From: Pontibacter mucosus
GTDB taxonomy: Bacteria; Bacteroidota; Bacteroidia; Cytophagales; Hymenobacteraceae
Direction: 5' to 3'
Assembly: GCF_003054055.1 (NCBI RefSeq)
Contig: NZ_QBKI01000001.1
Location: 186,001-250,000, forward strand
DNA: 64,000 nt
A program made the position numbers and the translations under genes. The notes beneath the pieces are model-generated. The model worked only from the letters and a program-made list of their open reading frames with translations. It was not told the DNA's origin and searched no databases. Shown here piece by piece: positions 1 to 64,000 of the stretch. Numbering within the stretch: position 1 is the first letter of the stretch; each line of letters begins with the position of its first letter.

Positions 1-1290
1 GATATTGGTGAACATGGCATTCAGGGAGGCCGGCGCAGCCGATTCCTCCAGCACCAGGAAACGGCGCAGATCCATGATGGTGGAGAGCTGGTCGATGTTT
101 ACCGGGCAGGACTCCACGCAGGCGTTACAGGTGGTGCAGGCCCAAAGCTCCTCCGGGGTAATGTAGCCACGCAGCAGCTCCTTCTGCTCGGTGGTCTGCA
201 CACGCTCCACGCCCATCTCCTTGTAGTGGTTAGGGGCGAAAATGGCCGGATGCTCGCCCTTCTCCTCCATCCTATCGCGGGTATCCATGATGATCTTGCG
301 CGGCGAGAGCAGCTTGCCTGTGAGGTTGGCCGGGCACACAGAAGTACAGCGGCCGCACTCGGTACAGGTATAAGCATCCATCAGCTGCTTCCAGGTCAGG
401 TCTTCCACGTCTTTGGCGCCGAAGCGCTGCACCACGGGGTTGCCTTCCGCGTCCACCTCCGGGGCTGGCGGCTGGTAGCTGGGGTCCAGCATGGCTTTGA
501 TCTCATGCGTGATGGCCGGGTTTGTCGTGAACTTGCCCTTTGGCAGCAGCTTGGAGTAGTACACGTTCGGGAAGGCCATGATGATGTGGAAGTGCTTGGA
601 GCTTGGCAGGTAGTTCATGAAGGCCAGTATGCCCAGGATGTGGAACCACCAGCCTACCTTGGCAATCACATACAACTGGTCCGGGTCGTTACCGAAAGCA
701 TCCACAAAAAACTGGCTGATTGGGTATGCTCCCACTACTTCCTCACCGGCCAGCTGCACGCGCTTCAGGTCGGCGATGTTGAATACGAACAGGGCCAGCA
801 TCAGCACGATCTCCGTGATCAGGATCACGTTGGCGTCCATCTTTGGCCAGGCGCGCATCTCCACTCCTGTTGCCAGGCGGGGCACTTTGGTTACGTTGCG
901 GCGCCACAGGAACATGACACAGGCAATGATCACCAGCGCGGCTAGAATTTCGTTTATCGCCATCAGGCCACTGTAGAGCGGACCCACAAAGCCCAGCACG
1001 CGGTGTGTGCCGAAGATGCCGTCGATTAGAATCTCCAGCACTTCAATGTTGATCACGATAAAGCCCACGTACACGAACAGGTGCAACACGGCTGGCAGCA
1101 TGCGCTTAAACATCTTCTGCTGCCCAAAGGCCACCAGCAAGGTTTTATTGATGCGCTCCGAAGGGTTGTCAGCCAGATCGGTGTCGCGGCCCATCAGGAC
1201 GTTTTTGCGGATCTTGCGGATTTGCCACACAAAAAGCCCGATGCCTACGGCAGCCACAATTAAAAAGATGATGTTCTCTATTCCTATCAC
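1..1290 (-). CDS. Membrane-bound (Fe-S) oxidoreductase, HdrD/GlpC-like (partial, 3' end outside window)
   Basis: The visible 430 residues begin with a hydrophobic part of about five membrane helices (roughly residues 2-22, 55-80, 90-125, 145-165 and 195-215). A ferredoxin-type domain follows, with two 4Fe-4S motifs: C309-x2-C312-x2-C315-x3-C319-P and C385-x2-C388-x2-C391-x3-C395-P. This is the build of heterodisulfide-reductase-related iron-sulfur proteins, which pass electrons between a soluble partner and the membrane quinone pool. The C-terminal cysteine-rich CCG domains expected for the family lie beyond the window edge. The start is GTG at 1290, because an in-frame stop sits two codons upstream. 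The gene diverges from tRNA-Phe. The physiological electron donor cannot be told from the sequence. Confidence 0.85.
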   Translation of the reverse strand, partial: MIGIENIIFLIVAAVGIGLFVWQIRKIRKNVLMGRDTDLADNPSERINKTLLVAFGQQKMFKRMLPAVLHLFVYVGFIVINIEVLEILIDGIFGTHRVLGFVGPLYSGLMAINEILAALVIIACVMFLWRRNVTKVPRLATGVEMRAWPKMDANVILITEIVLMLALFVFNIADLKRVQLAGEEVVGAYPISQFFVDAFGNDPDQLYVIAKVGWWFHILGILAFMNYLPSSKHFHIIMAFPNVYYSKLLPKGKFTTNPAITHEIKAMLDPSYQPPAPEVDAEGNPVVQRFGAKDVEDLTWKQLMDAYTCTECGRCTSVCPANLTGKLLSPRKIIMDTRDRMEEKGEHPAIFAPNHYKEMGVERVQTTEQKELLRGYITPEELWACTTCNACVESCPVNIDQLSTIMDLRRFLVLEESAAPASLNAMFTNI

Positions 1291-1393
1291 GGCAAATTAT
1301 TCGTTATACATACTATTTGGTAGATAAAGATAGCGGAATATTGAGAAAGGTGTATGCTGGCATACTTTTTTTAAAATATTTTTCCGCCGAATG

Positions 1394-1424
1394 TTTGCTA
1401 CTTCAAAATTGGTTACTACTTTTG
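1394..1424 (+). promoter_or_regulatory. Bacteroidota-type promoter of tRNA-Phe
   Basis: TTTG at 1394-1397, 19 bases, then TACTTTTG at 1417-1424. This fits the primary-sigma consensus of Bacteroidota (TTTG-N19-TAnnTTTG) exactly and lies about 37 bases before the mature tRNA. Confidence 0.75.
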
Positions 1425-1460
1425 CATACCCTTTCGGAACAAAGGGGCACAACAAGAGCT

Positions 1461-1533
1461 GGTGATGTAGCTCAGTTGGTAGAGCAAAGGACTGAAAATC
1501 CTTGTGTCGGTGGTTCGATTCCACTCATCACCA
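1461..1533 (+). tRNA. tRNA-Phe (GAA)
   Basis: The acceptor stem GGTGATG (1461-1467) pairs with CATCACC (1526-1532), followed by discriminator A at 1533. A D-arm, the anticodon stem AAGGA/TCCTT with loop CTGAAAA (anticodon GAA, phenylalanine), and a T-arm with GGTTCGATTCC are all present. The 3' CCA is not encoded. A matching promoter lies upstream and a terminator directly downstream, so it appears to be a single-gene unit. Confidence 0.97.
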
Positions 1534-1535
1534 CG

Positions 1536-1568
1536 AAACCCTCGCTTTAACCGGTGAGGGTTTTTTAT
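1536..1568 (+). terminator. Intrinsic terminator after tRNA-Phe
   Basis: AAACCCTC (1536-1543) pairs with GAGGGTTT (1556-1563) across a 12-base loop and runs into a T-tract, immediately behind the tRNA. Confidence 0.85.
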
Positions 1569-1899
1569 TTTTGACCCCCTCGCAAAAGGCCTTCAACAGC
1601 GTCAGAGGCGTTCTTCTGATAATAATCTCCGCCCTCTATCTGAAAGCGGCAGGCAGACCTTCTGCCAATTCCATAACGCAGGCGGCACCCGTTCAGTTAC
1701 CCTTCATCATTCGGCTAAGTGGCCCTATTTATCACTAAAACGAGGACTTCCTGGCCCTGCATATACTTTAGCATCAACACTAATCTGAGTCTTACCATGA
1801 AAGGCGACTCCGCCTACTTGCTGGGCGGCAACGACAGTATAGCAGCCATATAAATTGAAGTCCAGGAGTGGGATAGTAACAAAGGGTTGGAGAACTGTA
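1568..1899. other. Gap without a recognised gene
   Basis: About 330 bases between the tRNA terminator and the end of the J-domain gene. Short frames exist on both strands, but none has a start, composition or motif that I would call a gene. One leftward frame here could be a decayed C-terminal protein fragment; this is speculative. Confidence 0.4.
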
Positions 1900-3003
1900 T
1901 TAAGGCTGACATCTGGCTCGCAGCTCCAGCAGGGCGGCACTATAGCCCAGCTCATAGGCCTTGGAAAAACGCACGCAGGCCGAGTCCGGCAGCTGCTGCT
2001 CCATTTGGGTGCGCCCCAGCAGGTAGTGCAGGCGGCCATTTGCCTTGTCCACCACAAGGCCGGCCTGGTAGTCCTGCGCCGACTGTTCCCACTGCCCCTG
2101 CTTGTAGTAGGCAAAGCCCCTGAAGGTCAGCGCTTCCACCTGCTCCGGGCCGGTACTGCTATTCCGCAGAAAAGTATTTAGATCGGCAATGGCGTCGTCG
2201 TACTTGTGCAGGTAGAAAAGGCGTATCTCGCCCCGCTTCAGGTGGGCATGCCAGAGCCTGTCGTTCAACTCCAGCGCCTTTGTCAGGTCCTCCTCCGCCT
2301 GCCGGTATTGCTCCAGCTGCTGCAGGCTGCGGCCGCGCATGTAGTATACTTGCGCCGAGGGCTGATCCTGCAACGCTATGGTCTTGTTCAGGTCCTGCAG
2401 CGCTGAGTTGTAGTTCTCATACACGTCCAGCTCTATCATGGCGCGGGCTTCGTAAGCGGCGGCCTTGTCAGGTATAAAGTGGATGGCATCTGTGAGAAGG
2501 CGGTGCGCGCTCGTATACTTTCCGTCTGCTATGTAAGTAAGCGCTGTTTTATACTTGTCTTCCCCGGCGATGTGGTCCATGACGGTTTTGAGCAGCAGGC
2601 TGAAAAGTATAAGTCCGCTGACAAAGGCTACCGTAATGTACCAGTCTTTGCGCGAGAAGCCACTGCTCTTGGGTTGGCGTTTCTTGTAATGCCGCTCGTG
2701 CACCCCGGCGGGCTCGCGGGTGGTGTAGTGGCGCGGCTCGTAGCGGCGGGGCTGGTGCTGCATAACGGCACGGTGCTGCTGCTCGCGCTGGTATTGCAGC
2801 CGAAGGTCGTAGAGCGCACGCTTGCGAGGGTCTGACAGCACTTGGTAGGCGGCGTTCACCTGCTTAAACATCTCCTCGGAAAACAGGTTGCCGGGGTTTT
2901 TGTCGGGGTGGTATTTAATTGCGAGCCGCTTATATGCCGTCTTTATCTCCTGCGCCGAGGCCGTCTGGCCTACTCCTAATACTTGGTAGTGGTTATGGCT
3001 CAA
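1900..3003 (-). CDS. J-domain co-chaperone with membrane anchor and TPR repeats
   Basis: An N-terminal J domain (about residues 4-70) carries the HPD motif at 32-34, which stimulates the ATPase of DnaK/Hsp70. It is followed by a basic, tyrosine-rich linker and one transmembrane helix at about residues 126-147. The rest, about 160-360, consists of tetratricopeptide repeats. The Gly/Phe and zinc-finger regions of true DnaJ are absent, so this is a specialised co-chaperone that probably recruits Hsp70 to clients held by the TPR domain at the membrane. The start is TTG at 3003: the J domain begins at once, no ATG is nearby, and an in-frame stop lies just upstream. Client unknown. Confidence 0.85.
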
Positions 3004-3164
3004 GCAGGTATCAGAATTTTATCTTGGATCAGCCTTAAATTTAACTAAACCTATACACTTAACCTCAATATCCGTACTACAGTTTTAACGAGTTATACTT
3101 TACGTAAATTTTTTAATCCACCCTCGTATACAAAAAACAAGTATTTGAAAAGCAGATAGGAAAC

Positions 3165-3545
3165 ATGGCGCTACAAGATAACGGAACCCGCGAACGAAAC
3201 CCCAACCTCCTGGAAAACCTGATGGGGTACATCGATACCCGCATAGACATTATACGGCTTGAGATACAGGAAAAGCTGAAGGCTTCCTTCGTAAGCACCA
3301 TACATGCTGTCCTGCTTGGGGTCATAGCGTTCCTGGTGCTTATCTTCCTGAGCCTTTTCCTGGGCCTGCTGCTCAACCACCTCCTCGACAGCTCTTTCTG
3401 GGGCTTTGGCATCGTTGCCCTCTTCTATATCATACTTTTAGTTATACTTGTGGTGGGACTGGATAAAAAGGTATTTCAAGGCATGGCCGATAAGGCTTTC
3501 GACAACACCATCTACAAATCAGACAAACGAGAAAAACAACTATGA
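3165..3545 (+). CDS. Phage-holin-like membrane protein (YqjE / PF07332 type)
   Basis: A 126-residue protein with an amphipathic N-terminal helix (about 14-45) and two transmembrane helices (about 46-73 and 80-103), followed by a charged tail. This matches the Phage_holin_3_6/YqjE family, which in free-living bacteria usually sits in small stress or envelope operons beside YqjD/YtxH-like proteins and is not phage-derived. The stop overlaps the next start as ATGA at 3542-3545, so the two are probably translationally coupled. Its actual role is unknown. Confidence 0.75.
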   Translation: MALQDNGTRERNPNLLENLMGYIDTRIDIIRLEIQEKLKASFVSTIHAVLLGVIAFLVLIFLSLFLGLLLNHLLDSSFWGFGIVALFYIILLVILVVGLDKKVFQGMADKAFDNTIYKSDKREKQL

Positions 3546-4183
3546 GCGAACTGAACAACCCATTGTTTGATAACGAGCGTGAGTTCCTGGAGCGGCAGAA
3601 GGAGGAGTACAGAAGGGCGCTGGCAGGCGACGTTGACCAGATAAAGGCGCAGGGCCAGGAGATTGGCAAAAAGGTGGCCATAGCCGGTGGCGTGCTGCTG
3701 GCCGGCTTGCTATTAAAGCGCATGCTCTTTGGCAGCAGTAAAAAGAAGGGGAAGAAACTCCCGAAGGTTAAAGCCGGCAAAAAAGGCAAAGGCGAGCCGC
3801 ACGGTACTTTTGTAGCCGCCGCCTACCCTACCTACCCTATCCATACGTCTACCCCCATGATTGATTACGAGGCGCACACGCATGCCCCGAGCAGCGACTA
3901 TACGTTGCCCTCGGAGCAGCAGAACTATACTTACCCTGAAGCGCAGCCCGTAAAAAAAAAGCCTGATTCGCTCCTGAACTCCAGGATGAGCAAAGCTTTG
4001 CAACAGCAGGCCATGGCGCTGCTGGTGATGTATGCCACCAAAAAGCTGGAGGAATACTTAAATAGTGTCTCTGAAAATAAAAATAACGATATTGCAGCTA
4101 AGCCTGCCGTAGTTGAACCTACCGTGACGGCTCCTGTAACAGAGACACCAGCGTATACCGTTCCAGAGAAGGATGCCATTTAA
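3542..4183 (+). CDS. Hypothetical protein, YqjD/YtxH-like membrane-associated
   Basis: A 213-residue protein. The N-terminal 35 residues are charged and helical. A short glycine-rich hydrophobic segment (about 43-60, GKKVAIAGGVLLAGLLLKRM) is followed by a very basic Lys/Gly stretch, then a Pro/Tyr/Thr-rich linker and a second amphipathic region (about 145-175). The layout resembles YtxH/YqjD-type proteins, but I do not recognise a family firmly. It overlaps the holin-like gene by 4 bases upstream and the GGGP synthase start by 11 bases downstream, so all three are likely one operon. Confidence 0.7.
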   Translation: MSELNNPLFDNEREFLERQKEEYRRALAGDVDQIKAQGQEIGKKVAIAGGVLLAGLLLKRMLFGSSKKKGKKLPKVKAGKKGKGEPHGTFVAAAYPTYPIHTSTPMIDYEAHTHAPSSDYTLPSEQQNYTYPEAQPVKKKPDSLLNSRMSKALQQQAMALLVMYATKKLEEYLNSVSENKNNDIAAKPAVVEPTVTAPVTETPAYTVPEKDAI

Positions 4184-4937
4184 AAACGACCAATCCAGAA
4201 TATCTTTTACCCCAGGCAGGAAGCACTTCGCCTTGCTGCTCGACCCGGACAACCTGACAGAGGTTTCCTGCCTGAGCCTTCTTACCCTGAGCGAGGCGCA
4301 CCCCGTGGATTTCTTCTTCGTCGGTGGCAGCCTCATCACCTCCCAGAACCAGGCCGGCATCATCCGCCTCCTGAAGCAGCACAGCAACGTGCCGGTTATA
4401 CTTTTCCCGAGCAGCCACCAGCACATCGACCCGCAGGCCGACGGCATTCTCCTGCTCTCGCTCATCTCGGGTCGTAACCCGGAATTCCTTATCGGGCAGC
4501 ATGTTCTGGCTGCTCCTATACTAAAGGCAAGCGCCCTGAAAGTATACCCTACCGGCTACATGCTCATCGACACGGGCCGCCAGACCACGGCCTCCTACAT
4601 GAGCGGCACTATGCCCATCCCTTACGACAAGCCGGCCATTGCCGCCTGCACCGCCATGGCGGGCGAGCTGCTGGGCCTGCAGTACATGTACCTGGATGGT
4701 GGCAGCGGGGCCATGCGTCCGGTCTCTGCAGAGATGATCAGGGCTGTGCGCGAGGCAGTGGACCTACCCATGATTGTGGGGGGCGGTATTGACACGGTTG
4801 AAAAGGCAGCGGCAGCACTGGAGGCCGGCGCCGACGTAATTGTGATTGGCAACCACATAGAAAAAAACCCCGGCTTTTTGGCCGAGGTCTCTTCTCTTGT
4901 TGCTTCGTATAACGTTGCCTTAGATGTTCATCGCTGA
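4173..4937 (+). CDS. Geranylgeranylglyceryl/heptaprenylglyceryl phosphate synthase (GGGPS, PcrB-like)
   Basis: A TIM-barrel prenyltransferase of 254 residues. It joins a long polyprenyl diphosphate to sn-glycerol-1-phosphate by an ether bond. Family hallmarks are visible: the early LLDPDN motif (about 21-26) for magnesium/diphosphate binding, FFFVGGS, a YLDGGSGA segment, VGGGI and the late phosphate-binding GADVIVIGNHIEKNP. Bacteroidota carry a bacterial clade of this archaeal-lipid enzyme. The start at 4173 overlaps the previous gene by 11 bases, and the last 18 bases overlap the convergent AraC-type gene. The product's chain length and cell role cannot be read from the sequence. Confidence 0.9.
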   Translation: MPFKNDQSRISFTPGRKHFALLLDPDNLTEVSCLSLLTLSEAHPVDFFFVGGSLITSQNQAGIIRLLKQHSNVPVILFPSSHQHIDPQADGILLLSLISGRNPEFLIGQHVLAAPILKASALKVYPTGYMLIDTGRQTTASYMSGTMPIPYDKPAIAACTAMAGELLGLQYMYLDGGSGAMRPVSAEMIRAVREAVDLPMIVGGGIDTVEKAAAALEAGADVIVIGNHIEKNPGFLAEVSSLVASYNVALDVHR

Positions 4938-5846
4938 TTCGCGGCGGCGCATCTTACCGGCAGGTATACCAAACATCATCTTAAAGCGGCGGCAGAAGTA
5001 AGCCGTGTCTTTATAACCAACTTCTTTTCCGATTTCGCGGATGCTCTTCTTGGTTGTGCGCAGCAGGAACACAGCACGCTCCATACGCTGGTACTCGATG
5101 TAGTCCTGCGGGTTAATGCCAGTCAGCATCTTGAAGTACTGACCTACATAGTCCTCCGACACGTTGGCTACGTTAGAAAGCACCTTGTTCGACAGGTCGC
5201 CGCCCAGGTTCTCCTTGATGTAGTTGAACAGGTCGATGAGGCGCGGATCTTTGAAGTAGGTGCTGTTTGTTGCCAGCTGCTCCACGAACATTCTGTTTCT
5301 CAGGATATGGCGGACAATCTCCACCACAATCTGCTCGGTGTACAGGTTGATCAGGCGCTCTTTGCCCGGCAGCTCCTGCATGTTCTCCTCCACCACTTTG
5401 ATCACCAGGTTGGCGAGCTTGGTGTTGTTGGAGATAAGGAATGCAGGCAGATCCAGCGATGCAAAGAAGTTCACTGAGTCGAACACCTTGGCTTCAAAGC
5501 TCACATAGCTGTGGCTTTCCTCCGCGTCACCGATCAGGTCCAGGTCGTTGTTGCTTCTGAAGAACTTCTCTCTGTTCGTGATCAGGTCGTCATTTGTGAT
5601 GGACTTTCCTTCACCAGACGGGCCATAGGTAACCTTGGTGCTGCGGCCGCCAGGAATGAATAGAAGTTCCCCTTCTTCTACCACCTGCTCCTCTTCACCA
5701 AAAAAGATACTGCCCTTGTGCAGCAGAATCAAATTGTTACCTACATCGTAGTAGTTGCGCACCGTAAACGGCTGCTGCAACACCAGATTCTTAGCCTTAA
5801 TGAACCGCACCCCAAGCGATTCAATAATCTTATTGTAATCTTCCAT
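4920..5846 (-). CDS. AraC-family transcriptional regulator
   Basis: The C-terminal ~100 residues form the double helix-turn-helix of the AraC/XylS family (ISEDYVGQYFKMLTG-like first HTH, then SIREIGKEVGYKDTAYFCRRFK). The N-terminal ~120 residues look like a cupin-type sensory domain. I chose ATG at 5846 (308 residues); a TTG 12 bases upstream is possible but less likely. The effector and targets are unknown. The gene is convergent with, and overlaps, the GGGP synthase gene by 18 bases. It stands alone, with an AT-rich leader of about 150 bases to the acyl-CoA dehydrogenase. Confidence 0.85.
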   Translation of the reverse strand: MEDYNKIIESLGVRFIKAKNLVLQQPFTVRNYYDVGNNLILLHKGSIFFGEEEQVVEEGELLFIPGGRSTKVTYGPSGEGKSITNDDLITNREKFFRSNNDLDLIGDAEESHSYVSFEAKVFDSVNFFASLDLPAFLISNNTKLANLVIKVVEENMQELPGKERLINLYTEQIVVEIVRHILRNRMFVEQLATNSTYFKDPRLIDLFNYIKENLGGDLSNKVLSNVANVSEDYVGQYFKMLTGINPQDYIEYQRMERAVFLLRTTKKSIREIGKEVGYKDTAYFCRRFKMMFGIPAGKMRRRESAMNI

Positions 5847-6005
5847 GTGTGTTACCAACTAACTTTTATACTATAAACCCTTTAATTTTGGCCTAAAGCT
5901 AAGAGTAATCTTTATAAAATTCAAATCTAATCTTAAAATTTATTTTAATTCAATAAAGACTATCTATAGCTCAAATCACATGGAAACAGACTTTTAAGCG
6001 CTTTA

Positions 6006-7145
6006 TTACTTCAGTAGTTCTCTCGAAATTACTATTTTCTGAATCTCAGAGGTACCTTCATAAATTTGTGTGATCTTGGCGTCACGCATTAAACGCTCTA
6101 CATGGTACTCTTTCACGAAACCGTAACCACCGTGAATTTGTACTGCTTCTACGGTCGTTTCCATTGCTACTTTAGAGGCAAACAGCTTAGCCATTGCACC
6201 AGACATACCATAGTCGCGGTGAGAATCTTTGTCGTAAGCTGCCTGGAGGCATAACAAGCGCGCAGCTTCAATGTTCGTTGCCATATCAGCCAATTTGAAC
6301 TGTATTGCCTGGTGTTTGGCTATCTCTACGCCGAAAGCTTTGCGCTCTTTGGAATACTTGAGGGCTAGCTCCAAAGCCCCGGAGGCGATGCCCAGTGCCT
6401 GGGAAGCAATACCAATGCGTCCTCCAGCCAGTGTTTGCATCGCAAATTTAAACCCGAACCCATCTTCTCCTATCCTATTCTCTTTTGGTACTTTTACGTC
6501 AGAAAACATTAAAGAGTGGGTATCTGAGCCACGAATTCCTAATTTATTTTCCTTTGGTCCAACTACAAATCCTTCCATTCCGCGCTCCACTATCAGGGCG
6601 TTAATGCCGCGGTGCCCTTTTTCAGGGTAAGTTTGTGCAATTACAAGGTAAACGGAAGCTGTGCTGCCATTAGTGATCCAGTTTTTAGTACCATTCAGCA
6701 GGTAGTAGTCGCCCTTGTCTTCGGCAGTGGTGCGCTGCGAGGTGGCATCAGAACCGGCCTCTGGCTCCGAAAGGCAGAAAGCGCCGATAATCTCACCGGT
6801 GGCCAGCCTTGGCAGGTACTTCTGCTTCTGCTCCTCCGTACCGTATTTCTCGATGCCCCAGCACACAAGCGAGTTGTTTACAGACATCACCACTGATGCA
6901 GAGGCGTCTACCTTGGAGATTTCCTCCATGGCCAGCACGTATGAAATAGTATCCATGCCGCCGCCGCCATACTTGGGGTCAACCATCATACCCAGGAAGC
7001 CGAGCTCGCCCATCTTCTTGATTTGCTCCGTCGGGAACTTCTGGTGCTCATCGCGCTCGATTACCCCGGGCAGCAGCTCAGTTTGTGCAAATTCGCGGGC
7101 GGCAGCTTGAACTGCCAAGTGTTCCTCTGTTAGTTCAAAATTCAT
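6006..7145 (-). CDS. Acyl-CoA dehydrogenase
   Basis: A 379-residue FAD enzyme of fatty-acid or amino-acid beta-oxidation that oxidises an acyl-CoA to the trans-2-enoyl-CoA and passes electrons to ETF. Visible features are the FCLSEPEAGSDA flavin/substrate motif, the WITNG motif, and near the C-terminus QIHGGYGFVKEYHVERLMRDAKITQIYEGTSEIQ, where the Glu of YEGTSE is the catalytic base in short- and medium-chain members. Length and motifs fit a short-chain (butyryl-CoA type) enzyme. The gene is monocistronic. A long AT-rich gap separates it from the Zn peptidase. Confidence 0.92.
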   Translation of the reverse strand: MNFELTEEHLAVQAAAREFAQTELLPGVIERDEHQKFPTEQIKKMGELGFLGMMVDPKYGGGGMDTISYVLAMEEISKVDASASVVMSVNNSLVCWGIEKYGTEEQKQKYLPRLATGEIIGAFCLSEPEAGSDATSQRTTAEDKGDYYLLNGTKNWITNGSTASVYLVIAQTYPEKGHRGINALIVERGMEGFVVGPKENKLGIRGSDTHSLMFSDVKVPKENRIGEDGFGFKFAMQTLAGGRIGIASQALGIASGALELALKYSKERKAFGVEIAKHQAIQFKLADMATNIEAARLLCLQAAYDKDSHRDYGMSGAMAKLFASKVAMETTVEAVQIHGGYGFVKEYHVERLMRDAKITQIYEGTSEIQKIVISRELLK

Positions 7146-7303
7146 ATCAGTTATCTAAAGGATGATATTTGATTGTTTTTAATTCCGGTACAAAACTAGG
7201 AAATTCAGTTGCATTAATTCAACCTGCTATTCTAATAATTGTTGCGGCGCAAGTATGGTTTTAGAGTAAAAAATCAGAAATAGGTGCAAAATCCTTTGTA
7301 AAG

Positions 7304-7341
7304 AAAACGCCGCTGATGCAATTAAGCATCAGCGGCGCTTG
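7304..7341 (-). terminator. Strong intrinsic terminator of the panC-to-Zn-peptidase operon
   Basis: A perfect 12-bp stem, CGCCGCTGATGC (7308-7319) with GCATCAGCGGCG (7326-7337), has a 6-base loop and AAAA on the left. On the minus strand this becomes a hairpin followed by TTTT, just behind the stop at 7367. Confidence 0.9.
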
Positions 7342-7366
7342 TATAATCAGGCAGATTAAACGTTTC

Positions 7367-8041
7367 CTAGTCGCGGCGTCCCATCAGCAGCGAAGCGTAG
7401 TACAGCAGGGTGGCCAGTGAGCCAAGCGCGGCAACCACATAGGTCATGGCAGCCCATTTGAGCGCATCTTTCGCCATACCGTGCTCCTGCGTGGTAACAA
7501 TGCCCCTGCGGTCTATCCAGGCCAGGGCGCGTCGGCTGGCGTCAAACTCCACGGGCAGCGTTACAAAGCTGAACAGGGTAGTAAGGGCAAACAGAGCCAC
7601 TCCAATGGCCAATGGTATCGGCGTGCTCTGCAGCATCAGGATACCGATCAGCAGGACCCACTGCATGTAGCGGGAGGCTATACTTAGCGCAGGCACCATG
7701 GCAGAGCGGAACTTAAGGAAGTTGTAGGCCGTGGCGTGCTGCACCGCGTGACCGCATTCGTGCGCGGCTACGGCAGCAGCGGCGGCACTACGCGCCTCGT
7801 ACACATACTCACTCAGGTTCACGGTTTTGTCGGCCGGGTTATAGTGGTCGGTGAGTTTGCCGGCCACGGATATCACGCGTACATCGGTGATGCCGTTGTC
7901 GCGCAGCATCATTTCCGCCACCTCACGGCCGGTTAGGCCGGAGCTAAGCGGAGTTTGGGAATATTGTTGAAACTTACTCTTTAATCGCCAACTCACAAGC
8001 CAGCTTGCGAGCATCATGGCAATCATTATTATCCAGATCAT
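7367..8041 (-). CDS. Membrane zinc metallopeptidase (PF04298, YugP-like)
   Basis: A 224-residue protein with an N-terminal membrane helix (about 1-16), then the zinc-binding HECGHAVQH (HExxH type, about residues 93-101) in a family-typical context, and three further hydrophobic helices (about 115-165 and 195-215). The family is a set of integral-membrane zinc peptidases of unknown substrate, found next to diverse genes. It is the last gene of a leftward group, 6 bases after rfaE2, and is followed by a strong terminator. Confidence 0.85.
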   Translation of the reverse strand: MIWIIMIAMMLASWLVSWRLKSKFQQYSQTPLSSGLTGREVAEMMLRDNGITDVRVISVAGKLTDHYNPADKTVNLSEYVYEARSAAAAAVAAHECGHAVQHATAYNFLKFRSAMVPALSIASRYMQWVLLIGILMLQSTPIPLAIGVALFALTTLFSFVTLPVEFDASRRALAWIDRRGIVTTQEHGMAKDALKWAAMTYVVAALGSLATLLYYASLLMGRRD

Positions 8042-8047
8042 GATTCG

Positions 8048-8542
8048 TTAGTTATGTTTGTTTAATTGGTTTTCTATTTTCTTTACGATGCTTGTGGTCG
8101 AATAGCCTTTCACCAGTGGCACCGTCATCACGGAGCCGCCCCGGGCCTGCACCACCTCGTGCCCCACAATCTGCTCTACGGCGTAGTCATCGCCCTTTAC
8201 CAGGATGTCCGGCTGCACCGCCTCAATCAGCTTAAGGGGCGTGTCCTCGTCGAAGTGCACTACCGCATCTATAAACAAAAGCGATGCCATAACGCGCGCA
8301 CGTGACATTTCGTCCTGCAACGGCCGGCTGGGGCCTTTTATACGACTGATGGAGGCATCGGTGTTCAGCCCCAAAACAAGCTTATCGCCAAGTTGTTTGG
8401 CTTTTTCCAAATAATCTACGTGCCCGAGGTGCAGCAAATCGAAGCAGCCGTTGGTGAAAACGATTTTCTGGCCCTGTTCGCGCCAGGCCTGCACCTGCTT
8501 CAGCAGTTGCGGCAACGTATAAATCTTGTCTTGCGAGCTCAT
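8048..8542 (-). CDS. rfaE2: D-glycero-beta-D-manno-heptose 1-phosphate adenylyltransferase
   Basis: A 164-residue nucleotidyltransferase that activates heptose-1-phosphate to ADP-heptose for lipopolysaccharide core synthesis. It shows the cytidylyltransferase-type signature TNGCFDLLHLGHVDYL (HxGH, about residues 30-45), LGLNTDASISRIKG, and the later VKGYSTTSIVKKI (the STTS-like motif). It corresponds to the C-terminal half of E. coli HldE; the kinase half (RfaE1) is not in this window. It is 4 bases from the flippase-like gene and in the same operon. Confidence 0.92.
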   Translation of the reverse strand: MSSQDKIYTLPQLLKQVQAWREQGQKIVFTNGCFDLLHLGHVDYLEKAKQLGDKLVLGLNTDASISRIKGPSRPLQDEMSRARVMASLLFIDAVVHFDEDTPLKLIEAVQPDILVKGDDYAVEQIVGHEVVQARGGSVMTVPLVKGYSTTSIVKKIENQLNKHN

Positions 8543-8546
8543 GTAA

Positions 8547-9569
8547 TCAGGCTGAAGTATGGCTTTGCTGTGTTACCGGCTTTGTGCGGCGCAGCATGCT
8601 TGCCATAAAACTAATCACTCCCATTACAACTACCAAAAGTGTTTGCGAAGTATGCGCCAGCAGCGCATAGGCCATGCCGGCCTCCTTGGGCACCCCGTAC
8701 AGCAGCAGCGTGGCTTGCACCATCAGGTGGTATACCCCGATGCCGCCCTGCACCGGCGCCGCCATGCCCAGCGTGCCCGCCAGCAGCACCGAGAGCGCGG
8801 CCCCCCAGCCCAGGTGGGCAGTGGCAGGCAGGGCATAGAAAACAGTAAGGCTCATGCCGTAGTACATCAGCCATACAAAGATGGTATGGCCCCAAAAAGT
8901 ATACTGGTTTTCGAGTTTGGTAATGCTGAAAATACCTCGGAGCAGCCCCTTGGCAAAGTGCACCGCCTTGTGGAAGTATACGTTCTTGCGCAGCAGGCTC
9001 AGGTAGCGCAGCATCACAAAAAGTATAGCCACACCCAGGACAAGCAGCACCCAGAACGCCCAGTAGAACGAGCTCATACTTTGCTCCAGGCTATTATACT
9101 TATCGGTAAGAAGGCTGAGGAAGAAATCGCGGATGCGGCCGAACTCCACCAGGAAGGTCAGCGCCACCACCAGTATCAGCATCAGCATGTCAATGATGCG
9201 CTCCGCTATCACGGTGCCGAAGCCGGTATTGATAGGCAGGTTGTCGGAGCGGCGCAGCATGGTGCAGCGCACCACCTCCCCCATGCGGGGCAGTACCAGG
9301 TTGGCAATGTAGCCCACCATCATGGCGTTATAGGTATGGCGGAGCGGGGGAGTGTAGCCGGTTGGCTTTATTTGCATCTGCCAGCGCAGGGCCCGGCTTA
9401 CGTAGGCCAGCGCCCCCATCACCAGGGAAACCAGCACCCAGCCATAGTCTGCGCGCTGCAGCTCTGCCCACATTTTCTGAAAGTCGAGCTCCTTAAGCGC
9501 ATACCACATTAGAAATGCGGAAACGCCCAGCAGCAGCACATACTTCAGAAACGAGAGCAGTTTATTCAT
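8547..9569 (-). CDS. Flippase-like membrane protein (UPF0104 / lysylphosphatidylglycerol synthase TM region)
   Basis: A 340-residue protein with about seven or eight predicted membrane helices spread along its length, including the PRMGEVVRCTMLRR loop and the GAALSVLLAGTLGMAAPVQGGIGVYHL region typical of the UPF0104/AglD-like family. The family covers the membrane part of MprF and stand-alone proteins that may move lipids or glycolipids across the membrane. The substrate is unknown. It sits between panD and rfaE2 with only 4-10 bases of spacing, so co-transcription is likely, but no biochemical link to pantothenate is evident. Confidence 0.8.
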   Translation of the reverse strand: MNKLLSFLKYVLLLGVSAFLMWYALKELDFQKMWAELQRADYGWVLVSLVMGALAYVSRALRWQMQIKPTGYTPPLRHTYNAMMVGYIANLVLPRMGEVVRCTMLRRSDNLPINTGFGTVIAERIIDMLMLILVVALTFLVEFGRIRDFFLSLLTDKYNSLEQSMSSFYWAFWVLLVLGVAILFVMLRYLSLLRKNVYFHKAVHFAKGLLRGIFSITKLENQYTFWGHTIFVWLMYYGMSLTVFYALPATAHLGWGAALSVLLAGTLGMAAPVQGGIGVYHLMVQATLLLYGVPKEAGMAYALLAHTSQTLLVVVMGVISFMASMLRRTKPVTQQSHTSA

Positions 9570-9578
9570 GTGGTGGGG

Positions 9579-9926
9579 TTATACCAGGCGGTTGTGCTGG
9601 TCCGGGAAAACCAGCGTGGGTGTATGGGTCTTGGCATCCTCGAACCTGATGCTGCAGTAAGAAATAATGATCACCACATCGCCCACCTGCACCTTTCGGG
9701 CCGCCGGACCATTCAGGCAGATGGTGCCGGTGCCACGCTCGCCTTTGATCACGTAGGTTTCAAAGCGCTCCCCGTTGTTGATGTTGACGATCTGTACTTT
9801 CTCATTCTCCACGATGTTAGCGGCGTCCATCAGGTCTTCATCAACAGTGATGCTGCCCACATAGTGCAGCTCGGCCTGCGTAACCTTACAACGGTGGATT
9901 TTGGATTTTAAAACCTCAATATACAT
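9579..9926 (-). CDS. panD: Aspartate 1-decarboxylase
   Basis: A 115-residue pyruvoyl enzyme that makes beta-alanine for pantothenate. The self-cleavage site Gly24-Ser25 is in the normal context ([10 protein letters not shown]); Ser25 becomes the pyruvoyl group. The conserved [23 protein letters not shown] and GDVVIIISY segments follow. I chose ATG at 9926 ([11 protein letters not shown], the standard N-terminus), not the upstream in-frame start. A -7 element TAACTTTG lies about 20 bases upstream within a 15-bp direct repeat. panC lies 109 bases upstream in the same direction. Confidence 0.95.
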
Positions 9927-9947
9927 GGTGTAATTTGTATTGGAGCG

Positions 9948-9986
9948 CAAAGTTAGATAATTGACTGCAGAAAAGTTAGATAATTG
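9948..9986 (-). promoter_or_regulatory. panD promoter element within a direct repeat
   Basis: On the minus strand TAACTTTG (9948-9955) matches the -7 consensus TAnnTTTG, 21 bases before the panD start. The 15-bp word CAATTATCTAACTTT occurs twice (9949-9963 and 9972-9986), with starts 23 bases apart. Only the proximal copy continues into the TTTG needed for the -7 box. Confidence 0.45.
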
Positions 9987-10035
9987 GGTGCATAATAACT
10001 ACCAACACTAACCCTATCTGCCCCTCCTAAACAAT

Positions 10036-10890
10036 CTATACTTCGTTTAGATTCACGAGCATGTTATCTATCAGGCGCACAGGGCCCACAAAGGCCGCAA
10101 TACACAAGGCTACCTCCTGCCCGGGCTGCACCTCCGTTAACGGCCTCAGCGTGTCCGGGTCGGTTATCTCGAAATACTCCAGCTGCACCTCATCCATACT
10201 TGAGAGATAGGCCTCCACGGCGGCCTTAATGCTATAAACAGGCTTGTTGCCCAGTTGCTGCTTTGCCAATTGCAGGGCACCGTAAAGCGAGGGGGCTGCC
10301 TGCCGCTGCTTCGCATCCAGGCGCTTGTTGCGCGACGACATGGCCAGGCCGTCTTCTTCCCGGACGATGGGGTAGCGCACCACCTCCACATCGAAGCTCA
10401 GCCCCGTCACCAGCTGCTTTACAATGGCCACCTGCTGCAGGTCCTTCTGCCCGAAATAGGCGCGGTGCGGCTGCACATAATGGAAGAGCTTGCTTACCAC
10501 GGTAGCCACGCCATTGAAGTGGCCCGGGCGGTGCTCGCCCTCCATGACGGCCTCCAGGGGCCCGAAACTAAACTGCAGGAGTGATTGTTGTATATACACA
10601 TCCTCAGCTTTAGGGGCAAACAGAATATCGCAGCCAACTGTTTTCAGTAGCTCCGTGTCCTGCTCTATGGTGCGAGGGTATAATTTATAATCGTCGGGGT
10701 TGTTGAACTGCGTGGGGTTAACGAAGATGCTGCAAACAGTAATGTCGTTTTCCTGCACAGATGCGCGCAACAGTTGCAGGTGCCCCTCGTGCAGGGCGCC
10801 CATGGTTGGCACAAACCCTATGCGTTTGCCGCTGCAGCGCAGGGTTTGCATACGCTCCCGGATGGTATCAACCCGCTCTATAACTTCCAT
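10036..10890 (-). CDS. panC: Pantothenate synthetase (pantoate--beta-alanine ligase)
   Basis: A 284-residue ligase joining pantoate and beta-alanine at the cost of ATP to AMP. Family motifs are visible: FVPTMGALHEGHLQLL (HxGH-type ATP site, about residues 28-43), FVNPTQFN, the FGQKDLQQ segment, and AMSSRNKRL near residue 180. ATG at 10890 is chosen because it gives the standard N-terminus; the longer frame would extend into the divergent promoter region. It is the first gene of the leftward panC-panD-flippase-rfaE2-peptidase group and diverges from the GT5-like gene. Confidence 0.95.
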   Translation of the reverse strand: MEVIERVDTIRERMQTLRCSGKRIGFVPTMGALHEGHLQLLRASVQENDITVCSIFVNPTQFNNPDDYKLYPRTIEQDTELLKTVGCDILFAPKAEDVYIQQSLLQFSFGPLEAVMEGEHRPGHFNGVATVVSKLFHYVQPHRAYFGQKDLQQVAIVKQLVTGLSFDVEVVRYPIVREEDGLAMSSRNKRLDAKQRQAAPSLYGALQLAKQQLGNKPVYSIKAAVEAYLSSMDEVQLEYFEITDPDTLRPLTEVQPGQEVALCIAAFVGPVRLIDNMLVNLNEV

Positions 10891-10952
10891 TGTCGGTAGT
10901 ATGTGTGTGATGCTCTCGTAAAGCCGGCAAAAGTAAGTCACAGCGTTTTAAA

Positions 10953-10983
10953 TTGAAAATCAGAATAAAAAATACTAATTTTG
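10953..10983 (+). promoter_or_regulatory. Promoter of the GT5-like gene
   Basis: TTG at 10953-10955, 20 bases, then TAATTTTG at 10976-10983 fit the Bacteroidota -33/-7 consensus, 45 bases before the ATG at 11028. Confidence 0.6.
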
Positions 10984-11027
10984 CACGACCCTATACTGTT
11001 GCTTATTAAAATCTTAAATACATACCC

Positions 11028-11840
11028 ATGTCTAAATTGCGAATCCTTTACGCCGCCACCGAGATCAATCCCTTCTTACAAACCACGAAAGTAGCAGAGT
11101 TCTTACAGACGCTACCGCAGGGTATGCAGGAAAGAGGGATGGAGATCCGGATCTTTGTTCCGCGGTTCGGCCTCATTAATGAGCGCAAGAACCGTCTGCA
11201 CGAAGTGGTGCGTCTGTCGGGCATCAACATCGCCGTGGGTGACGATGAAAAGCCGCTGGTTATTAAAGTGGCCTCCATTCCGAACGCGAAGCTACAGGTT
11301 TATTTTATTGATAACGAAGACTATTTCCACAGGAAGTCAGTTTTCGTTGACAAGAACAACAAATTCCACCAGGATAATGACGAGCGCGCCATCTTTTTCT
11401 GCAAGGGCGTGCTGGAAACCGTGAAAAAGCTGGGCTGGGCCCCGGACATCGTGCATTGCAACGACTGGATGACAGGCCTGATCCCGATGTACCTGAAAAC
11501 CACCTACAAGAAAGACCCTATCTTCAAGGATTCTAAGTCGGTGTTTACGGTGTACAACAACAGTTATACGCAAAAATTCAGTGACGACCTGGCCGAGAAG
11601 GTTAAAATGCTGGACATTGACGACAGCATGCTCTCTTTCCTGGAGTCTGCAGACACGGATGCGTTTGTGCGCTGCGGCATGGAGTATGCCGATGCCATCA
11701 ACAAAACCAACGAGGACTTCAGTGATAACCTGAATGCCCTGTTTGCCGACTTCGTTAAGAAGAAAAATATCGACACGGTTTGCGCCGACGATACCCTGCT
11801 GGATAATTGCTATAATTTATACAACGAGTTAAGCAAATAA
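11028..11840 (+). CDS. Glycogen/starch synthase-like protein, N-terminal GT5 half only
   Basis: A 270-residue protein matching only the N-terminal Rossmann half of GT5 glycogen synthases (ILYAATEINPF, then PDIVHCNDWMTGLIPMYLK). The C-terminal ADP-glucose-binding GT-B half is absent: the protein ends about 200 residues short. The KxGGL substrate loop of active enzymes is replaced by TKVAEFLQTLP. It is therefore unlikely to make glycogen and may be a binding or regulatory protein. Half-length homologues beside panC are, from memory, common in Bacteroidota, so this is probably not a recent truncation. It diverges from panC and has its own promoter. Confidence 0.75.
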   Translation: MSKLRILYAATEINPFLQTTKVAEFLQTLPQGMQERGMEIRIFVPRFGLINERKNRLHEVVRLSGINIAVGDDEKPLVIKVASIPNAKLQVYFIDNEDYFHRKSVFVDKNNKFHQDNDERAIFFCKGVLETVKKLGWAPDIVHCNDWMTGLIPMYLKTTYKKDPIFKDSKSVFTVYNNSYTQKFSDDLAEKVKMLDIDDSMLSFLESADTDAFVRCGMEYADAINKTNEDFSDNLNALFADFVKKKNIDTVCADDTLLDNCYNLYNELSK

Positions 11841-11933
11841 TTCATTACCCGCTCCTTACTCCTTTATTGTACTTTACGTAAAACCTGAACAGGTGTAAGG
11901 GCATCCGGGAAAGGGAATATTACCACAAACTAC

Positions 11934-11984
11934 AAAAGGCTGCCGCTTATATTACATTTTTGTAATAAAGCAGCAGCCTTTTTG
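11934..11984. terminator. Bidirectional-looking hairpin terminator
   Basis: AAAAGGCTGC (11934-11943) pairs with GCAGCCTTTTT (11973-11983), with extra pairing of the inner TTACATT/TGTAA arms. It follows the GT5-like gene by about 95 bases. The rest of the gap to glmS (11841-12133) holds a -7-like TACATTTG at 12084-12091. Confidence 0.75.
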
Positions 11985-12133
11985 TATTACCACATCCCTC
12001 TGTAAATTAATAATTTACATTTCTGCAGTACATAAAAGCACAAAGCAAAAAAGCAGAAGTTATACAGATATGCCGGAAATGGGTACATTTGCAGTTCCTA
12101 TGTGTTTATTTGAGAGAAAAATTAAAAAATCCT

Positions 12134-13969
12134 ATGTGTGGAATTGTAGCTTACGTTGGGCACCGCGAAGCGAGCCCAATTATTATCAAAGGCCTGAAAA
12201 GGCTTGAGTACCGCGGGTACGACAGCGCGGGCATCGCCCTGATGAACGGCGACCTGAACGTTTATAAGAAAAAAGGGAAGGTGGCGGACCTGGAGGCCTA
12301 CCTGGCCGACTTCGACACGCACGGCAACATTGGGATGGGCCACACCCGCTGGGCCACCCACGGCGAGCCGAACGATGTGAATGCCCACCCCCACTACTCT
12401 ACTTCCCGCAACATTGCCATCATCCACAACGGCATTATCGAGAACTACGCTTCGCTGAAGACGCTGCTGCTGGAGAAAGGCCATACCTTCCAGTCGGAAA
12501 CAGACTCGGAGGTGTTCATTAACCTGATTGAGGACATCCGCACCAACAACAACTGCACGCTGCCCGAGGCCGTGCGGCTGGCCATGCACGAGGTGGTAGG
12601 CGCCTATGCTATTGTGGTGCTGTCCAAAGACAGCCCGAACCAACTCATCGCAGCCCGCAAAGGCAGCCCGCTGGTGGTGGGCATCGGTGAGGGCGAGTAT
12701 TTCCTGGCCTCCGACGCCACGCCTATCATCGAGTATACCAACGAGGTGGTGTACCTGAACGACTACGAGTTGGCCATCATCAACAACGGGGAGCTGGACA
12801 TCCGCACCAAGGAGGACGTGAAGCAGACGCCTTACGTGCAGCGCCTGGAGATGGAACTGGAGTCGATTGAGAAAGGGGGCTACGAGCACTTCATGCTGAA
12901 GGAGATTTTCGAGCAGCCCCGCTCTATCCTCGATAGCATGCGCGGCCGCATGATTGCTGAGAGCAACCACCTGATGATGTCGGGTATCCGCGAGTTTGAG
13001 AACAAGTTCGTAAATGCAGACCGCATCATCATCGTGGCCTGCGGTACCTCGTGGCACGCTGGCCTAGTGGCCGAGTACCTGATCGAGGACCTGGCGCGCA
13101 TACCGGTGGAGGTGGAATACGCCTCTGAGTTCCGCTACCGCAATCCGATCATCACCGAGAAAGACATTGTGATTGCCATTTCGCAGTCGGGCGAGACGGC
13201 TGACACGCTGGCGGCCATTGAGCTGGCTAAGTCCAAGGGTGCTACCATATTTGGTATCTGTAACGTGGTGGGCTCCTCTATTGCCCGTGCCACCGATGCA
13301 GGCGCCTATACCCACGCCGGCCCGGAGATTGGCGTGGCCAGCACCAAGGCCTTCACTGCCCAGGTAACAGTACTGACGCTGATTGCCATGATCATTGGCA
13401 GCAAGCGCGGCACCCTGGAAACCACTAAGCTGCACGAGTTGATGGTGGAACTGGAGACCATCCCCACAAAAGTAGAAGAGGCGCTGAAGCTGAATGACCA
13501 GATTGTGGAGATTTCGGAGAAGTATAAAGACGCTACCAACTGCATTTACCTGGGCCGCGGCTACAACTTCCCGGTGGCGCTGGAAGGCGCCCTGAAGCTG
13601 AAAGAGATCTCTTACATCCACGCGGAAGGCTACCCGGCTGCGGAGATGAAGCACGGGCCGATTGCGCTGATTGATGAGCAGATGCCGGTGATAGTGATTG
13701 CTACCAAGGACAGCTCGTATGAGAAGATCGTGTCGAATGTGCAGGAGGTGAAGGCCCGTAAGGGCAAGGTGATCGCTATCGTAACCGAGGGCGACACGAC
13801 CATACCGGCTATGGCCGACCACGTCATCGAGATTCCAGAGACAAGCGAGCACCTGACGCCGCTGCTGTCCGTGATTCCGCTGCAGCTGCTGTCTTACCAC
13901 ATCGCCGTGATGCGTGGCTGCAACGTAGACCAGCCGCGTAACCTGGCTAAGTCTGTTACCGTGGAGTAA
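12134..13969 (+). CDS. glmS: Glutamine--fructose-6-phosphate aminotransferase (isomerising)
   Basis: A 611-residue enzyme making glucosamine-6-phosphate for peptidoglycan and LPS. The N-terminal class II amidotransferase domain begins MCGIVAYVG, with Cys2 the nucleophile after Met removal; TRWATHG and the HNGIIEN loop follow. Two SIS sugar-isomerase domains are seen from about residue 290 (CGTSWHAG, SQSGETADTLAAI, STKAFTAQ) and about 460, ending in the canonical DQPRNLAKSVTVE. ATG at 12134 is chosen over the longer in-frame start because the family must begin at MCGI. I see no glmS ribozyme. Confidence 0.97.
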   Translation: MCGIVAYVGHREASPIIIKGLKRLEYRGYDSAGIALMNGDLNVYKKKGKVADLEAYLADFDTHGNIGMGHTRWATHGEPNDVNAHPHYSTSRNIAIIHNGIIENYASLKTLLLEKGHTFQSETDSEVFINLIEDIRTNNNCTLPEAVRLAMHEVVGAYAIVVLSKDSPNQLIAARKGSPLVVGIGEGEYFLASDATPIIEYTNEVVYLNDYELAIINNGELDIRTKEDVKQTPYVQRLEMELESIEKGGYEHFMLKEIFEQPRSILDSMRGRMIAESNHLMMSGIREFENKFVNADRIIIVACGTSWHAGLVAEYLIEDLARIPVEVEYASEFRYRNPIITEKDIVIAISQSGETADTLAAIELAKSKGATIFGICNVVGSSIARATDAGAYTHAGPEIGVASTKAFTAQVTVLTLIAMIIGSKRGTLETTKLHELMVELETIPTKVEEALKLNDQIVEISEKYKDATNCIYLGRGYNFPVALEGALKLKEISYIHAEGYPAAEMKHGPIALIDEQMPVIVIATKDSSYEKIVSNVQEVKARKGKVIAIVTEGDTTIPAMADHVIEIPETSEHLTPLLSVIPLQLLSYHIAVMRGCNVDQPRNLAKSVTVE

Positions 13970-13991
13970 GCGCCACCAAGTATAAAAACAG

Positions 13992-14020
13992 AAGAGGGAG
14001 CTGTCATGGCTCCCTTTTTT
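13992..14020 (+). terminator. glmS terminator
   Basis: GGGAGC (13996-14001) pairs with GCTCCC (14009-14014), extended by an A-T pair and followed by TTTTTT, 23 bases past the glmS stop. Confidence 0.9.
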
Positions 14021-14032
14021 ATTACGATCCTT

Positions 14033-14656
14033 CTAGTTCCGGTGGTAGGTCAGCGACTCCAGGAACAGCTGTATCACCTTGTTGTCTTCGTTGCCATTCT
14101 CGGTGTTGAGCATGGTGATGAACATGATTCCCTCGCTTTCGCCACCCAGCGCCGCTACCGTGTAATGCTGCACATCGCTGCCATACTTCAGCTCCACCGA
14201 CTTGCCCCTTGCCTGCTGCCCCGACTTCAGCGTTCGTTCGAAGGGTCGCTCCGTCATGCTATAGCCGAAGCTCGCCTCCTCGTTCGTCACCTCTTTTAGC
14301 ATCAGGTCTATCAGATTGGTGGGGTTGATGGTTTTATACTTCTGCACCAACACGCCGTTGCCACTGGCCGTCACCAGCGTAATCTGCTCCAGGTCCGGGT
14401 CGGGCGAGGCGATGGCGGGGTGCAACCCCTTCGGGTACTGCCAGGAAATCCATTCATCCTGGTAGGTCAGCACGTCCTTCTGCTGCACGGCTACTGTTAC
14501 CTCTTTGCCGTTAACCTTGATTTTATACTCTTTGCCCAGGGCTATGTCCTGGGTTTTGCCGTTGATGGTGACCTGGTAGTTGGCCGCCTCGTTAGCCTGG
14601 GCCATGGCCCCAGCGCCTGCCATACTTAGGAGGAGTGCCAGTAAAGTTGTTTTCAT
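14033..14656 (-). CDS. Hypothetical secreted protein
   Basis: A 207-residue protein with a clear signal peptide (MKTTLLALLLSMAGAGAMAQA, cleavage near residue 21). The mature part is probably beta-rich and contains two short Lys-rich strands (VTINGKTQDIALGKEYKIKVNGKEVTVAV) followed by a mixed domain. I do not recognise a family. It converges on glmS and shares that terminator region. Its upstream side opens into repeat copy A. Periplasmic or outer-membrane-facing location is inferred from the signal peptide only. Confidence 0.75.
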   Translation of the reverse strand: MKTTLLALLLSMAGAGAMAQANEAANYQVTINGKTQDIALGKEYKIKVNGKEVTVAVQQKDVLTYQDEWISWQYPKGLHPAIASPDPDLEQITLVTASGNGVLVQKYKTINPTNLIDLMLKEVTNEEASFGYSMTERPFERTLKSGQQARGKSVELKYGSDVQHYTVAALGGESEGIMFITMLNTENGNEDNKVIQLFLESLTYHRN

Positions 14657-14776
14657 GAGCTAAAAGCTAAAGTATAAGTAGTGGCTTAAGATAGGGAAAA
14701 GCTGCTTAACTACAGAAGTGTAGGGGTCTTAAAGTATGGGGAGAGAGGTATTGTGTTTTATACTTTGGTTATACTT

Positions 14777-15310
14777 TTATACTTGAACTATACTTGCCAA
14801 CTTATACTTCCTAGCCGCTGCTTCCTTCCACTTGAACCAAGCTATACTTTCAAAACACAGCTGTTCCTCTAGTTCCCACAAACCTATCTTTCCATAGCCA
14901 ACTTTCTGCCCTCCCAGGCCGGGAGGCCTCGTTTTCCCGCTCGGCGCTGTGTTCCCTCCTTGCCTCGCTCGCGCTCGGCATGCCCTTAACGGGCACCGGA
15001 TCTCACAAGGCGCCTCCCAGAAAAACTGGGAACAGATTCGATAGCCACAGCTCCTGCTGTCATCTCGACCTTCGGGAGAGATCTGGTTAGAAACCCCCTG
15101 ATAGATCTCTCGCGCAGCTCGAGATGACAAGAGTGTAGCAAGTATAAATTCCCCTCCTCAGAGGGGGCTAGGGGTGGGTTTATACGTTGTAGGGCCAGGT
15201 CGCGACCTGTCCACGCGAGAACTGAGGCAATGAAACTTATACTTCAGCATCAGCAGTTACAGGCTCCCCGCCTTAGCTAAGGAGGGGTTAGGGGTGGTTG
15301 GACCCGGTAC
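14777..15310 (-). repeat. Composite intergenic repeat, copy A
   Basis: This non-coding stretch is built from the same modules as copies B-E. On the plus strand it reads: a module containing CCTCCCAGGCCGGGAGGCC (M4, 14777-15015), an imperfect inverted repeat bounded by TGTCATCTCGA and TCGAGATGACA (M1, 15058-15129), a CAGGTCGCGACCTG palindrome (M2, 15192-15212), and a C/T-rich module with GGTTGGACCCGGT (M3, 15258-15308). Short AAGTATA words separate the modules. Copy A lies in the opposite orientation to copy B, which it faces across two genes. No transposase is present. Confidence 0.85.
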
Positions 15311-15339
15311 GCCAAAATCTAAATATCCAGAGCTATACT

Positions 15340-16017
15340 TTAAAAGTGCTCGCCCCGTAGGTACTTTGTCTTCAGAAGCGGACAGATTTTGTAGCGCTCT
15401 TCTCTGGTGTCTTCATACACCGCTTGCAGCACCTCGTACACGTTTTTCACACCGATCTGGTTTGCCCACTCAAAAGGCCCTTTGGGGTAATTGGTGCCGA
15501 GCTTCATACCCCGGTCTATATCGTGGATGCCGGCCGTTTTCTCCTGCAACGTATAACAAGCCTCGTTAATGATCATACAGATGATACGGGGCGTCACCAT
15601 GCCTACACGGTCTTCCACCAGCAGGTAGTCCGTACCTAATGCCTGACAAACCTCATCTAGTTTTTCGATGTAGCTGCCATGCAGCACACTCACCTCCAGC
15701 ACCGGGCGGTTAAAAAGTGTAGGAAGGCCATTGAAGCCAATCAGAGTACAGGGTTGCTCCAGGACGGCTTCTTTTGCCAATGCAGCCAGTTGCACGATGG
15801 CAGCGTTGCAGAACACCACCTGCCCTGGCGCGTATAGGCTCAGGCGCTCGGGCTGCTCGGGCAGCAGAAAGTCAAACACCACATCGGCGGGCTTCAGTTG
15901 TTCATCCAGCAGGCTATGGCTTTGCAGGAAAGTGTAGCTTACACCTTCCCGCTCCTCCTGAAACTTTTGCTTGAACTCGGCGGCCATTTCCGGCCCGGAC
16001 AAAACAACGATGTGCAT
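15340..16017 (-). CDS. 3-hydroxyacyl-CoA dehydrogenase-like protein with degenerate NAD domain
   Basis: The last ~100 residues match the C-terminal domain of 3-hydroxyacyl-CoA dehydrogenases (VGMVTPRIICMIINEACYTL, DIDRGMKLGTNYPKGPFEW, LLKTKYLRG). The N-terminal part is only about 120 residues and has no GxGxxG dinucleotide motif (it starts MHIVVLSGPEMA), so NAD-dependent activity is doubtful. At 225 residues it is about 60 shorter than the normal family. ATG at 16017 is chosen because the longer frame runs into the divergent ridA gene. It diverges from ridA with 48 bases between the starts, inside inverted repeat copies A and B. It may be a subunit or binding protein; function uncertain. Confidence 0.75.
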   Translation of the reverse strand: MHIVVLSGPEMAAEFKQKFQEEREGVSYTFLQSHSLLDEQLKPADVVFDFLLPEQPERLSLYAPGQVVFCNAAIVQLAALAKEAVLEQPCTLIGFNGLPTLFNRPVLEVSVLHGSYIEKLDEVCQALGTDYLLVEDRVGMVTPRIICMIINEACYTLQEKTAGIHDIDRGMKLGTNYPKGPFEWANQIGVKNVYEVLQAVYEDTREERYKICPLLKTKYLRGEHF

Positions 16018-16065
16018 ATTTTCAGTACTTTTGATGGTAAAGATACAAACTAAAAGCAAACGTCT

Positions 16066-16446
16066 ATGGCACATACTATTATCAACTCGCCCAAGGCTCC
16101 CGCCCCAATCGGCCCTTACAGCCAAGCTACGCTGGCCAACGGCACCTTATATGTTTCAGGCCAGATTCCGTTGAACCAGGAAACCGGCGAACTGGTTAAC
16201 AGCAGCATCGAAGAGGAAACACACATGGTGATGAAAAACCTGCAGTTTATACTTGCCGAGGCTGGTATGGACTTCAGCAACGTAGTAAAGTGCTCCATCT
16301 TCGTGAAAGACCTGAACAACTTCGGGCGCATCAACGAGACCTACGGCAGCTACTTCACCAGCAACCCGCCCGCCCGCGAAACCGTGGAGGTCAGCCGCCT
16401 GCCTAAAGACGTAAACGTGGAAATCTCCTGCATCGCCACGAAGTAG
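16066..16446 (+). CDS. ridA: RidA-family enamine/imine deaminase
   Basis: A 126-residue member of the YjgF/YER057c/UK114 family. It hydrolyses reactive 2-aminoacrylate and related imines released by PLP enzymes such as threonine dehydratase. The N-terminal APAPIGPYSQA motif, YVSGQIP, and the C-terminal PARETVEVSRLPKDVNVEISCIA with the carboxylate-binding Arg (ARETV) are all present, and the length is typical. It diverges from the dehydrogenase-like gene. Its 3' side leads into repeat copy B after about 80 bases. Confidence 0.93.
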   Translation: MAHTIINSPKAPAPIGPYSQATLANGTLYVSGQIPLNQETGELVNSSIEEETHMVMKNLQFILAEAGMDFSNVVKCSIFVKDLNNFGRINETYGSYFTSNPPARETVEVSRLPKDVNVEISCIATK

Positions 16447-16526
16447 GCTTATTGACGAAAGATTTTTTGGCAAAAGCCAGAGGAGGCAAGTATAGCTTCT
16501 CTGGCTTTTGCTATTTTATACTTGCA

Positions 16527-17150
16527 GTAACCGGGTCCAACCACCCCTGGCCCCTCCTTGTCCAAGGCGGGGAGTCTGTCATTACCTTAGCTAAAGTATA
16601 AGTTTCATCGCTGCAGTTCTCGCGTGGACAGGTCGCGACCTGTCCCTACAAAGTATAAACCCACCCCTTAGAGCTGCGCTCGCTAGCTCAAAACTACCGA
16701 TTTGGCTAGTCCAGAGGAGGGGAATTTATACTTACTACACTCTTGTCATCTCGAGCTGTGTGAGAGATCTATCGGGAACTCTACCCAGATCTCTCCCGGT
16801 GGTCGAGATGACAGCAGGGGCTATCGAATGCTTCCCAGCCTTTGGGTTGAGCGCCTTGTGAGATCCGGTGCCCGGTAAGGGCATGCCGAGCGCGAGCGAG
16901 GCAAGGAGGGAACACAGCGCCGAGCAGGAAAACGAGGCCTCCCGGCCTGGGAGGGCACCAAAGCCAGAAATGAAACGAGCCGTTTGTGGGAACTAGAGAA
17001 TGAACGGTAGTTTGGAAGGATAGCTTGTGTCAAGCTGCGGGAAGTTCCTGGCTAGAAAGTATTGCCAAAGTATAAAGTACGGCTTTTCAAGCCAGTTGAG
17101 TCACAGACTCAACACCATAGTAGGCACGGGTTGCAAACCCGCGCCAGCGA
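16527..17150 (+). repeat. Composite intergenic repeat, copy B
   Basis: Same modules as copy A in inverse order. M3 (16527-16578) starts with CCGGGTCCAACCACCCCTGG. M2 is a perfect 20-bp palindrome, GGACAGGTCGCGACCTGTCC (16626-16645). M1 is an inverted repeat bounded by TGTCATCTCGA and TCGAGATGACA (16744-16813). M4 follows (about 16840-17060) with CGAGGCCTCCCGGCCTGGGA, then M5 (about 17080-17150) with GGCACGGGTTGCAAACC. No gene is visible in 16447-17238. Confidence 0.85.
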
Positions 17151-17174
17151 GAGGCAGCGGCTACGAAGGTATAA

Positions 17175-17245
17175 CCCGCACTTTCTAACCTTCCAACTAC
17201 AAAACTCTCTAACTCCTAAACTCCCCAACTCTCTAACTCTAAATA
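17175..17245. repeat. Degenerate CTCTCTAACT-type phrase repeat
   Basis: A strand-asymmetric run made of variants of the words CAACTCTCTAACT, CCTAAACTCC and TTCCAACT. It lies at the 3' end of the YihY/BrkB gene. A near relative occurs at 21700-21757, also directly behind a leftward gene. Confidence 0.6.
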
Positions 17246-18258
17246 TTCGCCCCTTTATCCATCTCTCCTTCCTCTGTCGGCTCCTGGCTTTCTTCCGGCT
17301 CGCCGTATACTTCGCGCTCGTGCTTGCCGGGCTCTGCGTTTACCGCGGAGTTGCCCACCTCCACCTCCTGCCGAATCACGCGCACAGCGTAGGTTGCCGG
17401 ATAAATGTTGTGGCCATACTTGCGCGAGTACACGAACGTGAACACGGCCCCGAAAAAAATAATTTGCGAGGTAAAGAACACCCAGGTAAGGATAACCACC
17501 ACCGAGCCGGCTGCCCCGTACACCGAAGCTACATCGCTGGTGCCCAGGTAGAACCCGATTAAACCGCGGAATACGACAAACAGCAGCGACGTAACCAGCG
17601 CCCCCACCCCTACATCGCGCCACTTTATCCTGGCATCCGGTAAAAACTTGTAAATGCAGGCAAACAGAAACGACATCAGCAGAAAAGCCGACACAAAATT
17701 GACCCCATGCAGCACATACACGATCCAGCCTGAGAAGCGCGCCGTCAGGAAATCGCCAATGGCCACCAGGATGGCATTGGCCATTAAGGAGAGCAGCAAC
17801 ACAACGGCCAGTGTCAGAATCATCCCGAAGGAAAGCAGACGGTCCAGCACCAGTTTCACGTAGCCGCGCTTGGGCACCGGCTTTACGTGCCATATCTCGT
17901 TGAGGGAATCCTGCAGGGAGATGAAAACACCCGTAGCGGCTATAAAGAGGGTGATAACGCCAATAACCGCCGCCAGGTTAAAGGCGCCGAACTCATTCAC
18001 GCTCTCCACCATTTTCTGCACAGCAGAGGCTCCCTCCGCCCCTATCAGCTCCTTGATGCGGAAGTATACCTCGCCCGACACGGCTTTCTCCCCAAAAAAG
18101 TACCCGGCGGCACTGATGATGATGATGAGCATGGGCGGCAGCGCAAAAATGGTGTAGTACGCCAGGGCCGCTCCCTTCTGGAAGGAGTTGTTGTCGATAA
18201 ACTCCAGGCCTGTTTCCTTTAGCAGCCCCCAAATCAACCATGCGCGCTTCTTTACCAT
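17239..18258 (-). CDS. YihY/BrkB-family inner-membrane protein
   Basis: A 339-residue protein with about six membrane helices. Family motifs include NNSFQKGAALAYYTIFALPPMLIII near the N-terminus and VYGAAGSVVVILTWVFFTSQIIFFGAVFTFVY near residue 240-270. It was once annotated as ribonuclease BN; that activity belongs to another protein, and the role of this family is unknown. The C-terminal ~45 residues are charged (EPGKHEREVYGEPEESQEP). It diverges from gltX. Confidence 0.88.
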   Translation of the reverse strand: MVKKRAWLIWGLLKETGLEFIDNNSFQKGAALAYYTIFALPPMLIIIISAAGYFFGEKAVSGEVYFRIKELIGAEGASAVQKMVESVNEFGAFNLAAVIGVITLFIAATGVFISLQDSLNEIWHVKPVPKRGYVKLVLDRLLSFGMILTLAVVLLLSLMANAILVAIGDFLTARFSGWIVYVLHGVNFVSAFLLMSFLFACIYKFLPDARIKWRDVGVGALVTSLLFVVFRGLIGFYLGTSDVASVYGAAGSVVVILTWVFFTSQIIFFGAVFTFVYSRKYGHNIYPATYAVRVIRQEVEVGNSAVNAEPGKHEREVYGEPEESQEPTEEGEMDKGANI

Positions 18259-18437
18259 CTTGCAGTGTATTGTTTAAGCAGATACGCAAGGCATTAGTAG
18301 TGAGTATATTGCAACTTATTATTCGTAATAGAGCAGAGACCGCCTTTTACAACTCCTGCGGCATTTTACCGTTACGAAACCATACTTTATTCGTACCTTT
18401 GCAGCGAATTTTACAGTGCTGAATAAGACAACCATAC

Positions 18438-19979
18438 ATGGAAAGAGAAGTTAGAGTACGCTTTGCCCCAAGTCCGACAGGGCCTCTCCATATCGGTGGT
18501 GTGCGCACCGCCCTTTACAATTACCTGCTAGCCCGCAAAACGGGTGGCAAGATGATCCTGCGCATCGAGGATACAGACCAGAACCGCTTTGTGCCGGGTG
18601 CCGAAGATTACATCCGCGAGTCGCTGGAGTGGTGCGGCATCGAGCTGGACGAGAGCCCCTGGAAAGGTGGCCCGCATGCCCCTTACCGCCAGTCGGAGCG
18701 CAAGCCGATGTACATGCAGTATGCCCTGCAGCTGATAGAAGCAGGCCATGCCTACTACGCCTTCGACACAGCCGAAGAACTGGAGGCGATGCGTGAGCGC
18801 CTGAAGGCCGCCAAAGTGGCCACGCCGCAGTACAACGCCATCACCCGCATGACGATGAAGAACTCCCTCACCCTGCCAGAGGATGAGGTAAAGCAGAAGC
18901 TGGAGAGCGGGGAGCCTTATGTGATTCGCCTGAAGGTGCCGCGCAAGGAGGAAATCCGCCTGAAGGACATGATCCGCGGTTGGGTAATGGTGCACTCTTC
19001 TTCCATCGACGATAAAGTATTGATGAAGTCGGACGGCATGCCGACCTACCACCTGGCCAATATCGTAGACGACCACCTGATGGAGATCACCCATGTGATC
19101 CGTGGCGAGGAGTGGTTGCCGTCGGCACCGCTGCACGTGCTGCTGTACCGCTACCTGGGCTGGGAAGACACCATGCCGGAGTTTGCCCACTTGCCGCTGC
19201 TGCTCAAGCCCGACGGAAACGGCAAACTGAGCAAGCGCGACGGCGACAAGCTGGGCTTCCCGGTGTTCCCGTTGCGCTGGCAGGATCCGTTTACCAGCGA
19301 AATCTCGTCCGGTTACCGTGAATCAGGCTATCTGCCGGAGGCCTTTATCAACTTCCTGGCCTTTTTGGGCTGGAACCCGGGCACCAGCCAGGAGATCTTC
19401 TCGATGGAGGAGCTGGCAAACGAGTTTTCTGTGGAGCGCATCGGCAAGTCCGGCACCCGCTTCGATATACAGAAGGCCCGCTGGTTCAACGAGCAGTACC
19501 TGCGCGCCAAGCCCGACAGCGAGCTGGCCGGTTACCTGATCAAAGCCCTGGAGGAGCACAACCTTACTACCACGCCTGAGAAAGCCGAGAAGATTGCCGG
19601 CCTGATGAAGGAGCGTGTGTCGTTCCCGCAGGATTTCTGGCAGGAGGCCAAGTATTTCTTTGTAGCCCCGGAAGAGTATAGCGAGAAAGTGGCCTCTAAG
19701 AAATGGAACAGCCAGTCGGTTGCCGTTTTCGAGGACTTCAAGAACGAGCTACCTTCGCTGCAGGACTTTAACGCCGACACGGTGAAGGACCTGCTGGTAA
19801 GTATTCTGGAACGCCACGGCATGAAGATCGGGCAGGTAATGCAGGCCCTGCGCCTGGCTGTAACCGGCGCCGAGGCTGGTCCGGACCTGATGCAGATCAT
19901 TGAGGTAATCGGCCGCGAGGAAACTGTTCAGCGCATCGAAACGGCTATCGCCAAACTGAGTAGCTATGTATCCGCATAA
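18438..19979 (+). CDS. gltX: Glutamate--tRNA ligase
   Basis: A 513-residue class I aminoacyl-tRNA synthetase that charges tRNA-Glu. The HIGH motif is at 18-21 (PLHIGG) and the KMSKS-type loop is KLSKR at 263-267. The catalytic Rossmann domain, the stem-contact region and the alpha-helical anticodon-binding domain are all present at normal length. A -7 element TACCTTTG lies at 18394-18401, but I find no good -33 partner. A hairpin terminator follows. Unlike most genes here, it contains no exact copy of the AAGTATA heptamer by my reading. Confidence 0.96.
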   Translation: MEREVRVRFAPSPTGPLHIGGVRTALYNYLLARKTGGKMILRIEDTDQNRFVPGAEDYIRESLEWCGIELDESPWKGGPHAPYRQSERKPMYMQYALQLIEAGHAYYAFDTAEELEAMRERLKAAKVATPQYNAITRMTMKNSLTLPEDEVKQKLESGEPYVIRLKVPRKEEIRLKDMIRGWVMVHSSSIDDKVLMKSDGMPTYHLANIVDDHLMEITHVIRGEEWLPSAPLHVLLYRYLGWEDTMPEFAHLPLLLKPDGNGKLSKRDGDKLGFPVFPLRWQDPFTSEISSGYRESGYLPEAFINFLAFLGWNPGTSQEIFSMEELANEFSVERIGKSGTRFDIQKARWFNEQYLRAKPDSELAGYLIKALEEHNLTTTPEKAEKIAGLMKERVSFPQDFWQEAKYFFVAPEEYSEKVASKKWNSQSVAVFEDFKNELPSLQDFNADTVKDLLVSILERHGMKIGQVMQALRLAVTGAEAGPDLMQIIEVIGREETVQRIETAIAKLSSYVSA

Positions 19980-19998
19980 CGTATAAAACCATACTTAC

Positions 19999-20036
19999 AA
20001 GTATAAAAGGCTGGCCCTGTGGCTGGCCTTTTTTAA
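19999..20036 (+). terminator. gltX terminator
   Basis: AAAGGC...GCCTTTTTT forms a hairpin with an inner GGCC/GGCT arm and wobble pairs, ending in six T, about 20 bases after the gltX stop. Confidence 0.7.
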
Positions 20037-20111
20037 TGCCCTTTGCACCCGGGCTGCAACAAATTCCTCCTCCTTAGCTTATATACCTAAGTATAAAACA
20101 GGAGAAACACC

Positions 20112-20474
20112 ATGGCTAAGAATAAGAAAGAAAGTAAAAGCGAGAAGAAGAAGTCGCGGGTGCACAAGGATTTGGAGGGGTTCGAGATCAAGGTGAATGA
20201 GCACGGCGAGATCATCTCTAACTACAGCATCGACAGGATAAACGAGTTCCTGAACCAAAACGTGGATGATAAGAAGCTGATGAAGCGCGATGCCGCCGAA
20301 AAGGCGAAGCGCGAGGAGGAAGAGGCCTTTCATGTAGAGGAAAGTGAGGAGGTAGAGGAAACCGACGAGGACTTTGTGCGCAACACAAACGCCGTGTCTG
20401 ATGAGGAGGACGATAAGAACCTGCCCAAAGCCCGACGAAGAAAAAAAGGTGAAGAGGAAGACGAAGAAGATTAA
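20112..20474 (+). CDS. Hypothetical highly charged protein
   Basis: A 120-residue, very hydrophilic protein. The N-terminus is lysine-rich (KNKKESKSEKKKSRVHK), a short ordered core follows (LEGFEIKVNEHGEIISNYSIDRINEFLNQNV, about 21-50), and the rest is Glu/Asp-rich with a basic RRRKK patch before an acidic tail. The core may be a small folded motif; the tails are probably disordered. I do not recognise a family. AGGAGA lies 8-13 bases before the ATG, a rare good Shine-Dalgarno site here. A strong terminator follows, so it is a separate transcript end. Confidence 0.7.
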   Translation: MAKNKKESKSEKKKSRVHKDLEGFEIKVNEHGEIISNYSIDRINEFLNQNVDDKKLMKRDAAEKAKREEEEAFHVEESEEVEETDEDFVRNTNAVSDEEDDKNLPKARRRKKGEEEDEED

Positions 20475-20505
20475 ACAACTTCCGCAGTAGAGACGATTAA
20501 ACTGC

Positions 20506-20546
20506 ATAAATAAAGCCGGTGCCTATACGTGACGCACCGGCTTTAT
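20506..20546 (+). terminator. Strong hairpin terminator
   Basis: ATAAAGCCGGTGC (20510-20522) pairs with GCACCGGCTTTAT (20534-20546) across an 11-base loop. The flanking A- and T-rich arms could make it work in both directions. Confidence 0.85.
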
Positions 20547-20604
20547 TCGTTCTTTTTCTGAAAATTCAACTAACTTTCTACCAATCAAACCTCAAACTAT
20601 AACT

Positions 20605-21372
20605 ATGAGAAACTCACACGAAATTGACTACAAGATTTTCGGCAACGATATCCAGGTGCTGGAGATTGAGCTGGACCCGAACGAGACGGTGATAGCCGAG
20701 GCCGGCGCCATGGTATACATGGAGCAGGGCATTGACTTTGAGACGAAGATGGGCGACGGCTCTAACCCCAGCCAAGGCTTCTTCGGCAAGCTGGTATCCG
20801 CCGGTAGCCGCCTGATTACGGGCGAGTCGCTGTTTATGACGCACTTTACGCACCGTGGCTACGGCAAGAGCCGCGTGGCTTTCTCAGCCCCCTACCCTGG
20901 CACCATCCTGCCCATAGACCTCAGCTCCACGCGTAACAACACGCTCATCACGCAGAAAGACGCCTTCCTGGCAGCTGCCCTGGGCACTAAGCTCAGCATC
21001 CACTTTAACCAGAAGCTTGGCTCCGGCTTCTTTGGCGGCGAGGGATTTATACTTCAGAAGATGCAGGGCGATGGCTTGGCCTTCGTGCACGCCGGCGGCA
21101 CCATTGTAGAGAAGCAGCTGAACAACGAAACCCTGCGCGTGGACACCGGCTGCGTGGTGGCTTTTGAGGAAGGTATCGATTTCAGCGTGCAGCGTGCTGG
21201 TGGCCTTAAGTCGATGATCTTTGGCGGAGAGGGCTTGTTCCTGGCTACCCTGCGCGGCACGGGCAGAGTATGGCTACAGTCGATGCCGGTGAAGAAACTG
21301 ATTGAAGCCCTGATGCCCCGCGGCGAGAACGCCAACAAGGAAGGTGGCTTTATGAGTAGTTTCCTGGAGTAG
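20605..21372 (+). CDS. AIM24 / TIGR00266-family protein
   Basis: A 255-residue beta-rich protein. The opening ([34 protein letters not shown]) and the middle [24 protein letters not shown] are typical of the TIGR00266/AIM24 family, which forms trimeric beta-helical shells. The bacterial role is unknown; the mitochondrial homologue affects inner-membrane organisation. It is monocistronic, between two strong terminators. Repeat copy C begins about 95 bases downstream. Confidence 0.88.
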
Positions 21373-21395
21373 GAAAGTATAGAGTTATACTTTAA

Positions 21396-21437
21396 CGCAT
21401 CAGCCCCGGCAGGTTTATACTTGCCGGGGCTGATGCG
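21396..21437 (+). terminator. Strong hairpin terminator
   Basis: A perfect 16-bp stem: CGCATCAGCCCCGGCA (21396-21411) with TGCCGGGGCTGATGCG (21422-21437). The 10-base loop contains TTATAC of the local heptamer. TTT follows. Confidence 0.9.
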
Positions 21438-21467
21438 TTTTATACTTTTATACTTTGTAGAAACCGG

Positions 21468-21690
21468 GTCCAACCACCCCTGCCCCTCCTTAGCCAAGGA
21501 GGGGAGTCTGTGATTACTTTGGCTGAAGTATAAGTTTCATAGTTGCTGTTCACTCAAAGTATAAACCCACCCCCAGCCCCTCCGAGGAGGGGAATTATAC
21601 TTGCTGCTGTCTCTGTCATTCCGACAGAAAGAGGTATATGGAATTCTAAAGAGATCTCTCGCGCAGCTCGAGATGACAGCAAGGAAAGCG
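21468..21690 (+). repeat. Composite intergenic repeat, copy C (short)
   Basis: M3 (21468-21513, ACCGGGTCCAACCACCCCTG) is followed directly by the AAGTATAAACCCACCC spacer and M1 (21614-21678, ending GCTCGAGATGACA). The M2 palindrome and M4 are missing. Same orientation as copies B and D. Confidence 0.8.
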
Positions 21691-21699
21691 ATTAGACTA

Positions 21700-21757
21700 C
21701 CTTCTAACTTCCCAACTCTCTAACTCCCAAACTCTCTAACTTTCTAACTTCTCAAAG
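21700..21757. repeat. Degenerate CTCTCTAACT-type phrase repeat, second copy
   Basis: Made of variants of CCCAACTCTCTAACT and CAAACTCTCTAACTTTCTAAC. It abuts the stop codon of the GH3 gene on its 3' side, as the copy at 17175-17245 abuts the YihY gene. Confidence 0.6.
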
Positions 21758-23269
21758 TCCGTTCACTTCCATTATTTCCTCCAGGTACTCGCGGGTATTG
21801 CTGAGGCGGGGTACTTTGTTTTGGCCACCCAGTTTGCCTTTGTGGCTTAGCCAGTTGAGGAAAGTGCCTACAGGCGCGGCATGCACCAGCGGCTCCTGCA
21901 GGGCGATGTCGTTCTGGCGTTTGGCGTCGTAGTCAGAGTTTACCTCGCGCAGCTTCTGGTCCAGCACCTGGGTAAACCGTTTCAGGTCGTTGGGCTCCTT
22001 CTCAAACTCAATCAGCCACTCATGCCCGCCGCGCTTATCGCTCTCCAGGTAAATCGGCGCAGCCGTGAAGTTAGAGATTACGGCCCCGGTGGCATCGCAG
22101 GCAGCGGTGATGGCTACCTCTGCGTTCTCCACAATCACCTCCTCGCCAAAGGCATTGATAAAGTGCTTGGTGCGACCCGAAATTTTGATGCGGTATGGGC
22201 TTAAGCTGGTAAAACGAACCGTATCGCCGATTTTATAGCGCCACAGGCCGGCGTTGGTCGAGATTACAAGAGCATAGTTCTTCCCCAGCTCCACCTGGTC
22301 CAGCGTCAGCGTTTTCGGGTGCTCCTCCTCCAGCTGGTCCATCGGGATGAACTCGTAGTACACGCCATAGTCCAGCATCAGCAGCATTTCGTCTTCCGTG
22401 CCGGCCTGGTCCTGTATTCCGAAGAAACCCTCGGAGGCATTGTATACTTCCAGGTAATTCATTTGGCTGGATGGGATCAGCTCCCGGAACAGCTGGCGGT
22501 ACGGGCCAAAGGCCACTGCCCCGTGGGTGAACAGCTCCAGGTTGGGCCATACTTCCAGGATGTTGCTCTTGCCGGTTACCTCCAGGATGCGCTTGAGCAG
22601 CACATAGGTCCAGGTGGGCACGCCGCTCAGGCTGGTCACGTTCTCTTTCACCGTTACCTCCACCATCTTCTCTATCTTCTCCTCCCACTTGTCCATCAGG
22701 GCCACTTTTAGCGGAGGCGTGCGCATGGCTTCGGCCCAGATGGGCAGGTTCTGCATGATCACCGCCGACACGTCGCCGCAGTTTACCTTGGCGTTGAACT
22801 CGCTGGGGCGGTGGCTGCCGCCAATAGAGAGGCCCTTGCCGGTAAAGAGTTTGGTATCGGGGTAGAGGTTGACGTAGATGGAGAGCATGTCCTTGCCGCC
22901 TTTGTAGTGGCAGTCCTCCAACGACTCCGGGCTAACGGGAATATACTTGCTGCGGGCGTTGGTCGTACCCGAAGATTTGGCGAACCACTCGATCTTGGAG
23001 GGCCACAGCACGTTCTGCTCGCCCTTCATCATGCGCTCAATGTAAGGGTACAGGTCTTCGTAGGTGCTGATGGGCACCCGCTCCTGAAACTCCTGCACAC
23101 TCATGCTATCGCCGTAGCCATACTTTTTGCCCCACTCTGTACTCTTTGCCGTGCTGATCAGGTCCTGAAACAGCTCCAGCTGCACCTCATGCGGGTATTT
23201 CCGAAACAGATCAATATCATGGATCCGCTTCTTCATCACCCACGTCAGTATTGAATTTAGTATTTCCAA
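21752..23269 (-). CDS. GH3 auxin-responsive-promoter family acyl-adenylating enzyme
   Basis: A 505-residue member of the GH3 family (ANL superfamily), whose plant members conjugate amino acids to hormone carboxylates. The phosphate-binding SSGTTNARSKYIP motif lies near residue 100, and the adenylate-binding TNAGLWRYKIGDTVRF region near residue 345. Bacteroidota homologues are common but their substrates are unknown; acyl-amide formation is an inference. The start is TTG at 23269, supported by family-like sequence (SILTWVMKKRIHDIDLF) before the first internal ATG. The 225 bases upstream hold AT-rich TTAATTGTTAAATGG-like phrases and no gene. Confidence 0.85.
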   Translation of the reverse strand: MEILNSILTWVMKKRIHDIDLFRKYPHEVQLELFQDLISTAKSTEWGKKYGYGDSMSVQEFQERVPISTYEDLYPYIERMMKGEQNVLWPSKIEWFAKSSGTTNARSKYIPVSPESLEDCHYKGGKDMLSIYVNLYPDTKLFTGKGLSIGGSHRPSEFNAKVNCGDVSAVIMQNLPIWAEAMRTPPLKVALMDKWEEKIEKMVEVTVKENVTSLSGVPTWTYVLLKRILEVTGKSNILEVWPNLELFTHGAVAFGPYRQLFRELIPSSQMNYLEVYNASEGFFGIQDQAGTEDEMLLMLDYGVYYEFIPMDQLEEEHPKTLTLDQVELGKNYALVISTNAGLWRYKIGDTVRFTSLSPYRIKISGRTKHFINAFGEEVIVENAEVAITAACDATGAVISNFTAAPIYLESDKRGGHEWLIEFEKEPNDLKRFTQVLDQKLREVNSDYDAKRQNDIALQEPLVHAAPVGTFLNWLSHKGKLGGQNKVPRLSNTREYLEEIMEVNGL

Positions 23270-23494
23270 AGGATAAAGGCTTAATTGTTAAATGGTTAAA
23301 TTGTTGTTGGTATACCTGCCCAAGCTATTGACTTTGTTTTGTGCTAGTTGGCTCCGCATCACCGCCAAATCTCGGACTTCGTTACTTCAGGCGAAACTGA
23401 CCATGTGAGCTTTCATATCATTTAATTTCAGATATTTCTGCTCTCTCATTTGCCTGCTTTACTAATTTAACCATCGAACATCTTAACAGTTTAA

Positions 23495-24226
23495 TTAGAT
23501 TTTCCGCTTCAGCTCGAAATGCTTGCCCAGGTATACGCGGCGCACCTGCTCGTCGGCTGCCAGTTCTTCGGCGGTGCCGGCTTTCAGGATCTTGCCCTCA
23601 AACAACAAGTAAGCGCGATCGGTAATGGACAGAGTCTCATTTACGTTGTGGTCGGTGATGAGAATGCCGATGTTTTTGTTCTTCAGCTTGGCCACAATGC
23701 TCTGGATTTCCTCCACGGCAATGGGGTCTACGCCGGCAAAAGGCTCATCGAGCAGCACAAACTTAGGGTCTACGGCCAGGGCCCGGGCAATCTCGGTGCG
23801 GCGGCGCTCGCCGCCGCTCAGCACAATGCCCTTGTTCTTGCGCACGTGCGTCAGCGAAAACTCCTCCAGCAGCTCCTCCACCTTATCATACTGCGCCTTT
23901 TTAGGTAGGTTCGTCATCTCCAGCACCGACAGGATGTTCTCCTCCACCGTCAGTTGCCGGAACACGGAGGCTTCCTGCGCCAGGTAGCCTACCCCGCGCT
24001 TGGCCCGCTTATACATGGGCAAATCCGTTATGTCTTCCTTGTCCAGGTAAATCCGGCCGGAGTTTGGCTTCACCAGGCCCACAATCATGTAGAAAGATGT
24101 GGTTTTTCCGGCACCGTTAGGCCCCAGCAACCCCACAATTTCGCCCTGGTTTACCTCCACACTTACGTCATTTACAACGGTGCGGGATTTATATTTCTTT
24201 ATCAGGTGTTCAGCTCTCAATATCAT
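23495..24226 (-). CDS. lptB: LPS export ABC transporter ATP-binding protein
   Basis: A 243-residue ATPase of the LptB2FG complex, which extracts lipopolysaccharide from the inner membrane. Walker [10 protein letters not shown] is at about 35-43, the signature [16 protein letters not shown] near 137, and Walker [14 protein letters not shown] near 158, followed by the H-loop (ITDHNV). I chose ATG at 24226 ([12 protein letters not shown]), the usual N-terminus; upstream starts would add 6-12 atypical residues. lptC lies 10 kb away (33781-34320). Confidence 0.93.
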
Positions 24227-24425
24227 CGTGGCTAAATTACGCATAATGCCGTCTTCCTGCAATGAGAATGCCAGGTAGCGACCGCTTTACATTACCTATT
24301 ATATATTAAAAGAATACTATTAAAACAAATCCAACAATCTATATAATCCTATTAACCAACTATTGCCTCATCTGAATTTAATATTTAATTTGATACACGC
24401 TTACAATCTTCAACCTTACTTACTT

Positions 24426-25244
24426 ATGACCTTACGTTTATTGTTCCCCGCCTGCCGGAGGCTTATCCTCTCGGCTTTGCTGGTCTGTGGCACTGCAGCT
24501 GTAGCCACAGCTTCTGGTGGTACCTCTGCCAACGAGCCCAAAGCCGCTTCTTCAGAGAGTAACAGCACCACCGTGGTAAGGGGCATAGACGTATCGAGAT
24601 GGCAGAAAGAGATTGACTGGACGCTGGTGAGCCAGTCGGACATGGCCTTTTCTTTTATAAAAGCAACTGAAGGCAGCTACTGGCAGGACCCCTTCTTTTC
24701 CCGCAACTGGGAAGAAACCAAGCGCCATGGCATTAAGCGCGGTGCCTATCACTTCTACAGGCCCACCGCGCCGGTTGAGGAGCAAATACAGGTTTTTACA
24801 AGCACCGTGAACCTGGAGCCCGGCGACCTGCCGCCCGTGCTGGACCTGGAGGTAATGGATAAAAACGTTTCTCCGGAGCAACTGCGCAAGGATGTGAGGA
24901 CATGGCTGGAGGCCGTAACAGCCTACTATGGCGTACGTCCCATCATTTACACCGGCCAGAACTACTACCGCCGCTACCTGAAGGGCCACTTCCCGGAGTA
25001 TAAATTCTGGATTGCGCGCTACAGCGATGTAAAACCCGAAACGTACCACACCGACAACTGGATGTTCTGGCAATTTACCGACCGCGGCTCCGTGGCAGGT
25101 ATAGATGCTGCCGTGGATATTAATTTTTTTGCCGGCGACTTCGAGCAACTGCGCCAGCTGTGCGTGCCCGAGTTTATCGTCCATAACCGCTATGACCAGG
25201 AAAGCCCGCTCTCGCAGCTAAAGCATCTGCAGCCGCTGCCGTAG
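24426..25244 (+). CDS. Secreted GH25-family lysozyme-like hydrolase
   Basis: A 272-residue protein with a signal peptide (about 1-30). The glycoside hydrolase family 25 domain starts at VRGIDVSRWQKEIDW. Active-site strands are visible: GIDVS with the first conserved Asp, VLDLEV with the catalytic Asp/Glu pair, and WFWQFTDRGSVAGIDAAVDINFF near the end. GH25 enzymes cleave the glycan backbone of peptidoglycan, here presumably in the periplasm or outside the cell. ATG at 24426 gives a normal signal peptide; the longer frame has an implausible N-terminus. Divergent from lptB. Confidence 0.88.
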   Translation: MTLRLLFPACRRLILSALLVCGTAAVATASGGTSANEPKAASSESNSTTVVRGIDVSRWQKEIDWTLVSQSDMAFSFIKATEGSYWQDPFFSRNWEETKRHGIKRGAYHFYRPTAPVEEQIQVFTSTVNLEPGDLPPVLDLEVMDKNVSPEQLRKDVRTWLEAVTAYYGVRPIIYTGQNYYRRYLKGHFPEYKFWIARYSDVKPETYHTDNWMFWQFTDRGSVAGIDAAVDINFFAGDFEQLRQLCVPEFIVHNRYDQESPLSQLKHLQPLP

Positions 25245-25428
25245 GTTTTGTTTTTCGTTGATCGTTGTTCGTTTATCGCAGGAGTTAATTTGTAGGTAGC
25301 TATAGCTGATTTAGAGCGGATGTGTGTGGCATCGGGTGCCTCTCGCTACTGCATATGTAAGAAGTATAAAGTAAGAGCCGCGATTAATTCACCTTTGCCT
25401 GGCTCTCTCAGCCAGTTATGCTGGCATT

Positions 25429-26105
25429 ACCGGGTCCAACCACCCCTGGCCCCTCCTTGGCTAGGCGGGGAGTCTGTAACTGCTTTGGCTGAAGTATAGA
25501 CTCCATAGCTCTCGCGCGGACAGGTCGCGACCTGTCCCTACAACGTATAAACCCACCCCAGCCCCTCCCGAGAGGGGAATTATCTGCAGACGATTACACC
25601 CCTATTGCGCGCAGCTCGCAAGCTTCGAACTCTCGTTCTCGCTTGTCCTCCAGGGGACAGTCTATACTTGTTGCATAGTAAGGGCAGGAGCTATCGTTTC
25701 AGTTTCCAGTTTTTCTGTGAGGCGCCTATGCGAGTTTTTCCGGTGCCGAACGTGAGTGAGGCATTGCGACGTCAGGAGCAAAGGAAAAGCTCCCAGCGCC
25801 GAGCGGGAAAACGAGGCCTCCCGGCCTGGGAGGGCAACAAAGTCAGAGGTGAAACATTAGGTTGGTGGGAACTAGAGGAGGAACTGTGGTTTGGAAGTAT
25901 AGCTTGTGTCCAGTTGTGGGAAGCAGCGGCTAGGGAAGTATAAAGTATAGGTTGGCAAGTATAAAAGTATAGCCAAAGTATAAGTATGGCTTTTCAAGCC
26001 ACCCGGATTGCAAATCCGAGAATATAGGAAGGCACGGGTTGCAAACCGCACCAGCGAAGAGAAAAACAGCAGTTCAGGAAAGGCACAAGCGGATGCTTGC
26101 GCCAG
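25429..26105 (+). repeat. Composite intergenic repeat, copy D (longest)
   Basis: M3 (25429-25475), then M2 as the perfect palindrome GGACAGGTCGCGACCTGTCC (25518-25537), a scrambled remnant where M1 should be, M4 (about 25710-25945) with CGAGGCCTCCCGGCCTGGGA, M5 (about 25985-26060) with GGCACGGGTTGCAAACC, and M6 (about 26078-26105) with GCGGATGCTTGCGCC. It fills most of the 918-base gap between the lysozyme and recJ. Reading frames across M4 are by-products of the repeat. Confidence 0.85.
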
Positions 26106-26134
26106 CAGGAGCTATAAAAGTATAGCCAAAGCAT

Positions 26135-26163
26135 AAAAGGCTCCTTTACCGGGAGCCTTTTCT
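26135..26163. terminator. Hairpin terminator at the recJ 3' end
   Basis: AAAAGGCTCC (26135-26144) pairs with GGGAGCCTTTT (26151-26161). On the minus strand it ends in TTTT directly behind the recJ stop. Confidence 0.85.
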
Positions 26164-27869
26164 TATTTTATGCGGATGTCTTTGATGCGGAGCTGCAGCG
26201 TGATGACGCCCCGGAACTCGTTTTCCTCAATCGTATAACAAACATCAAATGGGATGCCCTTGCTGATTCTCTCGTAGTAATCACTCAGCCCGAAGCCGAT
26301 GGCATCGATGTTAAAGTAACCGTCCTGGGTTAGGCGCAGCTTCAGGTGCGAGTCGCCGACTACACGCACGCTGCCGGTATCATACACGCACTCCGACACG
26401 AACACCGGACGCATGTTGCCGGGGCCAAAGGGCTCCATCTGCCGCACAATGTTGTAGAAGTTGCGGGTAATCTGGTTTAGCTTGAGCGGCGCGTCAATCT
26501 CTATTTGCGGTATTTTCTGCTCTTCGGTAATGGTGTTGGCCACTACCTCCTCAAAGCGCTTCCTGAAGGCCGGGATGTTCTCTACTGGCAGCGTAAGACC
26601 TGCCGCATACATATGGCCGCCAAACTGGTCCAGCAGGTCAGAGCAGCTCTCAATAGCGTCGTGCACGTTAAAGCCATGCACCGACCTGGCCGAACCAGAG
26701 GCCTTGCCGTTGGACTGGGTAAGTATAATGGTGGGGCGGTAGTAATGCTCGATGCAGCGCGAGGCCACAATCCCGATCACGCCTTTATGCCAGGAATCTT
26801 TGTATAGCACAGTGGAGCTCGCGTTACGCAGAAAATCATCCTGCTCTATCATCTGCAGCGCCTCTTTGGTAATGTTGCTGTCCTTGTCGCGGCGCTCCTT
26901 GTTCGACTCGTTGATGATGTCAGCCATTTTAAAGGCCTCTTCTTTCGTCTGGGCCAGCAGCATCCGCACCGAGTTCTTGGCATCGCCCATACGGCCGGCG
27001 GCGTTAATGCGCGGCGCAAACCCAAACACAATGCTGGTAATGTCCATTTCCCCGCGGATGTCGGCCAGCTCTTTCAGGGCGGCCAAGCCGGGGCGCATGG
27101 GTTGCGGACCGTTCAGGTACTTGAGTCCGAAGTATGCCAGGATGCGGTTTTCCCCAGTAATAGGGACTATATCGGCGGCTATACTTACCACCAACAGATC
27201 CAGCAGCCGGTAAGCCTCCCGCTGGTCGATGTCGTTCTGCATACAGAAGGCCTGCAGCAGCTTAAAGCCTACCCCGCAGCCGGAGAGTTCTTTGTAGGGA
27301 TAAGGGCAATCCACCTGCTTGGGGTCCAGTACCGCCACTGCCTGAGGGATGTCCTCGTCGGGCAGGTGGTGGTCGCAGATGATGAAGTCGATGCCTTTGG
27401 TAGAGGCGTAGGCCACCTTGTCGGCGGACTTTATGCCGCAGTCGAGGCTGATGATGAGTGTGAAGCCATGCTCGGCCGCCCAGTCAATGCCCTGGCTTGA
27501 TACGCCGTAGCCTTCCTTATACCTGTCGGGAATGTAAAAATCGATGCTGGAAGTATAGTTGCGCAGGAAGCCGTACATAAGGGCCACGGAGGTGGTACCG
27601 TCCACGTCGTAATCGCCATAAACCAGGATGCGCTCGTTGCGGTGCAGGGCCTCGTTCAGGCGGTTCACGGCGCGGTCCATGTCCTTCATCAGGAAGGGGT
27701 CGTGGAGGTCCTGCAGGGAGGGGCGGAAAAAGTGCCGGGCCTCGTCGAAGGTGCAGATGCCGCGCTGGCAAAGTACAGAAGCCAATGTGGCACTTATTTT
27801 TAGCTCCTCTGCAAGCCGCTGCACTACCTCTGCCGGTGCCTCCGGGCTAATAACCCACCTTTTCTCCAT
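26163..27869 (-). CDS. recJ: Single-stranded-DNA-specific exonuclease RecJ
   Basis: A 568-residue DHH-superfamily 5'-3' exonuclease of RecF-pathway recombination and mismatch repair. Manganese motifs are visible: ILVYGDYDVDGTTSVAL (motif I/II, about 69-85), ISLDCGIKS, IICDHHLPDE (DHH motif) and VLDPKQVDCPYPYKELSGCGVGFKL. The DHHA1 domain contains GSARSVHGFNVHDAIESC and GGHMYAAGLTL, and an OB-fold follows. I chose ATG at 27869; a GTG five codons upstream is possible. A -7 box TACCTTTG lies on the minus strand at 27901-27908. Confidence 0.95.
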   Translation of the reverse strand: MEKRWVISPEAPAEVVQRLAEELKISATLASVLCQRGICTFDEARHFFRPSLQDLHDPFLMKDMDRAVNRLNEALHRNERILVYGDYDVDGTTSVALMYGFLRNYTSSIDFYIPDRYKEGYGVSSQGIDWAAEHGFTLIISLDCGIKSADKVAYASTKGIDFIICDHHLPDEDIPQAVAVLDPKQVDCPYPYKELSGCGVGFKLLQAFCMQNDIDQREAYRLLDLLVVSIAADIVPITGENRILAYFGLKYLNGPQPMRPGLAALKELADIRGEMDITSIVFGFAPRINAAGRMGDAKNSVRMLLAQTKEEAFKMADIINESNKERRDKDSNITKEALQMIEQDDFLRNASSTVLYKDSWHKGVIGIVASRCIEHYYRPTIILTQSNGKASGSARSVHGFNVHDAIESCSDLLDQFGGHMYAAGLTLPVENIPAFRKRFEEVVANTITEEQKIPQIEIDAPLKLNQITRNFYNIVRQMEPFGPGNMRPVFVSECVYDTGSVRVVGDSHLKLRLTQDGYFNIDAIGFGLSDYYERISKGIPFDVCYTIEENEFRGVITLQLRIKDIRIK

Positions 27870-27900
27870 AAACTCTTGCTGCACTATACTTGTTCTGTCG

Positions 27901-27908
27901 CAAAGGTA
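27901..27908 (-). promoter_or_regulatory. recJ -7 element
   Basis: TACCTTTG on the minus strand fits TAnnTTTG, about 32 bases before the recJ ATG. No clear -33 TTTG is seen. Confidence 0.45.
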
Positions 27909-27961
27909 GTTAATTTAACCTGCACCTGCTTGGTCTGATTTCCCTTCACGCTTTATTTTGC

Positions 27962-27969
27962 TACTTTTG
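27962..27969 (+). promoter_or_regulatory. -7 element before the 37-residue ORF
   Basis: TACTTTTG fits TAnnTTTG and lies 18 bases before the GTG at 27987. There is no good -33 partner at the usual distance. Confidence 0.4.
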
Positions 27970-27986
27970 CAACCTTAACAGGAATA

Positions 27987-28100
27987 GTGGTGAAACGATT
28001 CAGAGAAACTTACGAAAAGTATAAAAACTACTCTTTGGACCTGATCATGTATGGGTTCTTCCTGGTTTTTATACTTATCCTCTTTATTTTCTTCTCTTAA
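27987..28100 (+). CDS. Small single-pass membrane protein (37 aa), unrecognised
   Basis: A short frame starting GTG GTG AAA encodes a basic N-terminal segment (VVKRFRETYEKYKNYSLD) followed by one clean hydrophobic helix (LIMYGFFLVFILILFIFFS) and a stop at 28098-28100. AGGA sits 5 bases before the first GTG, and TACTTTTG lies upstream. It is packed exactly between recJ (divergent) and the TPR gene (convergent, 6 bases away). Amphipathic start plus helix is typical of real membrane micro-proteins, but function is unknown and the second GTG at 27990 could be the start. Confidence 0.55.
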   Translation: MVKRFRETYEKYKNYSLDLIMYGFFLVFILILFIFFS

Positions 28101-28106
28101 CAGAGA

Positions 28107-29927
28107 TCAGTTCAGCTTATCGCCGCGCAGGTTGCGGAAGCGCTTGCGTGCCTCTGCCGCGTACACGCTGCCCTGGTGCTTCACCAGCAGCTCGTTGTAC
28201 AGCTGCTGCGCCTTCTCCTTGTCGTTCAGGTTCTCTTCGTAGATATAGGCCATGCGGTACAGGGCGTCGTCGCTCAGGATATCGTACTGCGGGTTGCTTA
28301 CGATCTTCTGCAGGCTCTCCACCGCCTGGCTGAACTGGCCCATCCGCTCAAATATAGTCGCTTTCTGAAAGTATATTTCATCAGTCAGGCTATGGCCGGG
28401 GTACTTCTGCAGCATGCCATCCAGGGCGGTTAAGGCCTCCTGCAGCTTGTTCTGGAAGATGAGCAGGTCGATGGCGGCGTACTCTTTCATCGCCACGGTA
28501 GAGGTGTCCAGGCCGGTGTTGTCGGTGATGAGCAGGCTCAGGTCCATGGCGTCGTTGGCAATCTCGCGGCTGGTGGCCATTTTCAGGATGTCGAGGTGCG
28601 CCTGCGCCAGCTCAAAATCGCCCCTGTAGTAGCTCAGGCGGGCATTCCGAAGCTTGGCCTCATGGCCTACCGGTGTCTCCTTGTGCGACTTCTCCACCTG
28701 CGAGTATAGCAGCGTGCTTTCCCAGGGCTCTCCCTTCAGCAGGTAAATATCCCCCAGCGTCAGCTTGCTGTCTGCCACCAGGGCCGGGTTGGCACGGGGC
28801 ATGCCGATGGCTTCCTGCAGCAGCGCGATCGCTTTCTCCTTCTCATCCAGGTGGAAGGCATAGAGGCCGGCCATGTGCTGCAGCACTTCCACTGTCTCGG
28901 GGCGGCGGCCCACCTCGCTCAGCAGCGCATCATAGTCTGTAATCAGCGCCAGTATCTTTTCCTTGTCTACCGGAAAGGTATTCTCCACCTGCTCCTCGCG
29001 GGCGTTTATCAGCCGCTGGCGCGCCATCAGGTAGTACGGTCCGTCCGGGTACTCCTCTACCATGTACTGGAATGCCTCAATCGCCCCCTCGTAATCCTGG
29101 TTCCTTAAGCTGATGGTCCCCAGCTCCATAACGCGGGTACCGCCGCTTCGCGTGCGTTTGTCCACGGCGCGGGCCTGCATCAGCGCGCTATAAAAATCCT
29201 TCCGCTGGATGTAGAGCCAGATCAGCATTTCGCTATAGGCAAGCTTGTCCGGGTTCTGCTGCACCCGCATGATGAGCTCTTTCTCCAGCACGTCGAAGTT
29301 CTTTTCCTCCTGCAGGCTGCCCTGAAGGCGGCTCTGCACATACCCCAGCTCGCTCTCATTCTCCTCCAGCAGGTTCAGCACCTCGGGCATCAGCTTTTCT
29401 GTTTGCTGGCGGTAGGCGTACAGCGCGATGAGCGGACGGGTAAAAGCCGCCTTATCGTTGCTGATCTGGCGCCCGCGTAGGTAGGCTTTTTCGGCATGAT
29501 CGAACATCTCGTGCTGCATAAAGGCATTGGCCACCACCACCGCTGCCTCGGGTTTCATACTTGCCAGCAGCTTGTCGAACTGCTTTTCTGCCGCGGACTT
29601 GTCTCCTGCCGCCTGGTACACCCGCCCCAGGTCCACCTCATAACCCGGGTTATCGGGGAAACGCTTCGCGGTTCGCTTCACCAGTTTCTCAGCCTCCTTA
29701 TAGTTGCGCTGGGCCAGCAAGGTCTTCAGGTAGTCGGGGTACACGGCATGGAACAGCCGATCGTTGTCGATCAGCTTGCCATACAACTCCTCCGCCTTGG
29801 CGTAGTCGCCCTGGCTGAAGTACTGCCGCGCCAGCTCCAGGTCCTGTTGCTGCTGGGCTACCGCCACCGGAACCGCCAGCAGCACCGCCAGTGCTATCAG
29901 CAAAGTATAAAGGATGTTCTTGTGCAT
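28107..29927 (-). CDS. Secreted TPR-repeat protein
   Basis: A 606-residue protein with a signal peptide (MHKNILYTLLIALAVLLAVPVAVAQ, cleavage near 25) followed by tetratricopeptide repeats along the entire length, for example QQQDLELARQYFSQGDYAKAEELYGKLI at the start and DDALYRMAYIYEENLNDKEKAQQLYNELL near the end. No catalytic domain is seen. Such periplasmic TPR scaffolds usually mediate protein-protein contacts in envelope assembly; the partner is unknown. Confidence 0.82.
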   Translation of the reverse strand: MHKNILYTLLIALAVLLAVPVAVAQQQQDLELARQYFSQGDYAKAEELYGKLIDNDRLFHAVYPDYLKTLLAQRNYKEAEKLVKRTAKRFPDNPGYEVDLGRVYQAAGDKSAAEKQFDKLLASMKPEAAVVVANAFMQHEMFDHAEKAYLRGRQISNDKAAFTRPLIALYAYRQQTEKLMPEVLNLLEENESELGYVQSRLQGSLQEEKNFDVLEKELIMRVQQNPDKLAYSEMLIWLYIQRKDFYSALMQARAVDKRTRSGGTRVMELGTISLRNQDYEGAIEAFQYMVEEYPDGPYYLMARQRLINAREEQVENTFPVDKEKILALITDYDALLSEVGRRPETVEVLQHMAGLYAFHLDEKEKAIALLQEAIGMPRANPALVADSKLTLGDIYLLKGEPWESTLLYSQVEKSHKETPVGHEAKLRNARLSYYRGDFELAQAHLDILKMATSREIANDAMDLSLLITDNTGLDTSTVAMKEYAAIDLLIFQNKLQEALTALDGMLQKYPGHSLTDEIYFQKATIFERMGQFSQAVESLQKIVSNPQYDILSDDALYRMAYIYEENLNDKEKAQQLYNELLVKHQGSVYAAEARKRFRNLRGDKLN

Positions 29928-30045
29928 AGTTATCTTAAAACGAAAAGCCTGCCCCTACCTATACGTCTCTTTTCTCTTAACTATGAAGATACACAATCGG
30001 TTTGGTTTTGGCCTGCCTAAAGTATAGCCACACTTTAAAGTATAA

Positions 30046-30079
30046 AAAAGAGCCACTCCTTTGTGGGGGAGTGGCTCTC
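30046..30079 (-). terminator. ppiD terminator
   Basis: AGAGCCACTCC (30049-30059) pairs with GGAGTGGCTCT (30068-30078). On the minus strand the hairpin is followed by TTTTTTA, 24 bases past the ppiD stop. Confidence 0.9.
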
Positions 30080-30102
30080 TGTATAAAGTATAACCGGTTG
30101 GC

Positions 30103-32208
30103 TTAGAAGAAGCGTACGCGGTTGTCTTTTATGTCGGCTTTTTCTCTCAGAGCCTCAAACGCACGCGTCTCGGCACGGCCTGCGCGGGTTGTCAGAATTT
30201 GCTGCTTCACGTTAGAGAAATCATCGATCTCCGGAGCTGGGTTCAGGCTTGTCAGCTCTACCACCAGCACGCCGGCCTCGCCCTCAAACGGGGTCGTGCG
30301 GCTACCTGGCTTCAGGCCGAAGGCCTTGCCTACTGCTACTGGCTCCACGCCAATGCCCGGGATAGAGTTAGAAGCAAGCGTTACGTTGTCGGCAGTTCGC
30401 ACGATGGCATCCGGACCATAGGCAGCGGCCATCTGATCAACAGAGCCTTGCTGGCCTTTCAGCTTGTCCAGTATCTGCTTTGCCTTCAGCTCGTCACGAA
30501 CGGCTGCGGTCAGCTCCTCGCGCACATCCTCAACAGAGGCATACCCTTTGTCGCGCTTGCCTGTTAAGGTAGCCACTACGAACTGGTCGTTGATTTCATA
30601 TACAGGGGATACGTCACCGATGTCGGTATCTTTGGCATAAGCCCAACGAACAAGCTCACGTGCACTGGTGAGGTTATTTACCAGTACCTGGTTCTTGCCA
30701 ATGTGGGCGGCCTCTTCTTTTACCAGCGACTTGTTTGCTTCTACGTTCTTCCTGAACTCCTCTGTGTTACCGCTTGTGCCGGCCAGCTCGTCAGCAACGG
30801 CATAGGCTGCGTCGCGGGTTGTCTCGCTTGGCTCAAGGCTGCGCGTAATGGCAGCTATCTTATAGGATTGCTTTGTCTTAGGCTCTGTCACCTTCACAAT
30901 GTGGTAGCCATACTCTGTCTCCACCAGGTTTGGCAGTAGGCCTGTACCGCTAAAGCCAAATACGGCTTTCTCGAACGCCGGCACCATTTGCCCTTCCGGG
31001 AACCAGCCCAGGTCGCCACCGCGGGAGGCAGTACCGTCTGAGCCGTGCTGTGCGGCCATCTGTGCAAAGTCAGCACCGTTTTTAAGCTGCGTCAGCACAT
31101 CCTGCGCTTTCACCTTGGCAGCAGCCTTGTCCTCCGGGGTATCGCTTTCCGGACGAATCAGGATGTGGCTGGCTCTTACTGCGTTCTTATCTGCTGTTTT
31201 GATGTCGCTTACTTTGTAGAGCGTTACATTGCTGCTGGTAGTATAAGGGCCGTATACTTTGCCCTTCTCCAGCGGCAGTTGCTTCAGCAGCTCCTCTGGC
31301 AACTCGCCTGGGTTCACGTAAGCTCCGCTGAAAGGCATGTCAGAGTTAGCGTTAACGAAGGCAGAGTCGTTGGTGGTGCTCGCAAACTGCTTGGAGATTT
31401 CAGCAATCTCCTGGTTGTAGTACGTGCTATCCTCTGCCGAAACGGCAACAGGTATCGTTACAAACTCAATGGTGCGGCCTTCTTCTACCTTGTAAAGCTC
31501 TTTGTTGCGCTGGTAGTAATCCTTTAGTTGGGCATCTGTAACCGAAACGGCAGAGTCAGAGATAGAGCCGTAGGGCACAAACAACACTTTCAGGGTGGCG
31601 GCGGAGTTTTGCGCCTGGTAGAAGCTCTTTGCCTCCGCGCCAGTTACGTAGGCTGTTTTGCTGAACAGGTTGGCGTACTTGCTCTGCAGGCGGTCTTCGG
31701 CAATGCTCTGCTCAAAGTTAACCCACATGGAGCGTGTACCGGTCTGGTCCAGGTTCTGCAGGTACTGGAGCACCTGGTTACGGTCAAACTCGCCTGTCTG
31801 CGGGTTAGCGAAAGCCTGCATTACGGCAGGGTGTATGTTGTTGCCCTGTACCATGTCGGCCAGTTCCTCGTCTGTCACCTCCAGGCCCAGTCGGTCATAT
31901 TCCTTTTCCAGCACAATCTTAAAGATCAGCTGATTCCAGGCTTGCTCGCGCAGCATGGCCATTTCGCCTTCTGTGGCAGTACGGCCCACGCGGCCTTCGT
32001 AGTCAGCCTTTACCTGCTGTAGTATGTTGTCAAACTCCTGGTAGTCAATCTCCTCACCGGCTATCTCACCTACTATGTTTGCGTTGCCGCCCAGCAGCCT
32101 CGAGTTTGGCCCCAGCAGGTCGCCGCCTACCACGAACACACCAAGCCCGATGGCAATGGCGCCTACAGCCCAACCAGACTTCTCTCTAATCTTGTTAATT
32201 AATGCCAT
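30103..32208 (-). CDS. ppiD: Membrane-anchored peptidylprolyl isomerase (PpiD/SurA-like)
   Basis: A 701-residue periplasmic folding factor. One N-terminal membrane anchor (about 12-32, WAVGAIAIGLGVFVVGG) is followed by a SurA_N/PpiD chaperone domain (about 35-230). A parvulin-type rotamase domain at about 345-450 shows the expected motifs (VRASHILIR, ADFAQMAAQHGSDGTASRGGDLGWFPEGQMVPAFEKAVF, ETEYGYHIVKV). It helps newly exported proteins fold at the inner membrane. It is monocistronic. TTTTG followed about 20 bases later by TTATTTTG forms a near-consensus promoter 40-70 bases upstream. Confidence 0.9.
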   Translation of the reverse strand: MALINKIREKSGWAVGAIAIGLGVFVVGGDLLGPNSRLLGGNANIVGEIAGEEIDYQEFDNILQQVKADYEGRVGRTATEGEMAMLREQAWNQLIFKIVLEKEYDRLGLEVTDEELADMVQGNNIHPAVMQAFANPQTGEFDRNQVLQYLQNLDQTGTRSMWVNFEQSIAEDRLQSKYANLFSKTAYVTGAEAKSFYQAQNSAATLKVLFVPYGSISDSAVSVTDAQLKDYYQRNKELYKVEEGRTIEFVTIPVAVSAEDSTYYNQEIAEISKQFASTTNDSAFVNANSDMPFSGAYVNPGELPEELLKQLPLEKGKVYGPYTTSSNVTLYKVSDIKTADKNAVRASHILIRPESDTPEDKAAAKVKAQDVLTQLKNGADFAQMAAQHGSDGTASRGGDLGWFPEGQMVPAFEKAVFGFSGTGLLPNLVETEYGYHIVKVTEPKTKQSYKIAAITRSLEPSETTRDAAYAVADELAGTSGNTEEFRKNVEANKSLVKEEAAHIGKNQVLVNNLTSARELVRWAYAKDTDIGDVSPVYEINDQFVVATLTGKRDKGYASVEDVREELTAAVRDELKAKQILDKLKGQQGSVDQMAAAYGPDAIVRTADNVTLASNSIPGIGVEPVAVGKAFGLKPGSRTTPFEGEAGVLVVELTSLNPAPEIDDFSNVKQQILTTRAGRAETRAFEALREKADIKDNRVRFF

Positions 32209-32283
32209 TCTTTATGTTACTTATAAAAGGATTGTGCAAAATAAGGTTAATCAGCCTAAAATTCAAAATTTTTATCCTGCTGT

Positions 32284-33585
32284 TTAACTTCTGGCATCTG
32301 CCTGAAAATCTGTGTTTTTTACCAGCTTCACGGCATCGATGCGGTTCTCGTCCATCGTCAGCACGGTGATGGTGAAAGACTGCACTGTAACTTTATCGCC
32401 CGGCATGGGTATCTCCCCGAAAGCCGAGAAAAACAGCCCGCCAAGCGTCTCGTAATCTCCCTCCGGCAGGTCCAGCTCATACTTCTCGTTCAGGTAGTCT
32501 ATCTCATGGCGCGCGCTCAGGATGTACATGCCCTTATCCGGTATAACCTGTTCCAGCAGCCCTTCGTTCCTGTCGAACTCATCTTCAATCTCGCCGAAGA
32601 TTTCCTCTATCACGTCCTCCACGGTGACGATGCCCGAGGTGCCGCCAAACTCATCCACCACCACGGCCACGCTGCGGTGCTCGGCCACAAACTTCACAAA
32701 CAGCTCGCTGGCCAGCATGCTCTCGGGCACCATACTTACCGGCGCCAGCACCTCCCGTATACTTTGCGGCTGGCGGAACATGTCCAGTTGGTGGCAGTAC
32801 CCGATGATGTTGTCGATGCTGTCTTCATACACCAGAATCTTGGAGTGGCCGGTCTCAATAAAGGCTTCGCGCAGTGCCTGCAGCGGGTCGTTTACCTCCA
32901 CGGCCTCAATCTCGGTGCGGGGCACCATGCACTCGCGCACCTTCACGGTCTTAAACTCCAGGGCGTTATGGAAAATCTCCTGGTCTATGTCCGGGGCATG
33001 TTCCTGCTCGGGGTGGTAGAGGCGGTTTTTGATAAAGGCGTTGAGGTCGGTAAAGCCAAACACCGGCTTCTCCTCCGAAAACTCAATTTTAAATACTTTC
33101 TCGGCCACCCACTTGCTCAGCCCCACAATCAGCACCACCACCGGCGACAGCAGGTAGTACAGCACCACAAAGGGTATGGCCAGCACCTGCAGCAGCTTGT
33201 TCGGGTTGATGGCCGCCAGGCTGCGGGGTAAAAACTCCGCAGTGAGCAGCACCACCACCGAGGCGATAAGTATCTGAAGTATAAGTATGAGCAAGCTGTT
33301 TTGCAGCGGGTCGGGCAGGTAGGCGTAGAGCAGCTGGTGCAGCACGCTGGCGATGCTGAAGCCATAGAGCACCAGGGCCAGGGTGTTGCCGATCAGAGTG
33401 GTGCCCATCAGGCGGGTGGGGCGCTGCAGCAGGTGCCACAGGATGCGGCCTGAGAAGACGCCGTTTTTATCGCTCAGCTCTATCTGTATCCTGTTGGCCG
33501 CCATAAACGCCATCTCCATACCGGAGAAAAAGGCCGAGAACAGCAACGCCACGCATAGCAGTATGATCTGATTGGGGTCTATCAT
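32284..33585 (-). CDS. Hemolysin/CorC-family transporter (DUF21-CBS-CorC_HlyC)
   Basis: A 433-residue protein with an N-terminal DUF21/CNNM membrane domain (helices at about 5-28, 55-85, 90-115 and 125-150). A CBS pair follows (about 205-330; VRECMVPRTEIEAVE, then VVDEFGGTSGIVTVEDVIEEIFGEIEDE), then a C-terminal CorC_HlyC domain (about 345-430). CNNM-type proteins are linked to magnesium or cobalt efflux; the hemolysin name is historical. It lies 22 bases after the small membrane gene downstream of lptC, probably in one operon. Confidence 0.88.
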   Translation of the reverse strand: MIDPNQIILLCVALLFSAFFSGMEMAFMAANRIQIELSDKNGVFSGRILWHLLQRPTRLMGTTLIGNTLALVLYGFSIASVLHQLLYAYLPDPLQNSLLILILQILIASVVVLLTAEFLPRSLAAINPNKLLQVLAIPFVVLYYLLSPVVVLIVGLSKWVAEKVFKIEFSEEKPVFGFTDLNAFIKNRLYHPEQEHAPDIDQEIFHNALEFKTVKVRECMVPRTEIEAVEVNDPLQALREAFIETGHSKILVYEDSIDNIIGYCHQLDMFRQPQSIREVLAPVSMVPESMLASELFVKFVAEHRSVAVVVDEFGGTSGIVTVEDVIEEIFGEIEDEFDRNEGLLEQVIPDKGMYILSARHEIDYLNEKYELDLPEGDYETLGGLFFSAFGEIPMPGDKVTVQSFTITVLTMDENRIDAVKLVKNTDFQADARS

Positions 33586-33607
33586 GGGTTATGGAGCTCA
33601 AACATAC

Positions 33608-33784
33608 TTAGGCGCCGCTGTCCTTCTTTTTTGCATAGTTGTAGAGGATAAACAGCACCAGGCCGATCATGAAGATCCAGTAGTTGCCTGCAAAGTCGTC
33701 TTCCACTATGCTGCGGTGCGCGCCTATCACCATCGTCACAAAAGACAGCGATAGCAAAATCACGTAAAGGAGCCTTCGGTTCAT
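33608..33784 (-). CDS. Small membrane protein (58 aa) coupled to lptC
   Basis: The frame encodes MNRRLLYVILLSLSFVTMVI, then GAHRSIVEDDFAGNYWIF, a second helix (MIGLVLFILYNYA) and a KKKDSGA tail: two short membrane helices joined by a polar loop. Its ATG overlaps the lptC stop as ATGA (33781-33784), a strong sign of translational coupling, and the CorC-family gene follows 22 bases later. The function is unknown; a role near LPS export is only suggested by position. Confidence 0.75.
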   Translation of the reverse strand: MNRRLLYVILLSLSFVTMVIGAHRSIVEDDFAGNYWIFMIGLVLFILYNYAKKKDSGA

Positions 33785-34320
33785 TGTTCACTAAAATTAA
33801 ATTTACCCGTCACCTGCTTAATGGAGTAGCGCGACATGTCCTGCTTTGCCGTAAGGCCTTTGCCGGTCAGTATCTCTTCCGGGGTGGTGATTTTCACGAA
33901 CTTGTCGGTATAGATCTGTGCCTTGTTGCGGTCCCAGTACAGTTCCTCTGTCTCCAGCTTCTCCTGTTTCTTCAGGTTGTCCACCACCACGTTTCCCCGG
34001 GCGTAGTACAGGCTCTTGCGCGGGTCCTGCTTGCCGTAGTTGCCCCGCAGCGTCGACTCCAGGGTGCCGTCCTCGTCGTAGAACTCCACATAGAAGCCGT
34101 CCGGGAAAACGCCGTCGCCGTTCTCGAACTCCTGCTGCACAGGCGCCTGCAGCTTGATGAGCAGCTTGGCCGAGTCGCTGTAGAGCGTGGTCACGTCATG
34201 GTTCTCGATGGTCGGGCCGGTGTAGCGCTCTTCCTCGTCGGGGTTTTTGGTTTCCCGCTTGCAGCCAAAGCCTGCCACGGTGAGCACAACAGCCAGCACC
34301 ACTAAAAATGCTTTTCGCAT
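33781..34320 (-). CDS. lptC: LPS export periplasmic protein LptC
   Basis: A 179-residue lipoprotein-like LptC with lipobox VAGFGC (Cys20), whereas enterobacterial LptC keeps a membrane anchor. The jellyroll region contains VTTLYSDSAKLLIKLQAP, GDGVFPDGFYVEFYDEDG and AQIYTDKFVKITTPEEILTGKGL, typical of Bacteroidota LptC. It bridges LptB2FG to the LptA-type periplasmic bridge. It is the first gene of a likely operon with the 58-residue membrane protein and the CorC-like transporter. Confidence 0.85.
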   Translation of the reverse strand: MRKAFLVVLAVVLTVAGFGCKRETKNPDEEERYTGPTIENHDVTTLYSDSAKLLIKLQAPVQQEFENGDGVFPDGFYVEFYDEDGTLESTLRGNYGKQDPRKSLYYARGNVVVDNLKKQEKLETEELYWDRNKAQIYTDKFVKITTPEEILTGKGLTAKQDMSRYSIKQVTGKFNFSEQ

Positions 34321-34393
34321 TGATGTTTTATACTTCGGTTTCTGTGAAGGTAGTAATTTTTATACTTTATCTGATGGGGTAACCGCCTGCCAT

Positions 34394-34422
34394 AAAAAAA
34401 GCCGCTCCAAGAACGGCCTTTA
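34394..34422 (-). terminator. Terminator of the outer-membrane-protein/coaX operon
   Basis: AAGCCG and CGGCCTT form a short hairpin around CTCCAAGAA. On the minus strand it ends in TTTTTTT, 24 bases past the stop at 34446. Confidence 0.7.
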
Positions 34423-34445
34423 TACTTTATAGCTATGCTTGACTA

Positions 34446-35759
34446 CTACTCGATGCGGCGTTTCAGGAACCAGCGGCTGTTTACCGTAAAGCCGAGGCCG
34501 AACTGCAGGTAATCCTCTTTTATCAGGCCGCTGTCGGTGGTGCCGCGCTGGCCGTACCCCAACGATAGGTTTAACAGATACAGGTCGTAAATAGTGCCAC
34601 GGCCCAGCGGGAATGTGAAGCCAGCCGTTACGCCCATGTCCTTGATATCCTCTCCGTTCAGGCGGTACTGCGTGTCGTTGTAGTAGAGGCCTCCGCGGTA
34701 GGTGATGCGCTTAAAGTAGCTGTCGATGGCGTTGGCGTTAGGCGTATACTCTGCTCCCAGGGCCATTCTGTAGCTGTCCTTCAGGTTGTCGTTGCCGCCC
34801 TCAAAGGATTTATACTTTGACCACTCGTAGGTGCTGAAGTCTGCCGCCACCGTCAGGTTGCTGCCGTTGTCGATGCTGATGCCGGCGCGCCAGTTGGCTG
34901 GCAGGTGGATGGAGCTGCTAAGCGTGTCCTCGTACGTAATCAGGCCCGCCCCCGACTGGTCGGGCAGAAGGCTGCCATCCGGCCCGCGGCGCTCTAGCGA
35001 CACATCGCGCTCAGCCTCCAGGTCCGCGGCAAAAGTATAGACGCCGCCCACGCTCATGTTCAGCTTGTCTTTGAGCTTTTGCCTGTAGTTGATGCCCGCC
35101 CGGAAGATGAAGTCGCTGTAGGTAGTGCGATCCACGCGCGTGATGTTCACGATGCTGGCGCTTGCCTGCTCCGGGTCCTGCACGTTGGTTCCAGTTTCGG
35201 TGATGGTGTTGCCGAACAGGTAAGAGGCGCTACCGCCGATGGTCAGCCCGCCGAACAGCCGGATGCCGTGAGCAAAGTATGCCTCCGAAAGGCCGCCCTC
35301 GCCGGAGTACTTGCGCAAAATGCTGGCCTGCGGGTTGCCCTCCACCTCAGAGGAAGAGTTAATCTCGTAGTTGATTGTAGTGAAAGGACGCAGCCCGACA
35401 GCCGTAGTCCAGCGCCTGGAGATAGGGATGGCCAGCGAAAGATTATACAGGTTGGCGTTACCGTCGCGCTGCGAAGCGTACTGGCTCTTTACGGTTTTAA
35501 ACTGCCCTGCCCCACTGAAATCGAAGTTGGTGATGCTGTTATAGTATAGCAAAGCCGGGTTAGCCGTGTTCGGCTGAAAGCTGTTTCCCGCACTAATGCC
35601 TGCCCCGGCCATACCAGCCCCGCGAATGCTGCCGTAAATCTCATTGACCTCGCCCATGCCGTAGCGTGAGTAGGGCGTATTGCCGATAAGCTGCGCCTGG
35701 GCCACCTGCGTCAGGCATAGTGCCGCGAAGCCTATCAGTACTCGGAGTGTCTTATGCAT
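34446..35759 (-). CDS. Outer membrane beta-barrel protein (FadL/OmpP1-like)
   Basis: A 437-residue protein with a signal peptide (MHKTLRVLIGFAALCLTQVAQAQ, cleavage near 23). The mature part starts NTPYSRYGMGEVNEIYGSIRGAGMAGAGIS, like many Bacteroidota FadL-type barrels, and continues with alternating beta strands to an aromatic C-terminal strand (LQFGLGFTVNSRWFLKRRIE). It probably moves hydrophobic molecules across the outer membrane; the substrate is unknown. Its start overlaps the coaX stop by 8 bases, so the two are likely co-translated. Confidence 0.75.
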   Translation of the reverse strand: MHKTLRVLIGFAALCLTQVAQAQLIGNTPYSRYGMGEVNEIYGSIRGAGMAGAGISAGNSFQPNTANPALLYYNSITNFDFSGAGQFKTVKSQYASQRDGNANLYNLSLAIPISRRWTTAVGLRPFTTINYEINSSSEVEGNPQASILRKYSGEGGLSEAYFAHGIRLFGGLTIGGSASYLFGNTITETGTNVQDPEQASASIVNITRVDRTTYSDFIFRAGINYRQKLKDKLNMSVGGVYTFAADLEAERDVSLERRGPDGSLLPDQSGAGLITYEDTLSSSIHLPANWRAGISIDNGSNLTVAADFSTYEWSKYKSFEGGNDNLKDSYRMALGAEYTPNANAIDSYFKRITYRGGLYYNDTQYRLNGEDIKDMGVTAGFTFPLGRGTIYDLYLLNLSLGYGQRGTTDSGLIKEDYLQFGLGFTVNSRWFLKRRIE

Positions 35760-36471
35760 TATATGTCAATATTCTGTGAAGCCCGATCAAGACCAGTTCA
35801 GGAATTACAAAGATGCGTCCTTTTAACTTTTTTTCAAAAAATCCTGCATCGCCCCCGCAAAGTATAACCACTAAATCGGCAGCTCTTTCGGTATAGGCTT
35901 GGATAAAACCATTGAGCTCGGCCACGCTGCCGGCCAAAACACCGCTCAGAATGGACTCCTGGGTACTTTGCCCCGTCAGCGGAAAATTTTCGTCGATTTG
36001 CTGTACTAACGGCAGCCGCTCTGTAAAAGTATGCAGGGCCCTGAATTTCATCCGGAGCCCGGGCGCTATCCCCCCGCCCTGGTATTGCCCCTGCGCGTCC
36101 ACAAAATCATGCGTAATGCAGGTGCCCGCGTCAAACACCAGGCAGTTGCGCCCCGGGAACAGGTAATTGGCCCCCACGGCGGCGGCAATCCTATCGGCGC
36201 CCAGCGTTTGCGGGGTTTTGTAGCGGTTAATAACAGGCAAGGCTGCCTGTGGGGTTAGCTCCAATAGCTTACCCGCAACAGACAGCCTTGCTTTTATACT
36301 TTCTGCGCCTGCACCCACCGAGGCAACAATGGCACTTTCAAATGTCTGGGATTGCAGCGCGGGCGGCAGTTGGTCCTGTCCTTCAAAATAGCCCTGCTCC
36401 ACCAGGGCGCCCTCCTCGAAGATGCCATACTTGGTGCCGGTGTTCCCTATATCAATGGCCAGGTCGCGCAT
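35752..36471 (-). CDS. coaX: Type III pantothenate kinase
   Basis: A 239-residue ASKHA-fold kinase that phosphorylates pantothenate in the first step of CoA synthesis. Signatures are AIDIGNTGTKYGIF (phosphate 1 loop, about 5-18), KTPQTLGADRIAAAVGA, CLVFDAGTCITHDFVD and GGGIAPGLRMKFRAL. It complements panC and panD at 9.6-10.9 kb. The 3' end overlaps the outer membrane protein start. It begins 6 bases after the pseudouridine synthase stop, so all three may form one leftward transcript. Confidence 0.94.
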   Translation of the reverse strand: MRDLAIDIGNTGTKYGIFEEGALVEQGYFEGQDQLPPALQSQTFESAIVASVGAGAESIKARLSVAGKLLELTPQAALPVINRYKTPQTLGADRIAAAVGANYLFPGRNCLVFDAGTCITHDFVDAQGQYQGGGIAPGLRMKFRALHTFTERLPLVQQIDENFPLTGQSTQESILSGVLAGSVAELNGFIQAYTERAADLVVILCGGDAGFFEKKLKGRIFVIPELVLIGLHRILTYNA

Positions 36472-36476
36472 GCAGC

Positions 36477-38147
36477 TTACATGAAATACTTTAGCTGGAT
36501 CACTTCTTTCTCGGTAAGGTAGCGCCAGTCGCCGCGCGGCAGGTCTTTTTTGGTCAGGCCGGCATACTGCACGCGGTCCAGCGACACTACGTCGTAGCCC
36601 AGGTGCTCGAAAATACGGCGCACAATGCGGTTACGGCCGATGTGTATCTCCAACCCTAGGAACTTGTTAGACTCTCCCAGCAGCGCCACGTCGTCCACTT
36701 CAGCTTTGCCATCCTCCAGCTCCACGCCTTCGGCTACTTTCACAAAGTCGGCTTTGGTGATGGGCTTGTCCAGCTCTACCTGGTAGATTTTTTTGATGTT
36801 ATTGGATGGGTGCGTCAGCTTCTGCGCCAGCTCTCCATCGTTGGTGAACAGCAGGAGGCCGGTGGTGTTGCGGTCAAGGCGGCCTACCGGGAAGATGCGC
36901 TCCTTGGAGGCATTGCCCACCAGGCTCATCACCGTCTTGCGGCCTTCCGGATCGTCCGTAGTCGTCAGGAAATCCTTTGGCTTATTCAGCAGCACGTATA
37001 CCATCTTCTCACGGCTCAGGAGCTGCTTGCCATAGTGCACATTATCGGTAGGCTGTACTTTATAGCCCATTTCCGTAATCACCTCACCGTTCACCCGGAT
37101 TTCTCCCGACTCGATAAGCACATCCGCTTCGCGGCGGGAACACACCCCTGCATTGGCGATGTAGCGGTTCAGGCGGATAGTTCCGTCATTCTCCTCTTCC
37201 TCGCGGTTGCTTTTCTTGATGCGCGGGTTGTTCTTGTAGCGGCTCAGGTTATAGTCTGGCGCCTGCTGCGGCTCCTCGTTTCTGTTGGAACGGTCATTAG
37301 AGCGGCCTCTGGAAGAGCTAAAGCTGCGTACCTCGCGCTCGCCCTTGTCTTCGCGGAAGCTGCGCTTCTCGCCAAAGGAAGGCTTGCCATCGCGGTTAAA
37401 GCGACGCTCGCCACGCTCTTCCCCACCTCTGCGCTCATCGCGGCGGTCGGAGTTAAAGCTACGGCGTTCGCCATCCTCGCGTCTTGGGCGGTCACTGTTG
37501 AAAGAACGGCGTTCGCCACCCTCTCTTCTGTCAGAATTGAAGGAACGGCGTTCCCCGCCTTCTCTTTTATCACCGTAAGAACGTCTCTCGCCTCCTTCGC
37601 GGCGCTCTCCGCCACGGCGGTCATCACGTCTGTCCGAGTTAAAGCTTTTTCTGTCGTTGTCGCGTCTTTCCGGCCTGTCAGAGTTGAACGAGCGGCGTTC
37701 TCCGCGATCTCCTCCCTCTCTTCTGTCGCCGTAGGGTCTGCGCTCGCCGCCTTCGCGGTTTGGCCGGTCGCTGCCGAAGCTGCGTCTCTCGCCTCCCTCG
37801 CGCCTGTCGTTGTAGCTGCGGCGCTCGCCCCCTTCTCTTCTGTCAGCGTTAAAGGAACGTCGCTCCCCGCCTTCTCTCCTATCGCCGTAAGAGCGTCTTT
37901 CACCCCCCTCGCGGCGGTCAGTATTGAACGGCTTGCGGTCGTTATCTCTTCTGTCTTGTCTGTCTCCGAACGAGCGGCGCTCTCCGCGTCCTTCCCCTTC
38001 GTCGCCAGATCTTTCGTATTTATCTCTTCTGTTAAAGATTTTCTTGCCTTCGCGGTCGTTATTTGGTCTGTCAGAACGGTTTCTGTCAGTTCCTCTTCTG
38101 CCTTCGCCGGCGTTGTCGCGGCCAGGTCTTTCGTTAAATTTTGCCAT
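36477..38147 (-). CDS. rRNA pseudouridine synthase (RsuA/RluB family) with long Arg-rich repeat N-terminus
   Basis: The C-terminal ~240 residues are a normal RsuA/RluB enzyme: an S4 RNA-binding domain (IRLNRYIANAGVCSRREADVLIESGEIRVNG), then the synthase core with catalytic Asp in VGRLDRNTTGLLLFTNDGEL and LEIHIGRNRIVRRIFEHLGYDV. It modifies a uridine in 16S or 23S rRNA. The first ~310 residues are a low-complexity Arg/Gly/Ser/Asp/Glu region built on units such as GGERRSFNSDRRE and GGERRSYGDRRE, an RGG-like disordered tail probably adding RNA affinity. The gene therefore has twice the family's usual length. The long opposite-strand frame is an artefact of this repeat. Confidence 0.88.
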   Translation of the reverse strand: MAKFNERPGRDNAGEGRRGTDRNRSDRPNNDREGKKIFNRRDKYERSGDEGEGRGERRSFGDRQDRRDNDRKPFNTDRREGGERRSYGDRREGGERRSFNADRREGGERRSYNDRREGGERRSFGSDRPNREGGERRPYGDRREGGDRGERRSFNSDRPERRDNDRKSFNSDRRDDRRGGERREGGERRSYGDKREGGERRSFNSDRREGGERRSFNSDRPRREDGERRSFNSDRRDERRGGEERGERRFNRDGKPSFGEKRSFREDKGEREVRSFSSSRGRSNDRSNRNEEPQQAPDYNLSRYKNNPRIKKSNREEEENDGTIRLNRYIANAGVCSRREADVLIESGEIRVNGEVITEMGYKVQPTDNVHYGKQLLSREKMVYVLLNKPKDFLTTTDDPEGRKTVMSLVGNASKERIFPVGRLDRNTTGLLLFTNDGELAQKLTHPSNNIKKIYQVELDKPITKADFVKVAEGVELEDGKAEVDDVALLGESNKFLGLEIHIGRNRIVRRIFEHLGYDVVSLDRVQYAGLTKKDLPRGDWRYLTEKEVIQLKYFM

Positions 38148-38251
38148 TGCTATTTATTTAGTGATGCAGTATCGCTACTGTACCTTTGGTTGTGCAGTAA
38201 TAATGGAATTGGGTAAGCTATAGTTCAATACAAATGCTTGTACTTTCAGGA

Positions 38252-38815
38252 CTAATCGGCTGATTCGCCAATGGTGTTTTCTTCGGTGGCGAAATCTTTT
38301 AGCTGCGGAAGGTCTTTGATGTGGTTGATTCCGAAATAGTCCATGAACTTCTGCGAGGTGCCGTAAAGCACAGGGCGTCCGATGGTGTCGGCTTTGCCCT
38401 TTATCTCGATCAGTTCTTTCTCCAGCAGCCTTTGGACGGCATAGTCGCAGCCTACGCCGCGTATCTGCTCCATCTGGCTTCTGGTGATGGGTTGTTTATA
38501 GGCAATGATAGCCAGCGTCTCCAAAGCAGACGCTGACAATTTCTTCTTCGATTTGTGTTTCAGATAAGTGCTGACCGTATCCTGGTACTCGGGCTTGGTC
38601 AGGAACTGGTAGCCGCCCCCAATCGCGTAGATCTGGAAGGCAAAGCCCTGCTCCTTCAGCCGCTCGTTTATGGCTTCCACGGCTTCCAGCACATCGCTTA
38701 CCAGCACCTCTTCCATCCCCAGCGCCTCCTGCAGGCAGCGCTGAATCTCCTCAATGCTGATGGGCGACTGGGCACAGAAAACAAGTGCCTGAATATGGTG
38801 TTGCAGTATATCCAA
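38252..38815 (-). CDS. scpB: Segregation and condensation protein B
   Basis: A 187-residue kleisin-associated winged-helix protein of the Smc-ScpAB condensin. The opening HIQALVFCAQSPISIEEIQRCLQEALG and the core SASALETLAIIAYKQPITRSQMEQIRGV, followed by LLEKELIEIKGKADTIGRPVLYGTS, are canonical. The start is TTG at 38815, because the conserved N-terminus begins immediately and no ATG is near. It is 13 bases from the DksA-like gene and probably in one unit with it. Confidence 0.93.
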   Translation of the reverse strand: MDILQHHIQALVFCAQSPISIEEIQRCLQEALGMEEVLVSDVLEAVEAINERLKEQGFAFQIYAIGGGYQFLTKPEYQDTVSTYLKHKSKKKLSASALETLAIIAYKQPITRSQMEQIRGVGCDYAVQRLLEKELIEIKGKADTIGRPVLYGTSQKFMDYFGINHIKDLPQLKDFATEENTIGESAD

Positions 38816-38828
38816 AGGAAATTAGCTA

Positions 38829-39218
38829 CTAATCGTTACGCTGAAGCTTGGCCTCGATAGAGTGCTGGGTGTGCGGTACCGCGCGCAGCCTTTCCTTAGG
38901 GATCAGCTTGCCCGTTACGATGCAAACGCCGTACGTGCCGTTCTTAATCCTTATCAGCGCGTTCTCCAGCTGCTGGATAAACTTCATCTGGCGGGAAGCC
39001 AACTGGTTCAGGCTTTCCTTCTCCGCTGTATCCGCACCATCCTCGAGCATCTTAGACGGAGAGGCTGTGTTATCAGTGCCAGAGTCATTGCGACGGCTCA
39101 GGGTCTCCTTAATAAAGGCTACCTCTTTACGAGCGTTGGCTAGCTTCTCCAGGATGATCTCTTCAAACTCAGCAAGCTCTTCTCTTGAATAGCGCTGTCT
39201 TTCTTCGTTTGTATTCAT
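38829..39218 (-). CDS. TraR/DksA-family protein with degenerate zinc finger
   Basis: A 129-residue protein with an N-terminal coiled coil (about 10-50), an acidic turn region and a C-terminal DksA-type domain (ENALIRIKNGTYGVCIVTGKLIPKERLRAVPHTQHSIEA). DksA binds RNA polymerase through its secondary channel. The four zinc cysteines of classical DksA are not kept: one Cys remains (GVCIVTG) and the second pair reads HTQH. A metal-independent fold is likely; similar sequences are common in Bacteroidota (recollection). The gap 39219-39549 upstream is AT-rich with no gene seen and probably holds divergent promoters. Confidence 0.85.
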   Translation of the reverse strand: MNTNEERQRYSREELAEFEEIILEKLANARKEVAFIKETLSRRNDSGTDNTASPSKMLEDGADTAEKESLNQLASRQMKFIQQLENALIRIKNGTYGVCIVTGKLIPKERLRAVPHTQHSIEAKLQRND

Positions 39219-39549
39219 TGCGTTAACTGTGAAATAGTTTTACCCCTTAGACTACTAACCCCTGTTAGTAATTATAAACTAAATTTGGCGTATGCGTCCA
39301 TAACACCAGACGCACAGTTATAGTTTAACTTGCTAAACTCTTACAAAATCTTAGCCAAGATCCATTTTTGAGACCTAGGGTGTGCTAAAATTGCTGCAAA
39401 AATAAGAGTATTCTCAATACTTTACTATTGACGTCAACTATTTAACCTTTTTTTATTATTGATAATCACTTTAATTTCAGCCGCTCACCTCTGGAACGAT
39501 AGTTGCGGAGGCGCTGCTACGGCCTTTAGGCTGCTAAAATGACTGCTTT
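39219..39549. other. AT-rich divergent intergenic region
   Basis: 331 bases between two divergent genes. No frame of interest, no clear hairpin and no full -33/-7 promoter was found, although AT-rich blocks at both ends suggest promoter regions. Confidence 0.5.
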
Positions 39550-40146
39550 ATGAAGAGATTTACTTTCCTGCTCGCTGCCATTCTTTTTGTGTCAGCTTTG
39601 TCTTCTGCCTCTGCACAGGTGCGCCGCACACAGGCAGAGCCCTCCCGCACGGTTGTGCTGAAGGCTAACGTGCTCAGCCCCTTCGTGCTGACGGCCTCTG
39701 GTTTTGTGGAAGTGGCCTTTGCCCCGCACATGAGTGCCCAGCTGGGCGCGTTCACCACCGGGGCTTCTTACAAGGATGTGAAGTTTAGCGGACATGGCTT
39801 TACCCCGGAGGTGCGCTACTACCTCTCCGAAACCAAAGAGGCCCCGAGGGGTGCCTATGTAGCCGGTTACGGGCGCATCCTGGACTACAAGCTTACAGTA
39901 GACGATGAGGAAGAAGGCAAAACTTACGAGGCTTCTTATAAACCCCTAGGAGCCGGCGTGGCTATCGGTAACCAGTGGATTTTTAACAGCGGCATTGCAG
40001 TTGATTTGTTTATGGGCTTAGGTGTGAATGGCGGTAGCCTGAAGGTGAAGTCCGGAACGAAGGATGACTTTGACCTTGGTTTCCTGAACCTGGTGGGCAG
40101 TGGTGTCCGCTTCAGGCCGGGGCTTACAGTCGGCTATAGTTTCTAG
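39550..40146 (+). CDS. DUF3575-type outer membrane protein
   Basis: A 198-residue protein with a signal peptide (MKRFTFLLAAILFVSALSSASAQ, cleavage near 23). About eight amphipathic beta strands follow, with the TVVLKANVLSPFVLTASGFVEVAFAPHMSAQLG opening typical of DUF3575 barrels and a terminal aromatic strand (FRPGLTVGYSF). It is likely a small outer membrane barrel of unknown role. It ends in a strong terminator and is followed by repeat copy E. Confidence 0.8.
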   Translation: MKRFTFLLAAILFVSALSSASAQVRRTQAEPSRTVVLKANVLSPFVLTASGFVEVAFAPHMSAQLGAFTTGASYKDVKFSGHGFTPEVRYYLSETKEAPRGAYVAGYGRILDYKLTVDDEEEGKTYEASYKPLGAGVAIGNQWIFNSGIAVDLFMGLGVNGGSLKVKSGTKDDFDLGFLNLVGSGVRFRPGLTVGYSF

Positions 40147-40159
40147 ACTATGTTTATGC

Positions 40160-40194
40160 AAAAGTCCCGCTTTAGTTTCTAAAGCGGGACTTTT
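40160..40194 (+). terminator. Strong terminator after the DUF3575 gene
   Basis: A perfect 16-bp stem: AAAAGTCCCGCTTTAG (40160-40175) with CTAAAGCGGGACTTTT (40179-40194) and a TTT loop. T-rich sequence follows. Confidence 0.95.
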
Positions 40195-40232
40195 GTTTTC
40201 TCTTGGGTTTAGCAGCGACAGCTGTATTTCCT

Positions 40233-40690
40233 TCTCGCATGGCGCAAGTATTTATACTTGAGTCTTAATTATGGTGTAGAGTCTGTGCCTCGGCTGGGCT
40301 GCAGAGCCATTTATACTTTGATCTATACTTGCGTTGCCCCCTTTATACTTTGGGTATACTTTTATACTTGCCAATTTATACTTTCTTTGGCGCAAGCGTC
40401 CGCTTATGCCTTTAGCCGCTGCCCTGCTGTCATCTCGACCTTTGGGAGAGATCTGATTAGAATTCCGGAAAGATCTCTCGCGCAGCTCGAGATGACAGGA
40501 GAAGTATGAAGTATAAATTCCTCTCTCCGGAGGGGAGATTATACTTGTAGGGACAGGTCGTGACCTGTCCGCGCGATAACTGAGACTATAAAACTTATAC
40601 TTCAGCTTTAGTAATCACAGACTCCCCTCCTTAGACTACCAAGAACGCGAGTTCGAAGGTAGCGAGCGCAGCTCTGAGGGGCAGAGGTGC
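40233..40690 (-). repeat. Composite intergenic repeat, copy E
   Basis: In plus-strand order: an M5-like block (about 40265-40310, reverse complement containing CACAGACTC), M6 (about 40388-40412, GGCGCAAGCGTCCGCTTATG), M1 (40428-40497, TGTCATCTCGA to TCGAGATGACA), M2 (40551-40570, with one change from the perfect palindrome) and a truncated M3 (about 40617-40645). Orientation is as in copy A and opposite to B-D. M4 is missing. It fills the gap between the DUF3575 gene and ribH. Confidence 0.8.
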
Positions 40691-40725
40691 TTGCGCCTGG
40701 CAATGGTAAAAGTTTAAGCTCGTGC

Positions 40726-41202
40726 TTAAAAGCTCAGCATGCCAATGGCAGCTGCTGCGGCTTCTACTCCTTTGTTGCCGTGCTTGCCTCCGGCTCTTTC
40801 CAGGGCCTGCTCCAGGGTATTGGTGGTGACAAGCCCAAACGAAACCGGCTTGTTGAACTTCAGGGCGACGTTGGTGAGCCCGTTTGCTACGGCATTATTG
40901 ATGTAATCGTCGTGCTTGGTATCTCCCTTTATAACCACACCGATACAAATCACGGCGTCTATCTCCTCTTGCAAGGCCAGAAACTGTGCCCCCAAGGTTA
41001 GCTCGAAGCTGCCTGGCACCGTGTTGATGTAGATATTCTCTTTTTTAGCACCATGCTTCAGCAGGGTATCCACGGCGCCCTGGCATAACACGCTCGTTAT
41101 ATCGTCGTGCCACTCTGCCACTACAATGCCAAAGGTCTTCTGGGAGATGTCGGTAAATTTATTCTGGTTGTAATCGCTCAGGTTCTTTAATGCTGTGGCC
41201 AT
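40726..41202 (-). CDS. ribH: 6,7-dimethyl-8-ribityllumazine synthase
   Basis: A 158-residue lumazine synthase, the penultimate enzyme of riboflavin biosynthesis. The family motifs appear in order: GIVVAEWHDDITSVLCQGAVDTLLKHGA, the VPGSFELTLGAQFLA substrate loop, ICIGVVIKGDTKHDDYINNAVANGL with the catalytic His, and FGLVTTNTLEQALERAGGKHGNKGVEAA. It is monocistronic, between repeat copy E and a gap with TTCGTGATTCGC-like phrases (41207-41260). Confidence 0.95.
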   Translation of the reverse strand: MATALKNLSDYNQNKFTDISQKTFGIVVAEWHDDITSVLCQGAVDTLLKHGAKKENIYINTVPGSFELTLGAQFLALQEEIDAVICIGVVIKGDTKHDDYINNAVANGLTNVALKFNKPVSFGLVTTNTLEQALERAGGKHGNKGVEAAAAAIGMLSF

Positions 41203-41340
41203 ACTTCGTTCTGGTTATTCGTTGCTCGATGTTAGTTATTCGTGATTCGCAGTTTAAAGGTCATCCCCGGCGCATCCGCGATTTTATACTTTTATACCTG
41301 CTGCCGGAGCACTTTATACTTTGCAGCTGCCAAAATACCA

Positions 41341-41375
41341 ATAAAAAAGCGCTTCTGCCTAAACAGAAGCGCTTC
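41341..41375 (-). terminator. Terminator of the TPR gene
   Basis: AAGCGCTTCTG (41347-41357) pairs with CAGAAGCGCTT (41364-41374). The A-run at 41343-41348 becomes the T-tract on the minus strand, 25 bases past the stop. Confidence 0.88.
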
Positions 41376-41399
41376 TTGTGTTATTCAAGTATAAGTTTA

Positions 41400-42119
41400 C
41401 TACTCTGCTTGCTTACCGCCTGCCAGTTCCTCGGCACGTGCCTTAAACTTTTTAGCATCCGTAACTTCCGCAGAAGCCACATAGTCTTTGATGATTTGAT
41501 CATACACCCCCACAGCAGCGCTGTAGTTGTTGCCAGCCTCATACGCAAAGCCTGCTTTTAGCAGATACTGCGGCGAGAAGAACTCGTTAGCGTTGTGGCT
41601 GGCAGCTTTCTTGTACATGTCAGCCGCTTCGCCGTGCTTGCCTTGCTCCAGCAGCGCGTCGCCGGTTAAGTTATAGGCACGGGCCTGCAGCAGGTAATCA
41701 TCAGACTCAAACTTCTTAAGGCGCGCCTCCGCCTCTGCAAACTGACCTTGCTTTAACAGCGCCACACCAGCATAGAAATTTGCCAGGTTACCGGCGTCTG
41801 TGCTGCTATACTCGTCTGCTATCTCCAGCAGACCCGGGTTCTGGCCGTCTCCGTTCAGCGCCTTGCTCAACGAGTCAGCCTCGAAGTAGTAAACGGCCTG
41901 GAACATGGAGTTTTGCGCCTCCACATTCTGGGTGCTACGGTAGTTAAAGTACAGGAAACCGCCTACAATAACAGCAGCGATAGCGATGAATACCCCCAGC
42001 AGCTTCGATTTGTTTTTCTTCACAAAGTCCTCTGAGCCATATAGGCGTTGCGCCAGTGCATCAGGGTTCTCAACCAGCTCCTCAAATTCGCTGTGGTTCT
42101 TAACTGTTTCTTTTGCCAT
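41400..42119 (-). CDS. Membrane-anchored TPR protein (YfgM-like)
   Basis: A 239-residue protein with a cytosolic N-terminus of about 38 residues, one transmembrane helix (about 40-60, LLGVFIAIAAVIVGGFLYFNY) and four or five TPR units outside (for example AGVALLKQGQFAEAEARLKKF and GDALLEQGKHGEAADMYKKAASH). Architecture and size match YfgM/BamD-like periplasmic TPR proteins, which in E. coli work with the Sec translocon and chaperones such as PpiD. A ppiD homologue is in this window but not adjacent. Function is inferred from architecture only. Confidence 0.82.
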   Translation of the reverse strand: MAKETVKNHSEFEELVENPDALAQRLYGSEDFVKKNKSKLLGVFIAIAAVIVGGFLYFNYRSTQNVEAQNSMFQAVYYFEADSLSKALNGDGQNPGLLEIADEYSSTDAGNLANFYAGVALLKQGQFAEAEARLKKFESDDYLLQARAYNLTGDALLEQGKHGEAADMYKKAASHNANEFFSPQYLLKAGFAYEAGNNYSAAVGVYDQIIKDYVASAEVTDAKKFKARAEELAGGKQAE

Positions 42120-42238
42120 CCGTGTGTTAATGTATTATAACTTCAAAAGTATGAATTAAAAGTAATTAGAATCAATACTTTCAGTTTCTAAACACCAAAT
42201 TTATACTTTTTAATTCCTGCTTTGGTCTATAATGTGCC

Positions 42239-43285
<1,047 letters not shown>

Positions 43286-43415
43286 GAGTAATAGTCTATA
43301 GTACGTTAAAGATGTCCGTTTATACTTTGCTTAAAAGCCTAAAACTGGGGCAAATATAAGCCTTAAACGGTTTGTCACGCGAAATTAAGGATAAAAGATA
43401 TCAATTGGAAATTTA

Positions 43416-44525
43416 ATGCTCCTCGAAAACCTCAGTTTGCTGTTTTTCAAAAACTACGACGACGCTGCCCTCAGTTTTTCGGAGCATATTAACTGCTTTA
43501 TCGGCGACAACGGCAGCGGCAAGACCAACCTGCTCGACGCCATCCACTACCTCTCCATGACCAAGAGCGCCTTCCCTGGCACCGATGTGCAAAGTATAAA
43601 GCAGGGCGAGGACTTCTTTATGGTGAAGGGCCGCTTCGATATTGCAGGGGAGAAGCAAACGGTGCAGGTGAGCCTGAAACAGGGGCAGAAGAAGACTGTA
43701 ACGCGCAACAAGGCCGTTTATGAGAAGATCAGCGACCACATCGGGCGCTTCCCGGTGGTGCTTATCTCGCCTTACGACACCGACCTGATCCGGGAGGGCA
43801 GCGAGGAGCGCCGCAAGTACTTCGACAGCCTCATGTCGCAGTTCGACCACGTGTACCTGGAGCAGCTCATTCAGTATAACTACATCCTCAAGCAGCGCAA
43901 CTCGCTTTTAAAGCAGTTTGCCGAGCGCAACTACTACGACCGCGACTACCTGCAGATCCTGAACGAGCAGCTGGTGCCACTGGGCGAGGAGCTGGCGCAG
44001 GCACGGCAGCGCTTTCTGCAGGACTTTGTGCCGATTTTCCAGAAGCACTACCGCCACATCTCTGACAGCCACGAGGAGGTAACGCTCACTTATAAAAGCC
44101 AGCTGGAGGGCAGTGACTTTGCCTACCGGCTGCAGCAGGCCGAGCGCAAGGACCTGGCCCTGCAGCGCACCACCGTGGGACCGCACAAGGACGACTTCGT
44201 GTTTCTGATGGACGGCAACCCGGTGAAGAGCTTCGGCTCGCAGGGGCAGCAGAAAAGCTATGTGATCGCCCTGAAGCTGGCGCACTTCGAGGTGATGGAC
44301 CAGCGGCAGCACCACAAGCCCCTGCTCCTGCTCGACGACATTTTTGACCGCCTCGACGAAAAACGCATTACCAAGCTCATGCAAATGGTGGCCGCCCATA
44401 CTTTCGGCCAGATCTTCCTGACCGACACCCACCTGGAGCGCACCGACAGAATTCTCGAAGGCCTCTCGGAAAGTATCCGTAGATTTGAGGTGAAGGAAGG
44501 AGTGGTGAAGGTGATTAGCGACTAA
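43416..44525 (+). CDS. recF: DNA replication and repair protein RecF
   Basis: A 369-residue SMC-like ATPase that loads RecA at gaps through RecOR. Walker A GDNGSGKTN is at 30-38. The RecF-specific HYLSMTKSAF, RRKYFDSLMSQFDHVYLEQLIQYNYILKQRN, TTVGPHKDDFVF and signature FGSQGQQKSYVIALKLA are present, and Walker B is PLLLLDDIFDRLDEKR. It diverges from pdhA. An AT-richer unrelated gene separates it from DUF721. Confidence 0.95.
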   Translation: MLLENLSLLFFKNYDDAALSFSEHINCFIGDNGSGKTNLLDAIHYLSMTKSAFPGTDVQSIKQGEDFFMVKGRFDIAGEKQTVQVSLKQGQKKTVTRNKAVYEKISDHIGRFPVVLISPYDTDLIREGSEERRKYFDSLMSQFDHVYLEQLIQYNYILKQRNSLLKQFAERNYYDRDYLQILNEQLVPLGEELAQARQRFLQDFVPIFQKHYRHISDSHEEVTLTYKSQLEGSDFAYRLQQAERKDLALQRTTVGPHKDDFVFLMDGNPVKSFGSQGQQKSYVIALKLAHFEVMDQRQHHKPLLLLDDIFDRLDEKRITKLMQMVAAHTFGQIFLTDTHLERTDRILEGLSESIRRFEVKEGVVKVISD

Positions 44526-44575
44526 ATGTGATTTAATGCTATAAAAATACTTGCGCCCCACAGACCATTAACAAA

Positions 44576-45064
44576 ATGAATAAACTTATACTTGCCTTTG
44601 CCGCCATGCTGGCTCTGGCTTTGGATCTTCAGGCACAGGCGCCAATTAAAGAAATAGAAGTATATGATTCGGCCAGGGGGCTCGTCTTCTCCAATAACGG
44701 GTACCGTCTTTCTAAAGGTGAGGTTAAAAACCTACTAAAGACCAATACTGAAGCTTATGAACGCTTTAGAGGTGTTGACAAAACAAGAGCTATAACATCT
44801 GTTATGGCGGGTACAGGCGGGTTTATCGTTGGTTATTCTTTAGGCATGCATATTTCGGGAAAAGAGCCAAACTGGAATCTAGCTGGTGTCGGCGCAGGAT
44901 TATGTCTTTTGACAGTTCCGTTTACTATTAAGTATAACAAGGAAGTAAAAGCTGCTGTCAAACTTTACAATGAAGGGCTTGAGACAGCATGGGTAAAGCC
45001 AAACCAGAAGGAATATATATTAAGTTCTGCTACTAATGGGTTAGGTCTTTTACTCAGTTTTTGA
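44576..45064 (+). CDS. Hypothetical exported protein, atypically AT-rich
   Basis: A 162-residue protein with a signal peptide (MNKLILAFAAMLALALDLQAQA, cleavage near 22). A polar part (IKEIEVYDSARGLVFSNNGYRLSKGEVKNLLKTN) precedes two hydrophobic glycine-rich segments (about 78-97 and 104-122) and a polar tail. No family recognised. Codon use is clearly more AT-rich than in recF and DUF721 on either side, which suggests later acquisition. It ends 41 bases before the chosen DUF721 start. Confidence 0.65.
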   Translation: MNKLILAFAAMLALALDLQAQAPIKEIEVYDSARGLVFSNNGYRLSKGEVKNLLKTNTEAYERFRGVDKTRAITSVMAGTGGFIVGYSLGMHISGKEPNWNLAGVGAGLCLLTVPFTIKYNKEVKAAVKLYNEGLETAWVKPNQKEYILSSATNGLGLLLSF

Positions 45065-45105
45065 CCGCTACCTTTAACAACATCCACTCATTCAAAATTA
45101 AACCC

Positions 45106-45429
45106 ATGCGCTACTACAAGAAGAAAGAGGCGATTGACAAACGCAAGGCTGACATCCAACCGATTGGAGAGAGCCTGAAGGCGCTGATGCAGGCCTACCG
45201 GCTGGACGGCAAGCTGAGCGAGGTGCAGCTGGTGCAGAACTGGGAAAAGATCATGGGCAAGCCCATTGCCCTGAAAACGCAGCAGTTATACTTTAAGGAA
45301 GGCAAACTGTTCGTGAAGCTCACCTCTGCCCCGCTCAAGCACGAGCTCAATATGTCGAAGAGCAAGGTGGTGGAAATCCTGAATACAGAGGCGGGCAGCA
45401 ACGTGGTGAAGGACATCGTGTTCCTGTAA
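45106..45429 (+). CDS. DUF721 protein (DciA-like)
   Basis: A 107-residue DUF721 protein. The central LKALMQAYRLDGKLSEVQLVQNWEKIMGKPIALKTQQLYFKEGKLFVKLTSAPLKHELNMSKSKVVEILN is a good family match (KH-like fold). DUF721 includes DciA, which helps load the replicative helicase in most bacteria lacking DnaC. I chose ATG at 45106; the TTG at 45061 would overlap the previous stop and add an untypical N-terminus. Proximity to recF fits a replication role. The 284 bases downstream are AT-rich with no gene seen. Confidence 0.8.
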   Translation: MRYYKKKEAIDKRKADIQPIGESLKALMQAYRLDGKLSEVQLVQNWEKIMGKPIALKTQQLYFKEGKLFVKLTSAPLKHELNMSKSKVVEILNTEAGSNVVKDIVFL

Positions 45430-45676
45430 AAATTGCACTCCTTTACTTATTTTCTGTATCGACACTGTTATCGCTTTCAGCACAGCGCAATTATACTATC
45501 ATCCAGACATTTCAAAATCAGCCTTCGATAATCACCTGGCAGCTAAACATATACTCAAAGACACTCCTCTTTAAAGACTTGTACTATTGGCATTTAAAAT
45601 ATATAGCAAAAACCATATAGTATAATTATTTAATTGTACTACAATATTTTACCTGTGTTATATGGGCTGATTGCTA

Positions 45677-45684
45677 TACTTTTG
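45677..45684 (+). promoter_or_regulatory. -7 element of the SUMF1-like gene
   Basis: TACTTTTG fits TAnnTTTG, 29 bases before the ATG at 45714. The -33 region reads TGTG, not TTTG, so the promoter is probably weak or regulated. Confidence 0.5.
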
Positions 45685-45713
45685 CACCGATTTCAGCAAT
45701 AAGCTTTTAGCTC

Positions 45714-47177
45714 ATGTACCGGTTTTTACTTTTATTTTTTAGCTTTCTGGTTTGTTTTTCAGCTTCTGCAAACAACATCCGGGTAAGCAATGTTGCACTG
45801 AGCAACCAGAACCCCACCGAAAAAACCACCACCGTCAACTTCAACATCAGCTGGGACAACTCCTGGCGCCTCTCTGTGGGCCAGCAGAACTGGGACGCAG
45901 CCTGGGTATTTGTAAAGTATCAGCCCAGCGGCAGCCAGCAGTGGTACCACGCCAAACTGAAACCGAGCGGCCACACCGCCCCCACCGGCTCCACGATAGA
46001 CGCGCCTGCCGATGGTATGGGCGCCTTTATTTATCGCGCCGGCCCTGGCTCGGGCACTTTCTCGCTCACGGATGTGGGCCTGAAGTGGGACTACGCCGCC
46101 AGCGGCCTCACAGACGGTGCCCTGGTAACCGTGAAAGTGTTTGCCATCGAAATGGTGTACGTACCGCAGGGCGCTTTTTACGCCGGGGATTTCGGTACTT
46201 CCCGCGGTGCTTTCAAAAAGGGCTCAGGCGATACCCGCCCATGGGATATAACAAGCGAGGCGGCTATCTCTGTTGCTAACGTTGCATCAAACGGATATTA
46301 CTACACGGCTACCTCTTATACTACCTTGGCTAATGGTGCCACCTTTTCTATTCCGGCTTCATTTCCAAAGGGTTTCCAGGCTTTCTACTGCATGAAGTAT
46401 GAAATCTCGGAGGAGCAGTGGGTGGACTTCTTTAACACCCTCACCACCCCGCAGAAAAACACCCGCAGCATCAAAACTACTGGCGCAGTGGCAAATCGTA
46501 ATACCATTAGTTGGACAGTAGGAAGTGGAGACGCCACCACACAGGCCCCAAACCGCGCCTGCGGCTTTCTGAGCTGGATGGATGCCGCCGCCTATGCCGA
46601 CTGGGCCGGCCTACGCCCCATGACGGAACTGGAGTTTGAAAAGGCCGCCCGCGGTAACATGGATGCCGTTGGCGGAGAGTATGCCTGGGGCAATGGCGAC
46701 TACATCACAAATGTAACAGCCGTAGAAAATGATGGCACTCCCGCTGAAGGCAGCAACACAGAGGGGGCCAACGCCAACTACGGTAATACCGGACTTTTGG
46801 GCCCTGTTCGGGTAGGCATGTTTGCCACCGCCACCTCCGACCGCGAGAAGGCCGGTGCTTCTTACTGGGGCATCATGGACCTGAGCGGCAACGTGTGGGA
46901 GCGCGCGGTAAGTGTAGGCCATACAACGGCGCATCCTTTCGACGGCAGGCACGGCGACGGGGAATTGAGCGGCGATGGCAATGCCACGGTAGCCAACTGG
47001 CCCGGTGCCTCAGGCGCTATCAACGAAGTAACAACCGCAGCAGGAGCCGGTTTTAGAGGGGGCTCTTGGGTTACACCTATTGCAGAACTGCGCATTTCGG
47101 ATCGATTCTGGGCAACATACAACTACAATATCCGCCGCAACGATTTCGGCTTCCGGGCCGTGCGTACGGCTCCCTAA
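45714..47177 (+). CDS. Secreted SUMF1/formylglycine-generating-enzyme-like protein
   Basis: A 487-residue protein with a signal peptide (about 1-19) and an N-terminal beta-sandwich-like region (NIRVSNVALSNQNPTEKTTTVNFNISWDNSWRLSV, about 20-140). An FGE-sulfatase fold spans about 145-485, with IEMVYVPQGAFYAGD, FYCMKYEISEEQWVDFFN, LRPMTELEFEKAARG, YWGIMDLSGNVWERAVS and FRGGSW. The active-site cysteine pair of true formylglycine-generating enzymes is missing (the last block reads WATYNYNIRRNDFGFR), so it is probably structural or binding, like GldJ/GldK-type SUMF1 proteins. It is followed 53 bases later by a T9SS cargo gene. Confidence 0.85.
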   Translation: MYRFLLLFFSFLVCFSASANNIRVSNVALSNQNPTEKTTTVNFNISWDNSWRLSVGQQNWDAAWVFVKYQPSGSQQWYHAKLKPSGHTAPTGSTIDAPADGMGAFIYRAGPGSGTFSLTDVGLKWDYAASGLTDGALVTVKVFAIEMVYVPQGAFYAGDFGTSRGAFKKGSGDTRPWDITSEAAISVANVASNGYYYTATSYTTLANGATFSIPASFPKGFQAFYCMKYEISEEQWVDFFNTLTTPQKNTRSIKTTGAVANRNTISWTVGSGDATTQAPNRACGFLSWMDAAAYADWAGLRPMTELEFEKAARGNMDAVGGEYAWGNGDYITNVTAVENDGTPAEGSNTEGANANYGNTGLLGPVRVGMFATATSDREKAGASYWGIMDLSGNVWERAVSVGHTTAHPFDGRHGDGELSGDGNATVANWPGASGAINEVTTAAGAGFRGGSWVTPIAELRISDRFWATYNYNIRRNDFGFRAVRTAP

Positions 47178-47230
47178 ATAACAAAGGCTGAATCTATACT
47201 TGCCTGTCATCCTTAAACCTCCTGCCAAAG

Positions 47231-48538
47231 GTGCGTTTCCTGTCTTTAGTTATAGTGCTCCTACTTTCCTGCGCTATACTTTGTGCTGCAACCTTGGCAC
47301 AAAGTATAGCGCAGGGTGGGCCGGTATTTACAGGCGGCGAAGGTGGTGGCTCCGCGTCTGCACAATCAACTGCTCCGCTTACCTTAGCCGGTTCTCCCTT
47401 TTCGCTGCCTGTTTACCAGGGGGGCAACGGCCACGGGAGCAGTTCCGCACAGCAACAAACGCCTGCCACCCTCTCCGGCCAGGCGGTAGCCCAAACACTT
47501 TACCAGGGCGGGCCATCCGATGGTTATACTTCTGCAACCAAAGACACGGCCGTAACCTTATCCGGCCAGACAAGCAATATTCCGATCTTTAAGGGAGGAA
47601 TAGCCGACGGCGCAGCCGCTGACGAAGCCAGGGTGTTAACGCTTGGGGGCGGCACCCTGGACCTGACCCTGTACAAAGGCGGCGACGGCGACGGGTGGGG
47701 GCGGGCTACATTAGCCGCGGAAAAAGCACTGGATGGCAACGCCTATACTCCTACCCTGTTTTTTGGGGGAGTCTCCGATGGCTGGGCAATGGCGGCCTCC
47801 AAAGACCAGACCTTGCAGGGCGAAGTACTGCCACTATCGCTGTACCAGGGCGGGCAGGGCGACGGATGGGCGCTTTATACTTCCAAAAGCCAGTCGCTGG
47901 ACGGGGCGCAGGAAGACCTGGTGCTGTTTAAGGGAGGGATGGGCGATGGCTACCATACAAGCGTGTTCATCTCTCAAGCTCCTGCTACTCCCCTACCCGT
48001 GGAGCTTGCCTTCTTCAGTGCTCACCGCCTCAATAACGAGCAGGTGGAGCTGCGCTGGACGACCGCCTCGGAGCAGGACAACGCCGGATTCGAAGTATGG
48101 CGCAGCGACAACACAACCAAGGCATGGCAGCGGCTGGCTTTTGTGGAAGGGGCCGGCAACTCAGTCGTTACCCGCCGCTATACTTTCCGGGATAACAATA
48201 CCCATACCGGCACCTCCTATTACAGGCTCAGGCAGATTGACCATGATGGCACGGCCACCTTCTCCAAAACAGTGGCTACAGCTGGCGCGGACTTTAGCCG
48301 GAGAACGGCCGCTGCATGGCCTATTCCGGCCGATGATTACCTGACCGTGCAGGCACCCGACGTAGCACAGCCAGCTTCGCTGCAGCTCTACAGCGCCGAC
48401 GCCCGCCTGCTGCTGCAAAGGCAGTTCACCAACAAAACCGAGCTGGACCTGCGCCATCTTCCCTCTGGTTTATACTTCCTGCATGTTTTTCAGGCAGGTC
48501 AGTCTCCGTCTATTATTAAGGTAATGAAGGCGCCTTAA
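47231..48538 (+). CDS. T9SS-exported protein with eight GGxGDG repeats
   Basis: A 435-residue protein with a signal peptide (about 1-24; GTG start, no better ATG). Eight consecutive 28-29-residue repeats (about 30-252) share a pattern such as LYQGGQGDGWA followed about ten residues later by LxG; the best are units 5-8. A beta-sandwich linker (LPVELAFFSAHRLNNEQVELRW, about 258-350) leads to a C-terminal type A type IX sorting domain (AWPIPADDYLTVQAP to GLYFLHVFQAGQS). The last part directs secretion across the outer membrane and attachment to the surface. The GGxGDG loops resemble calcium- or turn-rich repeats, but no ion is proven. Confidence 0.85.
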   Translation: MRFLSLVIVLLLSCAILCAATLAQSIAQGGPVFTGGEGGGSASAQSTAPLTLAGSPFSLPVYQGGNGHGSSSAQQQTPATLSGQAVAQTLYQGGPSDGYTSATKDTAVTLSGQTSNIPIFKGGIADGAAADEARVLTLGGGTLDLTLYKGGDGDGWGRATLAAEKALDGNAYTPTLFFGGVSDGWAMAASKDQTLQGEVLPLSLYQGGQGDGWALYTSKSQSLDGAQEDLVLFKGGMGDGYHTSVFISQAPATPLPVELAFFSAHRLNNEQVELRWTTASEQDNAGFEVWRSDNTTKAWQRLAFVEGAGNSVVTRRYTFRDNNTHTGTSYYRLRQIDHDGTATFSKTVATAGADFSRRTAAAWPIPADDYLTVQAPDVAQPASLQLYSADARLLLQRQFTNKTELDLRHLPSGLYFLHVFQAGQSPSIIKVMKAP

Positions 48539-48599
48539 GGATTTTGTATCTCAGGGCGGTGGCCTCTCCGTATATTCCTGATAGACTATACTTTGTTCT

Positions 48600-49157
48600 A
48601 TGACCGATGCATTGCACTTCCGCCCTGTTTCCTACTCCCGTACCACTCTTACCGAGCTTATGATCCCGAGCTATGCCAATTTTGGCGGCAAAATACACGG
48701 CGGTATACTTCTCTCCCTGATGGACAAGGCCGCCTACGCCTGCGCTGCCAAGCATGCCGGCAACTACTGCGTAACGGTTACCGTGGAGGGGGTACATTTT
48801 CTGCAGCCCGTGGAGGTGGGCGAGTTGGTATCGCTGAAGGCCTCGGTAAACTATGTGGGCAATACCTCGCTGATGGTGGGGATACGGGTGATAGCGGAGA
48901 ACGTGAAAACAGGCAAAATAAAACATACAAACACCTCTTACTTCACCATGGTAGCCAAAGGCGAGGACGACAAACCCACTCCGGTACCCGGCCTGATCCT
49001 GGAGACCCGCGAAGACGGCCGCCGTTTTCTGGAAGCCATCAAGCGGCGTGAACTCTCACAACGTTACCAGGCAGAACTTGCCACCTCCAAGACCATACTT
49101 CAGGTAGAGAAGGAGCTGCACCTGCTGCAGAAAGAACGCTGCAAAGTGGCGTTTTAG
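48600..49157 (+). CDS. Acyl-CoA thioesterase (hotdog fold, YciA-like)
   Basis: A 185-residue protein whose first ~130 residues form one hotdog domain with the active-site region LTELMIPSYANFGGKIHGGILLSLMDKAAYACAAKHAG and the VGELVSLKASVNYVGNTSLMVGIRVIAEN strand pair, as in YciA/BFIT thioesterases. It hydrolyses acyl-CoA to free CoA; chain length is not determinable. The C-terminal ~45 residues are a charged helix not found in all members. It may be read through from the T9SS cargo gene 61 bases upstream, or be independent. Confidence 0.87.
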   Translation: MTDALHFRPVSYSRTTLTELMIPSYANFGGKIHGGILLSLMDKAAYACAAKHAGNYCVTVTVEGVHFLQPVEVGELVSLKASVNYVGNTSLMVGIRVIAENVKTGKIKHTNTSYFTMVAKGEDDKPTPVPGLILETREDGRRFLEAIKRRELSQRYQAELATSKTILQVEKELHLLQKERCKVAF

Positions 49158-49250
49158 CCCGGCGTGTCCGGTGACGAGCAGTAGCCGTGCTTCCCATTAT
49201 TCCCATATCCTTTGTACCTTGTATCTCCGATTATACTTTACAACAGATAC

Positions 49251-50633
49251 ATGATTACAAGATCTACCCTTACATCCCTGCTGGCCGTGGTGTTGATGGC
49301 CGGCTTATACTTCACCAACCTACCAACCGGCACAGCCCAGACCATTGTGCGCCAGGACGAGGAAATCAAAAAGATGGTGGAGGAAATCTCTGCCGCTAAC
49401 CTGGAGGCACTGGTACGCAAACTAGCCTCGTTTGACACCCGCCACTCGCTGAGCACCCTGAAAGACAAGAAAAAAGGCGTTGGTGCGGCCCGTGAATGGG
49501 TGAAAGCTGAATTCGAAAAGTATGCACAGGCGTCGAGCGGGCGCATGACCGTGGAGCTGGACAAGTATAACGTGAAGGCAAACGGGCAGCGCATTCCGCA
49601 GGATGTGGAGCTGGCCAACGTAATGGCAACCCTGAAAGGCACCGACCCCAACGACGACCGCGTGCTCATCATCAGCGGGCACCTCGACTCGCGCAACACC
49701 GACATCATGGATGCCAAAGGCAAGGCCCCTGGTGCAAACGACGATGGCTCCGGGGTAGCAGCCGTGATGGAACTGGCCCGCATCATGGCCTCGCGCCAGT
49801 TTCCGGCTACCATCATTTTTGTAGCTGTTACCGGCGAGGAGCAAGGCTTACTGGGTGCCCGCCACCTGGCCGAGAAGGCCAAGGCCCAGAACTGGAACCT
49901 GATCGCCATGCTCAACAACGACATGATCGGCAACTCCTCCTCTGATGAGACAGAACTGCGCAACAACATGCAGGTACGCATTTTCAGCGAAGGCATCCCG
50001 GCTGTGGAGACCGAAGAGCAGGCCCGCATGCGCCGCGCCACCAACCGCGAAAACGACAGCGAGAGCCGCCAGTTGGCCCGTTACATGAAAGAGATCGGCG
50101 AACGCTACGTAGACCAGCTCGAAGTGAAACTGGTGTACCGCAACGACCGCTTCCTGCGTGGCGGCGACCACACCCCCTTCAGCCAGAATGGTTTCCCGGC
50201 CATCCGCGTGTGCGAGATGAACGAGAACTACCGCCACCAGCACCAGGATGTGCGCGTGGAGAATGGCGTCCAGTACGGCGATTTGCCTGAGTTTATCGAC
50301 TACGAGTACATGCGCAAGAATGCGGCGCTTAACCTGGCCTCGCTGGCCAACCTGGCCTGGGCCCCGTACGCGCCGGCTAACGTGGGCGTCAACATCAAAA
50401 ACCTGACAAACAAAACCGATCTGCAGTGGGAAGCACCGGCCAAAGGAAAGCGCCCGGCGGGCTACTATGTGCTGATGCGCGAAACCAGCAGCCCGGTGTG
50501 GGAGAAAAAATTCTTTGTGCAGGATACGAACGTAACGCTGCCTTACTCTAAGGACAACTACTTTTTTGCCGTGCAGGCCGTAGACGCCGAGGGCCACGAA
50601 AGCCTGCCTGTGTTTCCGGTGCCCGTGCGCTAA
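49251..50633 (+). CDS. M28-family zinc metallopeptidase, secreted
   Basis: A 460-residue protein with a signal peptide (about 1-27). The M28 domain shows the di-zinc ligand set in order: His and Asp in ISGHLDSRN and PGANDDGSG, the catalytic Glu and ligand in TGEEQG, Asp in MLNNDMIGN, and a late His in RGGDHTPFSQNGFPA. These enzymes are amino- or carboxypeptidases. A fibronectin-like segment (about 375-460, KTDLQWEAPAKGKRPAGYYVLMRETSS) ends the protein, without a T9SS sorting domain. ATG at 49251 gives a proper signal peptide. The metallo-beta-lactamase starts 12 bases later, so the two are co-transcribed. Confidence 0.9.
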   Translation: MITRSTLTSLLAVVLMAGLYFTNLPTGTAQTIVRQDEEIKKMVEEISAANLEALVRKLASFDTRHSLSTLKDKKKGVGAAREWVKAEFEKYAQASSGRMTVELDKYNVKANGQRIPQDVELANVMATLKGTDPNDDRVLIISGHLDSRNTDIMDAKGKAPGANDDGSGVAAVMELARIMASRQFPATIIFVAVTGEEQGLLGARHLAEKAKAQNWNLIAMLNNDMIGNSSSDETELRNNMQVRIFSEGIPAVETEEQARMRRATNRENDSESRQLARYMKEIGERYVDQLEVKLVYRNDRFLRGGDHTPFSQNGFPAIRVCEMNENYRHQHQDVRVENGVQYGDLPEFIDYEYMRKNAALNLASLANLAWAPYAPANVGVNIKNLTNKTDLQWEAPAKGKRPAGYYVLMRETSSPVWEKKFFVQDTNVTLPYSKDNYFFAVQAVDAEGHESLPVFPVPVR

Positions 50634-50645
50634 GTATACCTCAAC

Positions 50646-51368
50646 ATGAAGCGATTACTGTATTTTATACTTTGCCTGCTCCTGCTGATGCCCGCTTATA
50701 CGTTGCAGGCGCAACAGCAGGAGATAAAGGTAACCAAGCTAGCGCCTAACGTATGGGTGCATACCTCCTATAGCACGTATCAGGGCGTTTCAGTCCCCTC
50801 GCATGGATTGGTGGTTGCTACCAAAGAGGGCGCGGTGCTGGTGGATACCGGCTGGGGCAACGAACCCACCGAGCAGCTGCTGGCCTGGGTAAAAACCAAC
50901 CTGAAGCAGCCGGTAAAAGTATGCCTGCCCACCCACTGGCACGACGATAAGATAGGCGGCATGAAAGTGGTGCAGCAGCAGGGCATTCCGGTGGTTACTT
51001 CTGCGCTGACGGCCATACTTGCCGCTGAAAATGGCAAAGGCACCCCGGACGTTACTTTCGCCACAGACACAACGTTTACCATCGGTGTGCAGCAGTTTGA
51101 AGTATACTTCCCCGGCGGCGGGCATACCCTCGATAACGTGGTGGTATACTTGCCGCAGCAAAAAATCCTGTTCGGTGGCTGCCTGGTGAAAGACCTGCAG
51201 GCAACCACGCTGGGCAACACCGCCGACGCCGACCTGAAAAGCTGGCCCTTTGCCATTCAAAACCTGCAGCAGCGCTACCCCAAAGCAAAAACGGTAGTGC
51301 CCAGCCACGGTCCCTGGGGCGACAAAGCCTTGTTGAGCCATACACTGGAGCTGCTGCAAAAACGGTAA
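50646..51368 (+). CDS. Subclass B1 metallo-beta-lactamase
   Basis: A 240-residue protein with a signal peptide (about 1-22). All zinc ligands of subclass B1 are present: site 1 His97, His99 (THWHDD) and His160 (GGGHTLDN); site 2 Asp101, Cys179 (LFGGCLVKDL) and His221 (VPSHGPWGD). The substrate-binding Lys three residues after the Cys (GCLVK) and the LGN loop (TTLGNTADADLKSW) are also kept. Such enzymes hydrolyse beta-lactams, usually including carbapenems, in the periplasm. Substrate range is not readable from sequence. It lies 12 bases behind an M28 peptidase, without mobile elements, so it seems to be a chromosomal gene. Confidence 0.92.
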   Translation: MKRLLYFILCLLLLMPAYTLQAQQQEIKVTKLAPNVWVHTSYSTYQGVSVPSHGLVVATKEGAVLVDTGWGNEPTEQLLAWVKTNLKQPVKVCLPTHWHDDKIGGMKVVQQQGIPVVTSALTAILAAENGKGTPDVTFATDTTFTIGVQQFEVYFPGGGHTLDNVVVYLPQQKILFGGCLVKDLQATTLGNTADADLKSWPFAIQNLQQRYPKAKTVVPSHGPWGDKALLSHTLELLQKR

Positions 51369-51421
51369 AGTATAAAACGAGAGGCCAGGCCGCTTTGGGC
51401 ACCGGCAAGTATGGGTATAAA

Positions 51422-51453
51422 AAAATCAACCCCGAGGCAGGGCTGATTTTTTA
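51422..51453. terminator. Terminator between metallo-beta-lactamase and DUF2807 genes
   Basis: AAAATCA-ACCC and GGG-C-TGATTTTTT form a hairpin (51422-51452) with A-rich and T-rich flanks, suitable for both convergent genes. Confidence 0.75.
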
Positions 51454-51477
51454 TATAAGCAGTTGTATTCTCTGCGC

Positions 51478-52200
51478 TTATAGTTTGCCTACCCGGGCTG
51501 CGGAGGTTACGTCAGAGGTAATGGACGGCGAGCCTTTGTAGTATACCGATGATGCCCCCGAGGCATTGATGTCCAGCCCTTCTTTGGCAAACACCTTTAC
51601 GTTGCTGGCGCCGCTGGCATTTACCTGTACCTGCTGCGCCTCCAGCTCCGAGGCCTCCAGCTTAGAGGCTCCCGACAGCTGCATGTTCACATCCCCGGCC
51701 TTGCCCAACAGCTCCACCTTGCTGGCGCCGCTCAGGTTGCCTTTTATCTGATCTGTGGCAATGGTTAGCTTCAGGTTAGAGCCGCCGCTCATCTCCAGTT
51801 TCAGACCCGGCGATTTAAAGCTGGAGTTACCCACCACTTTCACGCCGCCGCTGATGCTTATACTTTCCAGGCTCTTCAGCGTAACATAGGCCTTCATACT
51901 CTTGCTCGTGCTGATGCTCTTGTCGTTGTAGATGTGCAGGACACCGTTGCGCACTTCCGTCTTGATGTTGTCGAGCAGGTTTTCCTGCGCCTCCAGGCGA
52001 ACGCCCTCGTTGTTGCCCTGCGTGAGCTCCACCACAAAGCCGCCGCTGACCTGTATTCCCCTTATGTTAGAAACATTTCTGTTCTGAGACTTTATCTCTC
52101 CGCTGCCCCGCAGGTCTTGCGCGTTTACGGTGGCGCCCAGCAGCAGTAGCGAGAAGCACATCAGCCCCAAAACCACTTTTTTCAGATTAAAATTTTCCAT
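51478..52200 (-). CDS. Secreted head GIN domain protein (DUF2807)
   Basis: A 240-residue protein with a signal peptide (about 1-27, cleavage after NAQ). The DUF2807 domain follows, with the typical opening (SGEIKSQNRNVSNIRGIQVSGGFVVELTQGNNEGVRLEAQENLLDNIKTEV) and repeated SGAS-containing beta turns (LSGASKVELLGKAGDVNMQLSGASKLEASELEAQQVQVNASGASNVKVFAKEGLDINASGAS). The fold is a right-handed beta helix; the role is unknown, probably at the cell surface or periplasm. The AT-rich stretch upstream holds no firm gene. Confidence 0.85.
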   Translation of the reverse strand: MENFNLKKVVLGLMCFSLLLLGATVNAQDLRGSGEIKSQNRNVSNIRGIQVSGGFVVELTQGNNEGVRLEAQENLLDNIKTEVRNGVLHIYNDKSISTSKSMKAYVTLKSLESISISGGVKVVGNSSFKSPGLKLEMSGGSNLKLTIATDQIKGNLSGASKVELLGKAGDVNMQLSGASKLEASELEAQQVQVNASGASNVKVFAKEGLDINASGASSVYYKGSPSITSDVTSAARVGKL

Positions 52201-52565
52201 AGTACCGACTTTAAGCGTTAGTAGATTAAGATGATGAAGTATGTTACGTTTCCCTAAAGATGTGATTTTTCGAAGAAGGTTGCTTGCAGAATCAACTTTT
52301 TTTGAATCGCCTTATTCTCCAACGTCTTTTCCAGCTCCTTACTTACCAAAAGCAGTAAGTTGGCCGCATCATGTATAGGCTGGAAGTATAAATCGCGGGT
52401 AGCAAAGGCAGCTCTTGAAACGACAGTCGCTGTCAAGGCGGGGGTGACAGAAAGTATGGGTTCACTGCCAGGTAGTAGCACTGCAGTTCCGGCAGGGTTT
52501 AGCAATGGGGCGCCCTGAGAGATACATGCCCGAATAAGAGCTTGCCGCCCGCAAAAGTACGGTGC
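52201..52565. other. Gap with a possible decayed reading frame
   Basis: A leftward frame at 52254-52505 has only a TTG start and no upstream signal, but its C-terminal part (LLLLVSKELEKTLENKAIQKK) looks protein-like. It could be a remnant. I do not call a gene. Confidence 0.35.
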
Positions 52566-52742
52566 TTATTCTATAGCAGGTTTCAGCAGCAGGCCGGCAA
52601 GCAGCCCGGTAAGGTACAGCAGCGCCAGGGGCAGCAGTTGCCCTATTTCTACCACTGCAGTATCGTGCCGCAGACAGTACATCAGCAGACCTATCAGAAA
52701 AGTGCCGCAAGCAAACAGGATGGATTTGTAAAGCTTCGTCAT
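52566..52742 (-). CDS. Small two-helix membrane protein (58 aa), unrecognised
   Basis: The frame from ATG at 52742 gives MTKLYKSILFACGTFLIGLL, then a short polar loop (RHDTAVVEIGQ) and a second helix (LLPLALLYLTGLLAGLLL) with KPAIE at the end. Two clean hydrophobic segments and a positive N-terminus support a real membrane micro-protein, but there is no clear ribosome binding site and the frame is short. The region to the next gene (52743-52998) shows nothing else. Confidence 0.5.
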   Translation of the reverse strand: MTKLYKSILFACGTFLIGLLMYCLRHDTAVVEIGQLLPLALLYLTGLLAGLLLKPAIE

Positions 52743-52998
52743 AGGCAAAAGATAGAATATTATACAATACCTATACTTTATTATCTTTCAATAAGTTACC
52801 AAAAAGTTAACTCGAAAAGCAAATAATGTTTGCACATACTTACAGCGCTTTCAAAAAGATGCAAACCAGGTTATAACAGGTGTTATTCTGCCCCACATAG
52901 GCACAAAAAAATGCTATCAGGTGAAATCGTGCTGTCGGATCACCACCGCATAACCTTCAACCAACGGAAAGGGTAAAATGGTACACGAATAAAAAGCC

Positions 52999-53805
52999 AT
53001 GACACAGACCAAAGTAGACACGGTATACTATAGCATTACCCGCGGCGACAGCCCCCTGGTAGCCACAGCCATCCACAACGGGCACGAGGTACGCCACAAC
53101 TTGCGGCCCCTGTTCAACCTTACCCCTGCAGAACGACTGCGCGAGGAAGACCCTTTTACAGGCGAGTGGGTGGATGTCACCGACAACCAGATTGTGGGCC
53201 ATTACTCCCGTTTTGAGCTGGACCTGAACCGCCCACCCGAAAAGGCCATCTACCGCAAACCCGAGGACGCCTGGGGCCTGCAGGTCTGGAAGGAGACGCT
53301 GCCCGAGGAGCTGGCCAAGGAGTCGATGATGCGCTACGATAAATTTTATGAGGACGTAAAGCAGATGCTGGGCGAACTGCTGAGCGAGCACGGCTGCCTC
53401 GTCATCTATGACCTCCATACTTACAACCACCGCCGCGAAGGCCCCAACGGCCCCGCTGCCGACCCTGAAGGCAACCCGGAAGTGAACATCGGCACCGGCA
53501 ACATGAACCGGGAGAAGTGGGCACCGGTGGTGGAGGCGCTCATGCACAGCCTCGGCAACTACAATTACCGCGGCCGGAGGCTGGACGTGCGCGAGAATGT
53601 TAAGTTTGAAGGGGGCCACTTCATGCGCTGGATTCACGACACCTTCGGCGACAGGGTGTGCGTGATGAGTATCGAGTTCAAGAAATTCTTTATGGATGAA
53701 TGGACCGGCGAGCCCGACCGGGCGCAGGTGCAGGAGATACGGCAGGCACTGCAGCAAAGCACCCGCCCCGTACTGGAGGCGCTGGCGCAGGTATGCCAGG
53801 TGTAA
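52999..53805 (+). CDS. N-formylglutamate amidohydrolase family protein
   Basis: A 268-residue protein of the FGase family of zinc hydrolases, which cleave N-formylglutamate or similar N-acyl amino acids. The start SPLVATAIHNGHEVR holds the first metal His, the SRFELDLNRP motif is the family's Asn-Arg signature, and VIYDLHTYNHRR and FEGGHFMRW supply further metal and substrate residues. No histidine-degradation genes are nearby. It heads a group with a QEGLA metallopeptidase and an ATP-grasp ligase, so its substrate is probably a product of that group (inference). Confidence 0.87.
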   Translation: MTQTKVDTVYYSITRGDSPLVATAIHNGHEVRHNLRPLFNLTPAERLREEDPFTGEWVDVTDNQIVGHYSRFELDLNRPPEKAIYRKPEDAWGLQVWKETLPEELAKESMMRYDKFYEDVKQMLGELLSEHGCLVIYDLHTYNHRREGPNGPAADPEGNPEVNIGTGNMNREKWAPVVEALMHSLGNYNYRGRRLDVRENVKFEGGHFMRWIHDTFGDRVCVMSIEFKKFFMDEWTGEPDRAQVQEIRQALQQSTRPVLEALAQVCQV

Positions 53806-53820
53806 TTGCGTATGTCGTAG

Positions 53821-53884
53821 CACGTATCACGTAGCACGATGTATGAATCTTTAAGTTTAAGTCGTGATTCGTGCTACGTGATAC
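53821..53884. repeat. Perfect 17-bp inverted repeat
   Basis: CGTATCACGTAGCACGA (from about 53823) is repeated in inverse form as TCGTGCTACGTGATACG (to 53884), with further GTAGCACGTA words nearby. It lies between the amidohydrolase and QEGLA genes and has no T-tract, so it is not a normal terminator. It could be a protein-binding site, or a member of the ATTCGTGATTCG-like phrase repeats seen at 25255-25275 and 41207-41260. Confidence 0.6.
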
Positions 53885-53946
53885 GAAGAAGCCTCTATCT
53901 AAGACCTCATACAATCCTCACCCTAACCGGCTGAGCACATTTAGCC

Positions 53947-55785
53947 ATGATTGAAAGTATAACCGAAGATTTCATCAGGAAAACAACCCGGAGCCTGAAG
54001 CGGGGCAAGCAGGTGCACCGCCGCCTGCCCGACGGCGGGCTGCTTTACATCGACCGCCCCCTGCCCTTTCTTATACTTTTCCGCCACCCCACAGGCCAGC
54101 CCGACCACGCCACAGCCAACTTTCTCAAAGCCTTTGCTTCCTACATCATCTCGCATGAGGATCGCACCGAAGAGCTACGCCCGCTGGTGCAAAGTATAGC
54201 GCAGGCCATGGCCGGCAAGTTTGGGGCTTTTATGATTATAGAGTTGACGGCTGCCCCTACCCCGGATGCGCCGTTGTTCAAAGTATTGGGGCCGGAGGAG
54301 CAGCTGCCTACCACCACCCAGACCCTGGAGAAAGAGCTGCAAAGTATAAAGCTGACCGGCATACCCACTTCTGTGGAGGTTGCCAGTAACGCGCCGCTAC
54401 TGCAGGAGCCGCACTGCCTGCTGCCCGAGGAGCAGCTGAAGAAATATAGTATCCTAATGCTGGGGCTTCAGCTGAAGCCTATTTACAAAAACGCCGACGG
54501 AACCGTATACCCACTGCTGCTGCGCGCGCTGCGCCAGAAGCTGACCAACGCCCTCATGAAGACCGTTTTTAACTTCGTGAGCGTGCAAACTACCCATAAG
54601 CCGGTGCATTTCCAGGCGCTGGGGCGGCATGCGGTCAACCGGGTGGCGTGGCGTATCGACCAACAGCTGGCAAGTATAAGCGACCAGTTCCGGTTCCTGC
54701 TGCTGGTGACGCCCGTCAACAACAACGAGGCCTGGGAAGAATTCAGGAAAGCAAAGTATAACAAGGCGCCTACCTTCCACTACCGCCTCATGCCCATCGA
54801 TGCCGACCAGCTCAAGCGCAAACTCTACAACATCCCCATCGAGAAGGTAGACGATCCCACCCTGGGCTACCTCTTCCGCGACAAGCGCCACGAGCTGGAC
54901 AAGATGATCACCATGCTCTCGGACCGCAACACGCCTGATTTTCTGTACAGCAGCATGCAGCTCTATGGCACTGTGGACGATCAGCTGCTAAAAGTGGCCG
55001 AAGGCATCCTGGCCGCCGTACCCGCGCCCGATCAAAGTATAAAAACTGAGTTTATGCCTGTACCCGAGTTTGTAGCGCAGGCCGAGCAGGAGATTGCTTT
55101 TTTGCGGGAGCAGTACCCGGCGCTCGACTCCGGCGTGGATGTGCGGGACGACGTGGTGGGGCTAATCGTATCCAAGGGCAGGCTTAACGTGGGCACCGAC
55201 GCCAGGATTCCGCGCCACCGCGCCCAGGCCCTGATCCAGCACGAGGTAGGCACCCACATCCTGACCTACTATAACGGCAAAGCGCAGCCGCTGCAGCAGC
55301 TCTACGTGGGCAGCCCCGGCTACGAGGAGTTGCAGGAGGGGCTGGCCGTGCTGAGCGAGTGGCTGGTGGGCGGGTTGGATCAGGCCCGGATGCGCACCCT
55401 GGCAGCGCGCGTAGTGGCCGTGTACCACCTGACCAAAGGCTGCAGCTTTACCGACAACTTCCGGCGGCTGAAGGAGGAGTACCATTTTGACGACGAAGCA
55501 GCCTGGAACGTGACCATGCGCGTGCACCGCGGCGGCGGCCTTACGAAAGACGCGGTCTACCTGCGCGGCCTGGTGCACCTGCTCGAGTACCTGAAGGCTG
55601 GAAACGAGCTGGAGCCGCTGCTTATCGGCAAAATCCGGCAGGACTACATCCCCATCGTGCAGGAGCTCATCTACCGCCGGGTGTTGCGCCCCATGCCCCT
55701 GCGGCCGCGCTACCTCCTCGACCCGCAGCTCCAACCCAAGCTCGAACAACTAAAAGCCGGTATTTCAGTATTTAACCTACTGTAA
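53947..55785 (+). CDS. QEGLA-motif zinc peptidase (TIGR02421 / DUF1704, MATCAP-like)
   Basis: A 612-residue protein. The N-terminal ~370 residues are an uncharacterised alpha/beta region. The C-terminal peptidase-like domain has HEVGTH (His432, Glu433, His437), an HExxxH zinc site, and the family-defining QEGLA with Glu464 as likely third ligand. The family is called flavohaemoglobin-expression-modulating QEGLA protein, an indirect name. Its eukaryotic relatives (DUF1704, MATCAP) are carboxypeptidases that remove the C-terminal tyrosine of tubulin. A carboxypeptidase-like activity here is an inference. It is 38 bases upstream of the ATP-grasp ligase. Seven AAGTATA/TATACTT heptamers lie within its first 1.1 kb. 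Confidence 0.87.
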   Translation: MIESITEDFIRKTTRSLKRGKQVHRRLPDGGLLYIDRPLPFLILFRHPTGQPDHATANFLKAFASYIISHEDRTEELRPLVQSIAQAMAGKFGAFMIIELTAAPTPDAPLFKVLGPEEQLPTTTQTLEKELQSIKLTGIPTSVEVASNAPLLQEPHCLLPEEQLKKYSILMLGLQLKPIYKNADGTVYPLLLRALRQKLTNALMKTVFNFVSVQTTHKPVHFQALGRHAVNRVAWRIDQQLASISDQFRFLLLVTPVNNNEAWEEFRKAKYNKAPTFHYRLMPIDADQLKRKLYNIPIEKVDDPTLGYLFRDKRHELDKMITMLSDRNTPDFLYSSMQLYGTVDDQLLKVAEGILAAVPAPDQSIKTEFMPVPEFVAQAEQEIAFLREQYPALDSGVDVRDDVVGLIVSKGRLNVGTDARIPRHRAQALIQHEVGTHILTYYNGKAQPLQQLYVGSPGYEELQEGLAVLSEWLVGGLDQARMRTLAARVVAVYHLTKGCSFTDNFRRLKEEYHFDDEAAWNVTMRVHRGGGLTKDAVYLRGLVHLLEYLKAGNELEPLLIGKIRQDYIPIVQELIYRRVLRPMPLRPRYLLDPQLQPKLEQLKAGISVFNLL

Positions 55786-55823
55786 TCTTCCGACCAGTTC
55801 AACCAACATTCATTATCACCCAC

Positions 55824-56873
55824 ATGACAATAGGATTTGTAGTAAACAACATAGAGACGGAGAAGCCGGGGTACTCCACCATTTTCCTGGCGCAGCGCAT
55901 GCACAACAAAGGGCACCAGGTATACCTGATGGGCGTAGGCGACCTGGCCTACTACCCCGACGGCTACATGGGCGCCGAGGCCGTGCACGCTGACCCCAAC
56001 CATAAGTACAAATCGCCAGCCACTTACCTGGAGGCCATCCAAGGCGAGAAAGCCCGGAAAGTACGTGTTACGGCTCCTGAGCTGGATGTGCTCATGCTCC
56101 GCAACGACCCCTCTTCGGAAGGGGAAGGGCGCGCCTGGGCCCAGAGCGCCGGTATCATTTTCGGGCAGCTGGCCCTGCGCCACGGCGTCATCGTGCTCAA
56201 CGACCCGACCAAGCTTTCCGATGCGGTGAACAAGATGTACTTTCAGCACTTTCCGGAGGAGGTGCGGCCGCACACGCTCATCACCCGCGACAAAAACGAG
56301 ATACGGGAATTTTTCGAGGCGCAGAAGAACAACATCATCCTCAAGCCGCTGCAAGGCTCGGGCGGGTCGGGTGTGTTTTTGGTAAAAAAGGATGACGCCA
56401 CCAACCTGAACCAGATCGTGGAGGCCATCAGCCGCGACGGCTACGTGATTGCCCAGGAGTACCTGCCCCAGGCCGTGGAAGGCGACGTGCGCCTGATTGT
56501 AGTGAACGGAGAGGCGCTGCAGTACAAGGGAAAATACTGCGCCATACACCGCGTTACGGGCAAGGACGACATCCGCAGCAACATACACGCCGGTGGTTCC
56601 TCGCAGGCAGCCAAGATTACCCAACCCATGCTGGATCTGGTGGAGCTCGTAAGGCCCAAGCTGATACAGGACGGGATGTTCCTGGTGGGGCTCGACATTG
56701 TGGGCGACAAGCTGATGGAGATAAACGTGTTTAGCCCCGGCGGCCTGGTGAATGCCAGCGAGCTGGAGGGAGTGGACTTCTCGGAGCCGATTATAGCGGC
56801 CCTGGAGCGAAAGGTACACTACAAGAAAACCTACGATACCCAAATCAGCAACAAGACGGTGGCTATGATCTAG
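55824..56873 (+). CDS. ATP-grasp ligase, glutathione-synthetase-like
   Basis: A 349-residue ATP-grasp protein similar to the GshB type. An N-terminal pre-ATP-grasp domain (MTIGFVVNNIETEKPGYSTIFLAQRMHNKGHQVYLMGVGDL) contains LMLRNDPSSEG. The ATP-binding part has IILKPLQGSGGSGVFLV, QEYLPQAVEGDVRLIVVNGEAL and the magnesium-binding LVGLDIVGDKLMEINVFSPGG. It should form an amide between a carboxylate and an amine with ATP to ADP. No gshA-like gene is adjacent, so true glutathione synthesis is unlikely; with its neighbours it may add an amino acid to a peptide or metabolite. A terminator follows. Confidence 0.88.
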   Translation: MTIGFVVNNIETEKPGYSTIFLAQRMHNKGHQVYLMGVGDLAYYPDGYMGAEAVHADPNHKYKSPATYLEAIQGEKARKVRVTAPELDVLMLRNDPSSEGEGRAWAQSAGIIFGQLALRHGVIVLNDPTKLSDAVNKMYFQHFPEEVRPHTLITRDKNEIREFFEAQKNNIILKPLQGSGGSGVFLVKKDDATNLNQIVEAISRDGYVIAQEYLPQAVEGDVRLIVVNGEALQYKGKYCAIHRVTGKDDIRSNIHAGGSSQAAKITQPMLDLVELVRPKLIQDGMFLVGLDIVGDKLMEINVFSPGGLVNASELEGVDFSEPIIAALERKVHYKKTYDTQISNKTVAMI

Positions 56874-56896
56874 CACACCTACAGGTGCTATACTTT

Positions 56897-56925
56897 AAAA
56901 GCAGGAGGCAGCTCCTGCTTTTTTA
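56897..56925 (+). terminator. Terminator of the ATP-grasp operon
   Basis: AAAAGCAGGAG (56897-56907) pairs with CTCCTGCTTTT (56912-56922), followed by further T residues, 24 bases past the stop. Confidence 0.92.
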
Positions 56926-57113
56926 TTTTCTGAGGCACTATTTCTTATACTTCAGCCGGTGTTATAACGTTATTCAACCAGAGCATACCTTAGTTTGCGC
57001 CGCTTCTTATTTTATTAGAAGCGCCTCCAAACTGTAAACAACTGTGCTTTAGAGACTTATTATGATTAAGAGGAGAGAATAGCGGATTTGGAAAAATCTT
57101 TTCTGATTTTCCT

Positions 57114-57143
57114 TTTGAAAGAAGAAATTAAGGGGTAATTTTG
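57114..57143 (+). promoter_or_regulatory. Near-perfect promoter with no gene behind it
   Basis: TTTG at 57114-57117, 18 bases, then TAATTTTG at 57136-57143. This is as good a match to the Bacteroidota consensus as the tRNA-Phe promoter. It points into a stretch without any credible reading frame. Confidence 0.7.
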
Positions 57144-57148
57144 CACCC

Positions 57149-57397
57149 GAATTGAGAGAGGTACTTTACCGGAGGGCTAATATAGTACAACATATACTTA
57201 CCATACAAGCCTTGTTGCGATTTTTTTCTAAAAATTTTTTGATGCCGCAACATCAATTCAAGAGGCAGCAAGCATTAATAGCAGGGCCTCCACTTAAAGA
57301 GACGTTAGTACACAAAAGATAAGGTTAGATAAAGTTTAGATTAGTTTAGTTTGTTTTAAGGTGAGAGAAAGCCCCGTCATTAAATGGCGGGGCTTTT
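57149..57397 (+). ncRNA. Candidate structured non-coding RNA (about 110-250 nt)
   Basis: Starting 6-7 bases after the -7 box, the predicted 5' end GAATTGA (57149-57155) can pair with TCAATTC (57253-57259), closing a domain of about 110 bases. Inside lie GGTA/TACC, GGGCT/AGCCT and a stem around TGTTGCG (57213-57219) with CGCAACA (57246-57252), capped by an A/T hairpin. A GAGGC/GCCTC hairpin follows. AAAGCCCCG (57368-57376) with CGGGGCTTT (57388-57396) and a T-rich tail may end the transcript, though it could equally serve the leftward gene. Size and layout are compatible with 6S-type RNA, but I cannot confirm a family. Confidence 0.5.
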
Positions 57398-57422
57398 CTC
57401 ATTTTATACTTTATACTTCATT

Positions 57423-57881
57423 TTATACTTCGTCTTGCACCAGCAGCCAGCCTGCCAGCACAGCCAGCGGCAGAACGGCCAGCACCAGCTTCAGCACCAC
57501 GCCCGGAGCTGCCGTGCCCGAGCGCCAGGAGCCCTTGCTGAAAGTATAACGGCCGCTTACTACCAGCGAGAAGAGCACCAGCACAGCCAACAGGATATGC
57601 AGTATTTGCAGCACCTGGGGCACCTCGGCGCCGGCGGCCCATACCCGCAGGCCCACGCGCACCAGCCACGGCACCATGGCCAGCGAGCACAGCAGAGCCA
57701 GCAACGTGCCCACCTTAATCCGGAACAACGTAATCCAGGAGGCAACCCCAAATAGCGTCATCCCCGCCAGCAGGGCCGTATCGGAGTACACATTGTGCTG
57801 CGCCGCTACATAGCCCCTGAAAAAAAGTATAACCGTTGCCATGGCAACGCCCGTGAGAAAGTATAGCAGATACCGCGTCAT
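57423..57881 (-). CDS. Hypothetical membrane protein, four to five helices
   Basis: A 152-residue protein, almost entirely hydrophobic, with helices at about 3-22, 38-55, 58-77, 88-108 and 127-148, separated by short Arg-containing loops. No family recognised. It is likely an inner membrane protein. It lies 61 bases downstream of the DUF3857 gene in the same direction and could be co-transcribed. The GC-rich hairpin at 57368-57396 would suit as its terminator. Confidence 0.65.
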   Translation of the reverse strand: MTRYLLYFLTGVAMATVILFFRGYVAAQHNVYSDTALLAGMTLFGVASWITLFRIKVGTLLALLCSLAMVPWLVRVGLRVWAAGAEVPQVLQILHILLAVLVLFSLVVSGRYTFSKGSWRSGTAAPGVVLKLVLAVLPLAVLAGWLLVQDEV

Positions 57882-57942
57882 ATAAGGGTATCATACTTTA
57901 AAAAGGCCTTTTCGGATACCGGAAGTTCTGCTAAGCTATACT

Positions 57943-60576
57943 TTATGAAACCTGTGCCTCTTCTTCTGCCGCGGGCTGCTCTTCTGCCTGCTCGTGGTTT
58001 GGCGCTTGGAGACGCTCCACAAACGTGCATTTCACCCGCGAGGACACCAAAAAGTATGGAATCCAGATACAGGCGCCCACCAGGGAGCGGAACAAAGCGG
58101 AACCGATGTCGCCGCCCGGCAGGCTGATGGAAAACGCATAGACAACCAAGAGCTCGAACAGCACAAAGCCCAGGGCGCTCCCATAGAAGACAACCATCAG
58201 CCTTGGCACGCTGGTGCGGCGTTTGAGGTAGAGCGTTAGCAGGAGCGCGTTAAACACCAGAAAGGCGATGTTCATGACAAACTCCAGAAAAAGCAGGCCT
58301 GCCAGCGCAGGCGAGTAGGCCCCCGAGCCGGTATCCAACAGGCCCTGCCACAGGTTGCCGTTAAGGAAACCGCTCGTAAGGAAAGCAGACAGAATGCCTA
58401 ATGGGGAGAGGATCAGCCCGATCAACGGTGCGATAACCCAGCCCCCTATCCTCTCGGCATCGTAGGCCGACACATCGGCCAGCGGCTCCGGGTCCCAGAA
58501 GTATAGCTTGTAGGCGGCAAAGCCAAAAGTGCCCAGCAGCACCACCAAGGCCAAAACCATACCCCAGCTCACTTTAAAGTTGCTCACGCTCTCCACGAAG
58601 CCTTTGTTATAAGTAAGGCCGTAGGTTATGTTGTCGAGCATGGCCTTTTGGTTGCGCAGGTAAGTAGGCGTTGCCTCGGCAGTGACATGGTCTGCCTTCG
58701 TCTGGTACATCATGTCGATATCCAGCTCGGTGCCGTTGGGGCTATAGGTAACCTTCTTCGTGAACAGGAAGGCATCGTCCTCTATCCGCTGCGTGGCGTT
58801 ATCCACCGGCCAGGCCTGTGGCAGCAGCACCCGTATACTTAGCTCCACGTGCACGGGGTGGCCCAGCGCCATCGGCATGGTGCGCTTGCTGCTCTGCAGC
58901 TGGTTGATGTAGCCTGTCATAGCCAGGGGCGAGAACCAGCCCTCCAGCACCTGGTCGTTGCTATGCTGCGGCTGCCAGAAACCCGGAATCTTATACTTCT
59001 CCACTACGATAAACTTGTTGGCGTACTCGTAGTCTTCCACAACCGGATCTGCGGCTATCTCAATTTCGGGGTAGATGTTGGCGTAGAAGTCGAGGTAATT
59101 CTTCTTGATGTCCTGGATGCTGGTAGTGGCAAAGCTGCTTCGCTGGCGATCGGCATCGGCTCCGGTGTACTCGGTGCGCACCTCCAGCACCACATCCTCC
59201 TCTATACTTTGGATGTGGTAAATCTCGCGCACCTTTACAGTAGGCGCCTTCGCCACGGGCTGCTCCACAGGGGTAAGCGCCTTTGCCCCCGGCTCCAGCA
59301 CCAGCGCCTGGCCATAGGGCGGCAGGTAGGTGCTGGCAAAATCGCCGCGCTGCTTGCTTAGGGTGGCATCGTACCAGAAGTGCGCCCCGCCCAGCATTTC
59401 TACCCGCACAATGCAGTGGTTAAAGGCAAACGGAGAGGCAGGCAAATCCTGAATGTGGCCCTGCAGCGTGGTGTTCACCAGCGCCGGGCTTGCCTTAATA
59501 TTCATCTGCCGCAGCATGTACACCAGCAGCAGCGCCTTGTCTTTACAGTCGCCGAAGCGGCTTTGGAACACCTCGTTTGGCTGGCGTGGCTTAAAGCCTC
59601 CTATACCCGCTTCAAAGCCCAGATAGCGCACCTCATCCTGCACCACGCGTAGCGCGGCTATTACCCGCCCTTCGTCGCTGCCAGCCACTGCCTTGATGCT
59701 GTCTATCTTTGCCTGAAGGCCCTTATTTGGTTTTTCCTTCACCTCGTAGAGTGGGAGCGCCCACGTGGCCACCTCCTGCCAGTTTTCATACTCCGACACA
59801 TACACGCCGGGGTATGGGTCGTACCATACGGGGATGTTGTTGTCCACGTGGGTGGCGGGCAGGTCTTTCAGGTGCCAAGTATAGGTTTTGGCTCCGTTAG
59901 CAGAGGTAACGGTGGGCTTGGGCGCGTCGCGGTGGTACTTGAAGTGCAGTTTCCGGGCCTGGGGTACGATGATGTTCACCAGCATTTCATCCACCGGGTC
60001 GTACTGCTGCAGGTTAAAGGAGGCGAAAAACTTGCCGTCGAACACGGGGTTACGCCCTTTCAACGTATAGGCATAGTCTACCACGTCGCCCACCCGGATG
60101 TCGTCCAGCACCAGGATAGCAGTCAGGCTCTCGTCGTAGATGCCCGCATCCATACCCGCCTCGCGCTGGATAACCTTTACTTTGCTCAGGTCGAGCTTAT
60201 CAATCGCCTTCCCGTTGCGCCACACCTGCACCCGGTGCAGCTGCAGCTGCTCGTAGCTCGGGTCAAAGCTCAGTCTGATTTCGGAGGAGTACTGCACGCC
60301 CTCTTCGGTCAGGAGTTTGTAGGTGTTCTGGCGGTATACCTCCTCCCGCTCCACCTCGTGCTGCAGGCTCAGAAGCAGGTAATGAAAGCCGCCGTTCACG
60401 TCGTTAGAAGTGATGCTGGTAGCGTTGCGCAGGGGTAGTTTCTTCACCCAGCCTGGCTCAGGAGTAACAGACACGCCCCTGGGGGCAGCCACGGCAGCGC
60501 TTTGCCACAGGCAGCACACAAGCAGCAGCAGCGTAAGGGCTCTGTTAAGTTTGTTTTCTTTGTAGAAGTGCGTCAT
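57943..60576 (-). CDS. DUF3857/transglutaminase-like membrane protein
   Basis: An 877-residue protein with a signal peptide or anchor (about 12-31) and an N-terminal DUF3857 beta domain (about 60-240). A transglutaminase-like domain follows (about 285-420), whose Cys-His-Asp triad is visible in QSRFGDCKDKALLLVYMLR, FAFNHCIVRV and HFWYDATLSKQRG. A beta domain follows, then four or five membrane helices from about residue 680 to the end and an acidic tail. Members are often found in Bacteroidota; the enzyme activity is unproven (protease or amidotransferase-like). The C-terminal membrane part is an addition to the more usual DUF3857 architecture. Confidence 0.85.
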   Translation of the reverse strand: MTHFYKENKLNRALTLLLLVCCLWQSAAVAAPRGVSVTPEPGWVKKLPLRNATSITSNDVNGGFHYLLLSLQHEVEREEVYRQNTYKLLTEEGVQYSSEIRLSFDPSYEQLQLHRVQVWRNGKAIDKLDLSKVKVIQREAGMDAGIYDESLTAILVLDDIRVGDVVDYAYTLKGRNPVFDGKFFASFNLQQYDPVDEMLVNIIVPQARKLHFKYHRDAPKPTVTSANGAKTYTWHLKDLPATHVDNNIPVWYDPYPGVYVSEYENWQEVATWALPLYEVKEKPNKGLQAKIDSIKAVAGSDEGRVIAALRVVQDEVRYLGFEAGIGGFKPRQPNEVFQSRFGDCKDKALLLVYMLRQMNIKASPALVNTTLQGHIQDLPASPFAFNHCIVRVEMLGGAHFWYDATLSKQRGDFASTYLPPYGQALVLEPGAKALTPVEQPVAKAPTVKVREIYHIQSIEEDVVLEVRTEYTGADADRQRSSFATTSIQDIKKNYLDFYANIYPEIEIAADPVVEDYEYANKFIVVEKYKIPGFWQPQHSNDQVLEGWFSPLAMTGYINQLQSSKRTMPMALGHPVHVELSIRVLLPQAWPVDNATQRIEDDAFLFTKKVTYSPNGTELDIDMMYQTKADHVTAEATPTYLRNQKAMLDNITYGLTYNKGFVESVSNFKVSWGMVLALVVLLGTFGFAAYKLYFWDPEPLADVSAYDAERIGGWVIAPLIGLILSPLGILSAFLTSGFLNGNLWQGLLDTGSGAYSPALAGLLFLEFVMNIAFLVFNALLLTLYLKRRTSVPRLMVVFYGSALGFVLFELLVVYAFSISLPGGDIGSALFRSLVGACIWIPYFLVSSRVKCTFVERLQAPNHEQAEEQPAAEEEAQVS

Positions 60577-60726
60577 ATAGTACTAAGCTTTAATAATTTG
60601 CGCGTTAAATATAGTACAATTTATGTTATGAGCAGAAGCCGCCAGGTGAAAAACGATGTCCCAAAGCGAGGTCCGCTTAAACAATTCCCGCTGCTGCCTG
60701 TATAGTTATATGGCCCTGCCCAAAGT

Positions 60727-62583
60727 ATGCCTATGAACAAGGAGCGAAAAGGAACGAGAGACACGACAAACCAACAAGATAAAAAAAGCCTGCGCGAGCA
60801 GATGGGCGCACTGAAGAACCTGCCCAAGTTCTTCCGACTAATCTGGGAGACAAGCCCTGGCCTGACGATTGCCAACCTGCTGCTGCGCCTGGTGAAGTCT
60901 GCCTTGCCGTTGGCCATGCTTTATGTGGGTAAGCTCATCATTGACGAGGTCATCCACCTGATCGACGTGACCGGGGAGCGGAACCTGACCTACCTCTGGA
61001 CGCTGGTGGCGCTGGAGCTGGGTCTGGCCGTGGTTTCGGACCTGATTAACCGGGGCATTACGCTGGTGGACAGCCTGCTGGGCGATTTGTTCTCCAACCG
61101 CACGTCGGTGGTGTTGATTGAGCACGCTGCCAAACTAGATCTGGCGCAGTTCGAAGACGCCACCTTTTACGACAAGTTGGAGCGGGCGCGGCGGCAGACA
61201 GTCACGCGGGTGGTGCTCATGTCGCAGGTGCTCTCGCAGGGGCAGGACATCGTGACGATTGGCTTTCTGGCGGTGGGTTTGATTGCGTTTAACCCCTGGC
61301 TCATCCTTATACTTTTGGTAGCCGTTATACCTTCGTTCCTGGGCGAGACGCACTTTAACGAGCGCAGCTACTCCCTCTCCCGCTCCTGGACGCCCGAGCG
61401 CCGCGAGCTGGATTACCTGCGCTACATCGGCGCCTCCGACGAGACGGCCAAGGAGATCAAGACCTTCAACCTCTCGGGTTTTCTGGCGAAGCGCTTTAAG
61501 GAGCTGTCAGATAAGTATTACCTGCTCAACAAGAACCTCACCATCCGCCGGGCCGTTTGGGGCAGTGCCCTCTCCGCGCTGGGTACCCTGGCCTACTACG
61601 GAGCCTACATTTTTATACTTTCCGCTACGGTAACGGGTGCTATTACGGTGGGTAGCCTCACCTTTTTGGCCGGCTCGTTCAGCAACATGCGGGGCCTGCT
61701 GCAGGGCATTATGACCCGCTTCTCCCAGATAGCCGAGAGTGCCTTATACTTGCAGGATTTGTTTGATTTCCTGGAGCTGCAGCCGCTGATCACGCCTCCC
61801 ACCAATCCGCTGCCCGTGCCACGGCCCATTCAGCAGGGTTTTACCTTCGAGGGCGTCGGCTTCAAGTACCATAACTCCGAGAAATGGGCGGTGCGGCACC
61901 TGTCCTTCCATCTAAGGGCTGGCGAGAAACTGGCGTTGGTGGGCGAGAACGGGGCTGGAAAAACGACGCTGGTGAAGCTGCTGGCCCGCCTGTACGAACC
62001 CACCGAGGGGCGTATACTTTTAGACGGGGTAGACCTGCGCGAGTATGATTTGAATGACCTGCGTCACCAGGTGGGCATTATTTTCCAGGATTACGTGCGC
62101 TTCCAGATGACGGCCTCCGACAACATCGCCATCGGGCAAATCAGCAACATCGGGGATAAAGAGCGGATACAGGGATCTGCCCAAAAGAGCCTGGCCGATT
62201 TGGTTATTCAGCGCCTGCCGGACAAGTATGACCAGGTCCTGGGCAAGCGCTTTAACAAAGGCGTGGAGCTGTCGGGGGGCGAGTGGCAGAAGGTGGCCCT
62301 GGCCCGCGCCTACATGCGCGACGCGCAGCTGCTCATCCTCGACGAGCCTACGTCCGCCCTGGATGCCCGCGCCGAGCATGAGGTGTTCCTGCGCTTCTCG
62401 GAGCTGATAGAGGGCCGCACCGCCGTGCTCATCTCCCACCGCTTCTCCACCGTGCGCATGGCCGACCGCATTCTGTTTCTGGAGCAGGGGCAGCTAAAGG
62501 AACTGGGCTCGCATGAGGAACTGCTGGCGCAGAACGGCAAGTATGCCGAGCTGTTCCACCTACAGGCGAAGGGGTATTTGTAA
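60727..62583 (+). CDS. ABC exporter, fused permease and ATPase (MsbA-like)
   Basis: A 618-residue half-transporter. Six membrane helices (about 35-340) are followed by the nucleotide-binding domain: Walker A GENGAGKTT (Lys412), Q-loop GIIFQDYVRFQ, signature LSGGEWQKVALARAY, Walker B LLILDEPTSALD and H-loop LISHRFSTV. It works as a dimer exporting lipid or peptide; substrate unknown. Either ATG at 60727 or 60733 is possible. Its last ~155 bases are duplicated at 63650-63804. It diverges from the DUF3857 gene. Confidence 0.92.
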   Translation: MPMNKERKGTRDTTNQQDKKSLREQMGALKNLPKFFRLIWETSPGLTIANLLLRLVKSALPLAMLYVGKLIIDEVIHLIDVTGERNLTYLWTLVALELGLAVVSDLINRGITLVDSLLGDLFSNRTSVVLIEHAAKLDLAQFEDATFYDKLERARRQTVTRVVLMSQVLSQGQDIVTIGFLAVGLIAFNPWLILILLVAVIPSFLGETHFNERSYSLSRSWTPERRELDYLRYIGASDETAKEIKTFNLSGFLAKRFKELSDKYYLLNKNLTIRRAVWGSALSALGTLAYYGAYIFILSATVTGAITVGSLTFLAGSFSNMRGLLQGIMTRFSQIAESALYLQDLFDFLELQPLITPPTNPLPVPRPIQQGFTFEGVGFKYHNSEKWAVRHLSFHLRAGEKLALVGENGAGKTTLVKLLARLYEPTEGRILLDGVDLREYDLNDLRHQVGIIFQDYVRFQMTASDNIAIGQISNIGDKERIQGSAQKSLADLVIQRLPDKYDQVLGKRFNKGVELSGGEWQKVALARAYMRDAQLLILDEPTSALDARAEHEVFLRFSELIEGRTAVLISHRFSTVRMADRILFLEQGQLKELGSHEELLAQNGKYAELFHLQAKGYL

Positions 62584-62643
62584 GCCGGCTATACTTAGAA
62601 CTATACGTCATTTGCTGCCTGCTTAGGGCTTTGCCTCGCCGGG

Positions 62644-63483
62644 CTAATCCAACTCCCTGATTTCTACCTTCCGGAAGTCGATGGCCTGGCCCTCGCTTTG
62701 CAAGGCGATAAATCCTTCGCTGAGGAGTTTACCGTCCTGTTTTATGGCCGGGTCAAAGTTATTGACCACACCGCCGCCAATCTGCGGTTGGGTATACTGC
62801 AGCACCGTATCGCCGTTGATGATGTGTTTCACCAGCGAATCCCCTAAAACGATAAGCTCCGCCCGTACCCACTCGTCTATGCCATAGGTTTTAGAGCTGG
62901 AGTTGATGCAATGTACGGGGGCTATCTCTCCTTCAAACACCACTTCGGTGCCCGGCGAGCACATATTGCCCGTGGGGCGCGGCTTGCCGTCTTCCAAAGC
63001 TGCCAGAAACTGCATCTCCACCGATATAGGCCAGTCCTGCTCACGCGGCATTGTTCTCGGATCCTGGGAGTGGAACATGACGCCGCTGTTTCTCTTCGTA
63101 TACCCGGGAGCATCTTCCTGCCATTCATCCACAAAGCGGTACTCCACCACCAGATGGTAACGGGAAAACGGTTTTTTGTAATACAGGTGCCCAAACTGGT
63201 CGTTGAAGTCGCCATACTGGTCATAGCGCACTTTCAGGATTCCGTCCTCTACCCGGAACGTATTGCCGAAGTTTTCTCCCACCTCGTGGTGATGGATCTT
63301 CACAATCCAGTCGTCCATGTCCTTCCCGTTAAAAAGAGACACCCATTCCGCTTTCTTTTCTTTCTCTACGGTGTCAGTATTTGCCTGTTCCGGTGCTGAA
63401 GGTGTGCAGGCCAGCAGCATGAAAGGGAAAACCCACATTATCCGGTTAGCCGTGCGTTTCCAAAAGGTGATTTCTTTTGACAT
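62644..63483 (-). CDS. DUF1080 lipoprotein (3-keto-disaccharide hydrolase / LamG-like)
   Basis: A 279-residue protein with a hydrophobic N-terminus and lipobox MLLAC (Cys26), so probably a lipoprotein. The DUF1080 domain shows WVSLFNGKDMDDWIVK, YRFVDEWQEDAPGYTKRNSGVMFHSQDP, SVEMQFLAALEDGKPRPTGNMCSPGTEV and EGFIALQSEGQAIDFRKVEIREL, the usual family blocks. The family includes sugar-binding and keto-sugar hydrolase proteins, often in polysaccharide use loci; none is adjacent here. The gene lies in opposite orientation between the intact ABC exporter and its duplicated 3' remnant. Confidence 0.88.
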   Translation of the reverse strand: MSKEITFWKRTANRIMWVFPFMLLACTPSAPEQANTDTVEKEKKAEWVSLFNGKDMDDWIVKIHHHEVGENFGNTFRVEDGILKVRYDQYGDFNDQFGHLYYKKPFSRYHLVVEYRFVDEWQEDAPGYTKRNSGVMFHSQDPRTMPREQDWPISVEMQFLAALEDGKPRPTGNMCSPGTEVVFEGEIAPVHCINSSSKTYGIDEWVRAELIVLGDSLVKHIINGDTVLQYTQPQIGGGVVNNFDPAIKQDGKLLSEGFIALQSEGQAIDFRKVEIRELD

Positions 63484-63645
63484 GATGTAAGCGTGAAAGA
63501 AAGTATGATGTAAACAATGGCTTGCTATTTACTCGCAGCAAAGGCCCTGAATCTGCTAATATAGGTAGCTTCTGTTAAATCAGCCCTATTATCTACACTT
63601 ACGTCTTTTGTAAGATTCTCTTTCAGAACGGAAAAAGTATGGAAA

Positions 63646-63804
63646 GTCCGCATCATCTCCCACCACTCCACCGCGCGCATGGCTGACCGGATTCTGTTTC
63701 TGGAGCAGGGGCAGCTAAAGGAACTGGGCTCGCATGAGGAACTGCTGGGGCAAAACGGCAAGTATACCGGGTTGTACCACCTGCAGGCGAAGAGGTACCT
63801 GTAA
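63646..63804 (+). pseudogene. Remnant of a duplicated ABC exporter 3' end
   Basis: The reading RIISHHSTARMADRILFLEQ continuing to LQAKRYL and a stop at 63802-63804 is the last ~52 residues of an exporter ATPase. It is nearly identical to the intact gene at 62430-62583, including a stretch of more than 50 identical bases around the LEQGQLKELGSHEELL codons. A 3-base deletion (HRFSTV reads HHSTA) and scattered changes show it has diverged. No upstream part of the gene is present. It is a decayed paralogue or duplication tail, not a functional gene. Confidence 0.8.
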
Positions 63805-63808
63805 GGCG

Positions 63809-64000
63809 TTACTCTGCCGCGTCCGTCTCCTTTCTTCTCAGGTTGATTTTATGGCTGACGATCAGGCGAATGATGTCCCGGCTATAGAATTGGCTTCCGG
63901 AAGCCCGCTGCTGAAACCACTTTAAATACCCTGCTTCCAGGTTTATACTTTTATGAACGGGATAGCTCAGGCCCAGGTAAATACGGTTCTGGTCAAACCT
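63809..64000 (-). CDS. DUF2490-like protein, C-terminal part (partial at window edge)
   Basis: The last 63 residues of a leftward gene that begins beyond the window. The visible sequence (RFDQNRIYLGLSYPVHKSIN, EAGYLKWFQQRAS, FYSRDIIRLIVSHKINLRRKE) is a typical final pair of beta strands of DUF2490 outer membrane proteins, ending in a short charged tail. It converges on the ABC exporter remnant with 4 bases between the stops. Confidence 0.7.
   Translation of the reverse strand, partial: RFDQNRIYLGLSYPVHKSINLEAGYLKWFQQRASGSQFYSRDIIRLIVSHKINLRRKETDAAE

Follow-up and report, generated by a model that had tools for sequence, protein, structure and literature searches.

A GshB-like ligase linked to a MATCAP-family peptidase and an FGase-family amidohydrolase in several bacterial phyla: a possible cycle of N-acylated acidic peptides

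INTRODUCTION

The metallopeptidase family PF08014 is best known for MATCAP. This enzyme removes C-terminal residues from tubulin tails (PMC10499314). The worked bacterial precedent for an enzyme pair that adds and removes amino acids is RimK/RimB, in which an ATP-grasp ligase and an opposing peptidase at one locus carry out reversible C-terminal glutamylation of the ribosomal protein RpsF (PMC12239564). In mammals the NAAG cycle combines the ATP-grasp ligases RIMKLA/B with the carboxypeptidase GCPII (PMC3872778) and with aspartoacylase (PMC10998430). For bacterial members of PF08014 we found no function in the open-licence literature, nor a paper there that treats DUF1704 together with ATP-grasp; the accessible sections of PMC4431377 do not mention ligase or FGase partners.

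Here we describe a locus of Pontibacter mucosus in which a PF08014 peptidase lies between an FGase-family amidohydrolase and a GshB-like ATP-grasp ligase, and we follow this arrangement through other genomes. The window is a stretch of 64,000 nucleotides (contig NZ_QBKI01000001.1, positions 186,001 to 250,000); coordinates below are positions within it, and all features are on the plus strand.

MATERIALS AND METHODS

Linkage was tallied over 395 Bacteroidota genomes, drawn evenly. The tree has 54 rows and the divergence test covers 42 loci. Neither the tree, nor the divergence test, nor the alignment of peptidases (A1) includes L072, L074 and L076, whose frames are broken in the assemblies; the alignment of FGases (A2) does include L072. 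Near copies were dropped from A1 (L054, L055 and L057) and from A2 (L053, L054 and L055). The ligase alignment (A3) consists of 30 chosen sequences.

RESULTS

The three genes and their active sites

The locus comprises open reading frames at 52999..53805 (268 aa), 53947..55785 (612 aa) and 55824..56873 (349 aa). A sequence-only reading of the window had called these an amidohydrolase, a DUF1704 peptidase and an ATP-grasp ligase, all rightward, and the ORF list and Pfam (PF05013, PF08014 and PF02955) agree. It had also placed the peptidase zinc motif HEVGTH at residues 432-437 and the Glu of QEGLA at 464, both correctly.

The peptidase (53947..55785) has two domains. It scores 292.2 bits against PF08014 (gathering cut-off 27) and 327.6 bits against the NCBI hypothetical equivalog TIGR02421 (QEGLA), just below the cut-off of 338.65. 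In its AF2 model (pLDDT 90.0) the C-terminal domain (residues 252-612; 54700..55782) has the MATCAP fold, matching 7z5g with Z 24.1 and rmsd 3.0 over 290 aligned residues. HEVGTH (55240..55257) aligns with HEIGTH of MATCAP, and Glu464 (55336..55338), the predicted third zinc ligand, with the Glu of its EEGLA. H432, E433, H437 and E464 are invariant in 26/26 aligned homologues, which all carry HExxxH and the downstream Glu.

The amidohydrolase (52999..53805) belongs to PF05013 (74.3 bits, cut-off 28.9). The closest solved fold to its AF2 model (pLDDT 93.8) is 2q7s (Z 24.1, rmsd 2.5, 239 aligned), and poly-gamma-glutamate hydrolases have the fold as well (Z 11.5-11.8). A sequence search of solved structures gave chance matches only, while the fold searches did find FGases. 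H26, R71, D75-L-N-R78, D138, H140 and E226 are invariant in 26/26 of its own aligned homologues, with catalytic roles that we take from the zinc carboxypeptidase/aspartoacylase fold. With the N-formylglutamate deformylase HutG the enzyme has in common the PF05013 family and the fold of 2q7s (annotated N-formylglutamate amidohydrolase), but at 28 bits it falls far short of the HutG equivalog TIGR02017 (cut-off 278.75).

An FGase-like domain within the peptidase

In the model, the N-terminal domain of the peptidase (residues 28-215; 54028..54591) is an unannotated FGase fold, new here. It matches 2q7s with Z 14.1 (rmsd 2.9, 174 aligned), higher than the zinc carboxypeptidases and amidases also listed, at Z ∼9-10; alignment to the FGases by hhalign gives E 3.6e-4 (probability 37%), and Pfam matched none of five N-terminal domains searched. 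The DLNR motif, present in 26/26 FGases, and the HxGH motif, present in 25/26, are absent from all 33 long-form N-domains, and His is missing from the DLH column in 33/33; one (that of L033) has D-hydrophobic-H at another place. Because of these losses, which do not depend on the alignment register, we predict that the domain is catalytically dead.

The prediction is based on register-independent motifs because the start of the alignment between N-domain and FGase is uncertain, two registers being possible. MAFFT and hhalign place N-domain residues 42-48 onto FGase residue 82 onward, with the DLNR Arg kept in 21/26; the alternative (P40 = P19) keeps the first His in 11/26, including the peptidase of the window. 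The P40 = P19 register fits better with how strands and helices follow one another in both models and with the ranges of the fold alignments. Such an inactivated domain may serve in docking or allostery and hold peptidase and deacylase together, which gives a concrete docking hypothesis.

Linkage across genomes

The peptidase occurs in 19 of the 395 Bacteroidota genomes. A GshB-like ligase of the grade seen in the window is found in 18 of these 19 and in none of the other 376 (Fisher p = 3e-30, uncorrected for shared ancestry), and the distance between ligase match and peptidase match is 36-2486 bp in 20/20 cases. By genus the co-occurrence is 16/17 versus 0/154 (p = 1e-21, likewise uncorrected). 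All three genes are together in 15/19 peptidase genomes. The same gene order recurs on Rhizobiales plasmids, and the linkage extends to Alpha- and Gammaproteobacteria, one Planctomycetota MAG and one Chloroflexi MAG; among the viral contigs 18 stretches fit a pattern and none encodes a relative. Divergence of the three proteins is linked (Spearman 0.77-0.89 over 42 loci, with 0/999 permutations as high), the permutations leaving shared ancestry in place. The sequence-only reading had proposed a co-occurrence tally and named lack of conserved linkage as what would speak against it; linkage proves almost perfect among the Bacteroidota genomes drawn and is seen again in other phyla. The amidoligase survey of Iyer et al. 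(2009) may list the neighbourhood, and we therefore do not claim the linkage as unpublished.

FGase and peptidase are fused into one protein at L032, L080 and L112, whose hosts are Vibrionaceae plasmids and one Bacteroidota genome. In three of the 19 genomes (L041, L042 and L044) the stretch fetched has no FGase and carries an AstE/AspA-family gene, convergent rather than codirectional in L042. These three form one clade (support 96/86), and on the tree the swap happened once. Their AstE/AspA-like proteins score 45-70 bits, far under the aspartoacylase and succinylglutamate desuccinylase cut-offs (170-306).

The peptidase family also appears without ligase or FGase partners (L027, L068 and L081), and the ligase once alone (L113, with a GNAT nearby), as might be expected of chance neighbours acting on unrelated substrates. 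The co-occurrence statistics, the fusions and the recurrence on plasmids of another phylum refute that reading, whose probability we put close to nil.

The ligase and the question of glutathione

The ligase (55824..56873) scores 180.4 bits against the GSH-S_ATP family PF02955, matches RimK and GSH-S_N as well, and belongs to subfamily PRK12458/NF009110 (460.3 bits, cut-off 408). Its closest solved structure is 1gsa, E. coli glutathione synthetase GshB (E 1.5e-36, over residues 9-309). Public records annotate it as glutathione synthetase; unlike GshB, it lies below both glutathione-synthase equivalog cut-offs (NF003573, 219 vs 272; TIGR01380, 203.1 vs 299.05). Three of five ligases scored pass NF003573, at 278-292 (L032, the upstream copy of L034, and L112), none passes TIGR01380, and that of L079 passes neither. 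L033 and L034 each have two such ligases in a single operon.

Of the two glutamate-cysteine ligase families tested (GshA-type), PF04262 is found in 0/19 peptidase-bearing hosts and PF04107 in 7/19, six of which also have the ligase. Since neither is present in 12/18 ligase-bearing hosts, the ligase is unlikely to be a glutathione maker in most of them. The host of the window has one PF04107 protein, at a different locus. A published study describes a Photobacterium ‘GshB’ that adjoins a ‘QEGLA’ protein, is induced 38-fold and is read as glutathione synthetase. Neighbouring locus tags suggest that this is the present ligase; if so, the glutathione-synthetase reading needs another look.

The substrate could be a gamma-glutamyl or glutathione-like peptide, the ligase extending a gamma-glutamyl dipeptide, the peptidase trimming its C-terminus and the FGase-fold enzyme cutting the gamma-glutamyl amide. 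The GshB-type ligase, the three passes of NF003573, the fold held in common with poly-gamma-glutamate hydrolases and a second locus of the window's genome, where an FGase accompanies GCS2 and an RLAN-RimK ligase, would suit this. We nevertheless find it unlikely, given that both of the tested families able to make a gamma-glutamyl dipeptide are missing from those 12 hosts, that the window's ligase stays below both models and that TIGR01380 is passed by no scored ligase.

Neighbouring genes

An adjacent codirectional ORF of at least 100 aa (AstE/AspA excluded) is found at 22 of 47 loci. At seven of these, belonging to family f7, it encodes a GltP/DctA-like symporter of glutamate/dicarboxylate type, Pfam-typed in L030, L034 and L036; other family f7 neighbours (chorismate synthase, MutS and DCC1-like) are judged local synteny. 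Seven of the other 15 loci were scanned (eight genes), and the one family to recur there was a flavin/2Fe-2S oxidoreductase, which two Olivibacter have. L044 has an amino-acid permease upstream. No linked N-acyltransferase is known; near the lone ligase of L113 there is a GNAT. RiPP biosynthesis was considered and rejected, no precursor or exporter being seen to recur beside the operon among ORFs of at least 60 aa.

The symporter and the permease would be at home in a mainly catabolic set. In such a set an acidic peptide, either imported or endogenous, would be broken down by peptidase and FGase, and the ligase would build the freed amino acid into another compound. But the ligase is more tightly tied to the peptidase (18/19 genomes) than the FGase is (15/19), and therefore synthesis looks central; we think a mainly catabolic role quite improbable.

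The neighbourhood bears also on the main rival, the model of the sequence-only reading: a reversible C-terminal tag on a protein or ribosomal peptide that the ligase adds and the MATCAP-like peptidase removes, the FGase handling the released or acylated residue. MATCAP on tubulin tails and RimK/RimB on RpsF (PMC10499314 and PMC12239564) are precedents, and the peptidase domain's match to MATCAP agrees with it. The adjacent codirectional ORFs covered above include no evident substrate protein; among solved ligases the best match is to GshB, which joins dipeptides, though RimK also matches; and the deacylase swap would have no clear role. We consider tagging rather unlikely.

DISCUSSION

The families swapped out and in hydrolyse, by name, N-acyl derivatives of Glu or Asp: N-formylglutamate, succinylglutamate and N-acetylaspartate. 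Three features lead us to favour an acidic small peptide as substrate: this swap, the adjacent symporter of glutamate/dicarboxylate type in family f7, and the GshB-type ligase. Our tentative proposal, which we would put at somewhat under even chances, is by analogy that the three enzymes make and unmake a small N-acylated acidic (Asp/Glu) peptide in the cytosol. At the expense of ATP, the ligase would couple an amino acid to a free carboxylate of an acceptor of N-acyl-aspartate or N-acyl-glutamate type. The MATCAP-like carboxypeptidase would take the C-terminal amino acid back off, and the FGase, or in one clade the enzyme of the aspartoacylase/succinylglutamate-desuccinylase family, would strip the N-acyl group and return the acidic amino acid. 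The FGase-fold domain, predicted to be dead, would keep peptidase and deacylase together by docking or allostery, and two ligases in an operon (L033 and L034) could make the peptide longer by two residues.

Several observations count against an N-acyl cycle. The AstE/AspA swap is one event, with one of its genes convergent and all scores far below cut-off; the FGase fold of poly-gamma-glutamate hydrolases makes a gamma-glutamyl substrate possible; three of five ligases pass NF003573; no linked N-acyltransferase is known; and the peptidase has no partners at three loci.

The add-and-remove logic of the sequence-only reading stands in so far as pairing ligase with peptidase is reasonable and the linkage conserved; swap, symporter and GshB-type ligase shift the favoured target to an acidic small peptide. 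The pseudo-FGase domain, the fusions, the deacylase swap and the two ligase types are absent from that reading.

With the peptidase so tightly tied to a single ligase family and a single deacylase family, the range of substrates becomes one that can be tested with three purified enzymes. More doubtful, though possible, is the wider proposition of an unrecognised metabolite cycle across several bacterial phyla, perhaps osmotically controlled, in which the ligase builds the N-acyl Asp/Glu peptide, a relative of the tubulin detyrosinase carrying a dead deacylase unmakes it, and a docked active deacylase frees the acidic amino acid.

Of the known systems, the MATCAP/TMCP tubulin tail carboxypeptidases have the peptidase fold, HExxxH and Glu ligand in common with the present enzyme, whereas in the bacterial long form an FGase-fold domain stands at the N-terminus and the gene is linked to those of a ligase and an FGase; we assume the target of this form to be other than tubulin. 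RimK/RimB likewise sets an ATP-grasp ligase and an opposing peptidase at one locus, but RimB is an aspartic peptidase with RpsF as target (PMC12239564), and the peptidase here is of PF08014, not the retropepsin-like PF05618 type that lies beside RimK; a PF05618-RimK-AstE/AspA locus (L116) is found elsewhere in the window's genome. The proposed cycle is formally like the mammalian NAAG cycle: both would combine an ATP-grasp ligase, a carboxypeptidase and a deacylase of N-acyl acidic amino acids, and in only three of the 19 genomes does an AstE/AspA-family gene adjoin the ligase-peptidase pair. The parts differ, the bacterial ligase being GshB-like rather than RIMKL and the peptidase of MATCAP type rather than GCPII.

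The three genes and their surroundings

The three rightward genes called in the sequence-only reading are borne out, and their families are now assigned: an N-formylglutamate amidohydrolase-like enzyme (FGase; 52999-53805, PF05013), a MATCAP/QEGLA peptidase of 612 aa (53947-55785, PF08014) and a GshB-like ATP-grasp ligase (55824-56873, PF02955/NF009110). The peptidase does carry HEVGTH at 432-437 and Glu464, as had been read, and both are invariant in 26/26 aligned homologues; its counterpart in Pontibacter chinhatensis shares 97% identity with it. Because inspection by eye found no signal peptide at the start of any of the three proteins, we take them as cytosolic.

Between the FGase and peptidase genes lies a palindromic repeat (53806-53900), with 11 more partial matches elsewhere in the Pontibacter genome; in four annotated Rhizobiales plasmid records the two genes overlap by 4 bp. 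The word AAGTATAA/AAAGTATA is greatly over-represented in the window, on both strands and within genes too, with 95 copies of AAGTATAA and 77 of AAAGTATA, the latter against 1.16 expected from dinucleotide shuffles. Six Pontibacter loci were counted: AAAGTATA occurs at 12-31 copies in five (L046, L047, L050, L055, L057) and is absent from that of P. roseus (L056). It is reminiscent of iterated words such as HIP1. The window also holds a subclass B1 metallo-beta-lactamase gene (50646-51368; NF033088, 296.6 bits, cut-off 200).

Linkage across genomes and plasmids

Linkage was tallied in 395 genomes drawn evenly from across Bacteroidota, the phylum of the window. PF08014 is present in 19, and the NF009110 ligase scores above its cut-off in 17; the ligase of one further genome, G002, falls slightly under it (396.5 vs 408), and the best score outside these 18 is 215 bits. 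All 18 ligase genomes belong to the 19 with PF08014, and the distance between ligase and peptidase matches is 36 to 2486 bp for 20/20 ligase matches (co-occurrence, Fisher p = 3e-30 by genome, 1e-21 by genus). FGase, peptidase and ligase are together in 15/19 PF08014 genomes, including one locus (L032) where FGase and peptidase are fused. Three of the 19 have peptidase and ligase with a gene of the succinylglutamate desuccinylase/aspartoacylase (AstE/AspA) family, FGase not being found in the stretch examined, which for one of them (L042) reaches just 2.5 kb upstream; the last (L027) has a lone peptidase. A second scan, which took the peptidase of the window as its query, gave 31 loci, a redundant set since 12 are from Pontibacter; all three genes occur in 30 (three in broken-frame assemblies) and peptidase only in L068. 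Among these loci are one from a Planctomycetota MAG and one from a Chloroflexi MAG, both binned as deposited.

Plasmid records matching the peptidase number 127 (79 from Sinorhizobium). Among six examined in detail, four Rhizobiales plasmids carry the three genes in the order FGase-peptidase-ligase, the Sinorhizobium ligase being encoded in the sequence yet missing from the PLSDB table; the Vibrio HDW18 plasmid has an FGase-peptidase fusion with no linked ligase, and a Pseudoalteromonas plasmid a short peptidase alone. Two further records were found via the ligase: Photobacterium DA100, with ligase and fusion together, and an Ensifer plasmid (L113, 6259-8047), whose NF009110-like ligase adjoins a GNAT acetyltransferase, with neither peptidase nor FGase found in the stretch examined.

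In a transcriptome of Photobacterium damselae reported in PMC10308900, A0J47_RS17020 ('GshB') rises 38-fold at low salt and A0J47_RS17025 ('QEGLA') 27.5-fold; we infer the adjacency and kind of these genes from their locus tags and from the DA100 locus. In PMC3091676, a COG3930 gene (VV2_1203) and a glutathione synthetase gene (VV2_1204) of Vibrio vulnificus likewise have consecutive tags.

A predicted pseudo-FGase domain in long-form peptidases

The window's peptidase is a long form, with ~250 additional N-terminal residues, for which Pfam gave no match in 5/5 such domains tested. In its AlphaFold2 model (pLDDT 90.0), the fold of residues 252-612 is that of MATCAP (7z5g, Z 24.1), and an FGase fold is seen in residues 28-215 (2q7s, Z 14.1, rmsd 2.9, 174 aligned); profile agreement of the N-domain with the FGase alignment is weak (E 3.6e-4, probability 37%), and its start fits in two alternative registers. 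Counted independently of alignment, DLNR occurs in 0/33 long-form N-domains vs 26/26 FGases and 3/3 fusions, and HxGH in 0/33 vs 25/26 and 2/3. No long form (0/33) has His at the DLH column, where the window has Thr; at the catalytic-Glu column Glu is kept in 19/26, the window having Gln. From the fold, we take these motif residues to bind zinc and substrate. We conclude that residues 28-215 are a pseudo-FGase domain, predicted from its residues to be inactive.

Three proteins exceed both FGase and MATCAP cut-offs: those of Photobacterium DA100 (L112), Vibrio HDW18 (L080) and Bacteroidota L032. The FGase part retains H26, H29, R71, DLNR, D138, H140 and E226 (window numbering) in L032 and L112, and is altered at H29, D51 and H140 in L080.

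In the peptidase tree, the 43 long forms make a single clade (support 100/99), and a second (96/91) unites six short forms with the three fusions, L032 being weakly placed within it (80/33); two lone short forms (L027, L081) stand apart on long branches. The three AstE/AspA loci cluster together (96/86), so we count the replacement of FGase as one event. Ligase divergence parallels the split into short and long forms: identity to the window's ligase is 28-29% beside short forms (L028, L030, L036), 30% in Photobacterium and 44-86% beside long forms, and two loci (L033, L034) have one ligase of each type beside a long form. A rhodanese-domain gene lies between ligase and FGase in L033 (11319-12155, by Pfam) and L036 (6761-7606, by clustering).

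Substrate

Four observations suggest that the substrate is an acidic amino acid or an N-acyl form of one: the family of the FGase, its AstE/AspA replacement, a GltP/DctA-like symporter and the GshB type of the ligase. The symporter is the adjacent codirectional gene in 7 loci of one family (f7), probably from Flavobacteriaceae; its type was assigned by Pfam in three, and the two scored match GltP best, at 267-279, below the cut-off of 638. Gene content makes glutathione an unlikely product, since PF04262 occurs in 0/19 PF08014 hosts and PF04107 in 7/19, 6 of them among the 18 with ligase; weighing the other way, three of five scored ligases exceed one of NCBI's two glutathione-synthase cut-offs.

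The sole PF04107 (GCS2) protein of the window's host is encoded at a second locus (contig C3, L045 8932-12372), contiguous with another FGase gene and an RLAN-RimK ATP-grasp gene, a C39-like gene alongside; a third locus (contig C14, L116 6621-8961) has a PF05618 peptidase, RimK and AstE/AspA in series. With the window's operon, one genome thus has three separate ATP-grasp/deacylase loci.

Comparison with known systems

Tubulin-like tagging, in which the ligase would add and the MATCAP-like peptidase remove a tag, is possible as first proposed, and RimK/RimB (PMC12239564) are a bacterial precedent for tag addition and removal. A small-molecule parallel is the mammalian NAAG cycle: RIMKLA/B synthesise NAAG and GCPII splits it (PMC3872778), and aspartoacylase hydrolyses N-acetylaspartate (PMC10998430). 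Both sets combine an ATP-grasp ligase, a carboxypeptidase and an N-acyl amino acid deacylase. For the bacterial set we propose a cycle of NAAG-like logic, whose ligase and peptidase belong to different families from the mammalian ones; we count it as an analogue, not a member.
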